NCBI GenBank assembly: GCA_018402305.1
Contig: JAGYJE010000007.1
Span: forward strand, 1 to 64,000
Reading direction: 5' to 3'
Origin: Puniceicoccaceae bacterium
GTDB lineage: Bacteria; Verrucomicrobiota; Verrucomicrobiia; Opitutales; Coraliomargaritaceae
DNA length: 64,000 nucleotides
Shown here: positions 1 through 64,000 of the stretch, piece after piece
How the letters are laid out: each line of letters begins with the position of its first letter
Numbering within the stretch: position 1 is the stretch's first letter
Notes under the pieces: model-generated
What the model was told of the DNA's origin: nothing
Database searches by the model: none
What the model saw: the letters and a program-made list of their open reading frames with translations, nothing else
Made by a program: the position numbers and the translations under genes

Positions 1-76
1 AAGGGGAGTTTTGGGGGAGTTCCTGGTTTTTAGTTCTGGGCTGGTTTTTGGGATACTTCGGCGGCTGCGGTGGGGG

Positions 77-103
77 GGCAGGGCGCTGAAGCAACCCGGC
101 TAC
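77..103. repeat. Dispersed repeat family A, single arm
   Basis: This arm reads GGCAGGGCGCTGAAGCAACC and then CGGCTAC. Near-identical arms occur at 3676-3703 (inverted), 3791-3817, 63351-63379 (inverted, diverged) and 63414-63442 (diverged). Elsewhere in the window the arms come as facing pairs. The partner of this one may lie before the window start. The rest of positions 1-112 is G-rich non-coding sequence downstream of the DUF2130 gene. Confidence 0.7.
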
Positions 104-112
104 TTTTTGTGG

Positions 113-1507
113 CTAGGACGTGCTCTCCAGGGCGTCGAATTTCGCCTTCATGGTGGGGTTGCCGTGGGTGAGCTTTTTGATGGTGACGTCCTGGGCCTTG
201 TTGTTGGCGAGGCGCAGGTTGTTTTGGGAGCCGAGGAGTGCCTCTTTCACCTTTTGCATTTGCTTGATGGACTTATCGATATTCTCAATCGCGTCATCAA
301 ACTTGCTTGAGGCGAGTTCGTAGTTGCGGGCAAAGCCGGTTTTGAAGGTTTCCAGTTTTTCCTCGAAGTGGGTGACGTCGATACTCTGGGATTTGACCAG
401 GGCGAGCTCGGCCTTGTATTGCAGGGCGTTCATGGCGGCGTTGCGCAGGAGGGTGATCATGGGGATGAAGAACTGGGGGCGGATGACATACATCTTGGGG
501 TAGCGATAGCCGACATCGACGATCCCGGAGTTGTAGAGTTCGCTCTCCGGTTCGAGGAGGGAGACGAGGATGGCGTATTCGCAGCCTTTCTCGGTGCGAT
601 CCTTGTCCAACTCTTTAAAAAAGTCCTCGTTCCGTTTTTTGGTGGCGGTGGTGTCGCTCTCGTTCTTCATCTCGAACATGATGGAGACGATCTCGTTGCC
701 GTCCTCGTCGGCATCGCGGAAGATGTAGTCGCCCTTGCTGCCGGAGCGGGCGTCGTTGTCCTTCTCAAAATAGGCCTTTTGGAAGGCGGTCGGGCGGAGG
801 CGGTTGAATTCGGTCTCGCAGTGCTGCTCCAGGGTCTCACCGACCATCTTGGTGGAGAGCTTGGCCTTCATATCGCGGAGGCGCTCGATGGCGTCGTCGC
901 GGTCCTTGAGCTGGGTCTCGTATTTGTCCTTGAGGGACTGCTCCGCCAGCTGCTTTTGCAGTTCGGCCTGCTTGAGGTCGCTGGCGAGGGCGTCGCGCTG
1001 CTTCTCAACCCCCTCAAGGGCTTCCTTCAGGGCCAGCTTCTGCTCGGTTTCCACCGATGCCAGTCTGGCCTTCAGTTCCTGGATCTCGGTATCCTTGCGG
1101 GCGGCGGCCTCCTGCAGGTCCTTGCTGCGCTGGAGCTCGGCCAGTTCGGCGGCGGTTTTGCTCTCGCGGCGGGTTTTTTCCAGCTCGGTGGCCAGTTGGT
1201 CCCGCTCCTTTTCGACCGAGGCAAGGGCATCGGCCACGGCGTGTTTGCGGGCCTCCTCGCCCTGTTCCAATTGGGTCTGCAATTTGAGGATCTCGGCCTC
1301 CTTGGCTGCGGCGGCTTTTTGCAGCTCGCTGGCAGCCTTTTCCCTGGCCAGATCGAGGGCGGCTTGCTTGTCCTTTTCGGCGCGTTCGAGCCGTTCGTGC
1401 AGCTCCTGGTCAAACTCGCGGTTGCGGACCTGTTTCAGGATGTCGGCGTAGCCCGCCTCATCGATTTTGAAAGCTTTGTTGCAGTGTGGGCAGATGATTT
1501 CGTTCAT
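113..1507 (-). CDS. DUF2130 domain protein with long coiled coil
   Basis: The 464-residue protein starts with a small zinc-finger-like motif ([13 protein letters not shown]), followed by about 190 residues of charged Lys/Glu/Ala-rich heptads that must form a long coiled coil (roughly residues 20-215). The C-terminal half carries the DUF2130 (COG4487) signature: KGDYIFRD, a conserved MFEMKNE segment and a [12 protein letters not shown] stretch. Length and order fit the family. DUF2130 proteins are of unknown function; the E-x-K arrangement is reminiscent of PD-(D/E)xK nuclease folds, which is inference. The gene sits in accessory DNA next to a HipA-like kinase, so a stress or defence role is possible but unproven. 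No Shine-Dalgarno sequence is evident before the ATG. Confidence 0.88.
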
Positions 1508-1516
1508 GGGAATTTG

Positions 1517-1601
1517 ATGGCGGATGAATGATTAATGATGGCGGATGGGGGATGAATGATGAATGATGAATGGTGAATGATGAATGGTGAATGATGAATG
1601 A
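1517..1601. repeat. Degenerate ATGAATG tandem repeat (family E)
   Basis: The spacer between the DUF2130 gene and the HipA-like gene is built of 7-bp words ATGAATG/ATGGTGA repeated about ten times; the other strand reads ATTCATCATTCACC repeats. There is no unique spacer sequence, so it is not a CRISPR array. It lies directly after the stop codon of the HipA-like gene. Confidence 0.75.
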
Positions 1602-3005
1602 TTATGAGTTGGCGATTTTGTGGATGTGCTGGAGCGCAGTGATGGCTTGCCCGGCAATCTTTTGGAAGTCGGTGGAGCTATCGGGGCATTGTTGCACTTG
1701 TTGCCAGTAGTTGATGGCGTGCGGATACATTTCCAGCCAGGCGGCTTGGTCTTCGGGCTTGGGGAGCTTGGGCTCGAAGCTGCGCTCGACCACTTCGCCG
1801 GTGCCGCTGGGGCGGAAGTGCATGGGCAGCATGTCGTAAACGGGCGCGAGCGGGTAGGATGCTTCGTCGGGTAAGAAGAAGCTGAGGTTACCAAAGTGCA
1901 TGTCGGTATTGGCAATGAGCTGACCGAAGCAATAAATCCGAGTGATCCGCTCAAGGTCTGCTGGGCTAATCCAATTCGCGGCATGCAGCTTGCGGGCGCA
2001 GTCGGCCCAGCTGCCGCTGCCCTGGCCAATGTAGGCGGCATCCAGTGCGCGCAGTGTGATGAGACCACGACGGCCGGTGCGACCCACACGGTCGAAGCGC
2101 TCGGATTCCAGGAAGGCGCGTTCTTCAAATCGGAAGGTGCGGGTCTGCGCGGATGCGATGGCGGCCTCACGCAAGACTTCGTTGGCGATGTGTTCGGCGT
2201 GCAAGAGATCCGCCCAGCGGCGTCCTGCGGGCGTCGTGATTGGGGGGCTAAACTTGACGATGACGGCCCGCGGTGTCTGCTCCGGCATATCGCAGACCAT
2301 GGTGGTGAACTTCGGCTGTTCGCCGCCCGCAGAGGAGCCATATTCCTCGTCCTCGCTGAGGGCACGTTGTGCAAATTCTGAATACGAAATTTGAGGGGCG
2401 TTATTCGCGTAATAGCCGTCGGCAGCTTTGACTTTCTGATCTTGGAAATCCTCGAGGGCGCGACCATCTCCCAGGATGAAATTACCCTGTAGATTGGCGC
2501 CGAAGCCAGTCAAGATTGTGAGCAGTTCCAAGTCGGACCAATCCTCGGGCTTTTCCTTGATTTGGAAAAGGCGAGCCATGCGCTTTCCGAAGGCACGCCC
2601 CAGGAAGCCGGTCGGGCGCAAGTCTTCGAGGAACCATGGCCAGCCGGGGTAGAGGCCGTCTTTGAACTCACCGGAGCAAAGGGCCGGTAGGGCATTCTTT
2701 GAAGTGAGTAGCCACTGCGTGTGGCTTCCGGCACGGATTGGAGTTAGCTGGCCTGTCCGCGCGACTTGGCCGTTTTCTAAGACATGGTAGAGCGGAATCG
2801 AGCCGGAGGCATCTTCATGCCTTACCGCGAGCTGTGTGGCGCGTGCATGGCCAATACTGACAATCCGGTCGCCAAGTTCCTGCACTCGACGAGAGAGTGT
2901 CGGGCGACTGATACCGAAATGCGCGACTAGGGCACTGGAGGGTGTCGGGCCATTGATCTGCAGGTAGCTGAGTAGATCTTGGCTGCTGGATGTATTCGCT
3001 GGCAT
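1602..3005 (-). CDS. yjjJ: HipA-family serine/threonine kinase, YjjJ/HipH type
   Basis: At 467 residues this matches the YjjJ/HipH branch of HipA kinases, in which the DNA-binding part is fused to the kinase rather than encoded by a separate hipB. Residues 8-50 form a winged-helix or HTH segment (LLSYLQINGPTPSSALVAHF, then SRPTLSRRVQEL). The HipA core carries SSAGGEQPKF (224-233, the phosphate-binding Gly loop), NTDMHFGN (366-373, catalytic Asp368 and Asn373) and a metal-binding YDMLP (390-394). All key kinase residues are present, so it should be active. Family members act as toxins that phosphorylate translation factors, or as regulators. There is no separate antitoxin gene, as expected for this subfamily. 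The upstream region holds tandem repeats that could be its own operator. Confidence 0.85.
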   Translation of the reverse strand: MPANTSSSQDLLSYLQINGPTPSSALVAHFGISRPTLSRRVQELGDRIVSIGHARATQLAVRHEDASGSIPLYHVLENGQVARTGQLTPIRAGSHTQWLLTSKNALPALCSGEFKDGLYPGWPWFLEDLRPTGFLGRAFGKRMARLFQIKEKPEDWSDLELLTILTGFGANLQGNFILGDGRALEDFQDQKVKAADGYYANNAPQISYSEFAQRALSEDEEYGSSAGGEQPKFTTMVCDMPEQTPRAVIVKFSPPITTPAGRRWADLLHAEHIANEVLREAAIASAQTRTFRFEERAFLESERFDRVGRTGRRGLITLRALDAAYIGQGSGSWADCARKLHAANWISPADLERITRIYCFGQLIANTDMHFGNLSFFLPDEASYPLAPVYDMLPMHFRPSGTGEVVERSFEPKLPKPEDQAAWLEMYPHAINYWQQVQQCPDSSTDFQKIAGQAITALQHIHKIANS

Positions 3006-3091
3006 GAAACAATCGAAAATTAACTTGAACCTGGATTTATAGGGGCTTTATCGGTTAAATAAAGCTTTTTATGAAACGATTATGAAACGAT
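3003..3091 (-). promoter_or_regulatory. Tandem 11-bp repeats upstream of the HipA-like gene, candidate operator
   Basis: TATGAAACGAT occurs twice head to tail at 3070-3080 and 3081-3091, and a third copy with two changes (CATGAAACAAT) covers the start codon at 3003-3013. The kinase has its own N-terminal HTH, so self-repression through these repeats is a reasonable inference. No experimental support. Confidence 0.4.
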
Positions 3092-3153
3092 TTAGGTTTA
3101 AAGTGGCGGGAGCTTCCAGCTCTCAGTATTAAAGATGAATCGGGAGCGGGCTA

Positions 3154-3230
3154 TGAGGGATGAAGGCTGAGGGCGGAGACCTGAGACCTGAAGGGGGGAT
3201 GGAAGATTGGATATGGGTGATGGGATGGCA
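3154..3230. repeat. Word-like repeat GAGACCTGAGACCTGAA (family F), copy 1
   Basis: The stretch contains TGAGGGATGAAGG, GAGACCTGAGACCTGAA and GATGGAAGATTGGAT words. A second, similar block lies at 3591-3660 in the same orientation. The two blocks bracket the truncated amidohydrolase gene. Confidence 0.55.
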
Positions 3231-3236
3231 CAGTTT

Positions 3237-3587
3237 TTAAGAACCGGTCGTTGCCAGGCGCGTGGCTTCGGGGGGTCTAGCTGGACAAACGGGCTTCGAG
3301 TCTTTGCAGGCAGGATTGAAGGTGGTTTTGGTGTAGAACACGCCCATGCCCCTGGCAGCCATGGGCTCGTCGGCGTCGTTGGCGAAGCGCTCGACATCGA
3401 CGAAGAGGCGGCTGAAGGGGAAGATGATGGCCCGTTCGTCTTGTGATCCGTTGGTAAAGAGTTCATCGGTGAACCAATCGGTCAGCTTGAGCTGCTCCTG
3501 TCGGAGGGCTTCAGGGCTGAGTTTGTAGTGGGCCAGGGCGGCCTGCGGGATCGCGGTGGCGGCATGGGGGATGTGGAGGAGGAGCAT
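3237..3587 (-). pseudogene. N-formylglutamate amidohydrolase, 5' fragment
   Basis: The 116-residue frame opens with MLLLHIPHAATAIP, the conserved N-terminus of N-formylglutamate amidohydrolases (HutG-like, PF05013), and continues through DWFTDELF and FPFSRLFVDVERF to GMGVFYTKT. Full-length enzymes have about 250-270 residues. Here similarity ends at about residue 90, and the last 25 residues are unrelated sequence. The remaining two thirds, including the C-terminal metal and substrate residues, cannot be found in any frame downstream. The fragment is flanked on both sides by family F repeats, suggesting loss by recombination between repeats. It should be inactive. Confidence 0.75.
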
Positions 3588-3590
3588 TTT

Positions 3591-3660
3591 GAGGGATGAG
3601 ACCTGAGACTTGAAACCTGAGGGGGAGGGTAGAAGATGGGATGGCGAAGATGGAAGATAG
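3591..3660. repeat. Word-like repeat GAGACCTGAGACTTGAA (family F), copy 2
   Basis: The block contains GAGGGATGAGACCTGAGACT, GGGATGGCGAAGATGG and related words, in direct orientation to 3154-3230. Confidence 0.55.
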
Positions 3661-3675
3661 GGTTTAGAGCGGAGC

Positions 3676-3817
3676 GTAGCCGGGTTGCTTTAGCGCCCGG
3701 TTCATTTTTAGGAATGTTGGGATTGGGGTTTCGCGGGTCTTTCCTTCGGGTTGGGGTGTATTGGGAATGCTGTACTTTGCGGGCGTTTCCGGCAGGGCGC
3801 TGAAGCAACCCTGCTAC
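3676..3817. repeat. Inverted-repeat element, family A (paired arms)
   Basis: The left arm at 3676-3703 (GTAGCCGGGTTGCTTTAGCG, then CCCGG) faces the right arm at 3791-3817 (GGCAGGGCGCTGAAGCAACC, then CTGCTAC). About 21 of 25 positions are complementary, with an 87-bp loop. The whole unit, 142 bp, could form a long stem. A diverged second pair lies at 63351-63442. The layout resembles REP/BIME or MITE sequences. No transposase or RAYT gene is in the window. Confidence 0.7.
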
Positions 3818-3828
3818 GGGGTGGCGCC

Positions 3829-4401
3829 TTACGCGGTTTCTCGGGCGAGGGTGATTTTCGAGTGAATGCTTTCGAAAAGCTGGTCGACTTTGGCCTTGCG
3901 GGTCTCGGGATCGAAGCAGCCGATGAAATTGGCGAAGGCACTGTGGTAACTCTCGGTGGGCTGGTTGAAGCAATTGAGTGAGTGCTTGTTGACGATAAAC
4001 CTGGGTGGGTAGTAGGTGGTTTCGACGGTGATGTCCTCGATAGTCGCGTCTTTCAAGGCGATGCCCTCTCTTCGATTCATGACGTGAATCAGAGTGGTCC
4101 GCATGCCTTCGATGCTCAGCCAGCAGTTGTGTTTTTTTGCGACGACAAAGTCTTTGATGTATTCAATGGCGTCGGCTTCGTTGATGCCCTCGGGTAATGG
4201 GCGGGAGGTGTAGACGCAGGCGACAATACGGATGCCAAAGCGCGTCGGGTAGGCGACCCGTGCGCTGAATGTCTCGTATTCCCTCAGATCTTGCTCCATG
4301 CACAGATCAAGCGTTTTCCTTTCTGGTGGTTGGGTTGAAACGCACTCCGTCCGCTGTTTGTATCCGGAATATGGGCACAAAAAAAGATCGTTCCCGCGCA
4401 T
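3829..4401 (-). CDS. Protein of unknown function
   Basis: I do not recognise this 190-residue protein. It is soluble, with no signal peptide or membrane segment. It has an ordinary composition with a cysteine-containing N-terminus (FLCPYSGY) and segments such as RFGIRIVACVYTSRPLPEG and TVETTYYPPRFIVNK that look like beta strands of a real domain. A later start at the Met near 4299 (MEQDLREYETF) is equally possible, since the first 34 residues look less protein-like. It stands alone between repeat elements, opposite to the VapBC pair that follows 800 bp away. Confidence 0.5.
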   Translation of the reverse strand: MRGNDLFLCPYSGYKQRTECVSTQPPERKTLDLCMEQDLREYETFSARVAYPTRFGIRIVACVYTSRPLPEGINEADAIEYIKDFVVAKKHNCWLSIEGMRTTLIHVMNRREGIALKDATIEDITVETTYYPPRFIVNKHSLNCFNQPTESYHSAFANFIGCFDPETRKAKVDQLFESIHSKITLARETA

Positions 4402-5180
4402 CGGCCAAGGGATTGGCTGGGATGCATGAACGATCTACGTGCGGGAGAGTGCTTGGATTCAGTTACGTCAAACTGCGAATCATTGGACCACCGTGGCGAC
4501 TCTCCGAACTCAATGGATAGCGATGAGCTAAAATGAGTGGAAGAACCCGGTTGGTGTTTTCCGCGTTGTGAGGGCGGAAAACGTCTAAAGATTCGATTAA
4601 CGACGTGTCGTAAAGAACAGGATGAAAGTAGTGAATTAGGAGTTAGGGAATGTCAAGGTTTATCGCCTTCTGCCAGGTTTATAGGGTGCAATAAAAAGTG
4701 CGGGGTAATTTTAGGATCCTTCGTAGCTCGCTGACGAGAGTCAGGGAGATGACGCGGTTGGGCAGGCTTCTCACAACGACTGTCGTCGATGTGCTACGGA
4801 TTGGAATGTGTGCCCCGCGGAAAAAATTGCACCCAGGTTTATTCTGCTTCTCAAAAGTCTTTCGGAAGGTAAAGCAACCACCCCGCCCTTCGGGCACCCC
4901 TCCTCATCCGAGGAGGGGAGTTTTAATGGGTTGCGCGTAATGACTCCCCTCCTGTCCCGCTCAGCGGGATAGGAGGGGACAGCCTGCTCTTCGTGGAGAA
5001 GCGCGGGCAGGGGTGGTTTTGCTTGCCGGTGCGGGTGAGGGCAGCCTTTTGAACAAGGTCCTGGAGGTCGCCGCTGTTGGCGCACCATTCCATTGCATGA
5101 GAGATAGAAGATACCTCTTATGACTCATAAAATGCATAAACATGAGGCATAGAAAGGGAATTTATCGCTCATCTCGATGC
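4402..5180. other. Long intergenic stretch with no recognisable gene
   Basis: No frame in these roughly 780 bp gives a convincing protein. The distal part (4872-5024) holds the family C inverted repeat described separately. Around 4628-4650 there is a word-like TAGTGAATTAGGAGTTAGGG segment. I see no RNA gene. Confidence 0.5.
4872..5024. repeat. Inverted-repeat element, family C
   Basis: The left end AAGCAACCACCCCGCCC (4872-4888) faces the right end GGGCAGGGGTGGTTTTGCTT (5005-5024). Inside lie further hairpins (CCTCCTCATCCGAGGAGG at 4899-4916; TCCCGCTCAGCGGGA near 4953-4967). The unit is about 153 bp. A related CTCCGAGGGGAGGGGGACCG sequence occurs at 46845-46885. Behaviour as a MITE-like element is inferred from structure only. 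Confidence 0.55.
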
Positions 5181-5215
5181 TTGACGCTGCATGACGACAC
5201 TGCATGATGACGAAT
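5181..5215 (+). promoter_or_regulatory. Candidate vapBC promoter giving a leaderless transcript
   Basis: TTGACG (5181-5186), a 16-bp spacer and CATGAT (5203-5208) are followed after 7 bp by the ATG at 5216. Two CTGCATGA words (5187-5194 and 5200-5207) overlap the promoter and could be antitoxin binding sites. Confidence 0.4.
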
Positions 5216-5440
5216 ATGAGAACAATCATCGATGTCCCCGAGGACGTTATCGAATCCTTAGACCGAGTCCGGGCGAGAGAAAAGCGCTCGCGGGCGGCGG
5301 TTATACGTGAGGCGATTGATGTTTATTTGCGTGCTAAGGCGACACCCGAGACGGCCAGTGCTTTTGGTTTGTGGAAGGCAAAATCGAGGGATGGCCTGCG
5401 CTATCAACGCGAGCTGCGGAGTGATTGGAACGACCGATGA
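5216..5440 (+). CDS. vapB: VapB-type antitoxin, ribbon-helix-helix
   Basis: The 74-residue protein begins MRTIIDVPEDVIESLDRV and continues RSRAAVIREAIDVYL, the beta strand plus two helices of a CopG/RHH DNA-binding domain. The C-terminal third (FGLWKAKSRDGLRYQRELR) is the expected toxin-wrapping tail. Two Met codons lie 9 and 12 bp upstream, but the RHH strand starts at 5216, and the candidate promoter places transcription start at about this ATG. The stop overlaps the vapC start (ATGA), so the two are translationally coupled. It would neutralise the PIN ribonuclease and repress the operon. Confidence 0.85.
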   Translation: MRTIIDVPEDVIESLDRVRAREKRSRAAVIREAIDVYLRAKATPETASAFGLWKAKSRDGLRYQRELRSDWNDR

Positions 5441-5799
5441 AAGCGGTCTTTGATACCAACATCCTAATCGATTTTTTGAACGGGATCGAAGCGGCCAAGG
5501 ATGAGCTGGCTCACTTTCAAACGCGTCAGATCAGTGTCATCACCTATATCGAAGTGATGGTGGGCGCGAGCCCGGAGGAGGAGGCCGCCGTGCGTGGTTT
5601 TCTCGCATCGTTTCAGGTCGTTGAGTTGAGTGCGGCGATTGCCAACGAAACCATTTCCATCCGGCAGCAGCATGGTTTGAAAATTCCCGATGCCATCGTC
5701 TATGCCACAGCGCGGGTTGAGGGTTGCCTGCTGGTCTCCCGTAACACAAAAGATCTCAAGTCGGACTGGCCCGATATTCGGGTGCCGTATCGGCTTTAA
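5437..5799 (+). CDS. vapC: VapC-type PIN-domain ribonuclease toxin
   Basis: The 120-residue protein has the PIN layout: MKAVFDTNILIDFLNG (Asp6 in the first strand), YIEVMVGA (acidic Glu), KIPDAIVYATARVEG (third acidic residue) and LLVSRNTKDL at the end. All acidic metal-binding residues are present, so it should be an active, probably tRNA- or rRNA-cleaving, toxin. The ATG is inside the vapB stop codon. An ATG 12 bp upstream would add MERP but is less likely. Confidence 0.88.
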   Translation: MKAVFDTNILIDFLNGIEAAKDELAHFQTRQISVITYIEVMVGASPEEEAAVRGFLASFQVVELSAAIANETISIRQQHGLKIPDAIVYATARVEGCLLVSRNTKDLKSDWPDIRVPYRL

Positions 5800-6216
5800 G
5801 AAGTTCTCAAAGATTCTCAGCCCAGATCGCGCAGGTGAAGCGACCTTTCAGGGTCGGTGAAAAGTAGGTGTAGCAGCTCTGCTCGCGCCTTTGGGAAAAT
5901 CTGTTCAATCACATTCAATGTGAATGCTTATGGCATACGACTGTATGTTTTGTTCATACAGAAATTGAGATTTAAATTTAACCCCTTAGGCCCCGTCTCA
6001 CTTATGTGCAGTATAGTAGACAGAGCCAAGAGGTCTTTCCCAGGGCTCTTGAAACTCTGTCCCAGTCCTCTCTGCGAAATGATGTCTTGGGCTTTTTCCC
6101 GTCTTTAGTGCGGATTTTTAAGTCGGGTTTCTTGTCTTCCAGATGCATCCGCTGTGTAGAGCGGAAGAAACTGATCAAAGAGCCTTCCGGAACAAAAACA
6201 TGTTTGTTTGCCATGC
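5800..6216. other. Intergenic stretch, 417 bp
   Basis: No supported gene. A perfect hairpin CTGTATG-TTTTGTT-CATACAG lies at 5941-5961; it lacks a following T-run, so it is not a classic terminator. A 72-codon minus-strand frame at 6002-6220 has no recognisable family and overlaps the end of the epimerase gene. Confidence 0.4.
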
Positions 6217-7167
6217 TCAAGAAGTTCGAGATTCCTGATACCAGCGGACGAATTTCTTGATCCCATCCGTTACCTGGGTCTGGGGTGAGTAGGCGAGCAA
6301 GTCTCCCGCCTTGGAGACGTCAGCGTAGGTGCGTGGCACGTCGCCCAGCTGGTCGGGCAGGTGCTCGATTATGGCCTTTTTCGCAGTCGTTGATTCGATG
6401 AGAGCGATGAGTTGACTCAACGCTGTCACTTCAGAGCCGCCGAGGTTGAAGATTTCAAACTCGCTGGCGTCGTAGTTTGCAGCGGCGCAGACGCCGTCGA
6501 TGATATCGTCGATGTAGGTGTAGTCGCGGGCGCTGGAGCCGTCGCCGAACTGCTGGATGGGGCGTCCGTCGAGGATGTTTTTGGTGAATTTGGATATGGC
6601 GAGGTCCGGACGCTGACGGGGACCGTAGACCGTGAAGAAACGCAGGCACTGGCAGCGAATGCCGAAGAGGTGGGCGTAGTTGGAACAGATCTGCTCGCCG
6701 GCGAGCTTTGTAGCGGCATAGGGCGAGATGGTCCGCTCAATCAGGTCGGTCTCACTGAAGGGCACTTTTTTATTGATGCCGTAGATCGAGGACGAGGAGG
6801 CAAAGGTGAAGCGGGGGACTTTGTGGTAAACACAGGCATCGAGCAGATTAAAGGTGCCGTCGATATTGGTGGTGAAGTAGAGCTTGGGATCTTTTATCGA
6901 AGGGCGCACACCCGCCCGTGCGGCGAGGTGGATGACTTGATCGAACTTTCCCTCGGCAAAGGTGCGCTCGACCAGAACGGCGTCGCGAATGTCACCCTTG
7001 ACGAGACGGATGTCGCTTTGCACACCATGCAGATTCTGCACCTTAATCGACGGGTCATAGTAATCATTGAAATCGTCGATCACGGTGACCTCGTTGTCGT
7101 CGGAAAGCATACGCTCGGTGAGATGAGAGCCGATGAAGCCGGCCCCGCCAGTGATCAGAATGTTCAT
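6217..7167 (-). CDS. NAD-dependent nucleotide-sugar epimerase, UDP-glucuronate 4-epimerase type
   Basis: This is a 316-residue extended short-chain dehydrogenase. The Rossmann motif GGAGFIGSH is at residues 7-15. The active-site SSSSIYG and Y-x-x-x-K (YAATK) are present, with the characteristic FFTVYGPRQRPDLAI, RDYTYIDDI and a final FVRWY segment. These point to UDP-glucuronate 4-epimerases (LpsL/Cap1J), which make UDP-galacturonate for LPS or capsule. The exact substrate is inferred. It is the last gene on the minus strand of the envelope-polysaccharide locus. The 247-bp gap to the next gene upstream suggests its own promoter. Confidence 0.88.
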   Translation of the reverse strand: MNILITGGAGFIGSHLTERMLSDDNEVTVIDDFNDYYDPSIKVQNLHGVQSDIRLVKGDIRDAVLVERTFAEGKFDQVIHLAARAGVRPSIKDPKLYFTTNIDGTFNLLDACVYHKVPRFTFASSSSIYGINKKVPFSETDLIERTISPYAATKLAGEQICSNYAHLFGIRCQCLRFFTVYGPRQRPDLAISKFTKNILDGRPIQQFGDGSSARDYTYIDDIIDGVCAAANYDASEFEIFNLGGSEVTALSQLIALIESTTAKKAIIEHLPDQLGDVPRTYADVSKAGDLLAYSPQTQVTDGIKKFVRWYQESRTS

Positions 7168-7414
7168 AAAGTTAAAAATCGGGGTTTGTCACAAAAACGT
7201 TACAACCATAATAATGAGGGGTTTCGGTTAGTTTCCCCCAACACCCCTAAGAGTTTTAGATAATGTTGCCTTGCTATATCAAGCAATTGCTTCCCATCGT
7301 CAGTAGTTTTCTTTTTGTCTCTTCCCTTTCGTTGGTCCCGACGGAGGGGGGCTTTTACATAGATCGCTGAAGCTTCGATTTTTGATCTCAGGGCGGAAGT
7401 GGATCGGTGGTTGA

Positions 7415-9598
7415 TCAAATAGTCGCTTCGGGCTTCGGAGCGATGAGATAAACCGGGGCGTTGCCAACTTCGTCGAATTGAATGGGCTCGCCGGTGGAAT
7501 CGAGGGCTTTTTGAAAGTGAATTGGCCAAGGGCCGCTAAAGGTGCGTCCGTTGCACCATAGCAGGACGACCTCGTCGTTTGTGCGTTCAAAGCGCAGGGC
7601 GTAGACAGCGTCCGGGGTGTCCATTTTCTCGACAAAAGTGGCGGGGCCCAGCTCACGGAGGAAGGTCTGGAGCATTTGAAAGCCCACGCGCTTGCGCCAG
7701 CCGCCCTCGGCCCGTTCGTCGACGAGGCCGAAGCCGTGGGCGACGAGACGCCACCAATAGACCCGCTCAACCAAACCGGAGCAAATGGTGAGAGCGAGGT
7801 AGCGGATCATGTAGTGGCCATACTGCGCTTCCGAGACGTGGACGCGGCTGCCTCGGGCACCTGGCGGCAGGTAGGTGGCCGCCACGGGCGACCACTCGGC
7901 GGTATCGATCAGCGGCCAGTTGACCTCGGAAAGGATGAGCCGGTCCTCGCAGCGCTTGGAGTGCCGGGCGATCGCCTTCATCAAGGCGGCTTTTTCGATC
8001 GTCCCGAAACGGCCTTGTTTGTTTTCGGGGGCTCCCCGCCGGTCGACGTAGAGGAGGTGCGAGAGGGCGCCGAAGTGGACCCCTCCAGGCAAATGGTCGA
8101 GGGCGGCGACGGAATGAAAGGGCTCAAAATCGATACAGGCGGGACCCCAGATCTGGAGGGCTGGGAATTTCTTCCGCAAGTCCACCAGCGGGTGCATGAG
8201 GGCTGCATATTCCCTCAAATTGTGGACGCCCCATTTCACTCGATTCATGGCGTGTCCGACTTTGACCGCCTCAACTTTACCGTCAATTCGCTCGAAAAGA
8301 TACTCAAGGAAGTGCTTCCAGGATTCCGGCTCCAGAGTGGCGCGGCGATCCTGAAAGATGCCAACGACGATTGAGTGCCCGGATTGATGCAGGCGTTCGA
8401 TGCAGTGGATGGATCGGTCCCATTGGGCTTGTCCCTGATGGTGCCCTACGCGCAGTAGGACCGGAACGCGATGCAGTTCCTCCAGGAGTGCGAGCTGAGG
8501 CTCGAAATCGAGGTCGGCGGGTTCAAGCGACATGCCGATGCGGTCGGCCATGGCCACCGGGGTTTTGAAAGCGGTCAAGCACAGTTCCCGGTAGTTTTTC
8601 CAAGTCACGGGCAGTGCTTTCAGGTTGGCGAACACGATCTTTGCGTGGTTTCGCCACGAGTGGCAGTTTTTACGGTCCTTCTTGTTAAGGGTGATGGCGG
8701 CTTGGGCGGAGCGATCATCCCAAATCCAGACGTCTTCCATGCGCAGGGATAGCTTACCCCGATTTTTACTGGCTTTGCGGAAGCTTTTTATGGGATGGCG
8801 TAATGAACGGCTCTTTTGCCAGAGGTAAAACAGCCGCCGTCGCTGTGCAACCTGTTTACGAAAGTCGCTGGGTGCCTTAGAGGCCCAATAAATTCGAAAA
8901 AGGACTTCCAGGAATGCGGAGGGCATTTGCAGTCTAGAAAAATCGAGGGCCCGTTGTTTTGTGGTTAGCTTTTTTCGGATTTGGCCGCGGTTTAGATCCA
9001 GAAAAATGACGCGATCTGACCCGGTTGTAGGGTCGGGCAGGAGCTCGATGTTCTGATTCCCGAGGTCTCTGTGGTAGAACCCCGAATCGTGCATGCGGCG
9101 CATGGCAACGCCGACTTGTTTCAGGAGATCCACGAGAACCGAGCAGGGGCCGTTGCCCGCATAGATTTGTAAAAGCCCGGTTTTCAGGCTTTTCAGTCCT
9201 CTGAGGTAACCGGAGAGGTAGTAGGCCTCCATCAGACGTCCATTTTCCCAGCGCTCCAGATAGGCGAGGGGTGGTGGCGTGGCCACGCCGTGTGCTTCGA
9301 GGTGTGCGGCGGCTTGAAAGGAACGCGCCGCCTTGCTGCCGCGTTTCCGGTCGTAGCGGTCCTTCCAGCCCTGCTGGCGGCCAAAGAATTTGACGGCTAC
9401 TGATTGGACGGTGTCGCCGATATCAAAATCCCGCACGACCACTTGGTGGCGACCTCGCGCCAGCACACCGGTTTGGGCCGTCTCGATCTCTTTGCGCAAG
9501 CCGGACAGGCATCCATCTCGGAGGGAGGCCAGCCAATCAGCCCGCCCCATCCCGACAAAGCCTTCTTTGTTGAATGCTGCAAATTTTGTATCGTCCAC
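7415..9598 (-). CDS. Fusion: WaaP/InaA-type LPS kinase plus glycoside-hydrolase-like barrel
   Basis: Residues 1-300 form a WaaP/InaA/Kdo-kinase domain: VAVK (Lys70), HRDLGNQN (176-183, catalytic Asp178 and Asn183) and DLN (201-203, in place of DFG). Residues 330-700 resemble a TIM-barrel glycoside hydrolase: strand-like segments such as RVPVLLRVGHHQG, IVVGIFQDRR, VEAVKVGHAMNRVKWG and RLILSEVNWP. Glu558 in LSEVNW sits where the nucleophile of clan A enzymes lies. At the expected acid/base position (KVGHAMNR) I see no Glu, so hydrolase activity is doubtful. The kinase half probably phosphorylates an LPS-core sugar; the barrel may bind or trim glycan. The LPS genes around it support an envelope role. 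The start ATG at 9598 is plausible but the first 20 residues are not diagnostic. Confidence 0.72.
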   Translation of the reverse strand: MDDTKFAAFNKEGFVGMGRADWLASLRDGCLSGLRKEIETAQTGVLARGRHQVVVRDFDIGDTVQSVAVKFFGRQQGWKDRYDRKRGSKAARSFQAAAHLEAHGVATPPPLAYLERWENGRLMEAYYLSGYLRGLKSLKTGLLQIYAGNGPCSVLVDLLKQVGVAMRRMHDSGFYHRDLGNQNIELLPDPTTGSDRVIFLDLNRGQIRKKLTTKQRALDFSRLQMPSAFLEVLFRIYWASKAPSDFRKQVAQRRRLFYLWQKSRSLRHPIKSFRKASKNRGKLSLRMEDVWIWDDRSAQAAITLNKKDRKNCHSWRNHAKIVFANLKALPVTWKNYRELCLTAFKTPVAMADRIGMSLEPADLDFEPQLALLEELHRVPVLLRVGHHQGQAQWDRSIHCIERLHQSGHSIVVGIFQDRRATLEPESWKHFLEYLFERIDGKVEAVKVGHAMNRVKWGVHNLREYAALMHPLVDLRKKFPALQIWGPACIDFEPFHSVAALDHLPGGVHFGALSHLLYVDRRGAPENKQGRFGTIEKAALMKAIARHSKRCEDRLILSEVNWPLIDTAEWSPVAATYLPPGARGSRVHVSEAQYGHYMIRYLALTICSGLVERVYWWRLVAHGFGLVDERAEGGWRKRVGFQMLQTFLRELGPATFVEKMDTPDAVYALRFERTNDEVVLLWCNGRTFSGPWPIHFQKALDSTGEPIQFDEVGNAPVYLIAPKPEATI

Positions 9599-9687
9599 GA
9601 ATGAGAAGGGCTAGGGCTTGGCGGCGCAGTTACAATTTAAAATTGGTTGAAAGCTGCTGTGTGGGCATTGGGCTGAGGGGGTGGAAT

Positions 9688-9811
9688 GTGGCGTGCTCGC
9701 TCGCGAGCGCCTGCGTCGGGAAGGTGCGGTTGGTCGGCTGGGGTGTGGGATTTGGTGAGCGCCCGGTTTTTGACTGGGCGTGCGGGGGGCGTCCGCGAGC
9801 GGACACGCCAC
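9688..9811. repeat. Inverted-repeat element, family B
   Basis: The left arm at 9688-9711 starts GTGGCGTGCTCGCTCGCGAG. The right arm at 9788-9811 is its inverse with compensating changes (on the other strand GTGGCGTGTCCGCTCGCGGA, then CGCC). Each arm also contains a CTCGCGAG or TCCGCTCGCGGA palindrome. The unit is 124 bp and ends 5 bp past the stop codon of the next gene, so it may double as a transcription terminator. Confidence 0.65.
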
Positions 9812-9815
9812 GGCT

Positions 9816-10898
9816 TTAATGGATGCTTTTCCGTCCTTCCTGGAGGTTGCGTAGGTAGTTCGTCAGCGTATGGGCTTCATTTTCGAGGGAGTATTGCGCC
9901 TCGGCGATCTGTCGCCCATTTTGGCCCATCGCTTCAAGTTTTGGGACATCGCTGAGAAGTGTCCTGAGTTTCTCACGAGTGGCCGCGACATCCCCGCAGG
10001 GGACGAGGTAACCGGTCTTCCCCGGGCGGACGATGTCCTGCCAGGCGCCGGCCTCAGAGGCGAGCACGGCGGTGCCGCTGGCCATGGCCTCCAGCACGGT
10101 GAGCCCGAAGCCCTCGTTCCGGCTCAACGCGGTGACGAGGTGCATGGCCCGAAAAAGTTCGGGTAGGGCGGAAAAGGGTTGTTTGCCAAGAAAGACGAAG
10201 CGGTTTTCGAACCCGGCGGCAGCGATCTTTGCTCTGAGGGCGCGCTCGAATTTCTGCTCTCGGGGCGTGGTTTCGCCGCAGATCACGATGGTGACGTCGG
10301 GAAATTCAGCGAGCAGGGGCAGGGCGGCGTCAACTAGGACATCGACGCCTTTCTGATGCCGCACGCGCCCGAAAATACCGACACCATACTTCCCGGGGAA
10401 GCCGAGTTTTTGCCAAAGTGCGGCGCGGTCTTTAGCCGGGTGGTAGCGCTCGAGGTCGACCCCGTGGGGGATTATGACGTCCGCTCCGCCCTGAATATAG
10501 CTGGCCGCTGCCGTGCAGGTCGAAATGACGGCATCGGCCTCGCGGATGAGCCAGCGGGTGATCCAGGTGTGCTGGCGTTGTGCGGTCGAGGTGAAGGCGA
10601 TTTTCAGGGGACTGGCGGCCAGTTTCTTGAGCGCGAGGGCCTGGAGCATTTCGTTATTGCGCCGGGCGTGAAAGATTCGGGCTTTGCCATCGGGAAGGGG
10701 CGCGCGGCAGAGCCGCAGGGCCTCCCGAAAGGTGAGCGTAGGCACATCCTCCGGCAGGTGGTGGCGACCGAGCACGGCGACCGGAATCAAGCGTTTCTGA
10801 TGCTGCAGGACCTGTAGCATCGTTGAGGTGACTCCGGAAAACTTCGGGTTGGAATTACCCAAGATGAGCTCGGTCTCTGGTGAGGGGGATCGGGGCAT
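9816..10898 (-). CDS. Glycosyltransferase family 4
   Basis: From the ATG at 10898 this is a 360-residue GT-B enzyme. The donor-binding half contains YGVGIFGRVRHQKGVDVL and the E-x7-E motif region EGFGLTVLEAMASGTAVLASEAGAWQDIV, typical of GT4. A longer frame upstream exists, but its extra 54 residues overlap the neighbouring gene and read as low-complexity Arg/Ser sequence, so I reject it. The start lies 1 bp after the stop of the upstream glycosyltransferase, indicating one operon. The acceptor is unknown; LPS core or O-chain is inferred from context. Confidence 0.85.
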   Translation of the reverse strand: MPRSPSPETELILGNSNPKFSGVTSTMLQVLQHQKRLIPVAVLGRHHLPEDVPTLTFREALRLCRAPLPDGKARIFHARRNNEMLQALALKKLAASPLKIAFTSTAQRQHTWITRWLIREADAVISTCTAAASYIQGGADVIIPHGVDLERYHPAKDRAALWQKLGFPGKYGVGIFGRVRHQKGVDVLVDAALPLLAEFPDVTIVICGETTPREQKFERALRAKIAAAGFENRFVFLGKQPFSALPELFRAMHLVTALSRNEGFGLTVLEAMASGTAVLASEAGAWQDIVRPGKTGYLVPCGDVAATREKLRTLLSDVPKLEAMGQNGRQIAEAQYSLENEAHTLTNYLRNLQEGRKSIH

Positions 10899-10899
10899 T

Positions 10900-11841
10900 T
10901 TAATCGAGCAAGGATTGAATGACTTCCGGGAACGTGTTGAGGAAAGTCTTGTGATTCGTTTCAAACCAAGCCCGCGCATTGCCGCCAAAGCGTTGCTTTT
11001 CCGCTCCGCTGAGTTGGAAGGTGCGGTTGAGCGCTTCGGCCAGCGCTTCCGGGTCGACATGGAAATTCGTGCCGAGGTGACGGGGTTCCTGGTGGTGGAA
11101 GGGCACGCGAATGCCGGTTTCCGAGCGAATGATTTCGTTCATGGGCTGGGCATCGGTCGTGATGACGACGGCGCGGCAGCTCATCGCCTCGACGATGTAG
11201 TGCCCCCAACCCTCCGAGCGTGAGGTGCAGAGGTGGATACCATGCCGGTTCAACTCTCTAACCAGGTCTTCCGAGGAAAGGTAGCCAGAGAGGAGCCGCA
11301 CATTATCCGGAACGGCGGCGGGTGCGTTTTCGCTGCACTGGATAAGCGTCAACTCCGGCCAGTCGGGGTGGGCCCGCCAGAGATCGAGCAGGGTTTCGGT
11401 GCCCTTCAGCGTGCTGCGGCCTGCCAGGTGGAAACAGCGGCCGTAGTCCATTTCGACCCCGGGTAGCGAACGGTCGGTGGAGCTGAACCCGATATGTCGG
11501 GCCGGAGCGTGCTTTGAGAAAATACCTAAGGCGTGCTGCGTCTTGCAGAGGATGGTGTCGATCTTGCGCAGATGCTTTACATGGCGGAGGGGAAAGCGCT
11601 CCTGATTCGGAATGAGGAAATTTTTACGGGCGAGGGGCAACCAGCGCGGGAAGACACGTTCCAGGAAAATATTGGCATCAAAGCGGGGCTTTCGCGGGAG
11701 CAGAGCCGACCAGGGGGGGATGCCGCGGCAGTGACTGACCGTCACCTCGAACCCGGCACCCTTGAGCGCGCCGTGGACGAGATCGACGTCCTGATCGAGC
11801 CCGACACCGTTGGTGCGGGCGACTATGTTGATATGCGGCAT
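10900..11841 (-). CDS. Glycosyltransferase, GT-B fold
   Basis: The 313-residue protein has a short N-terminal domain (MPHINIVARTNGVGLDQDVD) and a GT1/GT4-like C-terminal domain with a HLAGRSTLKGTETLLDLWR segment and the SEGWGHYIVEAMSCRAVVI motif that carries donor-phosphate contacts. It is shorter than most GT4 enzymes (about 360-400). It is followed immediately by another glycosyltransferase on the same strand. Donor and acceptor cannot be read from sequence. Confidence 0.8.
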   Translation of the reverse strand: MPHINIVARTNGVGLDQDVDLVHGALKGAGFEVTVSHCRGIPPWSALLPRKPRFDANIFLERVFPRWLPLARKNFLIPNQERFPLRHVKHLRKIDTILCKTQHALGIFSKHAPARHIGFSSTDRSLPGVEMDYGRCFHLAGRSTLKGTETLLDLWRAHPDWPELTLIQCSENAPAAVPDNVRLLSGYLSSEDLVRELNRHGIHLCTSRSEGWGHYIVEAMSCRAVVITTDAQPMNEIIRSETGIRVPFHHQEPRHLGTNFHVDPEALAEALNRTFQLSGAEKQRFGGNARAWFETNHKTFLNTFPEVIQSLLD

Positions 11842-11849
11842 GGTGGGGT

Positions 11850-12275
11850 TCAGGCAGACAGATGTAAAAAACTAAGCGGCGAAAAACGGCTAAAGTCTGC
11901 GTCAAATGAGACCACCCGACAGTTTTTAAAGCGTGCCAAAGCAGCCAAATAGGGGTCCGTCCAGAGGTGATGCGGGAAATTGATTTCGCAGGAGAGGGTC
12001 CTGAAATCAGGGTCGACTGCCACTGTATCATCAATGTAGCCCACACCCGCTTCGCTGCGGTAAAGTTGGTAGATGTCCCAGGCTTCTTTGGGTGTGAGCG
12101 GGTGGCTTAGGACGCTGGGGTGGGTGCTCAGACGTAAAAATCCGAGCGCTGTCACCCGACAAAAGGCAATCTCGGAGGAAGACTCGTTCTGCCAGTAGTC
12201 GATGGCCTTTGAATGATGGTCGTGGTTTTCATCGGCCAGTGCGAGCCAGACGTTGACATCGAGTAGATCGGTCAT
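11850..12275 (-). CDS. vapC: VapC-type PIN-domain toxin
   Basis: The 141-residue protein starts MTDLLDVNVWLALADENHDHH, the hallmark of the PIN subfamily with D-x-N-x-W-x-A-L and H-H. Further on it has CRVTALGFLRL, the TPKEAWDIY helix and a closing DPYLAALARFKNCRVVSFDADF with the last acidic pair. It looks intact. Its start overlaps the antitoxin stop by 4 bp. It interrupts the minus-strand polysaccharide locus in the same orientation, so read-through into the glycosyltransferase genes is possible. Confidence 0.85.
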   Translation of the reverse strand: MTDLLDVNVWLALADENHDHHSKAIDYWQNESSSEIAFCRVTALGFLRLSTHPSVLSHPLTPKEAWDIYQLYRSEAGVGYIDDTVAVDPDFRTLSCEINFPHHLWTDPYLAALARFKNCRVVSFDADFSRFSPLSFLHLSA

Positions 12276-12571
12276 GTTCGTTCATCCGGTTTGGCAGATA
12301 GTTTTAGGACACGCTCGACCTCTTCATCTTCCAATAGCTTGTTTAATTGTTTGTTGCTTAGAGCGCGGCTCGGGGCTCGGTCGCTGTTTTTCCGAATAGC
12401 CACAGGTGGCGGCCTGCGATGACGCTCCGAAGCGACTCCCGATCCAGATGGGTCGGATAACCCGAGGCGCACGTAGTTTGTTATCAACTCTTTCAGGGAA
12501 CTCCCCTGCTGCACGGCACGCATTTTTACCGCCCGGAAAACGTCTTCAGGTAGGTCGATTGTTGTTCGCAT
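12272..12571 (-). CDS. vapB: VapB-type antitoxin
   Basis: The 99-residue protein opens MRTTIDLPEDVFRAVKMRA and QGSSLKELITNYV, a ribbon-helix-helix domain, then a Pro/Arg-rich disordered part and an acidic helix (LLEDEEVERVLKL) that probably blocks the toxin. It overlaps vapC by 4 bp. A TTGACG hexamer lies at 12600-12605, 28 bp before the ATG, the spacing seen at the other antitoxin genes of this window; the -10 here is weak. Confidence 0.8.
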   Translation of the reverse strand: MRTTIDLPEDVFRAVKMRAVQQGSSLKELITNYVRLGLSDPSGSGVASERHRRPPPVAIRKNSDRAPSRALSNKQLNKLLEDEEVERVLKLSAKPDERT

Positions 12572-12621
12572 AAAAGCAGAATCGCATAAGTGTGCGTTGC
12601 GTCAAGTATAGGTCTCTGTAG

Positions 12622-12835
12622 TTGCCTGAAAACATTCATTCTGCCGATACCCTCGCGACTTACCCGCGACTGGGTAACCTTTTTGAAGGGTTTGTTGTTG
12701 AGGAGATCATTCGGGGATTGGAGGCGGGCACAGCGCGTCGTTTAGAATATTCCCATTTCCGGACGGAAGCCGGTGGCGAGATTGATCTGATTGTAGATGG
12801 GAGTTTCGGATGTCTGCCGATTGAGATACCACTGC
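12622..12835 (+). pseudogene. DUF4143 ATPase, C-terminal fragment
   Basis: The open frame reads YPRLGNLFEGFVVEEIIRGL, then YSHFRTEAGGEIDLIVDG and LPIEI. This is the C-terminal nuclease-like (DUF4143) part of the AAA+DUF4143 ATPases, normally about 400 residues. The AAA domain is absent and the tail after IEI is replaced by unrelated sequence. It is a decayed remnant in front of another toxin remnant. Confidence 0.65.
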
Positions 12836-12857
12836 GCCAACGGCCCGGTCGTGGCAT

Positions 12858-13102
12858 GAGAATATGGCGGCGGCTTCCGAGGTTTCCGATTTAATTTTGG
12901 ACGCGCTCGAAACCGACAAAAAGTACGACTTTACCGCGAAAAACTTCGGTTTTTTAAAGGCAACAGGTAACTTAATCGGCACCAATGACCTGTGGATCGG
13001 CTGCCATACGCTTTTTTGAAAACGACCTTTCGTTACACGGAAAAACAGCGATTTCGAGCGTATTGCCGGGCTGGAGCTTTTGACATATCGACGGGTGTCC
13101 CC
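12858..13102 (+). pseudogene. VapC-type PIN toxin, C-terminal remnant with frameshift
   Basis: One frame reads SDLILDALETDKKYDF and GFLKATGNLIGTNDLWIGCH up to a stop at 13018. A shifted frame continues FVTRKNSDFERIAGLELLTY from about 13028. Together they match the C-terminal half of VapC (the I-G-x-N-D-x-W-I-A and N-x-x-x-F-x-R-x-x-G-L-x-L motifs). The N-terminal half with the first catalytic Asp is missing. The upstream DUF4143 fragment is directly abutted. Confidence 0.6.
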
Positions 13103-13221
13103 GAAAGGATCAGGGAATAAAAAAAAGTACGAATGTCTGTTGAACCCTCCCCGGAATTTCAGACCAGAGCTTGCCTCGGGCTCCTGGGTAGCCTAGAGCG
13201 ATGGTCCAGGATGCTAGAAAT

Positions 13222-13971
13222 CTAAAGGCGCTTGTAGTTAAAGAGCTCAAAATCCTCTGCATAGTAGTCACCAACAATAGCCAGTAGTTCACGGTCGTAA
13301 TATTCCATAAAGGGACGATGTTGGGTGCCATTTTTGTGTGTAAGTGCCGCAGAAACTCCAAGTTTGCTCATAATTTCGTGGAATGATTGATCGAGATGCT
13401 CATAACGTCCGATCAAGTCGGGGATAAGCGCCCCACCATCGTCTTTAAGCCAAGCGGCTTGGGGCTGGCACTGACTCAAGCCGTTGACATTAAACAGGCC
13501 GATGTCGTCGATCGCACCTTCCTCAAGCAACTGACAGAAGAGCCTGAAAGAGGTTTTTGGATGTAAGTCTTTTTGTTTGATAAAGTAGTGGTAGAGTGAA
13601 ACCAAGCGATCGTAGGGGTTTCGAACAATAGCGAACTTGAGGGCATTTTGGTGGAAGGCTTGGCTGACAAAACCTGTGCTGAGTAGTGATGGGTAGTGGC
13701 AATGTGAAAAAGTTACCAGGCCGGACTGCGGGAAACGGTAGTGTATTTGCTCGAGACGGCGAAGTTTCGGGCAGCCGTGCTGGCAAAGCGCGAAGTAAAA
13801 GCTACTTCCACCCGTCCGGGGAACCCAAAGGAAGACCGCATCGTGGTTATTTCTCTGGACGAAACGTTGGTAGTGCCTGGCGAACGAAGTCAGTCGGTAA
13901 CCGGCTGGGCGCAGTTTTTCGAAGCGCCCGCGACGTTGGCTCTCGGGGGGCAGGTAGTCGTCAAAATTCAT
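13222..13971 (-). CDS. Sulfotransferase family 2 protein
   Basis: The protein has the two PAPS-binding motifs of carbohydrate sulfotransferases: FLWVPRTGGSSFYFAL (5'-phosphosulfate loop) and FAIVRNPYDRLVSLYHYF (3'-phosphate motif with Arg and Ser). It is about 250 residues, with no membrane anchor, so a cytoplasmic enzyme acting on a nucleotide- or lipid-linked sugar is likely. I prefer the Met at 13971 (MNFDDYLPPE); an upstream ATG at 14001 adds 10 residues and overlaps the GT90 gene by 41 bp. Its position beside a GT90 gene in the LPS-like locus suggests sulfation of the envelope glycan. Confidence 0.8.
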   Translation of the reverse strand: MNFDDYLPPESQRRGRFEKLRPAGYRLTSFARHYQRFVQRNNHDAVFLWVPRTGGSSFYFALCQHGCPKLRRLEQIHYRFPQSGLVTFSHCHYPSLLSTGFVSQAFHQNALKFAIVRNPYDRLVSLYHYFIKQKDLHPKTSFRLFCQLLEEGAIDDIGLFNVNGLSQCQPQAAWLKDDGGALIPDLIGRYEHLDQSFHEIMSKLGVSAALTHKNGTQHRPFMEYYDRELLAIVGDYYAEDFELFNYKRL

Positions 13972-14953
13972 GTTTTCGATGGGAGAGGCAGATTGATTCA
14001 TCCAACTGGCCGCTGAGTTCTAGATATTTCTTCACCACGAGCAGACCGATCAGATGCTCTTTTTTCTGATCAGAGAAATCCGCATAGTAATCCTGAAAGT
14101 TTTCGATGATAGTTTCGGCTTCATCGGGGTTATCGAGATAGTAATCAATCTTTTCGGTTAAATCAGCGTAATCGTCGCGCAACGCAACGTAGTGCTTACC
14201 TGCTTCTAAAGTCCCCTCCATAAACCAGGATTCAAATTTGGGTTTTGTCATGAAACAAAGCGAGTTGGATTGGGCGATCCACTTCAAATTGGTGGCTACG
14301 TCATTTCCCTCAATGGAGAGGATGAATTTATGTTGCAGTTGTTCGGCAATTGAAAGATAGGGCTTGCGCCAAGGGCGCAGTTCCGGAACCGGACGCTCAT
14401 TCGTCAGCCCAATGTCGAGTCGAGGATTTCCGAAGTGTCGTTTGAAAAGCACTTTGCGGTGGTCCCGATTGACTCTGCCGCGCCAGACAAGGCTGTCTTT
14501 TTTTTGGCGGTAGGGGCAGCTATCCGTGATCGGGCGGAAGTGACGGATGCTATTCAGGCGCAGCAGGACGCTATTTTCGTTGGGTATCCTGATCGGTCGG
14601 GTTTTGACAAAACCCGGCACAGCGGTGACGTCGGTTTTGTCGCCAAATCGTGAGAAGGTCTTCACCTGCGATGGGAAGTGACGAAGTAACCTGCGAAAAT
14701 CGAAGAAATAGGTCGTTTTTGCTTTCGGTATATAAGCGATGGACAAGGCTTCTTCAGGGGCAGGAAATTTGCTGTTCAGTTTGTTGTAGTAGTTGACCCT
14801 TCGATTGATGGCTTCGGGTGGATAACGATCCACAAGTTGAAGCCAAGCTCGGAGACGCCTACGATAGAAGGCATTGGGGACGAAAAAGTGCTCGGCAAAA
14901 CCGCGGCTATAAAAAGCAATTTTCCGGGATTGCTGTTGCCGTAGTTGAATCAT
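13961..14953 (-). CDS. Glycosyltransferase family 90 (CAP10/LpsA-like)
   Basis: The 330-residue protein carries the GT90 signature LVWRGRVNRDHRK, the RPWRKPYLSIAEQLQHKFIL segment and SIEGNDVATNLKWIAQSNSL, followed by KPKFESWFMEG. These match bacterial LPS glycosyltransferases related to fungal CAP10 and animal POGLUT, usually glucosyl- or xylosyltransferases. The end overlaps the sulfotransferase start by 11 bp, so the two are probably co-translated. Confidence 0.85.
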   Translation of the reverse strand: MIQLRQQQSRKIAFYSRGFAEHFFVPNAFYRRRLRAWLQLVDRYPPEAINRRVNYYNKLNSKFPAPEEALSIAYIPKAKTTYFFDFRRLLRHFPSQVKTFSRFGDKTDVTAVPGFVKTRPIRIPNENSVLLRLNSIRHFRPITDSCPYRQKKDSLVWRGRVNRDHRKVLFKRHFGNPRLDIGLTNERPVPELRPWRKPYLSIAEQLQHKFILSIEGNDVATNLKWIAQSNSLCFMTKPKFESWFMEGTLEAGKHYVALRDDYADLTEKIDYYLDNPDEAETIIENFQDYYADFSDQKKEHLIGLLVVKKYLELSGQLDESICLSHRKHEF

Positions 14954-15042
14954 TTCGACGTATCCTGGTGGTTGGTCATGTAAGTCGGGAATTACGAGAC
15001 GATTTTCGAAGTAATGCTAAAGAGTTTTAATACTCAGTTTGG

Positions 15043-15690
15043 TTAAGCTTTCAGCTGTTCCGCTATTTTTTTCATTAAGGTATCCGTATTTTGGTTTCCG
15101 TTTGCAACCGACTTTCTGAACCTCGCAATGTCTTTATGCTGACGCCGACGGGCTTTTCTGACGTTATCCAGGTCGATCAGCTGAACGGTTGATTCATTCT
15201 CAACAATCAAATTTTGTGTGTGTAGGTCACCGTGGCTCAATCCAAGCGAATGGAGCGATTTGATGGTATCGATGGCTGCTTGAGCTGTTTCATCCAAGAG
15301 TTTTCCAGGCTTTTCCGAATAGAGGTAATCATGCAGCTTAAGACCAGTCGCATGCTCCATCAGAAGATACGAGCGTGCGGACCAGATGCTCCATCGGGCG
15401 ACGATTAGAAAGTGAGTCGGACAAGGGACACCATTAGACCGGAGGTAGTGGGCAACGCGAAGCGATCGGTGGGAGCGCGAACTGCGAGTGAGAATACGCA
15501 AAGCGAAGAGGGGCCCGTGGGGATGGTAGCATTTAATGACAAAGCTTTTGCCTCCAATCCGGCAGCTCCGAACGTCTTGGTCATTTGCCTGGCGGATTTT
15601 TTCTCCGTTTTCGTGAAGCGCTCGAACATCTCCATAGCTGAGCTTGCAGAGGTGCTGAGGTATCTCGGGAGCGGTCGAACGAAGAATCAT
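15043..15690 (-). CDS. WaaP/InaA-type LPS core kinase
   Basis: The 215-residue small kinase has a VIKCY lysine motif (about residue 53), the LLMEHATGLKL hinge, catalytic HGDLHTQN (H-x-D-x4-N) and LIDLDNVRKARRR, the DFG-equivalent. This is the Kdo kinase/WaaP/RfaY group that phosphorylates LPS-core sugars using ATP on the cytoplasmic face. All catalytic residues are present. It lies 22 bp after a WaaG-like transferase, matching waa-type operons. Confidence 0.82.
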   Translation of the reverse strand: MILRSTAPEIPQHLCKLSYGDVRALHENGEKIRQANDQDVRSCRIGGKSFVIKCYHPHGPLFALRILTRSSRSHRSLRVAHYLRSNGVPCPTHFLIVARWSIWSARSYLLMEHATGLKLHDYLYSEKPGKLLDETAQAAIDTIKSLHSLGLSHGDLHTQNLIVENESTVQLIDLDNVRKARRRQHKDIARFRKSVANGNQNTDTLMKKIAEQLKA

Positions 15691-15712
15691 TTAAGCGGTT
15701 AAACGGAAGGGT

Positions 15713-16909
15713 TTAGGAATTAGGCGCGTTTTCTCTGCGGTCAAGGAAGTCATTTACGGCGGCCTCGATTTGTTGAATATGACGTTCCATCGAGAATTCC
15801 TGTCCTGTCGAAATCGCATGGTTGCGGATCTCTTGGAAGTTTGGACACGCTGCCAAATCTTGAATGCGATCCCTGATTAGATCGTAATCATGAGCGGTCG
15901 GGATGACGTATCCGTTTCGCCCATCTTTTATAAGTTCGGCACTGCCATTGGTTGCCGTTGTGATCACCGCGACTCCACAGGCGAGCGCCTCGCAGACAAC
16001 ATTCGCGGCGGCATCGTATTTTGAGGGAAAGACCAGGCAATCTGAAGCGCCATAATAATGCTCAATTTTCGGCTGAAAACCGGCGTAAACGACACGGTCC
16101 AGCAGGTCGAGATTCTCGAGTGACTTGCGGAGTTTGGAAGCATCGGTCCGGCCGACGACCAGAAGTTTAATGCGCTTGTTGTGAATTCCGGCAAAGGACT
16201 CCAGCAGCTCCTGCAAGCCCTTGCGACCGCCTCCGCCTGCGGTGAAAATGCAGACGAAGTCGTCAGTCGAAAATCCATGTTGGCGGCGGATAGTATCGCG
16301 CATCTTGCTTGCAACATTCGGATTAAAGCGGCTCAGATCGATCCCGTTGCGGACTACCCGCAAGCGCTCCTCCGGGACTTGATACCGATTTTGAATGTCT
16401 TGCTTCACCATGCTCGAATTGGTGATCAGCAACTGCGGCGTATTTTTCTTGAATAAATTTTCTTGTAAGCGTCTCGCTGTCAGATGCTTCAGACGGAATC
16501 GGGCGCTGGGTCGCAGGCAATTATCCATGTAAGTTGCGTGCACGCCGCCGCCGGCACGGTAGACATCGCCAAAGCTCACGTTTCCGGTGGTGAAGACAAA
16601 ATCAAAATTTACCGGGTGCTTTCGGATCAGTTTTTGTGCTCGGTAATTGAACCAGACCAAACGGGCCGAAGGGGTCAACTTGAGCGGCCTGACTTTGATC
16701 TTATTGAGGTTAGCATGCTCAACAGATCGACTGCCAAAGCTTTCCGCGAAGCACCATACCTCGCAGCCACCCGCCAACAGACCGCGGAGGAGCCGGTTAA
16801 TGTAATTCTCGTGCCCGCCACGGTCAGGATCGAGAGATTTGACCACTAACGCAATCTTCCAGAGGAGCGTTTCCGAGTGCACCCTATTTTCCTGAAAGGA
16901 CTTCCTCAT
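15713..16909 (-). CDS. WaaG-like glycosyltransferase family 4
   Basis: In this 398-residue GT4 enzyme the N-terminus WKIALVVKSLDPDRGGHENY and the internal DVYRAGGGVHATYM are typical of the LPS-core glucosyltransferase WaaG/RfaG. Later it has VVRNGIDLSRFNP, FTAGGGGRKGLQELL and SKYDAAANVVCEALACGVAV with the conserved Glu pair. WaaG adds the first outer-core hexose to heptose. The first 18 residues look like an extension; no other start codon suits. It overlaps the preceding gene by 26 bp. Confidence 0.85.
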   Translation of the reverse strand: MRKSFQENRVHSETLLWKIALVVKSLDPDRGGHENYINRLLRGLLAGGCEVWCFAESFGSRSVEHANLNKIKVRPLKLTPSARLVWFNYRAQKLIRKHPVNFDFVFTTGNVSFGDVYRAGGGVHATYMDNCLRPSARFRLKHLTARRLQENLFKKNTPQLLITNSSMVKQDIQNRYQVPEERLRVVRNGIDLSRFNPNVASKMRDTIRRQHGFSTDDFVCIFTAGGGGRKGLQELLESFAGIHNKRIKLLVVGRTDASKLRKSLENLDLLDRVVYAGFQPKIEHYYGASDCLVFPSKYDAAANVVCEALACGVAVITTATNGSAELIKDGRNGYVIPTAHDYDLIRDRIQDLAACPNFQEIRNHAISTGQEFSMERHIQQIEAAVNDFLDRRENAPNS

Positions 16910-17981
16910 AAAGACTTAGGTAGCTCAAAGCCATGGAATCAGTGTTAAATTGCAACGAATAATTGTATGCGTTTTCTGTAATTGCAGACTTCAGGTTCGG
17001 GTCTGTAATGAGTGCACGTAGGTGGTCAGCCAGTTCGGCGGCGTTTCCAATGCTGGAACTTAGACCCGTTTTCCGATGCTGAACCAGTTCCGGGATTCCC
17101 CCTGCTTGGGTGGCGACGACTGGAACTTTGGCGGCAAAGGAATCAATGACGCTCGTCCCGAGTCCTTCTGTCTTTGAGGTAATCAGGAAAATGTCCAGCG
17201 ATGGTAGCACCTCTTCAATGTTATCCAGGAAACCGGTAAAGATGAAATAATCGCTCAGGTTAAGCGCCTTCACTCGGGCCTTGAGATCGGATTCCAATTC
17301 GCCTGAGCCGATGATGAAGAAACGAACAAATCGGTCAAATTTTTGCACATAATGGGCTGCGGTTTCCATAAAAGTGGCATAGTCCTTGTGAGGTGCGAGT
17401 GCACTGGTGTTTCCAATAAGGGTGAGGTTTTTTTTCAGTTGATACTTCGTCCGAAGGAAATTGTTCCCGATGTGGGGCTCGAACCTCTTATGGTTGATCG
17501 CACTGTATATAGTGCTGCAGAGGTCTGGTCGGCCAGTTCCGCTAGTGACTATTTCTCTGATGGCATTGGAGACACAAGCGATCTTACGAATGCCGGGAAA
17601 GGTGTATTTATATCGAGAGAAAAAATTGCGTTTGAGTTCAAAATCAACCCTTCGGGTTAGAACGACCGGCGTTCTATTGCCGAGAAGATATGCCAGAAAA
17701 GCTGTGCTGTGCGAGTGGGAACTGTGCGCATGCACAATATCAACCGACAGTGTTTCGCAAAGTTTTTTCAACGCCAATCCCGAGCGAATGTCTCCCGAGT
17801 GCCGCATAGGCAAGGGGTGAAAGGCCCAGTCCCGAGCGATGCAGAATTTTTCAAATTCAGATCCTGGTTTGCAGGCGACCAGCGGCTGGATTCCCTTGGT
17901 TTCCAGCTTCTCAACAAGGTAAGCGATTTGCTGCTCGCCGCCCCGCCAAGTCGATTCGGAGCTAAGATGCAGAATCCTCAT
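16884..17981 (-). CDS. Glycosyltransferase family 4
   Basis: The 365-residue GT-B enzyme has the N-terminal loop SSESTWRGGEQQIAYL, the HAHSSHSHSTAFLAYLLG segment and the C-terminal TSKTEGLGTSVIDSFAAKVPVVAT motif. It resembles GT4 enzymes of LPS-core clusters. The overlaps with both neighbours (20 and 26 bp) show a compact operon. The product linkage is unknown. Confidence 0.85.
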   Translation of the reverse strand: MRILHLSSESTWRGGEQQIAYLVEKLETKGIQPLVACKPGSEFEKFCIARDWAFHPLPMRHSGDIRSGLALKKLCETLSVDIVHAHSSHSHSTAFLAYLLGNRTPVVLTRRVDFELKRNFFSRYKYTFPGIRKIACVSNAIREIVTSGTGRPDLCSTIYSAINHKRFEPHIGNNFLRTKYQLKKNLTLIGNTSALAPHKDYATFMETAAHYVQKFDRFVRFFIIGSGELESDLKARVKALNLSDYFIFTGFLDNIEEVLPSLDIFLITSKTEGLGTSVIDSFAAKVPVVATQAGGIPELVQHRKTGLSSSIGNAAELADHLRALITDPNLKSAITENAYNYSLQFNTDSMALSYLSLYEEVLSGK

Positions 17982-18741
17982 GTCCGGACGTTAACTGCTT
18001 ATATTTGGCATACTTCAAGAACTTTGAGTGGGCCGAGACGACTGCGATCGTCAAACCGCGAAATCCGTCCAAAAAGCCGAGTTTTAAGAAATAGTGTTTT
18101 AAAAAGACGAACGGAGGATTGAAAAGCAATCGAAGTGTTGTGAAGCGTTTCGTTCTGTTTCTGAGCAGCTCGTGCGCGGCGATCGTTGAGAATTTATTGC
18201 TCTGCGCGACATGGGCCTCCAGGTCGGGGATCGTGTAATGGAGAATGTCCCCACGGAGCCGATGGGTTTTGGCGCCCTTTTCGAGTTGAACGGTGTCGTG
18301 TGGGTTGTTCCCCCCCCAGCTTCCATACTGCTTGTTCCAGAATCTTACTTTGCGGTCTGGATACCACCCGCTGTGTCGGATCCAGCGGCCACAATAGTTA
18401 TTAAGTCTGGGCATTGAATAGGCCTCGATACCAGGCGGGGCTTTTTCCTTTATTCCGTTCATTTCATGTATTAGTTCGTGGCTTAAGCACTCGTCGCCGT
18501 CGAGCGAAAGCACCCAGTCGTATCTCGCCTCATTCAAGCCGTAATGCTTCTGCTCAATATAGCCTTTGAACGCATTCTGAACGAAACGGACCTTTTCGTA
18601 AGAGCGGCAAATCGACTCGGTCTGATCGGTCGAAAAGCTGTCAACCACCACGATTTCGTCGGCGACTTTGTCGAGCGAATCCAGACACTTTCGGATATGC
18701 GTCTCTTCGTTGAAAGTAATGACGGTTGCGCTGATTTTCAT
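17962..18741 (-). CDS. Glycosyltransferase family 2 (WaaE/KdtX-like)
   Basis: In this 259-residue GT-A enzyme MKISATVITFNEETHIRKCL, EIVVVDSFSTDQT and VLSLDGDEC (the D-x-D-like metal motif) are followed by PRLNNYCGRWIRHSGWYPDRK and LRGDILHYT. This is the family of beta-1,4-glucosyltransferases WaaE/KdtX that act on the inner LPS core. It is the first gene of the run 18741 to 13222, so the promoter should lie just upstream of 18741. Confidence 0.87.
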   Translation of the reverse strand: MKISATVITFNEETHIRKCLDSLDKVADEIVVVDSFSTDQTESICRSYEKVRFVQNAFKGYIEQKHYGLNEARYDWVLSLDGDECLSHELIHEMNGIKEKAPPGIEAYSMPRLNNYCGRWIRHSGWYPDRKVRFWNKQYGSWGGNNPHDTVQLEKGAKTHRLRGDILHYTIPDLEAHVAQSNKFSTIAAHELLRNRTKRFTTLRLLFNPPFVFLKHYFLKLGFLDGFRGLTIAVVSAHSKFLKYAKYKQLTSGHEDSAS

Positions 18742-18875
18742 TGTTTCAATGTTTCAAAGTCGAGTGGGAACCGCTCTTCAAAAGAGCGCATAATTGGACG
18801 TTTTGAGGGAATCGCCCGAAAAAAGGGCTTTTTTCTGTGTGGAAATTTGGGATAATTTGTGAAGTTTGAGATGCA

Positions 18876-19245
18876 ATGGAAAGGACAGCAAGTAACCATC
18901 GAATCAAATTCGTTAAATGGGCATGTTTCTTCTCGAGGCAAAAGAATTTTTTTACTAGTTATCCGATAAGCGGGCGGACTTGGGTGCGTTTTTTAGTAAA
19001 CGCGGACAAAACGGAGATTTTTGGTATTGAGGTTCTGAATGTCTTTAAGGCAGAGCGAAAGTTACTATTGAAACACCACGTGGAGTGGACGATCCTCGCT
19101 GGCCGCCAGAAAGACGCCTACTACGCGATGCGCCCACAAAATATCGGACTTCTACGAAAGACCTCCTGCGCCTTTATGATGCTAAATTTCCACGCTACGC
19201 TCGCATCAGCCTGGTTCCAGGTAACTCAGCGACTCGGTGTCGCCA
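18876..19245 (+). pseudogene. Possible sulfotransferase remnant
   Basis: One frame contains FFTSYPISGRTWVRFLV, matching the 5'-PAPS loop (S-Y-P-x-S-G-x-T-W-x-R) of sulfotransferases. After about 60 residues similarity fades, and a shifted frame (STKDLLRLYDAKFPRY) continues. No 3'-phosphate motif is found. It is therefore a decayed fragment. It does not explain the whole 18742-19298 gap, in which nothing else is supported. Confidence 0.35.
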
Positions 19246-19298
19246 TAGTCTAATTTTCGATGTCAACATCCGTTTCTTTGAGGGTGCTGTGATTTTGT

Positions 19299-19333
19299 TT
19301 GACAATATATACTGTTGGTATATCCGTTTAAGA
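19299..19333 (+). promoter_or_regulatory. vapBC promoter with palindromic operator
   Basis: TTGACA at 19299-19304 is followed by the perfect inverted repeat ATATAC-TGTTG-GTATAT (19307-19323). The vapB ATG at 19334 begins 29 bp after the TTGACA, so the expected transcript start coincides with the ATG. The operator overlaps the spacer and -10, consistent with autorepression by an AbrB-type VapB. Confidence 0.5.
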
Positions 19334-19567
19334 ATGGAGGCAGCGAGATTGTTTCAAAATGGGCGGAGTCAGGCGGTTCGCTCGCCCAAAGCCTACCGGT
19401 TTTTCGGCGAAAAGGTGTTCATTAAACGTTTCGGAAAAGGAATCGTTTTGCTTCCGGATGAGGATTTATGGGAGAGCCTGATCGAGAGCACGGCAAAGTT
19501 TTCCACTGATTTCATGGAAACGCGTGATCAAGGGGGCGAGCAAGAGCGGGAGGCCTGCTTCGAGTGA
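19334..19567 (+). CDS. vapB: VapB-type antitoxin, AbrB/SpoVT fold
   Basis: The 77-residue protein reads ARLFQNGRSQAVRSPKAYRF, FGEKVFIKRFGKGIVLLP and WESLIESTAKFSTDFME, the swapped-hairpin (AbrB/MazE-like) VapB that pairs with MTYLLDTNICI-type VapC. It is full length. A longer frame reaches further upstream but lacks homology there and would span the operator. The antitoxin is intact although its toxin partner downstream is broken. Confidence 0.8.
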   Translation: MEAARLFQNGRSQAVRSPKAYRFFGEKVFIKRFGKGIVLLPDEDLWESLIESTAKFSTDFMETRDQGGEQEREACFE

Positions 19568-19849
19568 CGTATCTATTGGATACAGAAATCTGCATCTTTA
19601 TGATACGAAGGCAACCGGAGTCTGTTTTCGCTAAATTGCGGGAGCAAGTGCCTGGCGACGTGGGGGTTTCTGCAGTCACCCATTCGGAACTTTGCCATGG
19701 TGCGCTCAAAAGCCGGGAACCAGAGACGAATCTTGCCGCCTTGGCGGAGTTCGTGTTTTGTGGTGACGAATAATACCAAGGAATTCGAGCGGGTGGATGG
19801 CTTGCGCGTTGAAAACTGGCTTTTGGCTGACTGGCTTTTGGCTGACTGA
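19564..19849 (+). pseudogene. vapC: VapC toxin with internal deletion and frameshift
   Basis: A GTG start inside the vapB stop codon gives MTYLLDTEICIFMIRRQPES and VGVSAVTHSELCHGALKS, the N-terminal half of a PIN toxin. The canonical DTNICI is DTEICI here. After residue 65 the frame ends. A shifted frame carries the true C-terminus VVTNNTKEFERVDGLRVENW. About 45 central residues, including the third acidic residue, are missing. A 15-bp tandem duplication (TGGCTTTTGGCTGAC twice) follows the C-terminus. Confidence 0.75.
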
Positions 19850-19903
19850 GTATTTGAGCGGCGGGCAGGACTTTGCTGGTGTCCGCGTCGTTTATCCGTT
19901 TTA

Positions 19904-21364
19904 TTGAACGAAAAATTAAAGATTTTGCTTTGGTTTCTGAAACTTTCTGCCCGCTTTTTGGCTTGGTTACCGCCGAGCCTGGCTGCGATGCTGTGTCGTT
20001 TTATTGGGTTGTTGGTTCGTGTTTTTTTGGCGACCCGGAGTCGGAGCACGCTGAACAGCCTTTCGCATGCATTTCCGGATGAAACGGAGGCTTGGCGGCA
20101 GGGGGTCTTCCGGGAGTCCTGCACCCGGTTGGCGGAGATGGGGCTTTTCCGGCTGGCCTCGGCCTACTTCAGCGCGGAGCGGCTGGAGCAGACGCTTGAA
20201 CTCACGCCGGAAGCTGCTCGGATTATCGAAGATTATCGGGAGGGCGGGCGGTTCCATGGGCGGCCGGTCGTGATTATGCTGCCGCACATGACCCTGTCGG
20301 AAGCGGCGACCATGCTGCCGGGGCGGGTATCGGGCTTAAAGCCGGTGCATGTCATTTTTCGTCCGCTCAACCAGCCAGCGATCAACCGCTGGGTGACGCG
20401 CGAGCGGGAACGGTTTGGTGCCAAAATGATTTCGCGGCGGGCTGGGCACAACGATGCCATGGCAGCCCTGCGGCAGGGAGAAATCGTTGCTGTGCTCTTC
20501 GATCAGGATGCGGCCAGTCGTGGGTCGGTGATTACCTTCATGGACCGTATGGTTTCGGCGACGGATCTGCCTGCCCTAATGGCGCATCGTTTCAGCGCGG
20601 ATGTCTTTCTCATGCTCCCCGAGCGACAGAGCTTTTGGAGGGCTCAGTTGACCTTAAGGCCCATCCCGCTGGGCGAGGAGCCGGTGGACGTGACAATCCG
20701 GGCCCACGATGCACTGGAGGCGTATCTGCGGCGCGATGCGGAAACGGCGGCGGATTGGCTCTGGCTGCATCAGCGCTGGAACTTCGCCTGCAAGCCCCGC
20801 AAACGCTTCCGCCTGTCCGAGAAGCGGAATCAAATCGCACGCGCGAATGCCTTGCACGGCCGCGACGCGTTGCCGAGAAAAGTGCGCTTCTGGGTCCGAC
20901 TGCCGGATAGCCGGGCTGAGGTGGTTGATGCCTTGCCCGTCCTGCGGGCAATCCGAGCCGCGCGACCGGACTTCGAATTCACTTTGATCGGGGAGGGTGG
21001 GCTACAGTCATTGGTTGAGGAGTCAGAGCTGGCGGATCGATTCGTCCCACTACCAAAGTCGGGACTTTCCCGATTGCTTCAATTTTATCAAATGCGCTCG
21101 CAGTATCCCGACACCTATTGGGTGCTCGCCGCGGACTTTGGCGCGGACTTGGAGGCCTTTCTCACCCGTTGTCCCCAGCGCTTTGGAGCGGAGCGGGCAG
21201 GGCGGAGGCGGCGTTTGTTGACGACGCCCTATCGAGCGGAAGCGGGCGCCGAAAACGCTCCGCCCGGACTCTCCGGCTTATGGCAGTCCATGGCGTATTT
21301 CTATGGCTTACCGGAGCCGGAGGAATCGCCACCGGATCGGGAAAAACCCTCGGCGGATGCGTGA
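19904..21364 (+). CDS. Fusion: LpxL-like acyltransferase plus GT9 heptosyltransferase-like domain
   Basis: In this 486-residue protein residues 1-305 are an LpxL/HtrB lysophospholipid acyltransferase: an N-terminal hydrophobic segment (ILLWFLKLSARFLAWLPPSL), the H-x4-E catalytic motif (His128-MTLS-Glu133), FDQDAASRGSVITFMDR and WLWLHQRWNF. Residues 320-450 resemble the N-terminal half of ADP-heptose:LPS heptosyltransferases (VRLPDSRAEVVDALPVLRAI, FTLIGEGG, FVPLPKSG). The C-terminal donor-binding half of GT9 is missing or replaced, so transferase activity is uncertain. The protein probably acylates a lipid A precursor at the inner membrane. ATG at 19904 chosen by homology. Confidence 0.78.
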   Translation: MNEKLKILLWFLKLSARFLAWLPPSLAAMLCRFIGLLVRVFLATRSRSTLNSLSHAFPDETEAWRQGVFRESCTRLAEMGLFRLASAYFSAERLEQTLELTPEAARIIEDYREGGRFHGRPVVIMLPHMTLSEAATMLPGRVSGLKPVHVIFRPLNQPAINRWVTRERERFGAKMISRRAGHNDAMAALRQGEIVAVLFDQDAASRGSVITFMDRMVSATDLPALMAHRFSADVFLMLPERQSFWRAQLTLRPIPLGEEPVDVTIRAHDALEAYLRRDAETAADWLWLHQRWNFACKPRKRFRLSEKRNQIARANALHGRDALPRKVRFWVRLPDSRAEVVDALPVLRAIRAARPDFEFTLIGEGGLQSLVEESELADRFVPLPKSGLSRLLQFYQMRSQYPDTYWVLAADFGADLEAFLTRCPQRFGAERAGRRRRLLTTPYRAEAGAENAPPGLSGLWQSMAYFYGLPEPEESPPDREKPSADA

Positions 21365-21383
21365 CCTGATCGCGATTCTACGC

Positions 21384-21419
21384 TTGATTAAAGTAAAAAT
21401 GTGGACATTATGTGGACAT
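21384..21419 (+). promoter_or_regulatory. Promoter and tandem operator of the Phd/PIN module
   Basis: TTGATT (21384-21389), 16 bp and CATTAT (21406-21411) precede the antitoxin ATG at 21420 by 8 bp. Two identical words ATGTGGACAT lie at 21399-21408 and 21410-21419, 11 bp apart (one helical turn). They are good candidates for Phd dimer sites, as the repeats cover the -10. Confidence 0.5.
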
Positions 21420-21668
21420 ATGAAAACGGCAACGCTTCGTCAATTGCGCAATGAAACGTCTCTCCTCGCGAAATGGGTTGAGGCAGGCGAAACGGTCGTT
21501 GTTACGAAACGTTCGAAGCCTCTTTTTCGCTTGATCGCGGCCACTCCAAAGGATGCAAATACAGGGCCGCTTCCGGATTTTGATGCCCGCCAGCGAGCGA
21601 TCTTTCCTGAGGCACTCACTGGTTCAACTGGAGCTGATTTGATTATTGAGGAAAGAGGGCGTTATTGA
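21420..21668 (+). CDS. Phd/YefM-type antitoxin
   Basis: The 82-residue protein starts MKTATLRQLRNETSLLAKWV and continues EAGETVVVTKRSKPLFRLI, the classic Phd/YefM DNA-binding fold. The tail (PDFDARQRAIF, LIIEERGRY) would bind the toxin. Its stop overlaps the TTG start of the following PIN gene. The ATG directly follows the second operator repeat. Confidence 0.85.
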   Translation: MKTATLRQLRNETSLLAKWVEAGETVVVTKRSKPLFRLIAATPKDANTGPLPDFDARQRAIFPEALTGSTGADLIIEERGRY

Positions 21669-22096
21669 TCTATGCAGATAGTAGTTTTCTGGTGTCGCTC
21701 TATCTGCGAGACGGAAATTCTCGAGCGGCACGGTCGGAGATTGAGTCGCACACGGATGGTGTCGCGCTGAGCCGTCTTGCTGGACTTGAAGTTAGAAACG
21801 CATTTCGGCTGGCAGTTTTCCGCGGTTGGGTTGAGGAAGACCAAGAGCGGCGTGTTCAATCCCTTTTTGAGTCCGACGGGTGCGGTGGGTTTTTATACCC
21901 TTTGGTTTTTGCGAGCGATGAAATTTTCGCGGTGGCTGAGCATCTTTCCCGCACATTTACTGCGACTTCCGGCAATCGAAGTCTCGATATCATGCACATT
22001 GCCTGTGCTCAAGTCGCGGAGTTGACGGTCTTCGCATCCTTTGATGAGCGGCAGCGCAAGCTGGCAAGTTTGGTCGGCTTGCAGGTGGTTCCTTAG
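21665..22096 (+). CDS. PIN-domain toxin paired with Phd antitoxin
   Basis: The 143-residue protein starts at a TTG overlapping the antitoxin stop (TTGA): MIYADSSFLVSLYLRDGNSR with Asp5 in the first strand, LSRLAGLEVRNAF (acidic Glu), SLDIMHIACAQV and FASFDERQRKLA with the final acidic residues. PIN toxins with Y-A-D-S-S-x-L-V-S-L-Y starts are commonly partnered with Phd-type antitoxins. It appears intact. Confidence 0.85.
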   Translation: MIYADSSFLVSLYLRDGNSRAARSEIESHTDGVALSRLAGLEVRNAFRLAVFRGWVEEDQERRVQSLFESDGCGGFLYPLVFASDEIFAVAEHLSRTFTATSGNRSLDIMHIACAQVAELTVFASFDERQRKLASLVGLQVVP

Positions 22097-22250
22097 CTGG
22101 TGGAGCTTCAGGGGCCGGCATGCCTCCTCCGCCAAAGGCTACGGAGGCCAGGGAATGCGCCGGACAACGGCGCTGCGAAAACACCAAGCGCTCTTTTTTC
22201 AATTAAGGCTCGTATCCGGCGGGGATACGGATTTCGTCTGGAGGTTTGCA

Positions 22251-25200
22251 ATGGCGACTCCCAAGGACATAAAAGCTGAAGGTTTAGAGGGCTTCGAGAA
22301 GCTCGAGCTGGGTGAACTTTATTACGTGGCCAACCGTGTTTATCTGGACCGGGGATTGGCGCTCTATCGTCAGTTTGCCGTCGAGGAACTCCGCTGGGAT
22401 TCGGCTAAAAAGACGCTGACGGCTTGCCTGCCGGGCGGTAGCCGCTATCCGAATGAGGTCGCGCTTCAGGTGGTAGATGGGCGTCTCAAGCACCGCTGCG
22501 ACTGCGCCACCTGGGCAAAGCAGGGGGATTGCGTGCACGTCGTGGCGGGAATGGCGGCCATGTTTTTGGCCGTGCAGGGGAAGAGCGCCGGTGGCTACGC
22601 CATGCCGGATGACTATGCTCAGGAGCTCCGGCGTCAGCTGGAATACCGCGATGTCGGCGGCGGGGGCCATGAGGCGGATGATCCGCTGGACGGCGAGCGC
22701 ACGACCATCGTGCTGACTGAGATCGAGCGGGGCGGGGAGCTGAGCTTCTTCGTGGATGGCCGCCTGCCGGCTGATTTCCTTCGGGCCTTCGGGGTCGAAC
22801 TGGAGGGTAATTACGGGTTCAGTTACCAGCGTGACTTTATTTTGGACGAGCCGGGGGAGCAGTTGAAGCCCTTTCTGGAAAGAGCCAAGGCGGCGGGTTA
22901 CTCCGTCGTTGCGGTGCTGGATGAGGGCCCCTGTGCCTTGTCGCTGCAGGCGCAAACGCTGACGGTTGAAATCAAATTCGTGCTGCGCGGGGACCAGGTC
23001 GAGGGATCCGTTCTTTTCCTCGATGGCAAGGAGCAAGCGATCGACGTGTTCACCTACATTCCCGGTAGCGGCTATGTTTTGGCGACCGATGGGCGCCTGC
23101 ACCCCATCGATGCGAAGGATTCCTTGGCATTGAAGGACTTGGGCGCGGGTGGGTTTCGCATCGATGTGGACTCCTTTAACGAACAAAGCCTCACGCCGAG
23201 TGCGGCCCGCGAGCGGGCGCTCTTTTTCGTCGGCGAGCGCAAGGTCGAACCGAAAAAGTCCGGAGAGGCGGCCGCTTTGATTGAAATTGATCTGACCGCG
23301 ATGGAAAATGCGGCTGGGGAATGGGAGGCCTTCGAGTTTGATCTTTTCCTGAACTTCGATGGTTGCCGAGCGGATTTGAACCAGCTTCAGGAAATCCTGC
23401 TGGCACCCATCCTCGTGCCGCCCACGGGAAAGCTGCTCACGGCGAAGCGCCGGGTGCAGGCCTTCTTTGCTTTGGTTCGCCGGGTGCTGGCCTCAGAGTG
23501 CTCCAGTGCGGATCTGGACCTGGATGCCTATGCGGACGATTACCCGGAGCTTTTTTCCGATAAAAACGCCTCCTCTGTTGAAGAGACCCTGCCTGCATTG
23601 CTGCGACTCCTCGACGCCTTCGGTGCGGCGTGCCCGGTCGCTTTGGCCGACGAGGGGCAGGCCCGCTGGATCCGCGGTCATTTTGACATTCGGAAGATTG
23701 CCATGCTGCTCTTCAGCATGTCGGATGTGAACAGCCGTTCCGATTTGGGTGCGCTGGCGGGTGGCAGCATTGGACTGGCCCATCCCGAGGCCGGCTCAGA
23801 GGCTTTGCAGCGCATCGTATCCGTGGGCCGCGCACTCGGCGTGGGGGTGCAGTTTAACAAGCAGCCCATTCGCTCCGAGCCGCTCACGATTCAAGTCGAA
23901 AGCCTCACAGCCGCTTCGGAAATCGACTGGTTTCGGCTGCATCCCTCCATTCGTTGCGGCGACCGGACGATTGATCAGACCGAGTGGCAGAAGCTTATCC
24001 TCGGGCAGTTGTTGATCGAGGACAAAGACGGCAGCTTGATTGTGCCCCGATTGGAAGGCGACGCGGGCGGGCTGGAGTTATTGGCGGACCTTCTGCAACC
24101 GCGGCGGAAAAAGTCCGGTGGAGGGAAGGATGCGGGCGATGATACGCTGCAGGTCTCCCGCCTGGAAATGCTCGATTGGATTATGCTGCGGAAGCACGGC
24201 GTGCGGGTAACGTTGCCGCCGGAAGCGGAGTCGCTTTTCGCCAGCCTCGCCGAGTTTGATGCGATCGGATCTTTCGAAAAGCCTGCCAGTCTACAGGCTG
24301 ATTTGCGGCCTTATCAGGCGCAAGGCTGCGCCTGGATTGATTTTCTCTATCGGCACCGCTTTGGGGCCTGTCTCGCGGACGACATGGGGCTCGGTAAAAC
24401 GGTGCAAACCATTGCTTTTCTGGCCCGCTATTTTGAGAAAAACCCCGAGGCGCAGGACGCCCGTGTATTGATCGTCCTGCCACCGAGCCTTGTCTTCAAT
24501 TGGCAGGAAGAGTTTGAGCGTTTCGCGCCCACACTGAAGGTGGTCGACTGCCTCAGTAAAAGTCGCTGGAAGACTGCACTGCAGGAGGCTCAGATTATTC
24601 TGACGACCTACGACCGCGTGCGGATCGACCTCTCGGCCATGCGGGCGCACCGCTTCGATATCGTGGTCTTTGACGAGGCGCACAACTTGAAAAACGTCTC
24701 AGCTGCGCGGACAAAAGCGGCGGCCCGCATCGACCGGCGCTTCACGCTCTGCCTGACCGGGACGCCGGTGGAGAACAATGCCAGTGAGTTCTACTCGGTC
24801 ATGACCGCTGCCGTGCCGGGGATATTCGGGACCTTAAAGGAATTCAAAGAAGCCTACCGCGGCGCACCGCACCGGATACTCGGGCGCTCCCGTCCGTTCA
24901 TTCTGCGTCGGACCAAGGAAAAGATCCTCAAGGAACTGCCAAAAAAAGAAGAGCATGAACTCTTCCTCGAGATGTCGACACTTCAAAAAGAGATCTACAC
25001 CCGCACGGTGGCGGAGGTCCGGGCCGAGGTGGCGGAGGCCTACGAGGGCCGACCCGAGCAGCAGGCAGGGATCGTGGCGCTGGCCGCGATTTTGCGTCTG
25101 CGGCAGGTCTGTGTTAGCCCGGAGTTGTTGGGTAAGCACATGCCCAATCATGCGCCCAAATTCAGCTACATGGCGGACCGCCTGGAAGAGTTGAACGCCG

Positions 25201-25673
25201 AAGGGCATGGCGCACTGGTCTTTAGTCAGTTCATCGGCGGCCTCGACCAAATGGAGGTCGTGGCGAAGGAACGGGGCATCCAATACCTGCGGATGGACGG
25301 CCAGACGCCGGTGGTGAAGCGCAAAGAAATCGTTCGCTCCTTCCAGAGCGGCGATGGCCCGCCTTTCTTTTTCATCAGTCTGAAGACCGGCGGCGTGGGG
25401 CTCAATTTAACGCGCGCCAACTACGTCTTCCACCTCGATCCGTGGTGGAACCCGGCGGTGGAGAACCAGGCCAGTGACCGCGCGCACCGGATCGGCCAGA
25501 CCCAGGCGGTCTTCGTGCAGCGGCTCATCATGCAACACAGCATCGAAGCCCGCATGTTAGAGCTAAAGGCCCGCAAGGCCGAGCTGTTTCGGCAACTGGT
25601 GGAAGCGCCCGGCGCCCAGTCGGCCAAGGCCGGACTCAGTCGCGACGATTTCGATTACTTGCTGAACGGGTGA
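22251..25673 (+). CDS. SWIM-domain SNF2 family helicase
   Basis: The 1140-residue ATPase begins with a SWIM zinc finger (CDC...GDCVH, about residues 83-98), then a central domain, then a two-lobed SNF2 motor: DDMGLGKT (about 709), DEAH (about 808), LTGTPVENN and the helicase C motif NPAVENQASDRAHRIGQ. SWIM-SNF2 proteins are related to RapA/HepA and probably remodel DNA or RNA polymerase complexes; the precise role is unknown. I choose the ATG at 22251, preceded by GGAGG at 7 bp; an open frame extends 210 bp upstream without homology. It appears to be transcribed alone. Confidence 0.9.
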   Translation: MATPKDIKAEGLEGFEKLELGELYYVANRVYLDRGLALYRQFAVEELRWDSAKKTLTACLPGGSRYPNEVALQVVDGRLKHRCDCATWAKQGDCVHVVAGMAAMFLAVQGKSAGGYAMPDDYAQELRRQLEYRDVGGGGHEADDPLDGERTTIVLTEIERGGELSFFVDGRLPADFLRAFGVELEGNYGFSYQRDFILDEPGEQLKPFLERAKAAGYSVVAVLDEGPCALSLQAQTLTVEIKFVLRGDQVEGSVLFLDGKEQAIDVFTYIPGSGYVLATDGRLHPIDAKDSLALKDLGAGGFRIDVDSFNEQSLTPSAARERALFFVGERKVEPKKSGEAAALIEIDLTAMENAAGEWEAFEFDLFLNFDGCRADLNQLQEILLAPILVPPTGKLLTAKRRVQAFFALVRRVLASECSSADLDLDAYADDYPELFSDKNASSVEETLPALLRLLDAFGAACPVALADEGQARWIRGHFDIRKIAMLLFSMSDVNSRSDLGALAGGSIGLAHPEAGSEALQRIVSVGRALGVGVQFNKQPIRSEPLTIQVESLTAASEIDWFRLHPSIRCGDRTIDQTEWQKLILGQLLIEDKDGSLIVPRLEGDAGGLELLADLLQPRRKKSGGGKDAGDDTLQVSRLEMLDWIMLRKHGVRVTLPPEAESLFASLAEFDAIGSFEKPASLQADLRPYQAQGCAWIDFLYRHRFGACLADDMGLGKTVQTIAFLARYFEKNPEAQDARVLIVLPPSLVFNWQEEFERFAPTLKVVDCLSKSRWKTALQEAQIILTTYDRVRIDLSAMRAHRFDIVVFDEAHNLKNVSAARTKAAARIDRRFTLCLTGTPVENNASEFYSVMTAAVPGIFGTLKEFKEAYRGAPHRILGRSRPFILRRTKEKILKELPKKEEHELFLEMSTLQKEIYTRTVAEVRAEVAEAYEGRPEQQAGIVALAAILRLRQVCVSPELLGKHMPNHAPKFSYMADRLEELNAEGHGALVFSQFIGGLDQMEVVAKERGIQYLRMDGQTPVVKRKEIVRSFQSGDGPPFFFISLKTGGVGLNLTRANYVFHLDPWWNPAVENQASDRAHRIGQTQAVFVQRLIMQHSIEARMLELKARKAELFRQLVEAPGAQSAKAGLSRDDFDYLLNG

Positions 25674-25707
25674 GTTTTCGGGTGAGTTTTGGCCTCGGGC
25701 GGTTGGC

Positions 25708-26094
25708 CTACCAAAGAACCGTAACTGGATATTTGTGAATCAACGGATCCGGGGTGACCAAGCGCATGCCGCCACAAAGCGCACTGGCAATGAGTAGCCG
25801 ATCAAAGGGGTCCCGGTGGTGAGCGGGTAATTTCGCGAGATGCCAGATCGCCTCATCATCGATGGGTGAATAGTCGATGCCGTGACAGTTGAGACCTCTG
25901 CTTATTAACTCTTTCGGAGGAAAGCTTAGGTCCAGCTTTCCCGTTTGATACTTTAGTTGAATCTCCCATGAGGAGACTTGGCTGAGAACCAACTCATTTG
26001 AGGAATCTTCCAGAGCTGTTTTGGCGGCCTCGCTCAAGTGCTTCGTTTGATCAATCAGCCACAAGAAGCAGCAGGTATCCAAGAGAAGTTTCAT
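25708..26094 (-). CDS. PIN-domain toxin paired with Phd antitoxin
   Basis: In this 128-residue protein MKLLLDTCCFLWLID (Asp6), VSSWEIQLKYQTGKL (Glu), HHRDPFDRLLIASAL (Asp) and VTPDPLIHKY form the PIN site of the PIN subgroup that partners with Phd antitoxins. Intact. It overlaps the antitoxin stop by 4 bp. Confidence 0.88.
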   Translation of the reverse strand: MKLLLDTCCFLWLIDQTKHLSEAAKTALEDSSNELVLSQVSSWEIQLKYQTGKLDLSFPPKELISRGLNCHGIDYSPIDDEAIWHLAKLPAHHRDPFDRLLIASALCGGMRLVTPDPLIHKYPVTVLW

Positions 26095-26348
26095 GGCGCG
26101 TGCGGAAGCTGACTATCCATGAAATCGGCCTCAATCGCCTCGTCACTTTGAAAGAAAGAATCGTTGAACGTCACGCAACCACTCAGTTGACCAAGTATTC
26201 GCTTTTTCTGGGGAGCTGTATTTTTTAGCGGACGGATTTCCGCAAACGGTTGGTTGCGGTCACAAAGTATGATCGTTTCGCCCGCTTTGACGCGTTTCGC
26301 GTAGCGGGACAAATGCGTTTTAGCCTCGTTGATATTAATTGTGGTCAT
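26091..26348 (-). CDS. Phd-type antitoxin
   Basis: The 85-residue protein starts MTTININEAKTHLSRYAKRV and continues KAGETIILCDRNQPFAEIRP, the typical Phd N-terminus, followed by a toxin-binding tail (GCVTFNDSFFQSDEAI, FMDS). The Met at 26360 would add MFQN, but it overlaps the -10 element, so the start at 26348 is preferred. Confidence 0.87.
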   Translation of the reverse strand: MTTININEAKTHLSRYAKRVKAGETIILCDRNQPFAEIRPLKNTAPQKKRILGQLSGCVTFNDSFFQSDEAIEADFMDSQLPHAP

Positions 26349-26385
26349 GTTTTGGAACATATGACCATGTTGATGACTAAGTCAA
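26349..26385 (-). promoter_or_regulatory. Promoter of the Phd/PIN module, leaderless type
   Basis: Reading the minus strand, TTGACT (26385-26380), an 18-bp spacer and TATGTT (26361-26356) precede the ATG at 26348 by 7 bp. The inverted repeat AACAT-N6-ATGTT (26356-26371) overlaps the -10 and is a candidate operator. Confidence 0.5.
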
Positions 26386-26404
26386 GGCCTTTTGAGCATC
26401 GACC

Positions 26405-28315
26405 TCAGCGATTCGCCAGCACTTCGGCGAAGGGCACAGCGGCGCAGTGGCCGAAGAGGGGATTGCCGCGCAGGCCGCGCACGGCAGACACGGCGGGCGA
26501 GCTCAGGCCGCAGAGGAAGCGGGCTTGCTGCCGGGGCCGGGCGAGCGCGGTGGAGTGGGCGGCCACGAGGGCATCAAAGCCCGTCAGGTCGAAAGCGCCC
26601 AGGCTCGGGGTGGTGCGCTCAGGCAAGGCCTCCGGTGGCTCACCCTGGCAGACGCTACAATGCCCGCAGGCATCCAATGTCTCACCGAAATACGCCAGTA
26701 AGTTTGCGGTGAGGCAGCCCTGGCCCTGCGCATAGTCCAGCATACGATGGATACGGGCAATCTCCATAGCCTCGTGCTCGGCAAAGCGGGCGGCCATCTC
26801 CTCGCAAAGCGCCCCGGTATCCGGGTCTGCCTGAAGGCGTTCAAAGCGGAGCCGGTAGCCAGCCAGTTGCAGGTCAGTCAGACCCTTCTGCTCCATGCTT
26901 TCGAGGGCGCGCAAAATAACACTCCGGCTTTGTCCGGTGGTGGCGATGGCTTGCTCCATGTCGAGGGTGATCCATTTTTTTGCTTTCTGGCAGCAGGTGA
27001 AGACCTTCTTCAGGAAGGCAGCCTGGGGCGCTTCGTAGTGGCTGAGCAGCGCGCGGCTATCCGACTTCGGCGCAAAGCGGATGCTGCCGTAGTAGGGGCC
27101 TTTGGCGCGAATCACTCCAGCCAGCTCCAACCGGGTCAGCAGGGTGCTGACCACCAGGGGCCGCATGTCAAAGCGCCGCGAAAGATCCGTCAGTGCGATG
27201 TCGATCTCGTCGCCACCGAGCAGCAGCTCATTGAGCAGACTGCGGAGGCTTTCCGCGTCCGGCGTGTCGCCGTAGACGAAGTTCTCCAGAGTAGTGGCAT
27301 CGTCGGGACAGGCGAATAGCTCACAAATCGAAGGCTGCCCGTCGCGTCCCGCCCGGCCGATCTCCTGCATGTAGCTTTCGTAGCCCTTCGACAGGTGGTA
27401 GTGGTAGATGTAGCGGATGTCCGCCTTATCGATGCCCATGCCAAAGGCGATCGTCGCGCAGATGATGGGCGTGCGGCCCTCCATGAAGGCCTCCTGGGCG
27501 GCGACCCGCTTTTCCGAAGCCATGCCCGCGTGATAGGCGGCCGCATTGAAGCCGGATTTTTGCAAATGCTCGGCGACTTCCTCGGCGTGTCGTTGCAAGC
27601 TGACATAAACGATTGTCGCCCCCAGAGGCCGCGCCCGCAAGCGCTCGACGAGTCGGTCCGGGCGGTCCGCGTCCTGGCAGGCCGTGACGCGGAGTTCCAG
27701 GTTGGAGCGGTAGAAGCCCGTGTTGACCAGATCCTCGGCGGCGATGCCAAAGGCCGTTGCCATATCCTGCGCCACCTGGGGTGTGGCGGTGGCGGTGAGG
27801 GCAAGGACGCGTTCGACTTTGAGCGATTTCGCGGCGTCGGCCAGCTTCAGGTAGTCCGGCCGGAAGTTGTGGCCCCATGCCGAGATACAGTGGGCTTCGT
27901 CGACCGCGAGCAGGCTGATCGTCTGTCCTCGGATCAGATTCAGGAAGCGCTCGTTGCTCAGGCGCTCCGGTGCGACGAAGAGAAGCTTAACCCGTCCGGC
28001 GCGGATGTCCTCGGTGACACGGCGGTAGTCGTCCTCCTCCAGGCTGGAGTCGAGTCGCTCCGCCTGGATGCCTTTGACGCGGAGGCTGTCGATCTGGTCC
28101 TTCATCAGCGCCAGGAGCGGGGAAATCACCAGCGTGAGCCCGGGCAGCAGGAGAGAGGGCAATTGGTAGCAAAGGCTTTTGCCTGAGCCCGTCGGAAAGA
28201 TCGCCCCCGCGCTGCGGCCCGCCAGGAGGGCGTCGATGACGGCTTCCTGCCCGGGGCGAAAGGCATCGAAGCCAAAGCGTTCTTGAAGGAGGGTGCTTGT
28301 GGTTTGGTAAGACAT
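26405..28315 (-). CDS. recQ: ATP-dependent DNA helicase RecQ
   Basis: From the ATG at 28315 the protein has 636 residues. [20 protein letters not shown] (motif 0 aromatic Gln region), [17 protein letters not shown] (Walker A), [13 protein letters not shown] (DEAH), [18 protein letters not shown] and [10 protein letters not shown] (motif VI) identify RecQ. The RQC zinc-binding cysteines are [13 protein letters not shown] and ACGHCSVC. A canonical HRDC domain is not evident in the last 80 residues. A longer upstream frame adds 70 low-complexity residues and is rejected. It unwinds DNA in recombination repair. Confidence 0.93.
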
Positions 28316-28415
28316 GCGGTGTTGATGGATTGATCGTCGAGCCTGCCAGCAGCAAACGGCGCTGACAACCGTTTCTTTAAAAAGCGTTTCAACGCGGCTG
28401 CTGACCGCTCTAGGA

Positions 28416-28568
28416 TTACGACTTGCCGAAGGGTTTGTTGGCCGGGCAGTTGGCACGCGGGCAGGCGCAGCGCTTTCCGGTCTTGTGGTTCGGCTTGAAG
28501 ACCCGGCAGAGGTAGGCGATGGCACCGAGTATGCAGAGGGCGACCAGAACTGTGTCTAAGCGATTCAT
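28416..28568 (-). CDS. FeoB-associated Cys-rich membrane peptide
   Basis: The 50-residue peptide has one N-terminal membrane helix ([20 protein letters not shown]) and a cytoplasmic Cys-rich tail ([12 protein letters not shown]). It starts 9 bp after the feoB stop on the same strand. Small Cys-rich proteins in this position (FeoB-associated family, FeoC-like role) are common in Gram-negative and anaerobic bacteria. Metal binding by the three tail cysteines is inferred. Confidence 0.7.
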
Positions 28569-28576
28569 TGCGTGGT

Positions 28577-30790
28577 TTAGAAAAGCATTCCGATTTGATA
28601 GACAGCCACCGCCGCAACCCAAGCTAGCAAGGTCAGGGCGCAAAAGCTGCCTGCCGACCACCACCCATTCAGCTCTTTGGCAATCACGGCTAGCGTCGCG
28701 CCGCATTGCATGCAGAGCGCGAAAAAGATCATAATGGAGAGCGCCACCGGGATATTGAAAACCGGCTCGCCTTGGCGGGGACCGGCATCCCATTTGGCGT
28801 TGCTGAGGGTCGTGCGGAGGTCGCTTGAGTTTTCGTCGACCTCGTCTCCCAAGGCGTAAATAATGCCGAGCGTTGAGATAATGATCTCCCGGGCCGGGAA
28901 GCTCGCCAGCACCCCGACGGTGATCTTCCAATCGTAGCCAGCGGGTGCGAAGATCGGTTGAACCATTTTCCCGAAGCGGCCCATGTAGCTTTGCTCGAGG
29001 TAGCGTGCCGCGATTTGTGCGTCCAATTCGGCCTGCTGGCTTTCGTCGAGACTCGCTTTGCCCTCTTGTGAACTGAGGCGCCCTTCGGTTATTTGACTGA
29101 TAAACTGCGTCCGGGTATCCGCCGCAATCGACTCGGGGCGAGGGAAGTAAAGCAAGGCCCAGATTACAATGGTCATGGCGAAGATGACCGTTCCGGCGCG
29201 CACGACAAATTCCTTTCCGCTCTCATACATGCGCAGGAGAACGAGCTTGAGTTGCGGCACCCGGTAGCGGGGCAGCTCCATGACAAAGGGCATCGGTGCG
29301 CGGCCTTTGTCGATGGAGCGGTGTAAGAGCCAGGCGAGCGGTGCGGCGACCAGTGCGCCCACGAAGTGCATGGCAAAGAGGGCGGTGCCCGCCACACTTG
29401 GTCCGTAGACCGGTTCGATGAAGGCACCGATGAGGAGCAGGTAAACCGGGAGCCGGGCGGAGCAGCTCATGAGTGGGGCAACGAGGATCGTGATGAGCCG
29501 GGCCTTGTTGTCGTTAATCGTGCGCGTGGCCATGATGCCTGGTATGGCGCAGGCGAAACTTGTGAGCAGTGGGACAAAGCTCTTCCCATTGAGGCCACAC
29601 CACTGGAAGCACTTGTCCATAAGGAAGGCGGCGCGCGCCATGTAGCCGGTCGCTTCGAGTAGCGCGATGAAGAAAAAGAGCACGAGAATCTGCGGTAAAA
29701 AGACGAGAAAGGCACCCACGCCCCCGATGATCCCATCGACAACAAGACTCTGTAGCATGGGAGTGCCCACCAGTGCGCCGGCAGCGATGCCCTGCAGCCA
29801 GCCCACGACACCCTCGATCAAATCCATGGCCGGGCCGGCCCAGCTGTAGACCGATTGGAAAACGACATACATCATCCCCACGAAAACGAGCAGGCCCCAG
29901 AATTTGTGCAGGAGCAACTGATCGATGCTCTCGGAGGTGCTGCGCTTTTTCATGAGGGCCTGCCGCTCCAGCACGTCGTTGAGCAGGGGGTTCAAAAAGC
30001 GGTAGCGGAGGGTCGATTCCGCGGCATCGGGCTGGAAGCCGTCTTTGTAGAGCTGCTCGCGGGCAGCCCGGATGATTGGATCGTGCGTGGCGGACGGGCT
30101 CTGCAGGCGGTCCCGCACGGCGCTGTTTCGGTCAAAGAGCAAGCGCTGGAGTTCGCCGTCGCGCAGCGATTCCCCGTGGGTCTCCACGAGCGCGTCGCGC
30201 AGCGATTTGAGTGCCGTCTGCACCGCCTTGGGCCACTGCGGGCGTGCCATGAGCGGTTTTGTATGCAGGGCCTGCTCGACTGCCTTGCCCAAGTCAATCG
30301 TGCCGCTTTTCCGCTTGGCCACGGTCGGCACCACGGGCACGCCGAGCCGTTGCGCCAGTAGTTTACTGTCGATCTGCAGCCCCTTTTTTTCCGCCACATC
30401 CCAGCAGTTGAGGGCAATCACCATCGGAACGCCCAGCTCCGATGCCTGGGACGCGAGAAAGAGATTGCGCCGCAAATTTTCCACATCGACCACCACGACG
30501 ACCAGGTCGGGTGCCCTCCCAGCCAAGCCATGACCGGTCATGACGTCGACCGCGACCCGCTCATCGAGGGAGTTTGCGCTCAAGCTGTAGGTCCCGGGCA
30601 GGTCGATCAGCTCCACCTCCTGGCCGCTTTGGGGCATCTGCCAGATCCCCGTTTTCTTCTCAACCGTAACTCCCGAGTAGTTGCCAACGCGCTGCCGCAG
30701 ACCGGTCAGCGTATTAAAAAGGGAGGTCTTGCCCGTGTTGGGATTGCCGATCAGCGCGATGCGCAGCGGCGGCCTCAGGGCTTCGCTCAT
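28577..30790 (-). CDS. feoB: Ferrous iron transport protein B
   Basis: In this 737-residue GTPase-permease the N-terminal G domain has GNPNTGKTS (G1), the YSGVTVEKKTG switch I region, DLPGTYSL (G3) and NCWD (G4, here N-C-W-D rather than N-x-x-D with M). The C-terminal part has two Gate domains, each with a conserved Cys (SCSARLPVYLLLIGAF and FPAREIIISTLG) and about eight membrane helices. It imports Fe2+ across the inner membrane. Its start overlaps the feoA stop by 4 bp. Regulated through the Fur-like box upstream of feoA. Confidence 0.95.
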   Translation of the reverse strand: MSEALRPPLRIALIGNPNTGKTSLFNTLTGLRQRVGNYSGVTVEKKTGIWQMPQSGQEVELIDLPGTYSLSANSLDERVAVDVMTGHGLAGRAPDLVVVVVDVENLRRNLFLASQASELGVPMVIALNCWDVAEKKGLQIDSKLLAQRLGVPVVPTVAKRKSGTIDLGKAVEQALHTKPLMARPQWPKAVQTALKSLRDALVETHGESLRDGELQRLLFDRNSAVRDRLQSPSATHDPIIRAAREQLYKDGFQPDAAESTLRYRFLNPLLNDVLERQALMKKRSTSESIDQLLLHKFWGLLVFVGMMYVVFQSVYSWAGPAMDLIEGVVGWLQGIAAGALVGTPMLQSLVVDGIIGGVGAFLVFLPQILVLFFFIALLEATGYMARAAFLMDKCFQWCGLNGKSFVPLLTSFACAIPGIMATRTINDNKARLITILVAPLMSCSARLPVYLLLIGAFIEPVYGPSVAGTALFAMHFVGALVAAPLAWLLHRSIDKGRAPMPFVMELPRYRVPQLKLVLLRMYESGKEFVVRAGTVIFAMTIVIWALLYFPRPESIAADTRTQFISQITEGRLSSQEGKASLDESQQAELDAQIAARYLEQSYMGRFGKMVQPIFAPAGYDWKITVGVLASFPAREIIISTLGIIYALGDEVDENSSDLRTTLSNAKWDAGPRQGEPVFNIPVALSIMIFFALCMQCGATLAVIAKELNGWWSAGSFCALTLLAWVAAVAVYQIGMLF

Positions 30791-31014
30791 CGGATCGCCT
30801 CCACCTCGACGTGGGCGGCGTCGCGCAGTCGAAGGCTGATTTGACAGCCATTAAACTCGACCGCAATCGGGTCCCCCAGCGGGGCCTCGTGGACGAGCCG
30901 AATCTCCTGGTCCGGAAGAAGGCCCATCGACATGAGCCGCTGGACGCACTCGTTACAGCAGTCTAGGTTCTTTACCTGGAAAAAGCCACCTCTTTGGATC
31001 TCGTCGAGTCGCAT
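30787..31014 (-). CDS. feoA: Ferrous iron transport protein A
   Basis: The 75-residue SH3-like protein contains CVQRLMSMGLLPDQEIRLVH and GDPIAVEFNGCQISLRLRDA, the FeoA fold. It stimulates FeoB. The N-terminal NLDCCNEC is unusually Cys-rich for FeoA. It is the first gene of the feoA-feoB-Cys-rich peptide operon. Confidence 0.92.
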   Translation of the reverse strand: MRLDEIQRGGFFQVKNLDCCNECVQRLMSMGLLPDQEIRLVHEAPLGDPIAVEFNGCQISLRLRDAAHVEVEAIR

Positions 31015-31064
31015 GGTTCAGTCTTTGGTTCGCAAACCCAGAGCAACTCAAGCCGCGACCACAT

Positions 31065-31093
31065 TGTCAATCGAAATGAGAGCGTGTCTCATT
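31065..31093 (-). promoter_or_regulatory. Fur-box-like palindrome upstream of feoA
   Basis: AATGAGAGCGTGTCTCATT (31075-31093) is a perfect 7-5-7 inverted repeat. Its half sites AATGAGA/TCTCATT match classic Fur boxes in size and outer sequence. It lies 61 bp upstream of the feoA ATG, directly next to a TTGACA hexamer (31070-31065 on the minus strand). Iron-responsive repression is the inference. Confidence 0.6.
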
Positions 31094-31099
31094 AGGGCT

Positions 31100-31627
31100 T
31101 CAGCTAAAGCGTGCCTTGTGCCCCCGCGACACGGCCACGTATTTCTCAGCGAGCCCCCTGAGGCCGTCGCGTTCGCTTGGGTTTAGGGTGCGCACGACTT
31201 TGGCGGGGGAGCCGAGCACGAGGGACCCCTCCGGGATTTGAGTGCCCTTGGTTACCAGCGCCCCGGCGCCGACGATGGACTGGGCTCCAATCACCGCGCC
31301 ATCCAGCACGGTGGCCTGCATCCCGATGAGGCACTCGTCGCCGATCTCGCAGGCATGGATCATGGCGGCGTGCCCGATCGTGACGTAACGGCCGATCCGC
31401 ACACCGAAGTCGTCGGCGAGGTGGACGATCGTTCCATCCTGCACGTTGGAGCCCTCGCCAATGTGGATCGTGTTAATATCACCCCGCAGCACGGCGTTGT
31501 GCCAGATGCTGGTATTTTTGGCCAAATGGACGGCCCCGATCACGATGGCGCCAGCGGCGATGTAGGCGCTGGGGTCGATCTGCGGTTTTTGGTCGAGGTA
31601 GGTCTCGAGGCGTTCCCGAAGGTTCAT
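31100..31627 (-). CDS. Gamma-class carbonic anhydrase family protein
   Basis: The 175-residue left-handed beta-helix protein shows hexapeptide repeats throughout (for example IGAVHLAKNTSIWHNAVLRG, IGRYVTIGHAAMIHACEIGD). The three metal-ligand histidines (VHLADD, GHAAMIH) and Arg in VLRGD are present. This is the YrdA/PaaY/CaiE group; carbonic anhydrase activity is variable in the family. It is 4 bp from the rpe stop, so they are probably one transcript. Confidence 0.88.
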   Translation of the reverse strand: MNLRERLETYLDQKPQIDPSAYIAAGAIVIGAVHLAKNTSIWHNAVLRGDINTIHIGEGSNVQDGTIVHLADDFGVRIGRYVTIGHAAMIHACEIGDECLIGMQATVLDGAVIGAQSIVGAGALVTKGTQIPEGSLVLGSPAKVVRTLNPSERDGLRGLAEKYVAVSRGHKARFS

Positions 31628-31631
31628 CGGC

Positions 31632-32294
31632 TTATTTTCCCGTCACGGTTTGAATGAAAGCCGCCTGGTCCGGCGCTTTAAAAAAGGCCGTGCCTGCGAC
31701 CAGGGTATCCGCACCGCGGGCGGTGCAGAGCGCGGCGGTTTCAAGATCGATCCCACCGTCGACTTCCAGGCGGTAGTTCAGGCCCAGTTCGCAGCGCCAT
31801 TGATCGAACTGCTCAATCTTTGGCAGCACGTCGTGGCGGAAGCGCTGCCCGCCAAAGCCGGGCTGGACTGTCATGAGCAAAACAATGTCGCAAAGCGGCA
31901 GATAGGCCTTGCCCGCGTCGGCGCAGGTATCCGGGTTGAGGACGATCCCGCAGCGGCAGCCCTTGGATTTGATTTCGCGGAGCGTTGCTTCGACCGGATA
32001 ATCGGGCTCGACGTGGATGGTGATTTGCTCGGCACCGGCATCGAGGAAGGCATCGATGTAGCGATGCGGATTGTCCAACATGAGGTGGACATCGAAGAAA
32101 CATTTGGAATCCGGGCGCAGCGCCTTCACCGTCTGCGGACCGAAACTAAGATTGGGCACGAAATGGCCATCCATAATATCGAGATGCACCCACTCCAGAG
32201 GGGCGCTTTCGATGACTTGGAGACTGCTGCGCAGATTCGCATGGTCTCCAGCCAGCAGGGAAGGGGCAAGTATCGTTTTGTGCGGACTGGGCAT
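31632..32294 (-). CDS. rpe: Ribulose-phosphate 3-epimerase
   Basis: The 220-residue TIM barrel starts at 32294 (MPSPHKTILAPSLLAGDHAN). Signatures: VHLDIMDGHFVPNLSFGP, FFDVHLMLDNP, VLLMTVQPGFGGQRF and LEVDGGI, with the metal-binding His and Asp residues all present. It interconverts ribulose 5-phosphate and xylulose 5-phosphate in the pentose phosphate pathway. The 43 residues of upstream open frame lack homology. Confidence 0.95.
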   Translation of the reverse strand: MPSPHKTILAPSLLAGDHANLRSSLQVIESAPLEWVHLDIMDGHFVPNLSFGPQTVKALRPDSKCFFDVHLMLDNPHRYIDAFLDAGAEQITIHVEPDYPVEATLREIKSKGCRCGIVLNPDTCADAGKAYLPLCDIVLLMTVQPGFGGQRFRHDVLPKIEQFDQWRCELGLNYRLEVDGGIDLETAALCTARGADTLVAGTAFFKAPDQAAFIQTVTGK

Positions 32295-32389
32295 GGCATC
32301 GAGTTCAACTGACGCGTGAAATCTTGGCAAGCCGCCATTTGATTGAGGGTGTTGACTTATGGGGCGGTGCGCGAAACGTTTGTGGTGTG

Positions 32390-34138
32390 GTGAATACGAA
32401 TCAGTCAAAGCCCTTCGACGCACTCGCGCGCTCGACCGTGAATGCTGCCTGGGCAGCCCTCATCATGGAGGTTCTGGCGCGCCTTGGGGTGGAAACCGTG
32501 ATCACCTCCCCAGGATCGCGTTCGACGCCCTTGACTGTGGCCGCCGCGCGGAACCCGCGCATCGAGGCCTTAACGATTCTGGACGAGCGCTCGGCGGCAT
32601 TTTACGCCCTGGGACTGGCCAAACGGACCCACCGGCCAGTCGCGCTCGTCTGCACATCAGGGTCGGCAGCCGCCAACTATTGGCCTGCTGTCGTGGAGGC
32701 GTCCATGAGCGGAACGCCCTTGCTTTTGCTCACCGCAGACCGCCCGCCAGAGCTCCGGCAGTGCAGCTCGGGGCAGACCATCGATCAGTTGAAACTTTAT
32801 GGTGATTACGTGCGGGCGTTTCACGAGTTAGCCCTGCCGGAGGCTTCGGAGTCCCTCCTGCGCTACCTGCGGCAAACCCTGGTGCATGCCGTTAACGCCA
32901 CATTGGGACCCGATGCCGGACCGGTCCATTTGAACCTGCCTTTCCGCGACCCCCTCGTACCGAACGCCTCCGCCGAGGCGGACCTTTGTTCCGCCGCCCT
33001 CCTGGAGTCGGCAGCAACGGTGCAAACACGGCCCTGCGAATCGGTCATCGGGGCTGCCCGTTTGGATGCGGTGGCACTGGAGCGCCTCAGCAGCCACCCG
33101 AAAGGGATCATCGTGGTGGGGAGTGCGCATCCATTTGCGGGCGATGCGGCCTTTGCCGAGGCGGTGGCCATGATTTCGCATAAACTTGGCTGGCCGGTTT
33201 TGAGCGATGTGCTCAATCCATTGCGGCACCACGGCGGAGAGAACGCCCTAATCGTGGCTCACTACGACAGTTTTCTGCGCGAAACCACCCATGCGGAGGC
33301 GCTCACGCCAAGCGCCATTTTACAGATCGGTAGCCTACCTACCAGCAAGGTACTCCGTGGCTGGCTCGGATCGCTCGACGCCGTCTCCTTTCTCAGCACG
33401 CCCCGGCCGATCAATACTGATCCGCTCCACCGCATCGCCACGCCGCTCTACGGGGACCTCCATGCTCTGGCTGAGCAGCTTGAGCAGCAAAAAAGATTGG
33501 ATGTATGGGCGAATACCTGGATGGCAGCGGAGCAGGGGGCTTCAGCGCGGATTGACTCCTGTATGGAAGCAATGGATACACTCTTTGAAGGGAAGGCGGC
33601 CTGGTTATTGGGACGGCATTTGCCGATTGGCAGCTCAGTTTTCCTGGCGAGTAGCATGTCGGTCCGCTATGCCGAGTATTTTTGGCCGGTCAGTAGTCGG
33701 GCCTATTCGGTATTCGCCAACCGTGGGGCCAATGGTATCGACGGGACGCTGAGCACCAGCCTCGGTGTGGCCCACCAGGGCAAGCCTACCGTTTTGTTGA
33801 CGGGGGATCTGGCCTTTTTGCACGACAGTAACGGACTGCTCGCCGCGAGTCAGCTGAAGGGTAGTTTGACTGTTGTGCTGATCAACAACTCCGGTGGGGG
33901 CATCTTTGAGCATTTGCCGGTCGCCGCGATGGATTCCCTCTTTGAGCCGTTTTTTGCAACACCTCAGACGATTGATTTCGAGGGGCTTTGCCGTGCCCAC
34001 GGGGTGGGGCATCAGGCAATCAAAAGCTGGGCTGCTTTTGTCGAGGCAATCGAGCAGGTCGGCACCGACGGCGTTCAAGTCCTTGAGCTACGCACCGATA
34101 GGAAAGCGGATAAGAAGATCCTCGCTCTCGCAGGTTAG
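32390..34138 (+). CDS. menD: 2-succinyl-5-enolpyruvyl-6-hydroxy-3-cyclohexene-1-carboxylate synthase
   Basis: The thiamine-diphosphate enzyme has about 582 residues. It contains TSPGSRSTPLTVAA and the catalytic Glu in ILDERSAAFYALGLAK, CTSGSAAANYWPAVVEAS, and the ThDP/Mg motif GDLAFLHDSNGLLA with NNSGGGIFEHLP. MenD joins 2-oxoglutarate and isochorismate in menaquinone synthesis. I prefer the GTG at 32390 (MNTNQSKPF); an ATG at 32324 would add 22 residues with no homology. The other men genes are not in this window. Confidence 0.92.
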   Translation: MNTNQSKPFDALARSTVNAAWAALIMEVLARLGVETVITSPGSRSTPLTVAAARNPRIEALTILDERSAAFYALGLAKRTHRPVALVCTSGSAAANYWPAVVEASMSGTPLLLLTADRPPELRQCSSGQTIDQLKLYGDYVRAFHELALPEASESLLRYLRQTLVHAVNATLGPDAGPVHLNLPFRDPLVPNASAEADLCSAALLESAATVQTRPCESVIGAARLDAVALERLSSHPKGIIVVGSAHPFAGDAAFAEAVAMISHKLGWPVLSDVLNPLRHHGGENALIVAHYDSFLRETTHAEALTPSAILQIGSLPTSKVLRGWLGSLDAVSFLSTPRPINTDPLHRIATPLYGDLHALAEQLEQQKRLDVWANTWMAAEQGASARIDSCMEAMDTLFEGKAAWLLGRHLPIGSSVFLASSMSVRYAEYFWPVSSRAYSVFANRGANGIDGTLSTSLGVAHQGKPTVLLTGDLAFLHDSNGLLAASQLKGSLTVVLINNSGGGIFEHLPVAAMDSLFEPFFATPQTIDFEGLCRAHGVGHQAIKSWAAFVEAIEQVGTDGVQVLELRTDRKADKKILALAG

Positions 34139-34425
34139 GCACGAGAAACACGTCGACGCAGAGCGAGTGCGCCCAGGAAACCGAGAAGATAAGCAATCGT
34201 TGAGGGTTCCGGAACTCTGCGAGCCACCCGCGGTTTGACCAAGGTCGAAGTTGATGTTTTGGAAGATGGCTCCGGTCCCGACAGAACCCGCCGAAAGATC
34301 GTCCGGATTGTAGTCGATCGGTGTGCCCGAAAAACGAAAATTAAAATTAACCGCTCCATAAGAAGAGGAAGCAACAAGGCCCAAATTCGCTTTTTCAGGA
34401 AAACATCGTAACAAAGCACGGGTCG
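34135..34425 (-). pseudogene. PEP-CTERM sorted protein, frameshifted remnant
   Basis: The last codons of one frame read VPEPSTIAYLLGFLGALALR and then RR, a textbook PEP-CTERM signal (PEP motif, membrane helix, Arg cluster). The preceding sequence in another frame reads YGAVNFNFRFSGTPIDYNPD, a likely start of a secreted domain, and a signal-peptide-like KKRIWALLLPLL is in the first frame. At least two frame changes separate these parts, and only about 95 codons remain. The gene once encoded an exported, EpsH/exosortase-dependent surface protein. Its stop overlaps the menD stop. Confidence 0.65.
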
Positions 34426-34477
34426 AGTTGCCATTTTAGCCTTTCCCTCGCCAACAACTGGCGGTTACCTCCTCCGC

Positions 34478-37400
34478 ATGTCCCTTCATTTGATTGAATC
34501 CACCCGGCAGGAGGTACTGGCTGAGCGTTTGGTTGCTCGTCTGGGTGTATCGCCGATATTGGAGGATTCGCTGGGCGTGGAAACGGTGGTTGTGCAAAAT
34601 GCCGGGCTGGGCCGCTGGCTGCGTCTCTGGCATGCGAAGCACTGTGGTATTTCCGCGGCGGTAGAAATGCCTTTTGCGCAGTCCTTTATCAGCCGCGAGC
34701 TGGAGCGGCAGGGGCGCTTTGACCGCTGGCAGGAAGTGAGGCCGCAGGGCCTCCGCTGGGGCATTTTTGATTACTTTCAGAAGGCGAACTTTGCTGCCTG
34801 GGACGATGCTGGACCCTTGACACGTTATTTGGATCCGGAGCTGTCGCAGGTGGAGCGTCGTCGTTGGTCGTTGGCCGGGCGTTTGGCTGTGCTCTATGAT
34901 CGCTATGCGATGCACCGGCCCGAGTGGGTCAAACGCTGGTTAAAGGAAGGTTCGGAAGATGCCCCGATGGCCCATTTACGATGGCAGGCCAGATTACTGC
35001 GTGAAGTTGTCGGAGGCATGGGGCTTTCCTACGGGGACCTTGAGCGTTCCTGGATCGGGCTTGCGCTCTGGCGCGCCAATTCCAGCCCCCTTAACCTGCC
35101 GCATGTGGAGGTGCCGCTCCATGTATTCGGGATTTCAACATTTCCGGCGGCCTATTTGCGCTTTTTTCAGATTCTGTCCGCGCGGCGTGAGGTCTATCTC
35201 TACCACCTTATCCCGAGCGAAGCCTATCTTGGTGAATTACCCAAAAATCACCGTGCGTACTTGTTGGCCCATCTCGAGCAGGGCTCGGACGTCGGCGAGT
35301 CTGCGGCTGATCTGGAGCATCCGCTGTTGGTCGCCAACGGGCAGGCTGCGGCCCGCTTTCAATCGCTTTTACTGGCTTTGGATTATCCGGTTGGGGAGCT
35401 GCCGGAGGCTCAAGTGGATGCGCCTGAATCGGATTTGCAGGCCCTTCAACAGTCGGTCCGCCTGAACCAGGGGCACTGCGTGTTCTCCGGCGATGGGAGC
35501 GTGAGCGTGCATAGTTGCCACAGCCGGATGCGAGAGGTCCAGGTCCTGCAACAGCAGTTGCTGGGCATGTTGGCCGCGGATCCTGATTTGCGCCCGGAGG
35601 CGATCATGGTCCTGGTGCCCGAAATTGATGACTATGCCGATGCGATCCATTCGGTTTTCACAACGGGCACCGTGGTGGAAGCGGGGGGCGCAGCCCGGTG
35701 CCTGCCCTATTGCATCGCCGACCAACAGGATGCCGAATATGCGGGCTGCTGGCAGTTTTTTTCTGCTCTGCTTGCAGTCTTAAGGGGGCGGCAGTTGTTT
35801 TCTGAAGTGGCCACCCTGCTCGACTTTGATCCCGTCTGTAGGCGCTTGGGTCTCAGCCGCGACGATTTTGGGGAACTGCGCTGGCTCTTGCAGGAAAAGG
35901 GCATCCGCTGGGGGATCGACGGTCCTCAGCGCCGGGATAAAGGACTACCCGAATACGATGCGTATTCCTGGGAAAACGGTTTGCAGCAGCTATTTGATGC
36001 AATGATCTTTGGGCAGAGCGCCCACTCTAAGATCGGAGCGGCGCAGATTTCGGGTCAAATGGAAGGCGCTTTGGGTGCTCTGACACAGCTGTTGGGTCCG
36101 GTCTTCTCGCTTGCCCGCCGTGGGCGGGAGCATCGTAGCTTTGTCGATTGGTCGGAGGACTTACTTGCTGTGCTGCGGCAAATTCTGGGCGACAGCTATG
36201 GCGGCGGTGAGTGGATGCGGGTGATCGCGGTTGCCCTTGGTGATTTGCGCAAAGCGGCCAGTGACGTGCCGATTCGTTTGGATACTTTTTGCGCCATTTT
36301 GGAAGAGGGCACTGAGGACGCATCGGGACCGTCCGGTCTTTTGCGCCGCGGCATCACCTTTTGCAGGATGCAACCGGCGCGCCACATCCCAGCCCGGGTG
36401 GTTTGCCTACTGGGCCTGAATGAAGGGTCCTATCCGCGCCGAGCGAAGTCGCTGGAGTTTGATCTGATCGATTGGCAGCGCCGGCATGCGAGGAAACTTA
36501 CCGGCACCACCTATCACTATGGGGAATTGGAATACTTGAGCGATAGCGAGGTGCGCGAGGCGGATCGCCAACTCTTTATGGACTGCTTGGCGAATGCCCG
36601 CGATCGTCTCTACATCAGCTACATTGGCCAGTCCGAGCAGAGCAATGAAACACTGCCGCCCTCGATTTTAGTGAGTGAGCTGCTTCAGTTCCTGGGGCGC
36701 ACTGAATCCGGTGACGATTCCGGGAGCGGGGAACGCGCCTCTCGCCTGGAGCAGATTCGGATCCGTCATCCCTTACAGGATTGGAGCGGAGAAAATTTCC
36801 GGTGGGCGCAGCCCAAGAGGGGTGAGCCTCCGGTGCCCCTTAGCTTCAACGCGGCTTATGCCCGCATGGCGCCCGTTCAAATCCGCCCGCCCGCGTCCTT
36901 TCTTGATTCGGCGGTCGCCGTAAAGGAGCTCCTGGCAGGTGAATCCCGCTCGCTGAAGGCGAGCCAGTTGCTTAATTTCCTGAAAGACCCGGCCAAAGAC
37001 TACTTGCAGCAACAGTTAGAACTCCGGCTCGACCTGCTTCAGTCTGCAGACCGTCCAGAGGATGTGGAAACCTTCGAGTTGGATGGTTTGGGTCAATGGG
37101 ATTTACGGAGCGCGGCTCTCGATGCCTTTTTAGAAGCCCAGCAGTCGGGGCAACTGGCAGATGGCTTTGCGGCCGCTCTCAAGTCGGCTTGGCAAAAAAA
37201 TTGGCGACTGCCCCCCGGACACGCCGGCGACCAGATCTGGAGGGAGTGCGTTGAGCCGGTTCTCGTCGGTTTAAAGAAATTTTTCCCGGACCAAATCTTT
37301 CAAAAGAAGGGCTTGGCTCAGACCCTTGCATCCGTGCGTTTTGAAAACGAGTTTTGGGAGTGTGCGGACGGGCGGCGTCTTATTTTCATCAATGGCGATC

Positions 37401-37900
37401 CGAAAAAGCCAAAGTATCTGTTGCAGGCCTTCACTGAGCATATCGGTGCTTTGAAAGGAAGCTTTGTCTTGAATCTCAAGGATCAGAGTCTCACCGAATG
37501 GCCGGGCTTTGCCGATGCCGATGAATTGGGAACGGATTACGGCTATGAATGGCTTCGACCGGTGCTGGAGCTCTGGGTTGAGAACACCCGGGCGCCGGTT
37601 CCTTTCTCCATGGAGATCGCTTATTACTTTGCCAACAAACTTTGCACGCAGGGGAAAAGCGCGCCGCGTAAGCTGCCGCTGGAATGGCTCAATGAGGCCT
37701 ACGAGGCGAAATGGACGACCTACAACGTGTATGACCAGGATTGTTCCGATGCGCAGTTGCTCTGTTTTGAGCAGGACTCACCCGCCGCCCCTAAGGCCTC
37801 GCCGGAGCTGAGGGAGAGCTTTATGAGGAACGCACGCCTCGTTTTTGAAGGGCCGATTAACTGGGCGATTCGCCCTCATACGACGAAAGGAGGCGCTTAG
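34478..37900 (+). CDS. recC: Exodeoxyribonuclease V gamma subunit
   Basis: The 1140-residue protein begins LHLIESTRQEVLAERLVARL and has the RecC marks QNAGLGRWLRLW, VHSCHSRMREVQVLQQQLLG and VVCLLGLNEGSYPRR. RecC is an inactivated helicase/nuclease that recognises Chi and splits the DNA strands. It is followed after 1 bp by recB and then recD: a compact three-gene operon. No thyA or ptrA lies between, unlike E. coli. Confidence 0.93.
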   Translation: MSLHLIESTRQEVLAERLVARLGVSPILEDSLGVETVVVQNAGLGRWLRLWHAKHCGISAAVEMPFAQSFISRELERQGRFDRWQEVRPQGLRWGIFDYFQKANFAAWDDAGPLTRYLDPELSQVERRRWSLAGRLAVLYDRYAMHRPEWVKRWLKEGSEDAPMAHLRWQARLLREVVGGMGLSYGDLERSWIGLALWRANSSPLNLPHVEVPLHVFGISTFPAAYLRFFQILSARREVYLYHLIPSEAYLGELPKNHRAYLLAHLEQGSDVGESAADLEHPLLVANGQAAARFQSLLLALDYPVGELPEAQVDAPESDLQALQQSVRLNQGHCVFSGDGSVSVHSCHSRMREVQVLQQQLLGMLAADPDLRPEAIMVLVPEIDDYADAIHSVFTTGTVVEAGGAARCLPYCIADQQDAEYAGCWQFFSALLAVLRGRQLFSEVATLLDFDPVCRRLGLSRDDFGELRWLLQEKGIRWGIDGPQRRDKGLPEYDAYSWENGLQQLFDAMIFGQSAHSKIGAAQISGQMEGALGALTQLLGPVFSLARRGREHRSFVDWSEDLLAVLRQILGDSYGGGEWMRVIAVALGDLRKAASDVPIRLDTFCAILEEGTEDASGPSGLLRRGITFCRMQPARHIPARVVCLLGLNEGSYPRRAKSLEFDLIDWQRRHARKLTGTTYHYGELEYLSDSEVREADRQLFMDCLANARDRLYISYIGQSEQSNETLPPSILVSELLQFLGRTESGDDSGSGERASRLEQIRIRHPLQDWSGENFRWAQPKRGEPPVPLSFNAAYARMAPVQIRPPASFLDSAVAVKELLAGESRSLKASQLLNFLKDPAKDYLQQQLELRLDLLQSADRPEDVETFELDGLGQWDLRSAALDAFLEAQQSGQLADGFAAALKSAWQKNWRLPPGHAGDQIWRECVEPVLVGLKKFFPDQIFQKKGLAQTLASVRFENEFWECADGRRLIFINGDPKKPKYLLQAFTEHIGALKGSFVLNLKDQSLTEWPGFADADELGTDYGYEWLRPVLELWVENTRAPVPFSMEIAYYFANKLCTQGKSAPRKLPLEWLNEAYEAKWTTYNVYDQDCSDAQLLCFEQDSPAAPKASPELRESFMRNARLVFEGPINWAIRPHTTKGGA

Positions 37901-37901
37901 G

Positions 37902-40900
37902 ATGACCGCGCAAAAAAATGCACCCGTAGCACCGAGACGGCTCAATGTGGCCGATTTTGAGCTGCAGCCGGGGACCAGCCTGATCGAGGCAAGTGCCGGC
38001 ACGGGGAAGACCTTTACGATCCAATATTGCGTCCTCGACCTTCTTTTCAAAGGTCTCCGTCTGCCCGAGATCCTAATTGTCACCTTCACCGAAGCCGCGA
38101 CAAAGGAGCTGTCGGACCGCCTGCAGGCCTTTCTTGCCCAAGTGCATGGCATGCTTCTGACCGGTGCGTCCGGTGATACGCAAACTCAGGCAGTGCTGAA
38201 GCGTGCCTTGGATCGTCAGGGTGAGGCGGCCCTTCGCCGGATCCTCTCCCGGGCCCTGTTGGAGATCGATCAGGCGGCCATCTACACCATTCACGGCTTT
38301 TGTCAGCGCGCCCTACAGGAGAATGCTTTTGCCGCCGATGCCAATTTTGACTTTGAGCTCTGCACGGATCTGTGCCCGGTGGTCGAGAGTTGTGTAATGG
38401 ATTTTCTACGGTGCGCCCAGCTTGAGATGTGCTTGCCACCTCCGGGCATTGCCAAGAAAAAAGACCTGACCGAGCGCGGCTTGAAACTGGCTAATAAACT
38501 TCGAATCAAGGAACCCCACCTGGGCGGCTTGAAAAGCGTTGGCGCGGAACTGACCCCGAAAATTCGTGCCATTCAGGCTTACAACGATGAGGCCGAAAGC
38601 ATCGTGGCCGAGTTTAAAAGCTTCCAAGGGAAGCTTAGAGCGAATAAATACAAATCAAAGATTTTCGAGGACTTCCCAAGCATCCTAAAAGCGGTGCTGG
38701 TCGATCCATTGGCCGCCGATTTGAACAAATTACGAAAGGATGAAATTCAATCGGCGTTTAAAAAAGAATTTAAGGCAACCGAGTTTAAAAGTGGTTTTTT
38801 TCAAGCCTGCCAGGAACTGGATGTCTCCAAAGGCACATTGGAGGCGGACTTTCTGAGATGTTTCGACACCTGGTTCATCGAGGCCATTCAGCGGATTAAA
38901 TCGGAGCGCGCGATCATGACCTATGACGATATGGTCCTCGACCTGGAGCGTGCGCTCAAACAATCGCGCCCCCTGCAGGCGCAGCTTCGGGAGCGTTATC
39001 GCGCTGCCTTGGTGGATGAGTTTCAGGATACTGATGACCGGCAGTATCAAATTTTCCACAGGCTTTTCGGCACGGCTGAGACCGGGGATCGTTACTTCGC
39101 TATGATCGGCGATCCGAAGCAGTCCATTTACGAATTCCGCGGGGCGGATATTCGCGCCTACCTGGAGGCGCGCGAGGCGGCGGCGCATCGCTACACCTTG
39201 CCGGTGAACTATCGTTCGGAGCGCTCAGTGGTCGAGGCCACCAATGCCTTTTTTAAAAATGCGGATCTGGGTGCGGTGCTTAAGCAAAGCGGAGCGGAAT
39301 CGATTCCTTTTTCGCCGGTGGAGGCGGCGGATCAAACAAAGGAACGGCTGGTCTTCTCTGGGGAGGGGGTCGTCTCGGCGCTCTATGAGCGTGCCATTAA
39401 ATTGCCGGACGATGGCAAGGCAAAGACCGCCCATCGGCAAAGCGTCGCCCTCGCAGCCGGGGACATTCAGCGTCTGCTTGATTTCTCAGCTCAGGGCAAG
39501 GTGTATTTCGAAGCCGCCGATTCGGGAGCCCGCCGGGCAATAAATCCTGGAGATATTGCTGTTTTGGTCGACACCCATAAGGATGCATCCGAGGTCCAGA
39601 AAGCTCTACAGGCGCTCGGCATCGTGGCGGTGCGATCCAAGGCAGGGAAATTGGTGAAGACGGATGAGGCCAAAATCTTCCTCTATTTTCTCATGGCCTG
39701 TCTGGATCCCAGAGAGCGGGTCATCAATCGTCTCTTGGCCAGTTCACTCTTTGGCAAAACCGCCAAGACGATGCTCGAAATGCCGGATACGGAGCGCGGG
39801 GAAATTTATGAACGCTTCACCTTGCTGGGCAAGCAGTGGCGCGAGGGTGCAGCTGTTAGTCTAATCTGGATGCAACTCCTCGACCATCTGGATGTTCGGG
39901 AGCGCCTCCTGGCCGAAGTCGGGGGCGAACGAATGTTGACCAATTACCTCCACATGGCGGAGTTTGCCCAGGAGTTGGAGCGGCGCGAGCGGCTGAGTCC
40001 GGAACGACTCTGCGATCGGTTGATTGAGGTGATTGAAATTGAAAATGCTGTGCCCTCCGGTGATTCGGAAAAAGAATATCTGGTACGCCTGGAGAGCGAT
40101 GCCCGGGCCGTTCGCATTATGACGATGCACAGCGCGAAAGGGCTGGAGTTCCCCGTCGTTTTTCTGCCCAGTCTTTGGCAAAGGGGGATCTCCAAGGCCG
40201 CAAAGGAGGAAGCTAGACTGCAATGCGTCGCGGACGATCCGGACTGCTACATTGGGCTCGCTTCGGACAAGGAAGCGGTGCTTCGCGCCGCCAGCGCAGA
40301 GAATCTGCGGCTTGGTTATGTCGCCCTGACGCGCGCCGTGCACTTTACGGTTTACTATAATGTCCGTTGGCTGGAGAGCCAGCATCCTTCAAGCGCCCAA
40401 GCCAACGGCTGGTTCGATCAATGGGTTTGCGAGCAGCGTGGTGGCGGCTATCCGACGGAGGCACACGAGGATTTCCTGGAAATAGTAAGCGAGGCTCCAG
40501 CCGTTTCGCTGGAGCGTCCCGACGAGGCAATCGAGCCACAGCCCCGCGAGTTGAGGAGGGAAATCTCACTCGCTTATCAGATCACTTCCTACAGCGCCCT
40601 CGCACGAACGGGCCAAAACCTCCCTGAGCCTGCCGACCCTTCCAGGCGCGGTGGCATGGGGGACCAGCCCATCGAAGCACACGACGTCAAATCCTCTGTC
40701 GACGCTTCGTCTGTCGAGCCGGACCTACTTTTAGAAAGCTTCCCCGGTGGCGTGCGCACGGGCACCTGTATCCACGAGTTATTGGAGCGCAGCGATTTTA
40801 CGCATCCGGAATCCTGGGAGCGCATTGCGCGTGCCGCCATCGGCCGCCATTTCCCGGACGGGGGTGTCGCCGCATTGGACCGAAGGGTTAATGAGGCTCT

Positions 40901-41498
40901 CACGCTTCTGCGTGTCCTAATCGCAAGGCCAAAAACGGGAGCGAACGGTGCCGCGCTCGATTTGGCGGCACTGGCCCCACGGGCCTGCATTCACGAAATG
41001 GAGTTTTACTTCCCGGTTGATCAGGTTGATGTGTCGGATTTGGAGGCCGTGCTGCAGTCCTGGGGCGAGCGGGTGGGCTTGGCCTACACGCCGGTTCGGT
41101 ACCATTCGAGGGAAATTGTCGGCTTCCTGACCGGTAGCGTGGATTTGTTTTTCAAGCAGGACGGCCGTTTTTACATCCTCGATTGGAAGACCAACGGACC
41201 CCTGCGCGAGCAGGCGCCTCTGCGTCAAAGCTACGACCGGGCGGGCATGCATGCGCATATGGTGCACGGGCGGTATTACTTGCAGGCGCTCATCTACACG
41301 GTCGCAGTTGCCACCTATTTGCGCGCCCGCCTCGGCGCACGTTTCAACTGGGCGGATCACATGGGGGGCTTCATCTATTGCTTTGTGCGGGGTCTCGATC
41401 ATGGGAGTGGCTGGCTCCACGAGAGCTTCTCGCAAGACGAGGTGCGGCAGGCCGGCCGGGCACTGGGGCTGCAGGCATTCCCGAAAGGAGGCCTTTAA
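37902..41498 (+). CDS. recB: Exodeoxyribonuclease V beta subunit
   Basis: The 1198-residue UvrD-type helicase has SLIEASAGTGKTFTIQ (Walker A), LVDEFQDTDDRQYQIF (motif II), MTMHSAKGLEFPVVF and VALTRAV (motif VI). The C-terminal nuclease domain includes GSVDLFFKQDGRFYILDWKT with the catalytic D-x-K and the C-terminal YxxQ-like helix LQALIYTVAV. All motifs are intact. A Shine-Dalgarno GAAAGGAGG precedes the ATG at 37902; the frame upstream of it overlaps recC and is rejected. Confidence 0.94.
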   Translation: MTAQKNAPVAPRRLNVADFELQPGTSLIEASAGTGKTFTIQYCVLDLLFKGLRLPEILIVTFTEAATKELSDRLQAFLAQVHGMLLTGASGDTQTQAVLKRALDRQGEAALRRILSRALLEIDQAAIYTIHGFCQRALQENAFAADANFDFELCTDLCPVVESCVMDFLRCAQLEMCLPPPGIAKKKDLTERGLKLANKLRIKEPHLGGLKSVGAELTPKIRAIQAYNDEAESIVAEFKSFQGKLRANKYKSKIFEDFPSILKAVLVDPLAADLNKLRKDEIQSAFKKEFKATEFKSGFFQACQELDVSKGTLEADFLRCFDTWFIEAIQRIKSERAIMTYDDMVLDLERALKQSRPLQAQLRERYRAALVDEFQDTDDRQYQIFHRLFGTAETGDRYFAMIGDPKQSIYEFRGADIRAYLEAREAAAHRYTLPVNYRSERSVVEATNAFFKNADLGAVLKQSGAESIPFSPVEAADQTKERLVFSGEGVVSALYERAIKLPDDGKAKTAHRQSVALAAGDIQRLLDFSAQGKVYFEAADSGARRAINPGDIAVLVDTHKDASEVQKALQALGIVAVRSKAGKLVKTDEAKIFLYFLMACLDPRERVINRLLASSLFGKTAKTMLEMPDTERGEIYERFTLLGKQWREGAAVSLIWMQLLDHLDVRERLLAEVGGERMLTNYLHMAEFAQELERRERLSPERLCDRLIEVIEIENAVPSGDSEKEYLVRLESDARAVRIMTMHSAKGLEFPVVFLPSLWQRGISKAAKEEARLQCVADDPDCYIGLASDKEAVLRAASAENLRLGYVALTRAVHFTVYYNVRWLESQHPSSAQANGWFDQWVCEQRGGGYPTEAHEDFLEIVSEAPAVSLERPDEAIEPQPRELRREISLAYQITSYSALARTGQNLPEPADPSRRGGMGDQPIEAHDVKSSVDASSVEPDLLLESFPGGVRTGTCIHELLERSDFTHPESWERIARAAIGRHFPDGGVAALDRRVNEALTLLRVLIARPKTGANGAALDLAALAPRACIHEMEFYFPVDQVDVSDLEAVLQSWGERVGLAYTPVRYHSREIVGFLTGSVDLFFKQDGRFYILDWKTNGPLREQAPLRQSYDRAGMHAHMVHGRYYLQALIYTVAVATYLRARLGARFNWADHMGGFIYCFVRGLDHGSGWLHESFSQDEVRQAGRALGLQAFPKGGL

Positions 41499-43424
41499 AT
41501 GAAAAGCACGATGCGATTGACCCGCGAACTGGCGGCGGCCCTGGTGGAGCAACTTCGACCCATAGACCTTGCCCTCGGCACGAAGCTGCTGCGTGGCTCG
41601 CCTCTCAGCCCACGTCCTCCCTTGTCTGAATTAATTCAGCCCGAGGCGCGGCTTTTTTGGTTGGCCGCGCTGACCAGCTATGCGCAGGGGCAAGCCCACA
41701 GCGGTCTCAGCCTTGATCCGGAGCTTCTGTTGAGCGACTTCTTCGATGCGCCGGACAAGCCCTTTCCCGAAGCCGCTCTACGCATTGTCGATTTGCTGGG
41801 CGCGGGCGATGCCCTTTGCCGAGAGTTTCCCGAAAGGGTGGTGAGCGATGCCCATCTAGCTGAGTTGCCACAGGCGGCCTTCGTTTATCGACCGGACTGC
41901 GCGCTGATTTATTTTCAGCGATGGTATAGTATGGAGCAAAAGGTGGCCGCCTTTGTTCGAAAGCGTTTGCAGCAGCTGCCGGCTGCCCTGCCCGATACCT
42001 TCGACGCCACCTTCCAGCAGTTTTTTCCGCCTGCGGGACTAACCGACAACCCCTGGCAGGCCGCGGCCTGCTTCGCAGCGCTGCGGCACTCTTTTTCCAT
42101 TATCACGGGCGGTCCCGGCACGGGAAAGACCACCACGGTCGCCCGCCTCGTTGGTCTTCTGCTCAGCTTGCCTGAAGCCGAGCGTCCGCTGGCGATGCAC
42201 ATGGTCGCCCCGACGGGCAAGGCCGCCGAGCGCATGCGCGAGTCCTTCGCTGAAAATTTCGAAGCGATGCTCAACGCACTGCCGGAAAAGCAGGCCGATG
42301 TATTGCGGGAAAGGACGGCGGAGCGGCTCTCTCCCGCTTCGACCATTCATGCCTTCCTTGGTAGCCGGGGCGGACGTGGTTTTCAGCACCACGCCGGCAA
42401 CCCGGTGCACTGTGATCTTCTCATCGTCGACGAATCCTCTATGGTCGATCTGGAGCTCTTTATTTACATGCTCGACGCGCTGCCTGCAGCTTGTCGCCTT
42501 GTTTTGATTGGCGATAAAAAACAGCTCGCCGCGGTCGGCACGGGGAATCTCTTCAGCGATCTGACTGGCTCACGGATTGCCGATAGTGTTTCGCTTAACA
42601 GTTTCAGTGCGGGCTTTCACCAGGGATTCAAGGCCCTCAGCAAGACGGATCTGCCCGCGGAGGATTTTCCCGCTGCGATCTGTGGCGACGCTGTGGTCGA
42701 GTTGACGCACAGCTACCGCTTCCAAAGTGATTCCGCTGTCGGCAGCCTTGCCCGCTTACTTCTCGGTGAGGGCCGCCTGCCCATGCGGGAGGAGTCGGTG
42801 CCCTGCCATAGCTTTGAGGAGGATTGGCAGGCCGTCCTAGAGGGCGCGCTTACGGATTACAAGGCGGCCCTTACCTCGGGCCAAAGCGCCGCAGAGCTAC
42901 TTGCGGTCATTGCACGCGTCCGTATTCTCTGCGCAGTGCGGCGCTCCGACCAAGGCGTTGAGGGAATCAACCGGATGCTTGGCAACTTCGTGCTGGGGCC
43001 CGGTGTCTTCTCTGGCCAGCCCACTGACGGGCTTCCCTTCATGATCCGCAGCAACGACCACAACCTGAAGCTTGCCAACGGGGATTGCGGGATCTTCCGA
43101 CTGGATGTGGATGGAGAACTGGGCGCCTTCTTGCCGCCGGGGCCCGAGGAGGCTGAGCCCCGCCGCCTCAATCCCTATGCGCTGCCCGATTGGGAGCCTG
43201 CTTTTGCGCTGACGATCCACAAATCTCAGGGCTCTGAATACGATCAAGTCGTTGTGGTCCTACCCGAAACGAAACGCCGCTTCATCACTTGGGAGCTGGT
43301 CTATACCGCCATCACCCGGGGAAAGTCGGGTGTCACTCTCGTCCTGCCCGAAAGCCTTCTGGGCACCCAACTCCCGCGCAGCCATCGCCGCTCCGGGCTG
43401 CGCCAAGAGTTGTTGTTGGGATGA
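41499..43424 (+). CDS. recD: Exodeoxyribonuclease V alpha subunit
   Basis: The 641-residue SF1B helicase has [16 protein letters not shown] (Walker A), [12 protein letters not shown] (Walker B) and the C-terminal [20 protein letters not shown] with YTAITR. It is the fast 5'-3' motor of RecBCD. The ATG directly follows the recB stop, and GAAAGGAGG precedes it within recB, the same ribosome site as recB itself. Confidence 0.94.
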
Positions 43425-43432
43425 GTCGCTCA

Positions 43433-43454
43433 AGCTCATCGCGATCAGCTTTTT
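43433..43454 (+). terminator. Weak hairpin plus T-run after recD
   Basis: AGCTCATCGCGATCAGCT (43433-43450, palindromic with one mismatch pair) is followed by TTTT, 9 bp after the recD stop and at the converging ispG stop. The stem is short, so this is tentative. Confidence 0.3.
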
Positions 43455-45453
43455 AAAGAGATTCGGCCCCTGGCTGAGCCTCAACCCATTTGCCGTGCTC
43501 TTTGATGAGATCAACCAGTCGGTCGAGTGCTTCCTCCGCAGGGACGTTGTATTTGACGCATTCTTTGCCGACGTAGAGATTGATCTTTCCGGGAGCACCG
43601 CCGACGTAGCCGAAATCAGCGTCCGCCATTTCACCGGGCCCATTCACAATGCAGCCCATGATGGCGATGGTGATGCCTTTTAAATGATCCGTCCGTGCGC
43701 GGATCTTTTGAGTGACACTTTGCAAATCGAAAAGGGTGCGTCCACAGCTTGGGCAGGCGACAAATTCGGTTTTTGAGATGCGGGCGCGCGCGCCCTGCAG
43801 GACGTTGTAGGCGAGGGTCGTCGCCTTGTCGAGGAGGGGTTCGGTCTCGATGCTGATGACGTCACCGATGCCGTCGCAGAGCAGGGCACCACTGAGGATA
43901 CTGCTCTCGAGGAGCCGATCCGAGAAATAGTCTTTCGGTGCCAATGTGTTGTCTTCTGAGTTGCGAATCCAGATCGGCACATCGGGCAGGAATTCCCGTG
44001 CTGCTTCGGCCAGGGCTCGGTAGCGGCCGACCGGATGGATGGATTCTTCAGCGGTGCCTGAAGCACAGCTCAGGATCAATCGCTCGCTACCCATGGGTGC
44101 GAGTTGCGCCCCAATTTCCTCACGGAGTGCCTGAGCCGAGCAGTCGATCCCGCAGATGAAGCGGCGGTCCCGGCAAAATTGTAGTAGCTGCGCCGCGTAG
44201 TAGGCGTCCTCCCTAGCTATCATTTGCACCAGCAGGATCCCGGCCAAGCCATCAGTGGGCCAGTCGTAGGTCTCCAGGTCGGCGAGGTCGATGGCGCTGC
44301 CAAGCTCAAGAACAAAGCCTTGCACAACACTGTGCAGGGCCTCATGTAGCGGACCAAAGTGGGCGAGGTCCTGCGGCTGTTTGATCTGTAAGAGGAGGCC
44401 TTCCACTTTGCTGTCTCTCAGCGTCATCTGCGCCGCGCAGACGGCTTGGATGATTGCCTGTGTCTCCTCGATTGCCGAGGCTGTTTTGATAATGACTGCC
44501 GGAGGCGCTTCGCCACCGATGGTGCATTTCGGTCCAAACTCAATGGCACGAGTGCTGCGTTTTTCGAATTGAAAGGGATCGATGCTGTCGTGAGTCGGCT
44601 CGACGGGCGGTTGATCAGCGCACCGGCTCCAGAGCGCCATGGCTTTATCAGCAAGGTCACGGGCCACGGGCAGCTCGTAGATGGGGTCTTCCGTCAAGGA
44701 AACGCGGACGGTGTCGCCCAGCCCGTCGTAGAGCAGTGTGCCGATCCCGATAGCACTCTTGACGCGGGCATCCTCACCGTCGCCGGCCTCGGTCACCCCG
44801 AGGTGGAGGGGGTAGTTCATGCCGGCCTCATCCATACGGGCGACGGCCAGGCGGTAGGCCTCGATCATCACCTTTGGGTTGCTCGCTTTCATGGAGAGGC
44901 AGATTTCGTGGAAGTTATGGCTCTCCGCGATGCGAATGAATTCGAGGGCGCACTCCACCATGCCCAGCGGCGTGTCGCCGTAGCGATTCATGATGCGGTC
45001 GGAAAGTGAGCCGTGATTGGTCCCGATGCGCATGGCCCGGCCCAGTTCTTTGCAGCGCAATACGATCGGGCTGAAGGCCTCATGGAGGCGTTCGAGCTCA
45101 GCCTCATAGGCGGCGTCACTATACTCCTGCACAGCGAACTTTTTCTTGTCGGCGTAGTTGCCGGGGTTGATGCGGACTTTCTCGACGTGTTTGGCAGCCT
45201 CCATTGCAGCGGATGGTAGGAAATGGATGTCAGCGACGAGGGGCACATCGCACTTGGCGGCCCGCACCTTTTTTGAGATTTCGCCAAGGGCGGCGGCGGC
45301 GGCTTTGTTCGGAGCAGTGATGCGGACGATCTCGCAGCCGGCCTCGGCCAGAGCAAGGGTTTGCCGGACCGTCGCCTCGACGTCCTGCGTATGGGTCGTC
45401 GTCATCGATTGAATCCGGATCGGCTGGTCGCCCCCCACATAGACGCCGCCCAC
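43453..45453 (-). CDS. ispG: IspG, long three-domain form, with a disturbed 5' end
   Basis: The open frame of 666 residues starts at a GTG (GGVYVGGDQPIRIQSMTTTH). It is the long IspG/GcpE found in Chlamydiae, Verrucomicrobia, Bacteroidetes and plants: TIM barrel, an inserted domain (about residues 290-560) and a C-terminal 4Fe-4S domain (ACPSCGRTLFDL, MGCIVNGPGEM). It makes HMBPP in the MEP pathway. The expected N-terminus is encoded just upstream: an ATG at 45533 gives MNQLDATTLPYCPSRYEVRR but runs out of frame at about 45469, where one base is missing relative to a second copy of the same segment at 45994-46077. Either translation uses the GTG, or the gene is frameshifted, or the assembly has an error. 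Confidence 0.88.
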   Translation of the reverse strand: MGGVYVGGDQPIRIQSMTTTHTQDVEATVRQTLALAEAGCEIVRITAPNKAAAAALGEISKKVRAAKCDVPLVADIHFLPSAAMEAAKHVEKVRINPGNYADKKKFAVQEYSDAAYEAELERLHEAFSPIVLRCKELGRAMRIGTNHGSLSDRIMNRYGDTPLGMVECALEFIRIAESHNFHEICLSMKASNPKVMIEAYRLAVARMDEAGMNYPLHLGVTEAGDGEDARVKSAIGIGTLLYDGLGDTVRVSLTEDPIYELPVARDLADKAMALWSRCADQPPVEPTHDSIDPFQFEKRSTRAIEFGPKCTIGGEAPPAVIIKTASAIEETQAIIQAVCAAQMTLRDSKVEGLLLQIKQPQDLAHFGPLHEALHSVVQGFVLELGSAIDLADLETYDWPTDGLAGILLVQMIAREDAYYAAQLLQFCRDRRFICGIDCSAQALREEIGAQLAPMGSERLILSCASGTAEESIHPVGRYRALAEAAREFLPDVPIWIRNSEDNTLAPKDYFSDRLLESSILSGALLCDGIGDVISIETEPLLDKATTLAYNVLQGARARISKTEFVACPSCGRTLFDLQSVTQKIRARTDHLKGITIAIMGCIVNGPGEMADADFGYVGGAPGKINLYVGKECVKYNVPAEEALDRLVDLIKEHGKWVEAQPGAESL

Positions 45454-45539
45454 ATTGATGGCACGCGAACACGGCGCCGCACCTCGTAGCGGGACGGGCA
45501 GTAGGGGAGGGTGGTGGCGTCGAGTTGGTTCATGTCGGG

Positions 45540-45818
45540 TCAGTCATAGTCTTCGAGATTAACTTGCGTAGCGGAACTGTCTTTCCAGATGAAGCAAATT
45601 CTCCATTGTTTATTAACGCGTATTGAATGCGGGCCTTGGCGGCCTCCGGAAAGCGCTTCCAGTCGATTTCCCGGCGGTGTTTTCAAATCCGAGAGCTGTT
45701 CCGCTGAGTCCAGTTGGATAAGTTTTCGCAGGGCAACGCGCTGGTGTTTGCCGAATTTTCGAGACTGGCCTTTCACCCACAGTTCTTCAGTCGCTTTGTC
45801 TGCGAACGAGCCGATCAT
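45540..45818 (-). CDS. higB: HigB/RelE-type toxin
   Basis: The 92-residue protein runs MIGSFADKATEELWVKGQSR, LRKLIQLDSAEQLSDLKTPP, LSGGRQGPHSIRVNKQWRIC and ends VNLEDYD. This is the HigB branch of RelE mRNA interferases, full length with the Arg and Asp/Tyr residues of the active site. A higA antitoxin should follow but does not: 7 bp later the ispG 5' end begins. A small frame overlaps its start by 4 bp upstream. The toxin is inserted between two copies of the ispG 5' end. Confidence 0.87.
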   Translation of the reverse strand: MIGSFADKATEELWVKGQSRKFGKHQRVALRKLIQLDSAEQLSDLKTPPGNRLEALSGGRQGPHSIRVNKQWRICFIWKDSSATQVNLEDYD

Positions 45819-45964
45819 TTATTGTATTCAGCGGTATTTTCGGCGACTTCCGGGTAAGGCTCGATATGCTTGGTGAGTTGGGCCTCGTGGCGGTGCGCGG
45901 AGATCCATTCGGTTTGAATATTAGCCAAAGCGAGCACTTTGTCGAGTGTCGAGCCTATCGACAT
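45815..45964 (-). CDS. Small unidentified protein overlapping higB
   Basis: The 49-residue frame (MSIGSTLDKVLALANIQTEW, then HRHEAQLTKHIEPYPEVAEN) ends by an ATGA overlap with higB, which argues for translation with the toxin. The same frame is open further upstream through a GTG (VLPALDRK). I do not recognise it: no HTH is visible, so it is not a normal HigA. It may be the C-terminal end of a gene cut by the rearrangement, or an unusual antitoxin. Confidence 0.4.
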   Translation of the reverse strand: MSIGSTLDKVLALANIQTEWISAHRHEAQLTKHIEPYPEVAENTAEYNK

Positions 45965-45993
45965 CTTGCGATCGAGCGCCGGAAGCACGATTT

Positions 45994-46077
45994 CACGTTG
46001 ATCGCGCGCGACACGCGGCGCCGCACCTGGTAGCGGGACGGGCAGTAGGGGAGCGCTTTTGTCTGAGGCGTTATCAT
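45994..46077 (-). pseudogene. Duplicated 5' fragment of ispG (28 codons)
   Basis: From an ATG at 46077 the frame reads MITPQTKALPYCPSRYQVRR and RVSRAINV, then leaves homology. The copy at 45533-45451 (MNQLDATTLPYCPSRYEVRR) is about 85-90% identical in nucleotides over 60 bp but lacks one base. The first codons differ, so the two are not a recent exact duplication. Confidence 0.7.
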
Positions 46078-46149
46078 GGCAGGCTTGCAGGAGAAAGGCG
46101 GTAGTGCGTCACAGTCCAAGCGGAACCGAATTCCGCGTTGAAGCAAATC

Positions 46150-46770
46150 CTAAAATTGAACCGCTCCCGTCGCCCAGAACAAAGCGACCTGGGCGCAGCC
46201 GATGAGAAAGCCGAGCACGGCACCGAGGCGCTCGATGGTGCGAAATTCGCGTTGAGCGACCTGGTTGACAATGGCTTCGAGGCGGTCGAGGTCGAAGGCG
46301 GCAATGTTGTCTTCGATCATTTGTCGGAGGTTAACCGAGGCCTCGAATTGGGTGGCGACCCGCTCCATCAGCGGGCCTGCTTCCTCCTTCATAGAAGCGG
46401 CGGCGATGACTTCGAACTTAGCCAGGGTGCTGTCGTTGATGAAGCCACCGAGCAAGGGGATTGCCTTGAGCTGCGGACCGATGCGGTCCCAGACGACCTT
46501 GTGGGCGGCCTCCTCGAGGTAGGGGCCCAGTTCAATTTTTCGAATTTCGTGAAGAATGCTGTGTTGCTGGAGGATTTCGCGCTCGATAATTTCGGCGGCC
46601 TCCCCGGCAAGCTGCTGTTGACGGCGGGGGATCAGGCCCTGCCATTTCCAGAAGACGATCCGGATCGGCTGGCGCGGGCGGAACAGCATCTGAATAGCGA
46701 CCCAGTTGGTCAGCCAGCCGATGCCCGCCGTGATAAATGGCGTTAGGATGAGAAGCAGAGAGATTTGCAT
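46150..46770 (-). CDS. DUF445 family membrane protein
   Basis: The 206-residue protein is YheB/DUF445-like. An N-terminal membrane helix (LLLILTPFITAGIGWLTNWV) with the conserved TNWVAIQMLFRP is followed by a long amphipathic helical middle (LAGEAAEIIEREIL, VATQFEASVNLRQMI) and a C-terminal helix (LGAVLGFLIGCAQVALFWAT). The family is conserved but of unknown function; envelope location is inferred. Confidence 0.82.
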   Translation of the reverse strand: MQISLLLILTPFITAGIGWLTNWVAIQMLFRPRQPIRIVFWKWQGLIPRRQQQLAGEAAEIIEREILQQHSILHEIRKIELGPYLEEAAHKVVWDRIGPQLKAIPLLGGFINDSTLAKFEVIAAASMKEEAGPLMERVATQFEASVNLRQMIEDNIAAFDLDRLEAIVNQVAQREFRTIERLGAVLGFLIGCAQVALFWATGAVQF

Positions 46771-46888
46771 GCGCCGATTCGTGGATCATTTGCCTCGGAA
46801 TAGCAAGCGGCGAGCCGTGACGCTCGTCCTCATAATTCCTCACCTCTCCGAGGGGAGGGGGACCGCGCGCAGCGCGGTGGAGGGGTGC
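46771..46888. repeat. Spacer with a G-rich hairpin repeat related to family C
   Basis: CCTCTCCGAGGGGAGGGGGA and CCGCGCGCAGCGCGG palindromes lie at about 46844-46879. They resemble the inner hairpins of the element at 4872-5024 and end near the DUF420 stop codon. Confidence 0.35.
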
Positions 46889-47314
46889 CTACCACCAGTG
46901 ATAGAGGAAGGCGTAAATCAATACGCCGGTGACGGACACATAGAACCAGATCGGAAACGTCCAGCGGGCCCATTTTTTGTGGCGCTCTCGATTACCTCTA
47001 ATGGCAAGGGTGATGGTGGTCAGCACCAGTGGCACAATCGCAATCGCCAGGATAATGTGTGAGATGAGCATCGCATAGTAGACCGTCCGCCAGAGGCCCT
47101 CGCCGGCAAAGGGCGTGTGCACCCCCTGAACCAGCCACTTGTGCAGCACGTAAAAGAAGAGAAAGACGACGGATACCGAAAAAGCCGAAATCATGCAGGC
47201 ACGATGGGCTTTTTCGCGCTCCGCCTTGATGCAGAGGAAACCCGCCATGAGAAGGACGGTGGCCGCGCCGTTGAGGCAGGCATTGACGGTGGGCAGGGCT
47301 TCGGTAAAGGTCAT
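46889..47314 (-). CDS. DUF420 membrane protein, cytochrome oxidase assembly (CtaM-like)
   Basis: The 141-residue protein has four membrane helices (for example CLNGAATVLLMAGFLCI, VSVVFLFFYVLHKWL) with spaced histidines (HRAC, HKW, HIILA) typical of DUF420/YozB/CtaM. It is encoded 6 bp after ctaB on the same strand. CtaM is needed for assembly of haem-copper oxidases in Gram-positive bacteria; a similar role here is inferred from linkage to ctaA and ctaB. Confidence 0.85.
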   Translation of the reverse strand: MTFTEALPTVNACLNGAATVLLMAGFLCIKAEREKAHRACMISAFSVSVVFLFFYVLHKWLVQGVHTPFAGEGLWRTVYYAMLISHIILAIAIVPLVLTTITLAIRGNRERHKKWARWTFPIWFYVSVTGVLIYAFLYHWW

Positions 47315-47320
47315 GACGCG

Positions 47321-48250
47321 CTAGGTGAGCAGCCAGAGATCGAGCACGAGGGGGATGAGGAGGGCTGGCAGGTAAAAGATGGAGGCGATGAATAGCCGTC
47401 GCGCCGCGACGTCCCGGGACTCGCCTTTAAAAAAGCGCCAGGCTGGGCGCAAAATGTAGCAGGCGCTGATGATGGCGACCGCCCCGTAGCCCCAACTCGC
47501 ATAGCCCAGCAGGGTGGGCAGGAGGGAGCTGATAGCCAGCGCCAGGGCAAAGGCGAAGGCCTGAAGCGCCACCTTGCGACCGCAGGTATCGGCATTTGAC
47601 AGCATGACGAAGCCACCCTTGGCGTAATCCTTGCGGTAGGTCCAGGCGATGGCGAAGAAGTGGGGCATCTGCCAGAGAAAGAGAATCGCGAAAAGCAACC
47701 AGCCCAAAGTGGAGATCTGCCCCTCGGCCGCTGCCCAGCCGATGAGTGGGGGGAGGGCACCCGGGACGGCGCCGACCAGGGTATTCCAAGTCGTGAGCTT
47801 TTTCAGCGGGGTGTAGAGTAGCACGTAGGAGGCAACCGTCGCGGCGGTGAGAAGCCCTGCCAGAGGATTGGCGCCGGCGTAGAGCAGGTAGGCCCCGAAC
47901 ACGCTGAGCCCGAGCCCGAACATGAGCGCGTTGTAAGGGGCAATCTGCCCGGAGGGAATGGGGCGGTCTTTCGTCCGCACCATCTGGGCATCGGCCGCGC
48001 GCTCCAGCCACTGATTGAGCACCGCCGCGCCGCCCGCAGCCAGAGAGGTGCCGATCAACAGGCTGGCCAATACACCGAAGTCGCGCATCGGATCGGCCGC
48101 GAGGTAGCCGATGATGGCGGTGACGACCGAGAGGAAACTCAGCCTCGGCTTCGTCAACTCGTAGTAGCCATGGATCCGCTCACGCAATGAGAAGGTCGAT
48201 TCGTCCGAATCGGCGGTGTTTGCTTTGGTGCCTGTGCCCGGTAAGCTCAA
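47321..48250 (-). CDS. ctaB: Protohaem IX farnesyltransferase
   Basis: The 309-residue UbiA-family protein has about eight to nine membrane helices. NQWLERAADAQMVRTKDRPI contains the first D/N-x3-D prenyl-diphosphate site (N-x-x-x-E-x-x-x-D-x-x-M-x-R-T), and HFFAIAWTYRKDYAKGG the second. It converts protohaem to haem O. The ATG overlaps the ctaA stop by 4 bp. Confidence 0.93.
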   Translation of the reverse strand: MSLPGTGTKANTADSDESTFSLRERIHGYYELTKPRLSFLSVVTAIIGYLAADPMRDFGVLASLLIGTSLAAGGAAVLNQWLERAADAQMVRTKDRPIPSGQIAPYNALMFGLGLSVFGAYLLYAGANPLAGLLTAATVASYVLLYTPLKKLTTWNTLVGAVPGALPPLIGWAAAEGQISTLGWLLFAILFLWQMPHFFAIAWTYRKDYAKGGFVMLSNADTCGRKVALQAFAFALALAISSLLPTLLGYASWGYGAVAIISACYILRPAWRFFKGESRDVAARRLFIASIFYLPALLIPLVLDLWLLT

Positions 48251-49323
48251 ATTGACTGGATGGGTTCTTGGGAGGGTAGGGTTTTCAGGAGCGCCCTGGC
48301 TGGTCTATCAGCTGGTCTTTCAGCCGGCGTATCAGCTGGTGGCTTGGCGTCTGTGGTTTCGCTGCGGTGGTGGGCTAGGAAAGTTAGCCCCCACGTGCTG
48401 GCAAGGAGAAAAGCACCCACCAAGTGGTGCGCCGTGGCGGCATAGGGGTTTTTTACTGTCCAAATGGTCAGGGCACCGAGGAAGATTTGCAGCCCGAGGG
48501 CCAGCGCAACGAGGAGTGCACCGTAGCCGAGGGCCTGCCGCGCTTTGGGTGAGCCCCATACTTTGCCGAGAAAAATGAGTAGCACCAGAGTGACAAGGAT
48601 GGCACCGGCGCGGTGGATGAAGTGTATTCCGACCGCGAAATTCCAGTAGTTTGGCAGCCAGCTACCCGGTGCGGACATGGGGAACTGTGTGAGCGCAAGC
48701 CCGGCATCGGCATGCCGCATGATGGCACCGGTCAGGATCTGCAGGAAGATGACCGACGTGGCGAGCACACCCCACCGCTTGACGCTGGCACCTTGTTCTG
48801 CCGAGAGCCCGTGCGAGCCTTCAATCCAGCGCCGCGAGCAGGCCAGTGTGATCGCAACGAGAAGCCCCAGCACAAGCATGGCACCGCAGGCGTGGGCCAC
48901 GGCAAAACTTTGGGCGACCAGATTATGCTCTGCCATTGTATTGAGTTGATCGAAACGCACCCGGGCGCCGCCAAGCAGGCCCTGTAGGATGACCAACCAA
49001 AGGAGCACCCGGCTTAGGGTGCGCACCCAGGACCGGGACTCACGCGCCCAAGTCCAGAGAAAAAGGCCGATAGAGAGGAAACCGATCTTCATGCCGAGCA
49101 ATCGGTGGCTGTGTTCGGCAAGTTTGTCGGTCTCAGTCAACCAGCCCTCCGGGTTGATTGATCCGTTGGAGAGGGGCCAATCAAGGAAGGCCATGCCTGC
49201 CTTGATACTGGTGGTGAATCCACCTGCGTAAAGCAAAACGGTGATCCAGCAAAGCGCAAAGATACAGTAAAGGAAGAGCCATGGCTTGTAGTCGCCAGAG
49301 CGTTGTTGGATGCGAGCAAACAT
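48247..49323 (-). CDS. ctaA: Haem A synthase, COX15/CtaA family
   Basis: The 358-residue membrane protein starts at 49323 (MFARIQQRSGDYKPWLFLYC). Eight helices carry the four haem-ligand histidines: EHSHRLLG, EHNLVAQSFAVAH, IHFIHRAGAILV and TAHHLVGAFLL. GGFTTSIKAGMAFLDWPLSN matches the N-terminal COX15 motif. A 35-residue Pro/Ala tail (PPADTPAERPADRPA) is unusual. It oxidises haem O to haem A. First gene of ctaA-ctaB-DUF420. An upstream Met at 49362 is less likely. Confidence 0.92.
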   Translation of the reverse strand: MFARIQQRSGDYKPWLFLYCIFALCWITVLLYAGGFTTSIKAGMAFLDWPLSNGSINPEGWLTETDKLAEHSHRLLGMKIGFLSIGLFLWTWARESRSWVRTLSRVLLWLVILQGLLGGARVRFDQLNTMAEHNLVAQSFAVAHACGAMLVLGLLVAITLACSRRWIEGSHGLSAEQGASVKRWGVLATSVIFLQILTGAIMRHADAGLALTQFPMSAPGSWLPNYWNFAVGIHFIHRAGAILVTLVLLIFLGKVWGSPKARQALGYGALLVALALGLQIFLGALTIWTVKNPYAATAHHLVGAFLLASTWGLTFLAHHRSETTDAKPPADTPAERPADRPARALLKTLPSQEPIQSI

Positions 49324-49611
49324 TGAAAAAACGGAGCGTGTTGGAAAACAAGCGGATTTCAAGCAGGAGTATCGGCTTTTTTACTTGGGGCCCGGTGACT
49401 GAGGGAGTGCAGGAGCGGCGCTTGGAGGTTCGCCTCATTTACGTCGCCGATATTTGAGTGGTTTGTCTGCGAGCGGCGACAAATTCCTTATTGGTGACCC
49501 CCGAGGGAGGTCTTGTTGATGGGTGCATAACAAATTTTTTCCAACCTGAATAAATGCCTTCATTTTGAGCATTAAAAATGGCTAGGAACTAGACATTTGA
49601 AAATTCAGTCT

Positions 49612-49854
49612 CGCGCAGAGGCGCAGTGGCGCAGAGGTTTTAGTGGACGGATGAAAATACAATAGGAACCAAGTTGATCGAGGCTGCAATTGAAGTTCAC
49701 CGTGAGCTCGGGCCTGGCCTGTTAGAATCTGTGTACGAGGCGGCGCTTGCCTATGAGCTGAAGCAAATGGGGCTCCACGTAGAACGCCAAGTGCCTGTTT
49801 CCCAACTATAAAGGCATTCCTTCTGAAGCCTCTAGGCCACTGCGCCTATGCGCG
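49612..49854. repeat. Nested inverted repeat around the GxxExxY fragment
   Basis: The left arm 49612-49637 (CGCGCAGAGGCGCAGTGGCG, then CAGAGG) and right arm 49829-49854 are inverses at 23 of 26 positions. They lie 8 bp before and 16 bp after the gene fragment. Confidence 0.75.
49645..49812 (+). pseudogene. GxxExxY protein, truncated
   Basis: The frame reads IEAAIEVHRELGPGLLESVY, EAALAYELKQMGLHVERQVP and VSQL before a stop. This is the N-terminal half of the GxxExxY family (usually about 120-130 residues), including the name-giving G-P-G-L-L-E-S-V-Y. There is no ATG in frame; the first possible start is a TTG. The second half is lost at position 49800. Confidence 0.75.
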
Positions 49855-50066
49855 ACAATCACAGAGCATGTTTTCCCATCTGAGAAGGGGGCCGATGCTA
49901 TTCTCGTTATTGGAAACGGCCCTCGGTTGTCAGCCGATTTTGACCATACTGCAAGCACAACTATTTCTGCTAAGCAATTTTGGAAAAAATTTGTTATGCA
50001 CCCCTTGTTGATTCCCAACGAAGGATTCGGTTGATTTTTCAGTGAAAAGAAGGCATTTTATGAAAT

Positions 50067-50291
50067 ATGACAGTTAAGGAATACTCAGAAACTATCGAAA
50101 CTGCTTTTGCGCCGTTGTCAGGAGTTGCCTTTAGTTCAGCTTGTGAGCAAGCCTTGCGAGTTGGTGAAAGTGTTTTGCAAGTTCATGACGGTGCTCTTTA
50201 TCGCGTGCATCCTGATGGCAGGAAGGATTTTATTAAAACGGTTTCGACACCGGTAATTGTGAAGTCTGGCGTGACCGTTCGTATTCCATAA
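50067..50291 (+). CDS. Small protein, probable antitoxin of a zeta-like module
   Basis: The 74-residue protein (MTVKEYSETIETAFAPLSGV, RVHPDGRKDFIKTVSTPVIV) has no family I can name. It lies 8 bp ahead of a broken zeta-like toxin on the same strand. Small proteins of this type commonly precede COG4185 ATPases, so an antitoxin role is likely by context. It appears complete. Confidence 0.55.
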   Translation: MTVKEYSETIETAFAPLSGVAFSSACEQALRVGESVLQVHDGALYRVHPDGRKDFIKTVSTPVIVKSGVTVRIP

Positions 50292-50298
50292 TAAAGCA

Positions 50299-50562
50299 TG
50301 AACATTCCTCGTATTCGGATGTTTGCGGGACCGAACGGTTCCGCTAAAAAAAATTACCTCTAGATATAAACGTTCACTGGAGCTGCTGCTTCGTGCAATT
50401 CGTGCTACAAATCGTGCTTATTTGTTTGATAATTCGGGGGCACCTGGTGAGCAGACTTGGTTTGCCGAAGTAACGGAAGGGGAGTCTCTGGAGTTTAAAA
50501 CAGAGAGAATTCCGGCTTGGTTCAATGCGTATGTGTTGGAAAAGAACCGTTCAATCAGCTGA
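50299..50562 (+). pseudogene. Zeta-toxin-like ATPase (COG4185) with large internal deletion
   Basis: The N-terminus MNIPRIRMFAGPNGSAKKNY carries a Walker A related to GPNGSGKS. A run of eight A at about 50345-50352 joins it, one base out of frame, to ITSRYKRSLELLLRAIRATN, RAYLFDNSG and PAWFNAYVLEK, the C-terminal part of the family. About 110-130 central residues are missing, with the phosphotransfer residues. The toxin is dead. Confidence 0.7.
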
Positions 50563-51882
50563 CTTCGCTGTGCCGGACTCCGCCATGGCCAATCCGGCAA
50601 TCCGCCCGGTTGTCCAGGCTCCCTGAAAATTGAACCCTCCAGTGATGCCGTCGTAGTCGATGCATTCGCCGGCAAAGAAGAGGTTGGGGATGCGGGAGCT
50701 CTCCATGGTCCGCCAGTTGATCTCTTTGCGGCTGACCCCGCCCGCCGTGACAAATTCGTCTTTGTTGGTCGTCTTACCCTGCACCGCATAGCGTCCGGCG
50801 GTGAGTTCGGTGACGAGGGCGGATTCGCGGTCTTTGGGGAGTTGCGCCCATTTCATGGTATCCGGTATGCCGGCGGTTTCGACGAGGCGTTCCCAGAGAC
50901 GGCGGGGGACGGCCTCGAAGACCTTTGTTTTAACCTGTGTTTTGCCTTTGCGCAGGCGATTAAATTCCTCGCGTAGCTGGTTTTCGGATACGTCGCCGAG
51001 CCAGTTGATCTCGATGGTAAAGTGATAGTTAGCCGCTTGAAGCGCGCGGGCCTGCCAGGCGGAGAGGCGAAGGATGGCGGGGCCGCTGAGGCCGCGGTGG
51101 GTGATGAGGACGGGGCCGGTTTGGGTGGCAGTCTTCGCGTCAGACGAAGGGGCCGTCACGAGGGTGACGCGGGCGTTTTGCACGGAGAGGCCGGCAAGAT
51201 CGTGGGTGCGCTTGTCGGCCAGATTGAAAGCGAAGAGCGAGGGGGCAAGGGGGGCGATCGTGTGGCCGTGGGCTTCGAGGGCACGGGCCAGCGGGGAGGC
51301 TTTGAGCGAACCGGCGGCAATGAGCACCTTATCTGCCTCGACCTGTGTGTCGTCAGACAGATGCAGGGTAAACGGTGCCTTCGCGCTGAGGTGTTTGACG
51401 CCACAGTCCTTGCGGACCTGGACACCGGCATTGCGCACGGCCCGCTCGAAACAGTCGATAATCGTTTGCGAATCGTCGGTCGTGGGAAACATGCGGCCGT
51501 CGGGCTCGGTCTTAATGGCGACGCCACGCTCGGCAAACCAGTCGATGGTATCCTGCGGCTGCCATCGGTGGAAGGCGGCGCGCAGCTCACGGGTGCCACG
51601 CGGGTAGCGGGCGGCGAGGTCGCGGGGGTCGAAGCAGCTGTGGGTCACATTGCAGCGGCCGCCGCCGGAGATTTTGACTTTTTGCAGGGTGCGTTTGCTC
51701 TGCTCGTAGAGGGTGATCCGTGCCGCGGGATTGGCTTCGGCCGCCGTGATCGCCGCAAAGTAACCGGCCGCGCCGCCGCCGATGATGGCGATTGAGTGAA
51801 CATCGGACGACGAACGCTGAACATCGAACGTTGAACGCAGAACATCGAACGTTGAATTACTTTCTATCTCAAACTTAGCCAT
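50551..51882 (-). CDS. HI0933/YhiN-family flavoprotein
   Basis: The 443-residue protein has the FAD Rossmann motif IAIIGGGAAGYFAAI, the family hallmark KVKISGGGRCNVTHSCFDP and the C-terminal VTAGGVSRKEINWRTMES, then GITGGFNFQGAWTTGRIAG. These NAD(P)/FAD oxidoreductases are widespread and their substrate is unknown. The first 28 residues (FDVLRSTFDVQRSSSDVHS) are the translation of the family D repeat. Family members normally begin at the IAIIGGG strand, so this is an acquired extension or the start is further in. Confidence 0.88.
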   Translation of the reverse strand: MAKFEIESNSTFDVLRSTFDVQRSSSDVHSIAIIGGGAAGYFAAITAAEANPAARITLYEQSKRTLQKVKISGGGRCNVTHSCFDPRDLAARYPRGTRELRAAFHRWQPQDTIDWFAERGVAIKTEPDGRMFPTTDDSQTIIDCFERAVRNAGVQVRKDCGVKHLSAKAPFTLHLSDDTQVEADKVLIAAGSLKASPLARALEAHGHTIAPLAPSLFAFNLADKRTHDLAGLSVQNARVTLVTAPSSDAKTATQTGPVLITHRGLSGPAILRLSAWQARALQAANYHFTIEINWLGDVSENQLREEFNRLRKGKTQVKTKVFEAVPRRLWERLVETAGIPDTMKWAQLPKDRESALVTELTAGRYAVQGKTTNKDEFVTAGGVSRKEINWRTMESSRIPNLFFAGECIDYDGITGGFNFQGAWTTGRIAGLAMAESGTAKSAD

Positions 51883-51935
51883 GTTCCCATCTATTCGACG
51901 TTCAGCGTTGGACGTTCAATGTTCGATGTTCAAAG
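51799..51935. repeat. GAACATCGAACGTTGAAC repeat cluster (family D), inverted arms around a start codon
   Basis: The units GAACATCGAACGTTGAACGC are repeated about three times at 51799-51856; the opposite orientation (TTCAATGTTCGATGTTCAA) lies at 51915-51934. The arms enclose the flavoprotein start codon and fill the gap to the ABC-F gene. Confidence 0.65.
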
Positions 51936-53816
51936 CGTGCTCAGCGATTCAAGTCGTTCGTAGGCTTCAAGGATGTCTACCTCCAGTTTTTCGAGCTTCT
52001 TGGCGTCCCCGGTGAGATCGCTGGCCGGATCCTGGTAGTATTCGGCGGAGGCCATTTTCTCGGAAAGCGCGGCGAGTTCGGCTTCCATTCGCTTGATTTC
52101 AACGGGAAGGGCCTTAAGGGCCTCGCGCTCCCTGTTGCTGAGTTTGCGTTGGGGTGCAGGGGGCGCTTCGGCGGCGGTGGTGACCGGCGCGGTCTTGGTC
52201 GGAGCCGCTTTTGCTTTTTTGACGTCTTCTTTGCGGAGCCACTCCTCGCAACCGCCGACGTATTCCTCGATCACCCCGTCGCCTTCGAGGGCGATGGTGC
52301 TGGTCACCACGTTGTCGAGAAAACTACGGTCGTGGCTGACGAGGAGGAGGGTGCCGCTGTATTCGAGGAGGCGCTCCTCCAGGAGTTCGACGGTTTCGAT
52401 GTCGAGGTCGTTGGTGGGCTCGTCGAGCACCAGCACATTGGCGGGCTGGAGGAAGAGCCGCGCCAGGAGGAGGCGGGCGCGCTCGCCTCCGGAGAGCTTG
52501 GTGATGGGGGAGCGCGAGGTGTGCGGCGTGAAGAGGAAGTCCTGCAGGTAGGAGAGAATGTGGCGCGGTTTGCCGTTGATCGTAACCATTTCACCGGAGG
52601 GGTGGACATTTTCGGCGACGCTCAGCTTGTCGTCGAGCTGCGCGCGGTGCTGGTCGAAATAGGCCACTTCCAGCTTGGTGCCATGCGTGACGCTGCCGCT
52701 TTGGGGCTCCAGTTTTTTCAGGATAAGGTTGAGTAGGGTGGTTTTTCCGGAGCCATTGAGGCCGACAATGCCGATCTTATCGCCGCGCCAAATGGTGGTG
52801 CTGAAATCCTCGATCAGCCTGCGCTCGCCCCAACTGTAGCTGATTTCCTTGATGGTGACGACCTTGCGGCCGGAGGCCTGGGCATCATTCAAGTCGAGCT
52901 TGGACTTGCCCTGCAGGTTGCGGCGTTCGGCGCGCTCTTCGCGCAGTTTTTTGAGGGCGCGAACCCGGCCCTCATTGCGGGTACGGCGGGCCTGGATGCC
53001 CTTGCGGATCCAGACCTCCTCCTCGGCGAGTTTCTTATCGAAGACAGCCTGTTGCTTGGCTTCGCCGGCGAGGAGTTCGGCCTTGCGTTCGAGGTAGGTA
53101 TCGTAATCGCATTCCCAGCGGGTTAATTGCCCGCGGTCAAGATCGAGGATTTTGTTGGCGACGCGTTGAATGAAGGCCCGGTCGTGGGAGACGAAGAGCA
53201 GGGCAATGTCGGCCTTGCGGAGAAACTCCTCCAGCCAGCGAATCCCGGGGATGTCGAGGTGGTTGGTCGGCTCGTCGAGTAAAAGGATGTGGGGGTCGGC
53301 GATGAGGGCGCGGGCGAGGAGGGCACGGCGCTTGTTGCCACCGGATAGGGCGGCGAATGTTTGATCGCCGTCAAGTTCGGTGCGCTGAAGGATGTTCTCG
53401 ACCTTGTGTTCAAGGGCCCATCCGTCGGTCTGATCGAGTTCGTGTTGAATGTCGTCCAGGCGGTCGGCGATTTTGGCATCGTCCGGCTGCTCGCCCAACT
53501 CGTGGAGCAGGTGGTGGTACTCGGCGATGGTGCGGGCGGCTTGGCCAAGACCGTCGGCCACCACCTCGAAGACGGTGCCCTCCAGATCGGCCGGCACTTC
53601 CTGGTCGAGCTTTCCAACGCGCAGGCCGGGGATGGCTTCGACCTCCCCCTTGTCGGCCTCGATCTGGCCGTAAAGGATGCGCAGGAGGGTGGACTTGCCT
53701 TCGCCGTTGCGCCCGAGCAGGCAGATGCGCTCGCGCTTGGCGATGGTCAGGCCGGCGTCGTTGAGGAGTTTAGGGCCGCCAAAAGAGACGGTGAGATTAC
53801 GATAGCTGAGAAGCAT
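51930..53816 (-). CDS. uup: ABC-F family ATPase, Uup-like
   Basis: The protein of about 628 residues has two nucleotide-binding domains: [24 protein letters not shown] and [12 protein letters not shown] in the first, and [23 protein letters not shown] and [13 protein letters not shown] in the second. There are no membrane helices. The linker is rich in Arg/Lys ([20 protein letters not shown]), as in Uup, and a C-terminal coiled coil ([20 protein letters not shown]) completes the Uup architecture. Uup binds ribosomes or branched DNA. Start at the ATG 53816 ([12 protein letters not shown]). Confidence 0.9.
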
Positions 53817-53836
53817 GGCCAACACTGGGAACGGCG

Positions 53837-53917
53837 GCTTGAGCTGCCGTGTCTAAATACGTATTTGATTGTGATGGATTAAAACGACTTTTTTTTGGGG
53901 GGAGGGGCAGCTCAAGC
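53837..53917. repeat. Small inverted repeat upstream of the ABC-F gene
   Basis: GCTTGAGCTGCC (53837-53848) is inverted at 53906-53917. Each arm also lies in its own small hairpin (ACGGC...GCCGT; GGGGC...GCCCC). The rest of the 159-bp gap to ispD has no gene. Confidence 0.45.
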
Positions 53918-53975
53918 AAGCGGCCCCGGGCAGCACAAGGCACCCACTTGGAGCCCTCAATGAGCGCCGCTCGGG

Positions 53976-54692
53976 CTAGCGCGAACCAGCCGAACGACGG
54001 AGGATGGTTTCGATGTATTCGATGTCAATGGCCGTGGTGAGCTTGGGGTTTGGGAAGGGGTTCGGCACAAGCGTGGTTTTTAAGCCGATTGCAGCGGCGG
54101 CTGCGGTGTCGTCCGTGATCGTCCAATGGTTGTCGCGGACCCGCTGGTAGGCGGCACGTATGCTTTCCGTCTTAAAAGCCTGCGGGGTTTCCATGGCCCA
54201 GAGGCGGCTGCGGTCCAGGTCCTCCAGGTTGACCGAGCGGAGCTCGTTGGCATGGGCGATGCGCTTAATCGTGTCGGCCACCGGATGGGCCAGTGCGGCG
54301 GCGCCATCGCGCTCAACAGCCAGTTGGAGCGCTTTGAGTGACTCCGGATGGATGCAGGGGCGGGCGACGTCGTGGATGTATACGTAGTCACTGTCATCCG
54401 GCAGTGCGAGCAGCGCATTCCAAGCCGAGTCCTGACGCTCGCGGCCCCCTGCGACCCAAATGACGTCGCCGCATTCTGGGAGCAGCGGCGCGATGGCGGT
54501 TTGCAGCGCGGCCTTTTGGGCGGTGTCGCGGTAGACGATGACCACGGTTTCGGCGAGTCCGGCGTGGACAAAGGCATCGATGCAGTGAGCCATGGCGGTG
54601 CGCCCGGCGAGCAGAGCGAGGGCTTTGTCGGCGACGCTGCCCTGCATTCGCTGGCCGCTGCCGGCTGCGAGGAATAGGACCGTCGAATTCAT
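53976..54692 (-). CDS. ispD: 2-C-methyl-D-erythritol 4-phosphate cytidylyltransferase
   Basis: The 238-residue nucleotidyltransferase has LFLAAGSGQRMQG (with GSVADKAL replacing the more usual PKQ loop), WVAGGRERQDSAWNAL, YIHDVARPC, METPQAFKT and TDDTAAAAAIG. These are the IspD CTP-binding and catalytic segments. It makes CDP-methylerythritol in the MEP pathway. The ATG overlaps the pyrF stop (ATGA). Confidence 0.92.
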   Translation of the reverse strand: MNSTVLFLAAGSGQRMQGSVADKALALLAGRTAMAHCIDAFVHAGLAETVVIVYRDTAQKAALQTAIAPLLPECGDVIWVAGGRERQDSAWNALLALPDDSDYVYIHDVARPCIHPESLKALQLAVERDGAAALAHPVADTIKRIAHANELRSVNLEDLDRSRLWAMETPQAFKTESIRAAYQRVRDNHWTITDDTAAAAAIGLKTTLVPNPFPNPKLTTAIDIEYIETILRRSAGSR

Positions 54693-55405
54693 CGGGACGG
54701 TTGGAGCTCGGCTTGGATTGCCTGAGCCGCAGCGGCGGGCTCGGCGGCCTGGAGAATCGGGCGGCCGACAACAATGAAGCTGGAACCAGCGGCAGCGGCG
54801 GCCGCCGGCGTCATAATGCGCTTCTGCTCATCGGCGGCGGACCCGGCAGGGCGAATGCCCGGTGTGACGATTATGGGCTCTCGGCCGAAGCGGGAGCGCA
54901 GAGGCCCCAGTTCAAGCGAGGAGCAAACGAGCCCCTGAATTCCGGTCTGGAGGGTGATGTCCGCGAGATGAAGGACCTGACCTTCCGGCGTGTTGTCGAT
55001 ATTCAGAGAGCGGAGCTGTGTCTCGTCCATCGAGGTGAGAACCGTGACAGCGAGCAGGCTCAAGCCCGGCGCATGATCCGCCCGGGCGCGGTTGGCCCAT
55101 TCCAGCATTTCGCGGCCACCGCTGGCGTGGAGCGTGAGGAGATCCACCGGCAGAGCGGCAATGCTCTGCACCGCCTTGGCGACGGTATTGGGGATGTCGT
55201 GCAGTTTAAGATCAAGGAAAATGTGGTAGCCCCGGCTGGCGACCTCGCGCACGAAATCCGGGCCGTAAGCGGTGAACAACTGAAGGCCGATTTTAACCCA
55301 TTTTAGTGAGCCGCCCAAGCGGTCGAGCATGGCGAGTGCTTCTTCACGGGTTTCGAGGTCCAGCGCGAGGATGAGTTGGCAAGGTGCTTGTGCGGGTGGT
55401 GACAT
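54689..55405 (-). CDS. pyrF: Orotidine 5'-phosphate decarboxylase
   Basis: The 238-residue TIM barrel starts at 55405 (MSPPAQAPCQLILALDLETR). The catalytic D-x-K-x-x-D motif is FLDLKLHDIPNT. VCSSLELGPLR and IIVTPGIRPAGSAADEQKR close the barrel, with VVGRPI as the phosphate site. It makes UMP. It is co-transcribed with ispD and divergent from ispE, with a 107-bp shared promoter region. Confidence 0.95.
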   Translation of the reverse strand: MSPPAQAPCQLILALDLETREEALAMLDRLGGSLKWVKIGLQLFTAYGPDFVREVASRGYHIFLDLKLHDIPNTVAKAVQSIAALPVDLLTLHASGGREMLEWANRARADHAPGLSLLAVTVLTSMDETQLRSLNIDNTPEGQVLHLADITLQTGIQGLVCSSLELGPLRSRFGREPIIVTPGIRPAGSAADEQKRIMTPAAAAAAGSSFIVVGRPILQAAEPAAAAQAIQAELQPSR

Positions 55406-55512
55406 GGTGTGAGGATAGGACGGCTGGCATCGGGTTGGCAAAGAGCAAAAGTGAAAATATCCGAATATGTGAGGTGGACCTGCCGGGTTAAATGGTTTAC
55501 TGCGTGCAGTCC

Positions 55513-56391
55513 ATGAGTTCTGTGACCATCCATTCCCCAGCCAAAATCAACTTAATGTTGTCCGTGCAGGGGCCGCGGGCAGATGGATTTCATACGCTGA
55601 CTTCGTTGATGGCTGGCCTCCGCTTCGGAGACCGGCTGAAGGTGTCGCTCAGCCCGGGGTCGGCGGATAGCCTTCACTGTGACGACGCCGAGGTGCCGAC
55701 AGGCGACGATAATTTGATACTGCGGGCCGCTCAGCTGTTTCGGCGTGAGTCGGGGGTTCGGGAGCATTTTGCATTCGATTTAAAGAAGCGTATTCCCATG
55801 GGTGCTGGATTGGGCGGGGGCAGCAGTAATGCGGCCGTCGCTCTGTGTGCTATGAACGAATTGGCCGGCGCTCCCCTCGGGCAGGAAAAGCTCCTTGGGA
55901 TGGCGGCGGTGCTTGGCTCGGATTGCCCTTTTTTTATCGAGGCGCAGAGTGCCCGGGTTTCCGGGCGGGGCGACGTCATCGAAACGCTGCCAGGTTCGGT
56001 TCGGCAGCGGCTGTCCGGGCAGCGCATCGCACTCTTCCGTCCTCCATTCGGCGTGCCCACGGCTTGGGCTTATGGGCGGCTCCGAGCGGACGCGCCAGCG
56101 AACTATGAGTCCGCCGAGGCGGCGGAGGATCGCATGAAGCGCTTTTTCAGAGGCGGGCCACTTCGGGATCTTCTCTTTAATAGCTTTGAGGCGGCTGTAG
56201 GCGCCAAATATCTGGCGATACCCTGTCTTCTGGAAGAACTGCGGGCACTGGGCTTTGCCTGCCTGATGAGCGGGAGCGGGAGTTGTTGCTTCGCTCTTCT
56301 CGAGGATGGCACGGATTTGGCTCTTTTAAAAGAGCGATGCGAGCATGCTTGGGGAAGTGACGTATTTTTTGTTGAATCATGTCTCGCTTGA
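55513..56391 (+). CDS. ispE: 4-diphosphocytidyl-2-C-methyl-D-erythritol kinase
   Basis: The 292-residue GHMP kinase starts at 55513 (MSSVTIHSPAKINLMLSVQG). Features are the ADGFHTLTSLM segment, the ATP-binding IPMGAGLGGGSSNAAVAL and the C-terminal ACLMSGSGSCCFALL. It phosphorylates the IspD product. It is divergently transcribed from pyrF-ispD, so both MEP steps share a control region. Confidence 0.93.
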   Translation: MSSVTIHSPAKINLMLSVQGPRADGFHTLTSLMAGLRFGDRLKVSLSPGSADSLHCDDAEVPTGDDNLILRAAQLFRRESGVREHFAFDLKKRIPMGAGLGGGSSNAAVALCAMNELAGAPLGQEKLLGMAAVLGSDCPFFIEAQSARVSGRGDVIETLPGSVRQRLSGQRIALFRPPFGVPTAWAYGRLRADAPANYESAEAAEDRMKRFFRGGPLRDLLFNSFEAAVGAKYLAIPCLLEELRALGFACLMSGSGSCCFALLEDGTDLALLKERCEHAWGSDVFFVESCLA

Positions 56392-56463
56392 AACAAATAT
56401 GGCGTGCCGCAAGGATCCGGACGCTTCGCTCCGCTCTGAGAATCGACCCCAATTCAAAATATT

Positions 56464-58224
56464 TTGTCTGAAAAAACACCCAGTGAAGAGATCATCATTG
56501 AGGGCATTGCCGCATCGCCGGGGGTGGCTCATGGGCGTGCGGTCGTCTATTTACAGAAGCAGCTGGATGTGCCCTGCTACGACATTCCCGAGGCGAAGAT
56601 CGAAGCGGAGCTGGAGCGCTTCGAGCAGGCGATTTTGGAGACCCGGATAGGAATCAGCAAGGTTCGTGATAAAATCGCCGATAGTTTGGGAGAGGGAGAG
56701 GCTCGGATTTTTGATGCGCATCTTCTTGTGCTGGAGGACAACGCCCTGCTCGATGAGGTCACTTCCGAGTTAAGAAGCACCCGCAAAAACATTGAGTTTT
56801 GCTTCAACAAGGTAGCGGAGCGTTACATGGCATTTTTCCGCTCGATGGAAGATGAGTATTTGCGCGAGCGCGTCGCGGACATCCGGGATGTTTCGCGGCG
56901 TCTCCTGCACAATCTTATCGGTATGCAAACCGTCAACCTCGGTCAGCTGGCGGCCGAGAGTATTATCGTGTCTGAGGATATTTCACCCTCCGACGCAGCG
57001 GACCTCGACCGGACCAAGCTGCTGGGCTTTGTCACGGACGGCGGCGGAAAGACCAGTCACTCGGTCATCATGGCGCGATCCCTGCGGATACCGGCCGTGG
57101 TTGGCACGCACGATGCCACGATGCGCATCGTCAGTGGTGATCCTATTTTAGTCGATGGCTACGAGGGCATCATCGTAATCAACCCCTCGGAGAGCCGACT
57201 GTTTAAATACGGAAAGCTTGCCTCGGAACGAAAGAAGCGGGACGCCACGTTCAATAGTTTCATTGCGGAACCGGCCCGGACAGCGGACGGGGCTTCGATC
57301 CGCCTTATGGCGAATATCGAGGGCATCCAGGAAATGGAGCAGGTGAAGGCGATGCATGCGGAGGGCGTGGGGCTCTTCCGGACAGAGGGCATCTTTTTGC
57401 GCCATCACGGCTATCCACCTGAATCGGTGCAATACGAGGAGTATGCAGCTGTTGTGGAGGCGGCCGGCGATCAACCGGTCATCATTCGCACGCTGGATGT
57501 CGGTGGAGATAAGTTGATTGGCGATGAGAACGTTAAAGAGGATAATTCCTTCATGGGCTTTCGGGCGATTCGTTTTTGCCTGGGCAATGTGGACATTTTC
57601 AAAACCCAGCTCCGCGCAATTTTACGGGCCAGTGTGCACGGCAATGTAAAAATCATGTATCCAATGATCAGCGGCTTGAACGAGTTGAGAGCGGCCAATC
57701 AGGTGCTTGCTGAGGTCAAGCAGTCGCTTCTCGGGGAAAAGATACCCTTTGCTGCTAACATTGAAGTCGGTGCGATGGTGGAAGTGCCCAGCGCGGCGAT
57801 GATCGTCGATCTGCTCGCGGCAGAGACCGACTTCCTGAGTATTGGAACAAACGATTTGATTCAGTATTTAATCGCGGTCGATCGGCTGAATGACGAAGTG
57901 GCCCACCTCTACGACCCGGCACATCCGGCAGTGCTGCGCACCCTCAAGGCCATCATCGACGGCGGGAATGCGGCGGGCACACCGGTCAGTATTTGTGGTG
58001 AAATTGCCGGTGATCCGATCTATGCGGGCCTGCTTCTGGGCATGGGGGCGGATTCGTTGAGCCTGACCTCAAGCCTGCTCCCCGAGGTGAAATACTTTAT
58101 CCGGCACATAAAAAAGTCGGACGCCGAAGCACTCGTTAAGGAGGTCTTGCAAATCGGCGATTCCGAAGAGGTTTTGGGCAAGCTTGAAGCGTTCCGGCAA
58201 AAAGCGCTTGGTAAGCTGGCCTAG
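56464..58224 (+). CDS. ptsI: PTS enzyme I (PEP-protein phosphotransferase)
   Basis: The 586-residue protein appears to start at a TTG (MSEKTPSEEIIIEGIAASPG). The phospho-His is in TDGGGKTSHSVIMARSLRIP. The PEP barrel has VGLFRTEGIFLR, RTLDVGGDKL and LSIGTNDLIQYLIAVDR, with SICGEIAGDP at the end (canonical C-G-E catalytic Cys). All catalytic residues are intact. No HPr (ptsH) or EII gene is in this window. It stands 72 bp after ispE, with no clear Shine-Dalgarno. Confidence 0.93.
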   Translation: MSEKTPSEEIIIEGIAASPGVAHGRAVVYLQKQLDVPCYDIPEAKIEAELERFEQAILETRIGISKVRDKIADSLGEGEARIFDAHLLVLEDNALLDEVTSELRSTRKNIEFCFNKVAERYMAFFRSMEDEYLRERVADIRDVSRRLLHNLIGMQTVNLGQLAAESIIVSEDISPSDAADLDRTKLLGFVTDGGGKTSHSVIMARSLRIPAVVGTHDATMRIVSGDPILVDGYEGIIVINPSESRLFKYGKLASERKKRDATFNSFIAEPARTADGASIRLMANIEGIQEMEQVKAMHAEGVGLFRTEGIFLRHHGYPPESVQYEEYAAVVEAAGDQPVIIRTLDVGGDKLIGDENVKEDNSFMGFRAIRFCLGNVDIFKTQLRAILRASVHGNVKIMYPMISGLNELRAANQVLAEVKQSLLGEKIPFAANIEVGAMVEVPSAAMIVDLLAAETDFLSIGTNDLIQYLIAVDRLNDEVAHLYDPAHPAVLRTLKAIIDGGNAAGTPVSICGEIAGDPIYAGLLLGMGADSLSLTSSLLPEVKYFIRHIKKSDAEALVKEVLQIGDSEEVLGKLEAFRQKALGKLA

Positions 58225-58317
58225 TATTCTTAATTTCGCAATACGGGGCTGTTTCGCTTGCTATGTGCTGCGAGCGGTCGTAGATTCTGAAATGCTGTTA
58301 ATTATTGAGGAGCTCAT

Positions 58318-60609
58318 TTGAGTGCTCCAACCCGCCCCAAGGGCATTGCCTTTCTAGGGAATTTCGTACCGCGCTTGTGCGGGATATCGACCTTTACTCA
58401 CGATTTGTATCAGGCCATCAATACGGCCGCGAAGGATTCCGACTGCTACGTTGCAGCGGTTACCGACACGGCGGAGGGCTATGATTATCCAGAGGCGGTG
58501 CGCCTGGAATTTCAGGAGAAGGATCTGCGCGCTTACAGGCGAACCGCAGATAGCCTCAATTTTAGCAATGCCGATGTGCTCTGTGTGCAGCACGAGTTCG
58601 GCATCTACGGCGGCTCCGCCGGGAGTTACGTGCTCTCATTGCTCAGGGAAGTCCGCATGCCGATCGTGACGACGCTGCATACCATTCTGGAGCACCCGAC
58701 GCCGGAGCAGGATGCCGTCATGCAGTCACTCACCGCCCTGAGTGAGCGCATCATCGTGATGAGTTGCAAAGGGCGGGAGCTACTGCAGGCAGTTTATGGC
58801 GTGGATCCAGTGAAAATTGATGTGATTGCCCATGGCATTCCGGAGGTGGACTTTGCATCCGACCGCGTTTATAAAGAGGAACTGGGTATCGCCGACCGCA
58901 AGGTGCTTCTAACCTTTGGCTTGATCGGGCCGGGGAAGGGGATTGAGCATGTGATTGAGGCCCTTCCAGCCATCATTGAAAAACATCCCGATGTGGTCTA
59001 TGTCATACTCGGTGCGACTCATCCAAAACTGATTGCAAGTGATGGTGAACGCTATCGACTGAGTCTGATCAGCCTGGCGGAACGGTATCAGGTCCAGAAG
59101 CACGTGATCTTTCACAACCACTATGTTTCTGCTGACGAATTACAGGACTTCCTCGGCGCGGCGGATATTTACGTGACGCCTTATCTGGATAAATCGCAAA
59201 TCACTTCCGGGACGCTGGCCTATGCGTATGGTTCGGGAAAGGTTGTTGTATCGACACCCTATTGGCATGCCGAGGAACTGCTTGCCGACGGTAGGGGCGC
59301 ACTGGTGCCTTTCAAGGATCCGGCAGCGATGTCCGGAGCCATTATCGACCTGCTCGACGAACCTGCTCGGATGGAGGGAATGCGCCAGCAGGCCCACGCT
59401 GCAGGCCGCATGATGATCTGGTCCGCGGTGGCCGAGCAGTATTTGCAATCTTTCGCCCGCGCTTGTGCGGACCGAAGAGCCACCCCCCGCACCGCCGTAG
59501 CGGGTTGGACGCTGGAGAAACGGCCACGCCCACTGCCCGAACGTCAATTCAAGCATATTGCCCGAATGAGCGACGGAACCGGGATTTTTCAGCATGCCAT
59601 CTACAACGTGCCCAACTTCCAAGAGGGCTACTGTGTGGATGACAACGCGCGGGCCTTTATCCTAGCGGTTTTGATGGCGGAAAAGGAAGCGGCTCCAAGC
59701 GCCCCGGAGGTAGCCAGTTTGACCTCCGTTTACCTCGCCTTCCTGGCTGCGGCATTGGACTATGAGACCGGTCATTTTCGTAATTTCATGAGCTTCCAGC
59801 GCGAGTGGCTGGAACACGCTGGGAGCGAAGACAGCCACGGCCGGAGTCTCTGGGCCACGGGCCTGGGAGCCGCGCGGGCGGCAGATGCGCACTACAGGCG
59901 GCTTGCCGCCCAACTCTTTCGGGCCGGCCTGCCCGTAGTGGAATCGTTCAGCTCGCCGCGTGCCTGGGCCTTCGCGCTCATTGGGATGGACCAATTCCTC
60001 CGCTGCGAGCCCGCTTATGCTCCCGCGCAGGCACTGCGGCTCCAGCTAACCGATCGGCTCAAGAAACTGTGGTTGGCCCATTCAAGCGCAAGTTGGCACT
60101 GGTTCGAGCACAGCCTAACCTATGAAAACGCCCGCTTTTGCGAGGCGATGATACGCAGCGGGTTGCGCAGCAATGATACTGTGGCCCTCGAAATCGGCCT
60201 GAAGTCACTGGCTTGGCTCGCTTCGATCCAAACGACTCCAGACGGGCGCTTTCGGCCTATCGGGAGTAACGGGTTTTATGAGAAAGAAGGCACCCGGGCC
60301 GACTTTGACCAACAACCGGTTGAGGCTCAAGCCATGGTGGCCGCTTGCCGAGTCGCTTGGCGGGCAACTGGTGACCGTTGTTGGCTAGAGGAAGCAAGGC
60401 GTGCCTTTGAATGGTTCCTCGGGCGCAATGATTTGGGTTTGCCGCTTTACGACTTCGCCTCGGGAGGCTGTGCCGACGGTCTCCACGCGGACCGGGTAAG
60501 CCATAACCAGGGCGCGGAATCCAGTCTCGCTTTTCACCTTTCGCTGACCGACATGAACGACCTGGAGTTTGATCAGGACCCGGTGGAGACGAAGCGAACG
60601 AGCTTATGA
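58318..60609 (+). CDS. GT4 glycosyltransferase fused to an alpha/alpha-barrel domain
   Basis: In this 763-residue protein residues 1-400 are a GT4 enzyme: PRLCGISTFTHDLYQAIN, VQHEFGIYGGSAGSYVL, TFGLIGPGKGIEHVIEALP, and TPYLDKSQITSGTLAYAYGS with GKVVVSTPYWHAEELL. From about 410, helical repeats (IYNVPNFQEGYCVDDNARAF, FEHSLTYENARFCEAMIRSG) suggest an alpha/alpha-toroid as in glycoside hydrolases or phosphorylases. It starts at TTG 58318 behind GAGGAG. It overlaps the GH130 gene by 4 bp. Together the two may build and phosphorolyse a mannose-containing glycan; substrate unknown. Confidence 0.85.
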   Translation: MSAPTRPKGIAFLGNFVPRLCGISTFTHDLYQAINTAAKDSDCYVAAVTDTAEGYDYPEAVRLEFQEKDLRAYRRTADSLNFSNADVLCVQHEFGIYGGSAGSYVLSLLREVRMPIVTTLHTILEHPTPEQDAVMQSLTALSERIIVMSCKGRELLQAVYGVDPVKIDVIAHGIPEVDFASDRVYKEELGIADRKVLLTFGLIGPGKGIEHVIEALPAIIEKHPDVVYVILGATHPKLIASDGERYRLSLISLAERYQVQKHVIFHNHYVSADELQDFLGAADIYVTPYLDKSQITSGTLAYAYGSGKVVVSTPYWHAEELLADGRGALVPFKDPAAMSGAIIDLLDEPARMEGMRQQAHAAGRMMIWSAVAEQYLQSFARACADRRATPRTAVAGWTLEKRPRPLPERQFKHIARMSDGTGIFQHAIYNVPNFQEGYCVDDNARAFILAVLMAEKEAAPSAPEVASLTSVYLAFLAAALDYETGHFRNFMSFQREWLEHAGSEDSHGRSLWATGLGAARAADAHYRRLAAQLFRAGLPVVESFSSPRAWAFALIGMDQFLRCEPAYAPAQALRLQLTDRLKKLWLAHSSASWHWFEHSLTYENARFCEAMIRSGLRSNDTVALEIGLKSLAWLASIQTTPDGRFRPIGSNGFYEKEGTRADFDQQPVEAQAMVAACRVAWRATGDRCWLEEARRAFEWFLGRNDLGLPLYDFASGGCADGLHADRVSHNQGAESSLAFHLSLTDMNDLEFDQDPVETKRTSL

Positions 60610-62084
60610 AAACGATCCACCTTAAACAGCATCCTGTTAAACTTCTGCCCTCCCACAAGCGAGTCATCCTTCGACCCTTTATTCCGGGCCATTCGGACAA
60701 AATAAAGGCAATTATTGAGCGGGTCGCCCGACTTGACGACGCTGCTGTCGCGGGCCAGCTCAAAGAAATCCAGCATGATTTCGCCAAGCGTCATCACCAG
60801 ATTGATACACAGCTACTGGGTCATTACCGAAAAGTGCGCGAATATGCCGAGCAGAAGAAGGTGCTTTCCGAGCCTCGCAAATTGCTCATAGGCGCTCTCT
60901 TCTCCGGCGAGTATTCGATTGAATCCGCCGCGCTCTTCAACCCTTCCATAGTGGCGCATCCCGACCAAACGAAGGCACCGAAGGGGGGCCTGCGTTTCAT
61001 CATGAGCCTGCGTGCCACCGGCGAGGGCCACATCTCCTCGATTGAGTTTCGTGCGGGCACCATTTCGGCATCAGGGACAATCTCATTTGACAAAGTGTCG
61101 CGCTTTGTGACCCCGCCGGAGATCATCCCAGACCCTACCTTCCATAAACCCAGCTTTACGCTTAAGCTGGGCGAAATGGGTCTGCATCACGGTTTTGTAT
61201 TGGACGCCCTTGCCTCACTGCCAGAGCACTTCACCCTCGGTGAACTCGAGCGAAACCTCACCGAGATGCGCCGCAAACCCCACGCCCGCTCCTTGCATTT
61301 CGATGAAGCTCTGGCTTTTATCAAATGGCTCGCCGATTCGAACTACGACATCCAGTTTTCCGATCAACTGGCGGTCAGCGAGCGCGTCATTTTTCCGGTC
61401 TCCCTGAACGAGTCGAAGGGCATCGAAGACGCGCGCTTCGTCCGCTTTACCGAGGAGGATGGCAGTGTGACTTACAACGCCACCTACACCGCCTACAATG
61501 GCCACAATATCCTGCCTCAGTTTATTCGCACGAAGGACTTTCTTCACTTTAGTATCCTTACCCTCAACGGTGACGGTGTGCAGAATAAAGGCATGGCGCT
61601 CTTTCCGCGTCGTATTCGGGGGCACTATGTCATGCTCTCGCGGCAGGACGACGAGAACCTGCTCATTATGTTCTCCGAGAGCCCCCATCACTGGAGCAAT
61701 CCCAAAGTCATCCTGCGGCCGGAACAGCCCTGGGAAGCGGTTAAAATCGGAAACTGCGGTTCGCCCATCGAGACCGAGGCAGGCTGGCTCGTCATCACGC
61801 ACGGAGTCGGTCCTATGCGCGAATACTCGATCGGGGCCGCGCTGCTTGACCTCGACGACCCAACCCGCGTGATCGGGCGCCTGCGCGAGCCGCTCCTCTG
61901 CGCCGAGGGGGAAGAGCGCGAGGGCTACGTGCCCAATGTGGTCTATAGCTGCGGGGCCATGCTTCACGGCGATACCCTCGTGCTGCCTTATGCCGTTAGC
62001 GACCGCGCCACGGTGATCGCTACCTCGCCGCTGGCCCCGCTCCTCGCGGCCCTCCGGGCAGATGGCTCTGCGCCGAGCCGTTAA
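60606..62084 (+). CDS. GH130 family glycoside phosphorylase or hydrolase
   Basis: In this 492-residue protein the five-bladed beta-propeller of GH130 shows the catalytic GIEDAR (Glu274, Asp275, proton donor; most members have E-D-P-R), KGMALFPRRIRGHYVMLSRQ, KIGNCGSPIETEAGWLVITH and GYVPNVVYSCGAML. Residues 1-200 are an extra N-terminal region present in the longer members. GH130 enzymes act on beta-mannosides, often by phosphorolysis. Co-translated with the GT4 fusion. Confidence 0.87.
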   Translation: MKTIHLKQHPVKLLPSHKRVILRPFIPGHSDKIKAIIERVARLDDAAVAGQLKEIQHDFAKRHHQIDTQLLGHYRKVREYAEQKKVLSEPRKLLIGALFSGEYSIESAALFNPSIVAHPDQTKAPKGGLRFIMSLRATGEGHISSIEFRAGTISASGTISFDKVSRFVTPPEIIPDPTFHKPSFTLKLGEMGLHHGFVLDALASLPEHFTLGELERNLTEMRRKPHARSLHFDEALAFIKWLADSNYDIQFSDQLAVSERVIFPVSLNESKGIEDARFVRFTEEDGSVTYNATYTAYNGHNILPQFIRTKDFLHFSILTLNGDGVQNKGMALFPRRIRGHYVMLSRQDDENLLIMFSESPHHWSNPKVILRPEQPWEAVKIGNCGSPIETEAGWLVITHGVGPMREYSIGAALLDLDDPTRVIGRLREPLLCAEGEEREGYVPNVVYSCGAMLHGDTLVLPYAVSDRATVIATSPLAPLLAALRADGSAPSR

Positions 62085-62134
62085 TTTTCCCTCACTATAT
62101 CCACAATCATTATTCAGACCAGCTACTCAAACCT

Positions 62135-62269
62135 ATGGGCGATAAATCACCAAAATCCAAACAGAAGAATCAAAACCAAAAGCAGAGCAAAACCAATGCG
62201 GTGCAAAAAGAACGACAGCGCGTGATCGACAGCAAAAAAGCCGTCGCCCCCGCCGCGAAGAAAAAGTAG
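62135..62269 (+). CDS. Small Lys/Gln-rich basic protein
   Basis: The 44-residue frame (MGDKSPKSKQKNQNQKQSKT, then NAVQKERQRVIDSKKAVAPA and AKKK) is very basic and has no fold I can name. Similar MGDKSPKS-starting peptides are known from several bacterial phyla as conserved hypotheticals. It lies 50 bp after the GH130 gene. Nucleic-acid binding is plausible from composition only. Confidence 0.6.
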   Translation: MGDKSPKSKQKNQNQKQSKTNAVQKERQRVIDSKKAVAPAAKKK

Positions 62270-62311
62270 GACGGCGACAGTAACCCGCGCAGATACGCTG
62301 CGTTTACCGCC

Positions 62312-63295
62312 TCAGCTTTTGTCCGGCGGGGTGAGCAGCACCCGCGTTTGCAGGCCAGCGAGATAGTCCGAAAAGGCGTCACCCTCGGGTGCGTTGCGGA
62401 GGACGCGTTGGACCATGCCCATTTTCGCGTCGAGATTGTCGATCATGGAGACAAAGACCGCCTCCGGCGTGGCGGCCATGGCGGCCGCGCCCCATTCCTT
62501 TTCGCCCTGGTGGCTGAGGATGATGTGCTCCAGGCGCTCGGTCAGATCGGCGTTCAGCTTGCTCTGGAGGGCCGCCTTGCGGGCGGTGCGGAAGCCCAGC
62601 ACGACGTGCCCATGCAGGGTGCCGATGCGGCTGACCTTGGCGGCGAAGTCGCCCTCATACTCCTCTAGTTTGCCGATGTCGTGCAGAAGGATGCCGGCAA
62701 TGGCCAAGTCGGCATCGACCTCCGGGTAAAGCGGAAGGAGGGCCCGGGCGGCGCGCACCATGTGGGTGGTGTGCTCCAGCAGGCCGTGGCGGTAGGCGTG
62801 GTGCATGCTTATGGCGGCGGTTCCCGTGCGGAAACGGTCGCCAAGGTCCTCCATGACCCGCTCCACCGTTTCGCGGATTTGTGGGTGGCTGATCGCCGCG
62901 ATGGCGTCTTCGACATGCGCCCAGAGTGCTTCAGGCGCCTCCGGCGGCACTTCGACGAGTTGGCTGAGCATGCTGCGGGCCTCTTCGTCGTCCGCGTTGA
63001 CTTCTTCAGCGGCTTGCAGTCGCGGAGAAAAACGCTCCTGGTAATACTCCGTTTTACCGGAAACCCGCACAATCGAACCTTCGGTCACGGAATCGAAGGC
63101 GGCATAGACGGCGGAGTCGCCGAAACAGTTCGCGGTAAAGCTGCCCTTGGCATCACCCAGTTCCACGCTGAGAAAGGGGTTGCCGTTTTTCGCTGTTTTG
63201 ACGGTCTTGCGGCGCAGTATGAAGATACTGCGAAATGGGACCGCCATGTCGGGGTCCAACTGCTTCAGTTCCTGGACGGTTTTGTAATCACTCAT
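62312..63295 (-). CDS. yhaM: YhaM-family 3'-5' exoribonuclease (OB plus HD domain)
   Basis: In this 327-residue protein residues 25-90 form an OB fold (FILRRKTVKTAKNGNPFLSV, VRVSGKTEYY). The HD domain follows: HHAYRHGLLEHTTHM, GILLHDIGKLEEY (His-Asp pair), HVVLG and HIILSHQGEKEWGAA. All metal-binding His/Asp residues are present. YhaM degrades single-stranded RNA and DNA with Mn2+. It appears to be a single gene. Confidence 0.9.
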   Translation of the reverse strand: MSDYKTVQELKQLDPDMAVPFRSIFILRRKTVKTAKNGNPFLSVELGDAKGSFTANCFGDSAVYAAFDSVTEGSIVRVSGKTEYYQERFSPRLQAAEEVNADDEEARSMLSQLVEVPPEAPEALWAHVEDAIAAISHPQIRETVERVMEDLGDRFRTGTAAISMHHAYRHGLLEHTTHMVRAARALLPLYPEVDADLAIAGILLHDIGKLEEYEGDFAAKVSRIGTLHGHVVLGFRTARKAALQSKLNADLTERLEHIILSHQGEKEWGAAAMAATPEAVFVSMIDNLDAKMGMVQRVLRNAPEGDAFSDYLAGLQTRVLLTPPDKS

Positions 63296-63350
63296 GAGAA
63301 ATGGGGCAGGGTTAAGTATTGATCAGGTGCAAAATTCGCTAGGTCTTTGA

Positions 63351-63442
63351 GTAGCCGGGTTAGCTGTGCCGCTCGGTGCAGTGGTGTGGGTTTTCGGTAT
63401 CGTTGATACCCTCGGGGCAGGCGGCGGAGCCAACCTGCCTAC
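63351..63442. repeat. Inverted-repeat element, family A, diverged pair
   Basis: The left arm 63351-63379 begins GTAGCCGGGTTAGCTGTGCC; the right arm 63414-63442 ends GCCAACCTGCCTAC. Between them is a perfect hairpin GGTATC-GTT-GATACC (63396-63410). The same architecture appears at 3676-3817. Confidence 0.65.
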
Positions 63443-63455
63443 GTAGTTGGCAAGC

Positions 63456-64000
63456 CTAATGCCCGGCTTGGGCGATATTGGCTCCTTTCGGCTGACCGAT
63501 GGCTTCGAGGAGCTCTTCGAACCACGGGGTGTCGATATTGAACGGCTTGCCACCGGCGATGCGGGGAAATTCGATGGCGCGGAGGATGTTGCGGTCGTCC
63601 TCATCGTGGCCGATCACGCCGCTCTCGCGGACCACCGCGCAATCGACGGCGAGGTCGGTGCAGCTTTTAATGAGGCGGATGTCCTCGACATTGGCCGGGG
63701 CGGCCCGGGCGAAGTAGCCGCTTTTTTGCACGAGCACTTTTTCGGCATCGAGCATGCGGGCGAATTGCTCGCCGAACCATTTGCCCGGGTTGACCGCGTC
63801 GAGTTTGACGTGGCCGAAGGCATCGCGCGGGATTGCTTCCCCGGCAGCCTCCATTTCCTTAAGGATGGTTTCCACGCCGGCCCCCTCCGAAATGAAGATA
63901 TTGACGTTGTCGTGGGTGTCCATGACCGCCTTGAGGCGTTTTGCCTCGGCCTGAATGTCGATTTCCATTTCCGGAATAAAGATGGCGTGCACCTCTTTGC
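63456..64000 (-). CDS. Pyrophosphate-dependent phosphofructokinase, C-terminal part
   Basis: The gene runs off the window end; about 181 codons of the 3' part are seen. ISEGAGVETILKEMEAAGEA, HVKLDAVNPGKWFGEQFARM, KVLVQKSGYFARA and ESGVIGHDEDD, then RAIEFPRIAGGKPFNIDTPW match the C-terminal half of the long PPi-PFK (pfp) of spirochaetes, Verrucomicrobia and relatives. The catalytic TDD and PPi/ATP-selecting GGDD motifs are outside the window. It uses PPi in place of ATP at fructose 6-phosphate. Confidence 0.85.
   Translation of the reverse strand, partial: KEVHAIFIPEMEIDIQAEAKRLKAVMDTHDNVNIFISEGAGVETILKEMEAAGEAIPRDAFGHVKLDAVNPGKWFGEQFARMLDAEKVLVQKSGYFARAAPANVEDIRLIKSCTDLAVDCAVVRESGVIGHDEDDRNILRAIEFPRIAGGKPFNIDTPWFEELLEAIGQPKGANIAQAGH

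Follow-up and report, generated by a model that had tools for sequence, protein, structure and literature searches.

Fusion of a WaaP-type kinase to a GH39-related barrel without the acid/base glutamate in an LPS-type locus

Two described groups of proteins stand closest to the gene analyzed here. On one side are the WaaP/KdkA/InaA kinases (PF06293); in WaaP of P. aeruginosa, according to an excerpt of the published account, a different fold takes the place of the subdomain through which protein kinases are regulated and recognize their substrates (PMC6147952). On the other side is glycoside hydrolase family GH39 of clan GH-A, with beta-xylosidases, PslG and CmGH1, and an excerpt of the report on PslG gives its active pair as acid-base Glu165 and nucleophile Glu276 (PMC11912335). 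The window, by which we mean the full stretch of 64,000 nucleotides, encodes at positions 9598-7415 of the minus strand a single chain (the window protein) in which both groups are recognizable. Like the WaaP/KdkA/InaA kinases, its kinase passes the family cut-off, keeps the Lys, HRD and DFG-type Asp and lies in an LPS-type locus; unlike them, it is joined to a GH39-like domain of about 400 amino acids. That domain resembles GH39 in a profile match along the whole barrel, in an Arg after the beta2-equivalent strand and in E558, which falls on the nucleophile, and the S-x-H-x-Y of GH39 at beta6 corresponds to S-x-x-x-Y, with His in most relatives and Leu in the window. It differs from GH39 in having Ala, Thr or Gly at the acid/base NE site, in its new NRxKWG, DFE and DRRGAPE motifs, in lying below Pfam detection and in belonging, in the window, to a protein with no strong hydrophobic segment; the missing acid/base Glu also sets it apart from PslG-type exopolysaccharide glycosidases. 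The same phylum holds four proteins (L158, L178, L180 and L181) in which a kinase of this superfamily is likewise fused to a carbohydrate-active domain, but there the partner is N-terminal to the kinase and is a GT4-like glycosyltransferase, not a barrel, a label that comes from reading the N-terminal sequence and not from a domain scan. Searches of the open-licence literature found no paper on a kinase-barrel fusion and no description of either the domain arrangement, which we regard as new, or the GH39-related domain family. The barrel would define a domain family that has no Pfam or NCBIfam entry and occurs in the envelope loci of a phylum that has received little study.

The fusion ORF is real at these coordinates and on this strand, and its frame is intact, with no internal stop, in the window's genome (contig 67 of 76). 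The nearest named relatives of the window protein share 69% (L052) and 55% (L053) identity with near end-to-end coverage and lie on contigs titled Verrucomicrobia and Verrucomicrobiaceae. The features of the protein and of its surroundings are collected in the table. The linker pattern W[ILV]WDxxSxQ was found in 50 of the 52 kinase-barrel loci (window not counted), and even the shorter pattern W[ILV]WD was found in none of the 8 proteins with the reversed, barrel-kinase order. The C-terminal tail (about residues 661-727) varies among relatives. Hydrophobicity over 19 residues reached a maximum of only 1.09 in the window protein, and values above 1.6 occurred in 11 of 66 relatives.

Table. Positions in the window of the fusion gene, its domains, key residues and neighboring genes.
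Feature	Position	Strand	Basis or conservation
Whole gene, kinase-barrel fusion (727 aa, GTG start)	7415..9598	-	ORF list and search of own genome
Kdo/WaaP-type kinase domain, ~residues 40-245	8864..9481	-	Pfam PF06293 and family kinase profile
Lys70, ATP-binding Lys	9389..9391	-	Lys in 49/53 kinase-barrel proteins
HRD motif H176-R177-D178	9065..9073	-	D178 is Asp in 49/53 kinase-barrel proteins
Asp201, DFG-equivalent Asp	8996..8998	-	Asp in 50/53 kinase-barrel proteins
Linker motif WIWDDRSAQ (291-299), pattern W[ILV]WDxxSxQ	8702..8728	-	Conserved in relatives
GH39-like barrel, ~residues 346-660	7619..8563	-	Profile-profile comparison with GH39 set
Ala450, aligned with GH39 acid/base Glu	8249..8251	-	Profile alignments
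Motif N452-R453-V-K455-W456-G457, after beta4-equivalent strand	8228..8245	-	N452 51/53 and R453 50/53 kinase-barrel; both 8/8 barrel-kinase
Motif D490-F491-E492, after beta5-equivalent strand	8123..8131	-	D490 51/53 kinase-barrel, 8/8 barrel-kinase; E492 47/53 and 8/8
Motif D519-R520-R-G-A-P524-E525, after beta6-equivalent strand	8024..8044	-	R520 51/53 kinase-barrel, 8/8 barrel-kinase; E525 52/53 and 8/8
Glu558, aligned with GH39 nucleophile (after beta7)	7925..7927	-	Glu in 52/53 kinase-barrel proteins, 2/2 split barrels
C-terminal tail, ~residues 661-727, possible small beta domain	7418..7618	-	Strands in weak models
Two GT4-type genes upstream of fusion gene	9816..11841	-	Pfam
LPS-type context: sulfotransferase, GT90, second Kdo/WaaY-type kinase, two GT4, GT2, lipid A acyltransferase	13222..21364	.	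Pfam scans
Lipid A acyltransferase	19904-21364	+	Pfam; opposite strand to rest of LPS-type genes

A reading made from the sequence alone, before any search (the sequence-only reading), had described the gene as a WaaP-type kinase with an intact K-HRD-D set, fused to a glycosidase-like barrel and situated in an LPS locus, and each of these elements was borne out. Residues 80-225 matched PF06293 with an E value of 2.7e-13 and 50.3 bits against a curated cut-off of 21.3, and K70, H176-R177-D178 and D201 are all present. The HRD Asp was likewise found at the D178 column in 7 of 7 testable barrel-kinase proteins and in both split kinases, and nearly all family members retain the full set of kinase catalytic residues. 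The kinase half is assigned to PF06293 because its score exceeds the cut-off and its catalytic residues (Lys, the Asp of HRD and the DFG-equivalent Asp) are in place, and the LPS-type locus suggests that it probably phosphorylates a sugar of LPS.

A search for the C-terminal half covered 387 genomes of the window's phylum, and all matching places (the window plus 69 loci) were read. Matches occurred at 70 places in 67 of the 387 genomes. Fifty-three of these, the window included, were kinase-barrel fusions and 8 were fusions in the reversed order (L036, L038, L040-L044 and L046, with the kinase of L043 cut by a contig end); in 2 (L032 and L033) kinase and barrel were encoded by neighboring genes overlapping by about 8 bases, and 5 were barrels with no visible kinase (L034 and L151, both cut by contig ends, and L035, L045 and L152). 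The remaining matches, L150 and L153, held no barrel according to the family model. The kinase is thus fused to 61 of 68 barrels and adjoins 2 more, so that 63 of 68 are linked to it in one of three arrangements, which argues that the fusion is not a matter of chance; the possibility raised at the outset that the two halves would never be fused in relatives does not hold. The C-terminal Kdo kinase was also found independently by Pfam in all four reversed proteins scanned (L036, L038, L040 and L046). An assembly accident of this contig was ruled out, since the barrel is fused in 61 of 68 cases and in many genomes, and so was a sugar-binding domain of general use that combines with various partners, since the 70 places show the kinase or, rarely, none. 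Plasmid or viral cargo was likewise rejected for the barrel: tblastn against plasmids matched the kinase region only, and three viral scans found no relative. A scan of genome contigs with the single window protein, which reaches close relatives, returned 2 loci, both Verrucomicrobia according to their titles. The phylum name given to the searched genomes derives from L052 and L053. One genome (G341) holds a kinase-barrel fusion (L006) as well as a barrel of the reversed type (L034), so both types can coexist.

To place the barrel, profiles were compared with hhalign. Fifty barrel rows aligned with 19 GH39 proteins of the phylum at 96.5 to 96.9%, with E values down to 1.7e-10, whereas decoys (reversed and 25 column-shuffled copies) reached at most 0.5%, and comparisons with GH5, WaaP and GT4 sets all stayed below 1%. 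The alignment with GH39 proceeds in barrel order and along the whole barrel. The value depended on the GH39 proteins included, being only 1.6 to 2.8% against the well-scoring subset alone and 87.8 to 92.2% against the divergent subset; smaller alignments gave 47% and 58%, and when the reversed-order barrels were taken by themselves, the value for the GH39 set was 37%. Between the two families proposed for comparison by the sequence-only reading, GH39 is favored and GH5 was rejected as kin, since the full barrel sets gave 0.6 to 0.8% against GH5 versus 96 to 97% against GH39; the reversed-order barrels alone gave 11.6% and 22.9% against GH5. Queried as a family of 27, the C-terminal half had no relative in Pfam, NCBIfam or the PDB sequences, the best E value of the barrel profile against PDB sequences being 1.5, and the GH39 model PF01229 matched none of the 27 barrels at E values up to 1 and nothing anywhere in the window's genome. 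On sequence grounds, the barrel is related to GH39 but is not filed as a GH39 member, since that family's own model is blind to it and the acid/base Glu is absent, and descent from a GH39-type glycosidase is supported.

Structure prediction gave two weak models. AlphaFold2 run on three sequences (window, L052 and L053) gave a mean pLDDT of 37.0 for the full length and 43.3 for the barrel; within this weak barrel model, residues 377-490 form strand-helix-strand repeats with pLDDT mostly between 52 and 84. Foldseek with the weak model as the query returned nothing at an E value of 0.001 or better, and the top four rows were heparanase, at E values of 0.01 to 0.04 and a TM value of 0.19. Heparanase is a clan GH-A enzyme. 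On the strength of the sequence comparisons, a TIM-barrel fold for the C-terminal half is probable.

The catalytic columns of GH39 could be followed through the family. In the trimmed profile alignment, EVWNEPN of GH39 stands opposite KVGHAMN in the window protein. The acid/base Glu thereby falls on A450, and this column is Glu in 0 of 68 barrels, with Ala, Thr, Gly, Cys or Asn instead. An alternative pairing of NE with N452-R453 would put the acid/base residue on R453, a column that is Glu in only 2 of 68. The initial impression that this Glu was not visible and that a nucleophile-like Glu558 was present therefore stands, and the alignment does place Glu558 on the nucleophile of GH39. The 8 barrel-kinase proteins have His (seven) or Asn (one) in the nucleophile column and never Glu. 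Across 59 rows, many other positions are shared by the two orders at a level of 93% or higher, namely, Q416, R418, W427, N452, R453, K455, W456, P486, D490, F491, E492, R520, P524, E525, K536, E590, R599, Y600 and others; the two split barrels deviate at two of them (E525 to Arg and R599 to Ser). Most of the conserved polar residues belong to motifs whose aligned positions are close to the active-site strands of GH39.

Moreover, the barrel is better conserved than the kinase. Among 51 kinase-barrel rows, mean pairwise identity was 44.8% for the barrel versus 39.9% for the kinase, and barrel identity exceeded kinase identity in 1009 of 1275 pairs. Columns conserved at 95% or more numbered 48 in the barrel (excluding one gap-dominated column, otherwise 49 of 339) versus 16 of 222 in the kinase. 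A domain apparently derived from a glycosidase would thus be under stronger constraint than its kinase, despite the loss of the proton donor. This pattern fits a specific recognition pocket, in line with the binding module suggested by the sequence-only reading, and would fit a changed catalytic site equally well.

Trees were used to consider the origin of the pair. With GH39 as the outgroup, all 36 barrels used fell on one side (100/100), and the reversed barrels clustered with three kinase-less barrels (100/100). When the kinases were compared with 16 other Kdo-type kinases, all three arrangements fell on one side with a support of 90/96, a value obtained with two very long branches left out; when these two long-branch kinases were included, the fused kinases did not form a single group. 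A single old kinase-barrel pair whose order changed later is the simpler reading, and two independent fusions would be a less simple one. One cluster of the barrel tree (L037, L039, L035 and L152; 90/93, on a branch that was not starred) has lost the barrel motifs in the rows shown, the motif of L152 being read only within the kinase-less class. No kinase was seen in the stretches read around L035 and L152, and the L039 kinase is without the HRD and the DFG-type Asp, whereas the L037 kinase looks intact. Decay of barrel and kinase in this branch mostly fits functional coupling of the two, with L037 as a partial departure.

We consider it about equally likely to be right or wrong that the protein is a cytosolic LPS-glycan kinase whose GH39-derived barrel, with a rebuilt pocket, recognizes the glycan acceptor and performs no classical hydrolysis. 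A cytosolic location is suggested because the window protein has no long hydrophobic segment, and the two-domain kinase would act on LPS or a related lipid-linked glycan. Judging from its family and its intact catalytic residues, the N-terminal WaaP-fold domain would transfer phosphate from ATP to a sugar hydroxyl. On the alignment, the GH39-type barrel has lost its proton donor in every lineage, and its nucleophile too in one. The mouth of its active site would have been kept but rebuilt with a new set of conserved residues (Q416, R418, N452-R453-K455-W456, D490-F491-E492, R520, E525 and K536). The rebuilt pocket would most likely hold an anionic glycan acceptor and present it to the kinase. 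The order of this old unit has changed and the pair has been split, so that the contact between the domains would be independent of one particular linker. Because both domains travel together across many relatives, the second probably does something specific for the kinase, and an added recognition domain is plausible because WaaP of P. aeruginosa, as far as the excerpt of PMC6147952 goes, has another fold in place of the subdomain that serves this purpose in protein kinases. The absence of the acid/base Glu from all 68 barrels, the loss of the nucleophile in 8 of 8 reversed proteins while other motif residues are kept in both orders, and the relatives' neighbors, which include glycosyltransferases, an O-antigen ligase and an MsbA-type ABC exporter, argue for this reading, as do the linkage of 63 of 68 barrels to a kinase, the kinase tree with the two long branches left out and the decay in the branch of L037, L039, L035 and L152. 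If this is correct, WaaP-type kinases would gain a fused partner for glycan recognition or processing. Against it, the barrel is conserved beyond the need of a mere adaptor, Glu558 is nearly invariant in the kinase-barrel proteins, and the normal-looking kinase of L037 beside a decayed barrel indicates that coupling is not absolute. The unevenness of the GH39 match among subsets and the kinase tree with the long branches included also weigh against it.

The strongest rival, which we rate as somewhat unlikely, is an active barrel with changed chemistry. It would act as a glycosyltransferase, transglycosidase or phosphorylase of GH fold on the same glycan as the kinase, building or remodeling it with Glu558 as the nucleophile and with phosphate or another leaving group for which no proton is required. 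The presence of Glu558 in all but one of 55 kinase-barrel or split barrels (54) and the many charged residues among the conserved columns of a domain better conserved than its kinase would suit such an enzyme, and the fusions of Kdo/WaaP kinases to GT4-like domains indicate that a kinase joined to a sugar-transferring enzyme is a normal design in this phylum. GH39 is also tolerant at these sites: CmGH1, with Gln and Tyr replacing both Glu, is reported active in an excerpt of its description (PMC6933502), so that, to the extent of that excerpt, loss of the acid/base Glu does not prove inactivity. On the other hand, the 8 reversed proteins are without Glu558 and keep the rest of the pocket, which speaks against a single double-displacement mechanism throughout the family. 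It is doubtful, in the more specific form, that the cytosolic, GH39-derived barrel forms rather than breaks glycosidic bonds, as a GH-fold glycosyltransferase or phosphorylase with phosphate-bearing sugars as substrates, in a cycle coupled within one chain to an LPS sugar kinase; if so, the kinase-barrel unit would represent a new type of enzyme for assembling the LPS core in this phylum (probably Verrucomicrobiota). A non-catalytic barrel that serves as a scaffold or stabilizer of the kinase, or as a membrane or partner docking module, is improbable. WaaP of P. aeruginosa, according to the same excerpt (PMC6147952), does require a bound partner, acyl-ACP, for solubility, but stabilizers are not expected to keep polar active-site motifs so strictly, and here the order is reversible and the pair can be split. 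A barrel that works as a glycoside hydrolase in the cytosol, trimming an intermediate of the LPS core with D490, E492 or E525 as the acid/base, is very improbable; GH39 ancestry and three near-universal carboxylates would allow it, but the GH39 acid/base site is without Glu in every barrel, the reversed proteins have no E558, E525 is Arg in the split barrels, and a cytosolic hydrolase working beside glycosyltransferases would undo synthesis.

An LPS-type setting for the fusion gene is supported by its neighbors, as identified by domain scans. In addition to the upstream genes listed in the table, the window has an NAD-dependent epimerase downstream of the fusion gene, and L053 has homologues of the second kinase, of a GT4 and of the epimerase of the window locus. 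That second Kdo/WaaY-type kinase is a separate gene (15043-15690), and the glycan may therefore be a substrate of two or more sugar kinases. The sulfotransferase gene (13222-14001) adjoins the GT90 gene (13961-14953), which suggests a sulfated glycan. The relatives were surveyed through 24 same-strand genes directly upstream, among which there were 8 hits to Rce1/CPBP, 4 to Glycos_transf_1, 3 to Glycos_transf_2, 2 to Sulfatase and 1 to Wzy_C (O-antigen ligase), although two of the listed hits may be one protein. None of these five was among the 25 families listed for a distal control of 40 genes, in which families with a single hit may fall below the 25; MurJ appeared there three times and a heptosyltransferase-type GT9 once. 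The divergent neighbor of the split pair L032 encodes an ABC transporter whose membrane part and ATPase are in one chain, and by this likeness it may be of the MsbA type.

Several smaller features of these loci were also seen. In 8 of 24 fusions, a gene for an Rce1/CPBP-type membrane protease directly upstream overlaps or abuts the fusion gene, for example, at L064:10205-11209 and L065:6394-7539, and at L061:3944-6514 an Rce1/CPBP-type domain and an O-antigen ligase domain are in one chain. At L054:11204-12067, a gene of the phosphorylase superfamily (PNP_UDP_1) lies beside a GT4 gene and the fusion gene. In the window, the two GT4-type ORFs (10900-11841 and 9816-11060) overlap by 161 bases. 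Since a comparable overlapping pair lies upstream in L052, where the first ORF has a GT4-type match, the overlap probably arises because the start assigned to the second gene is false and makes it too long, and not from a frameshift.
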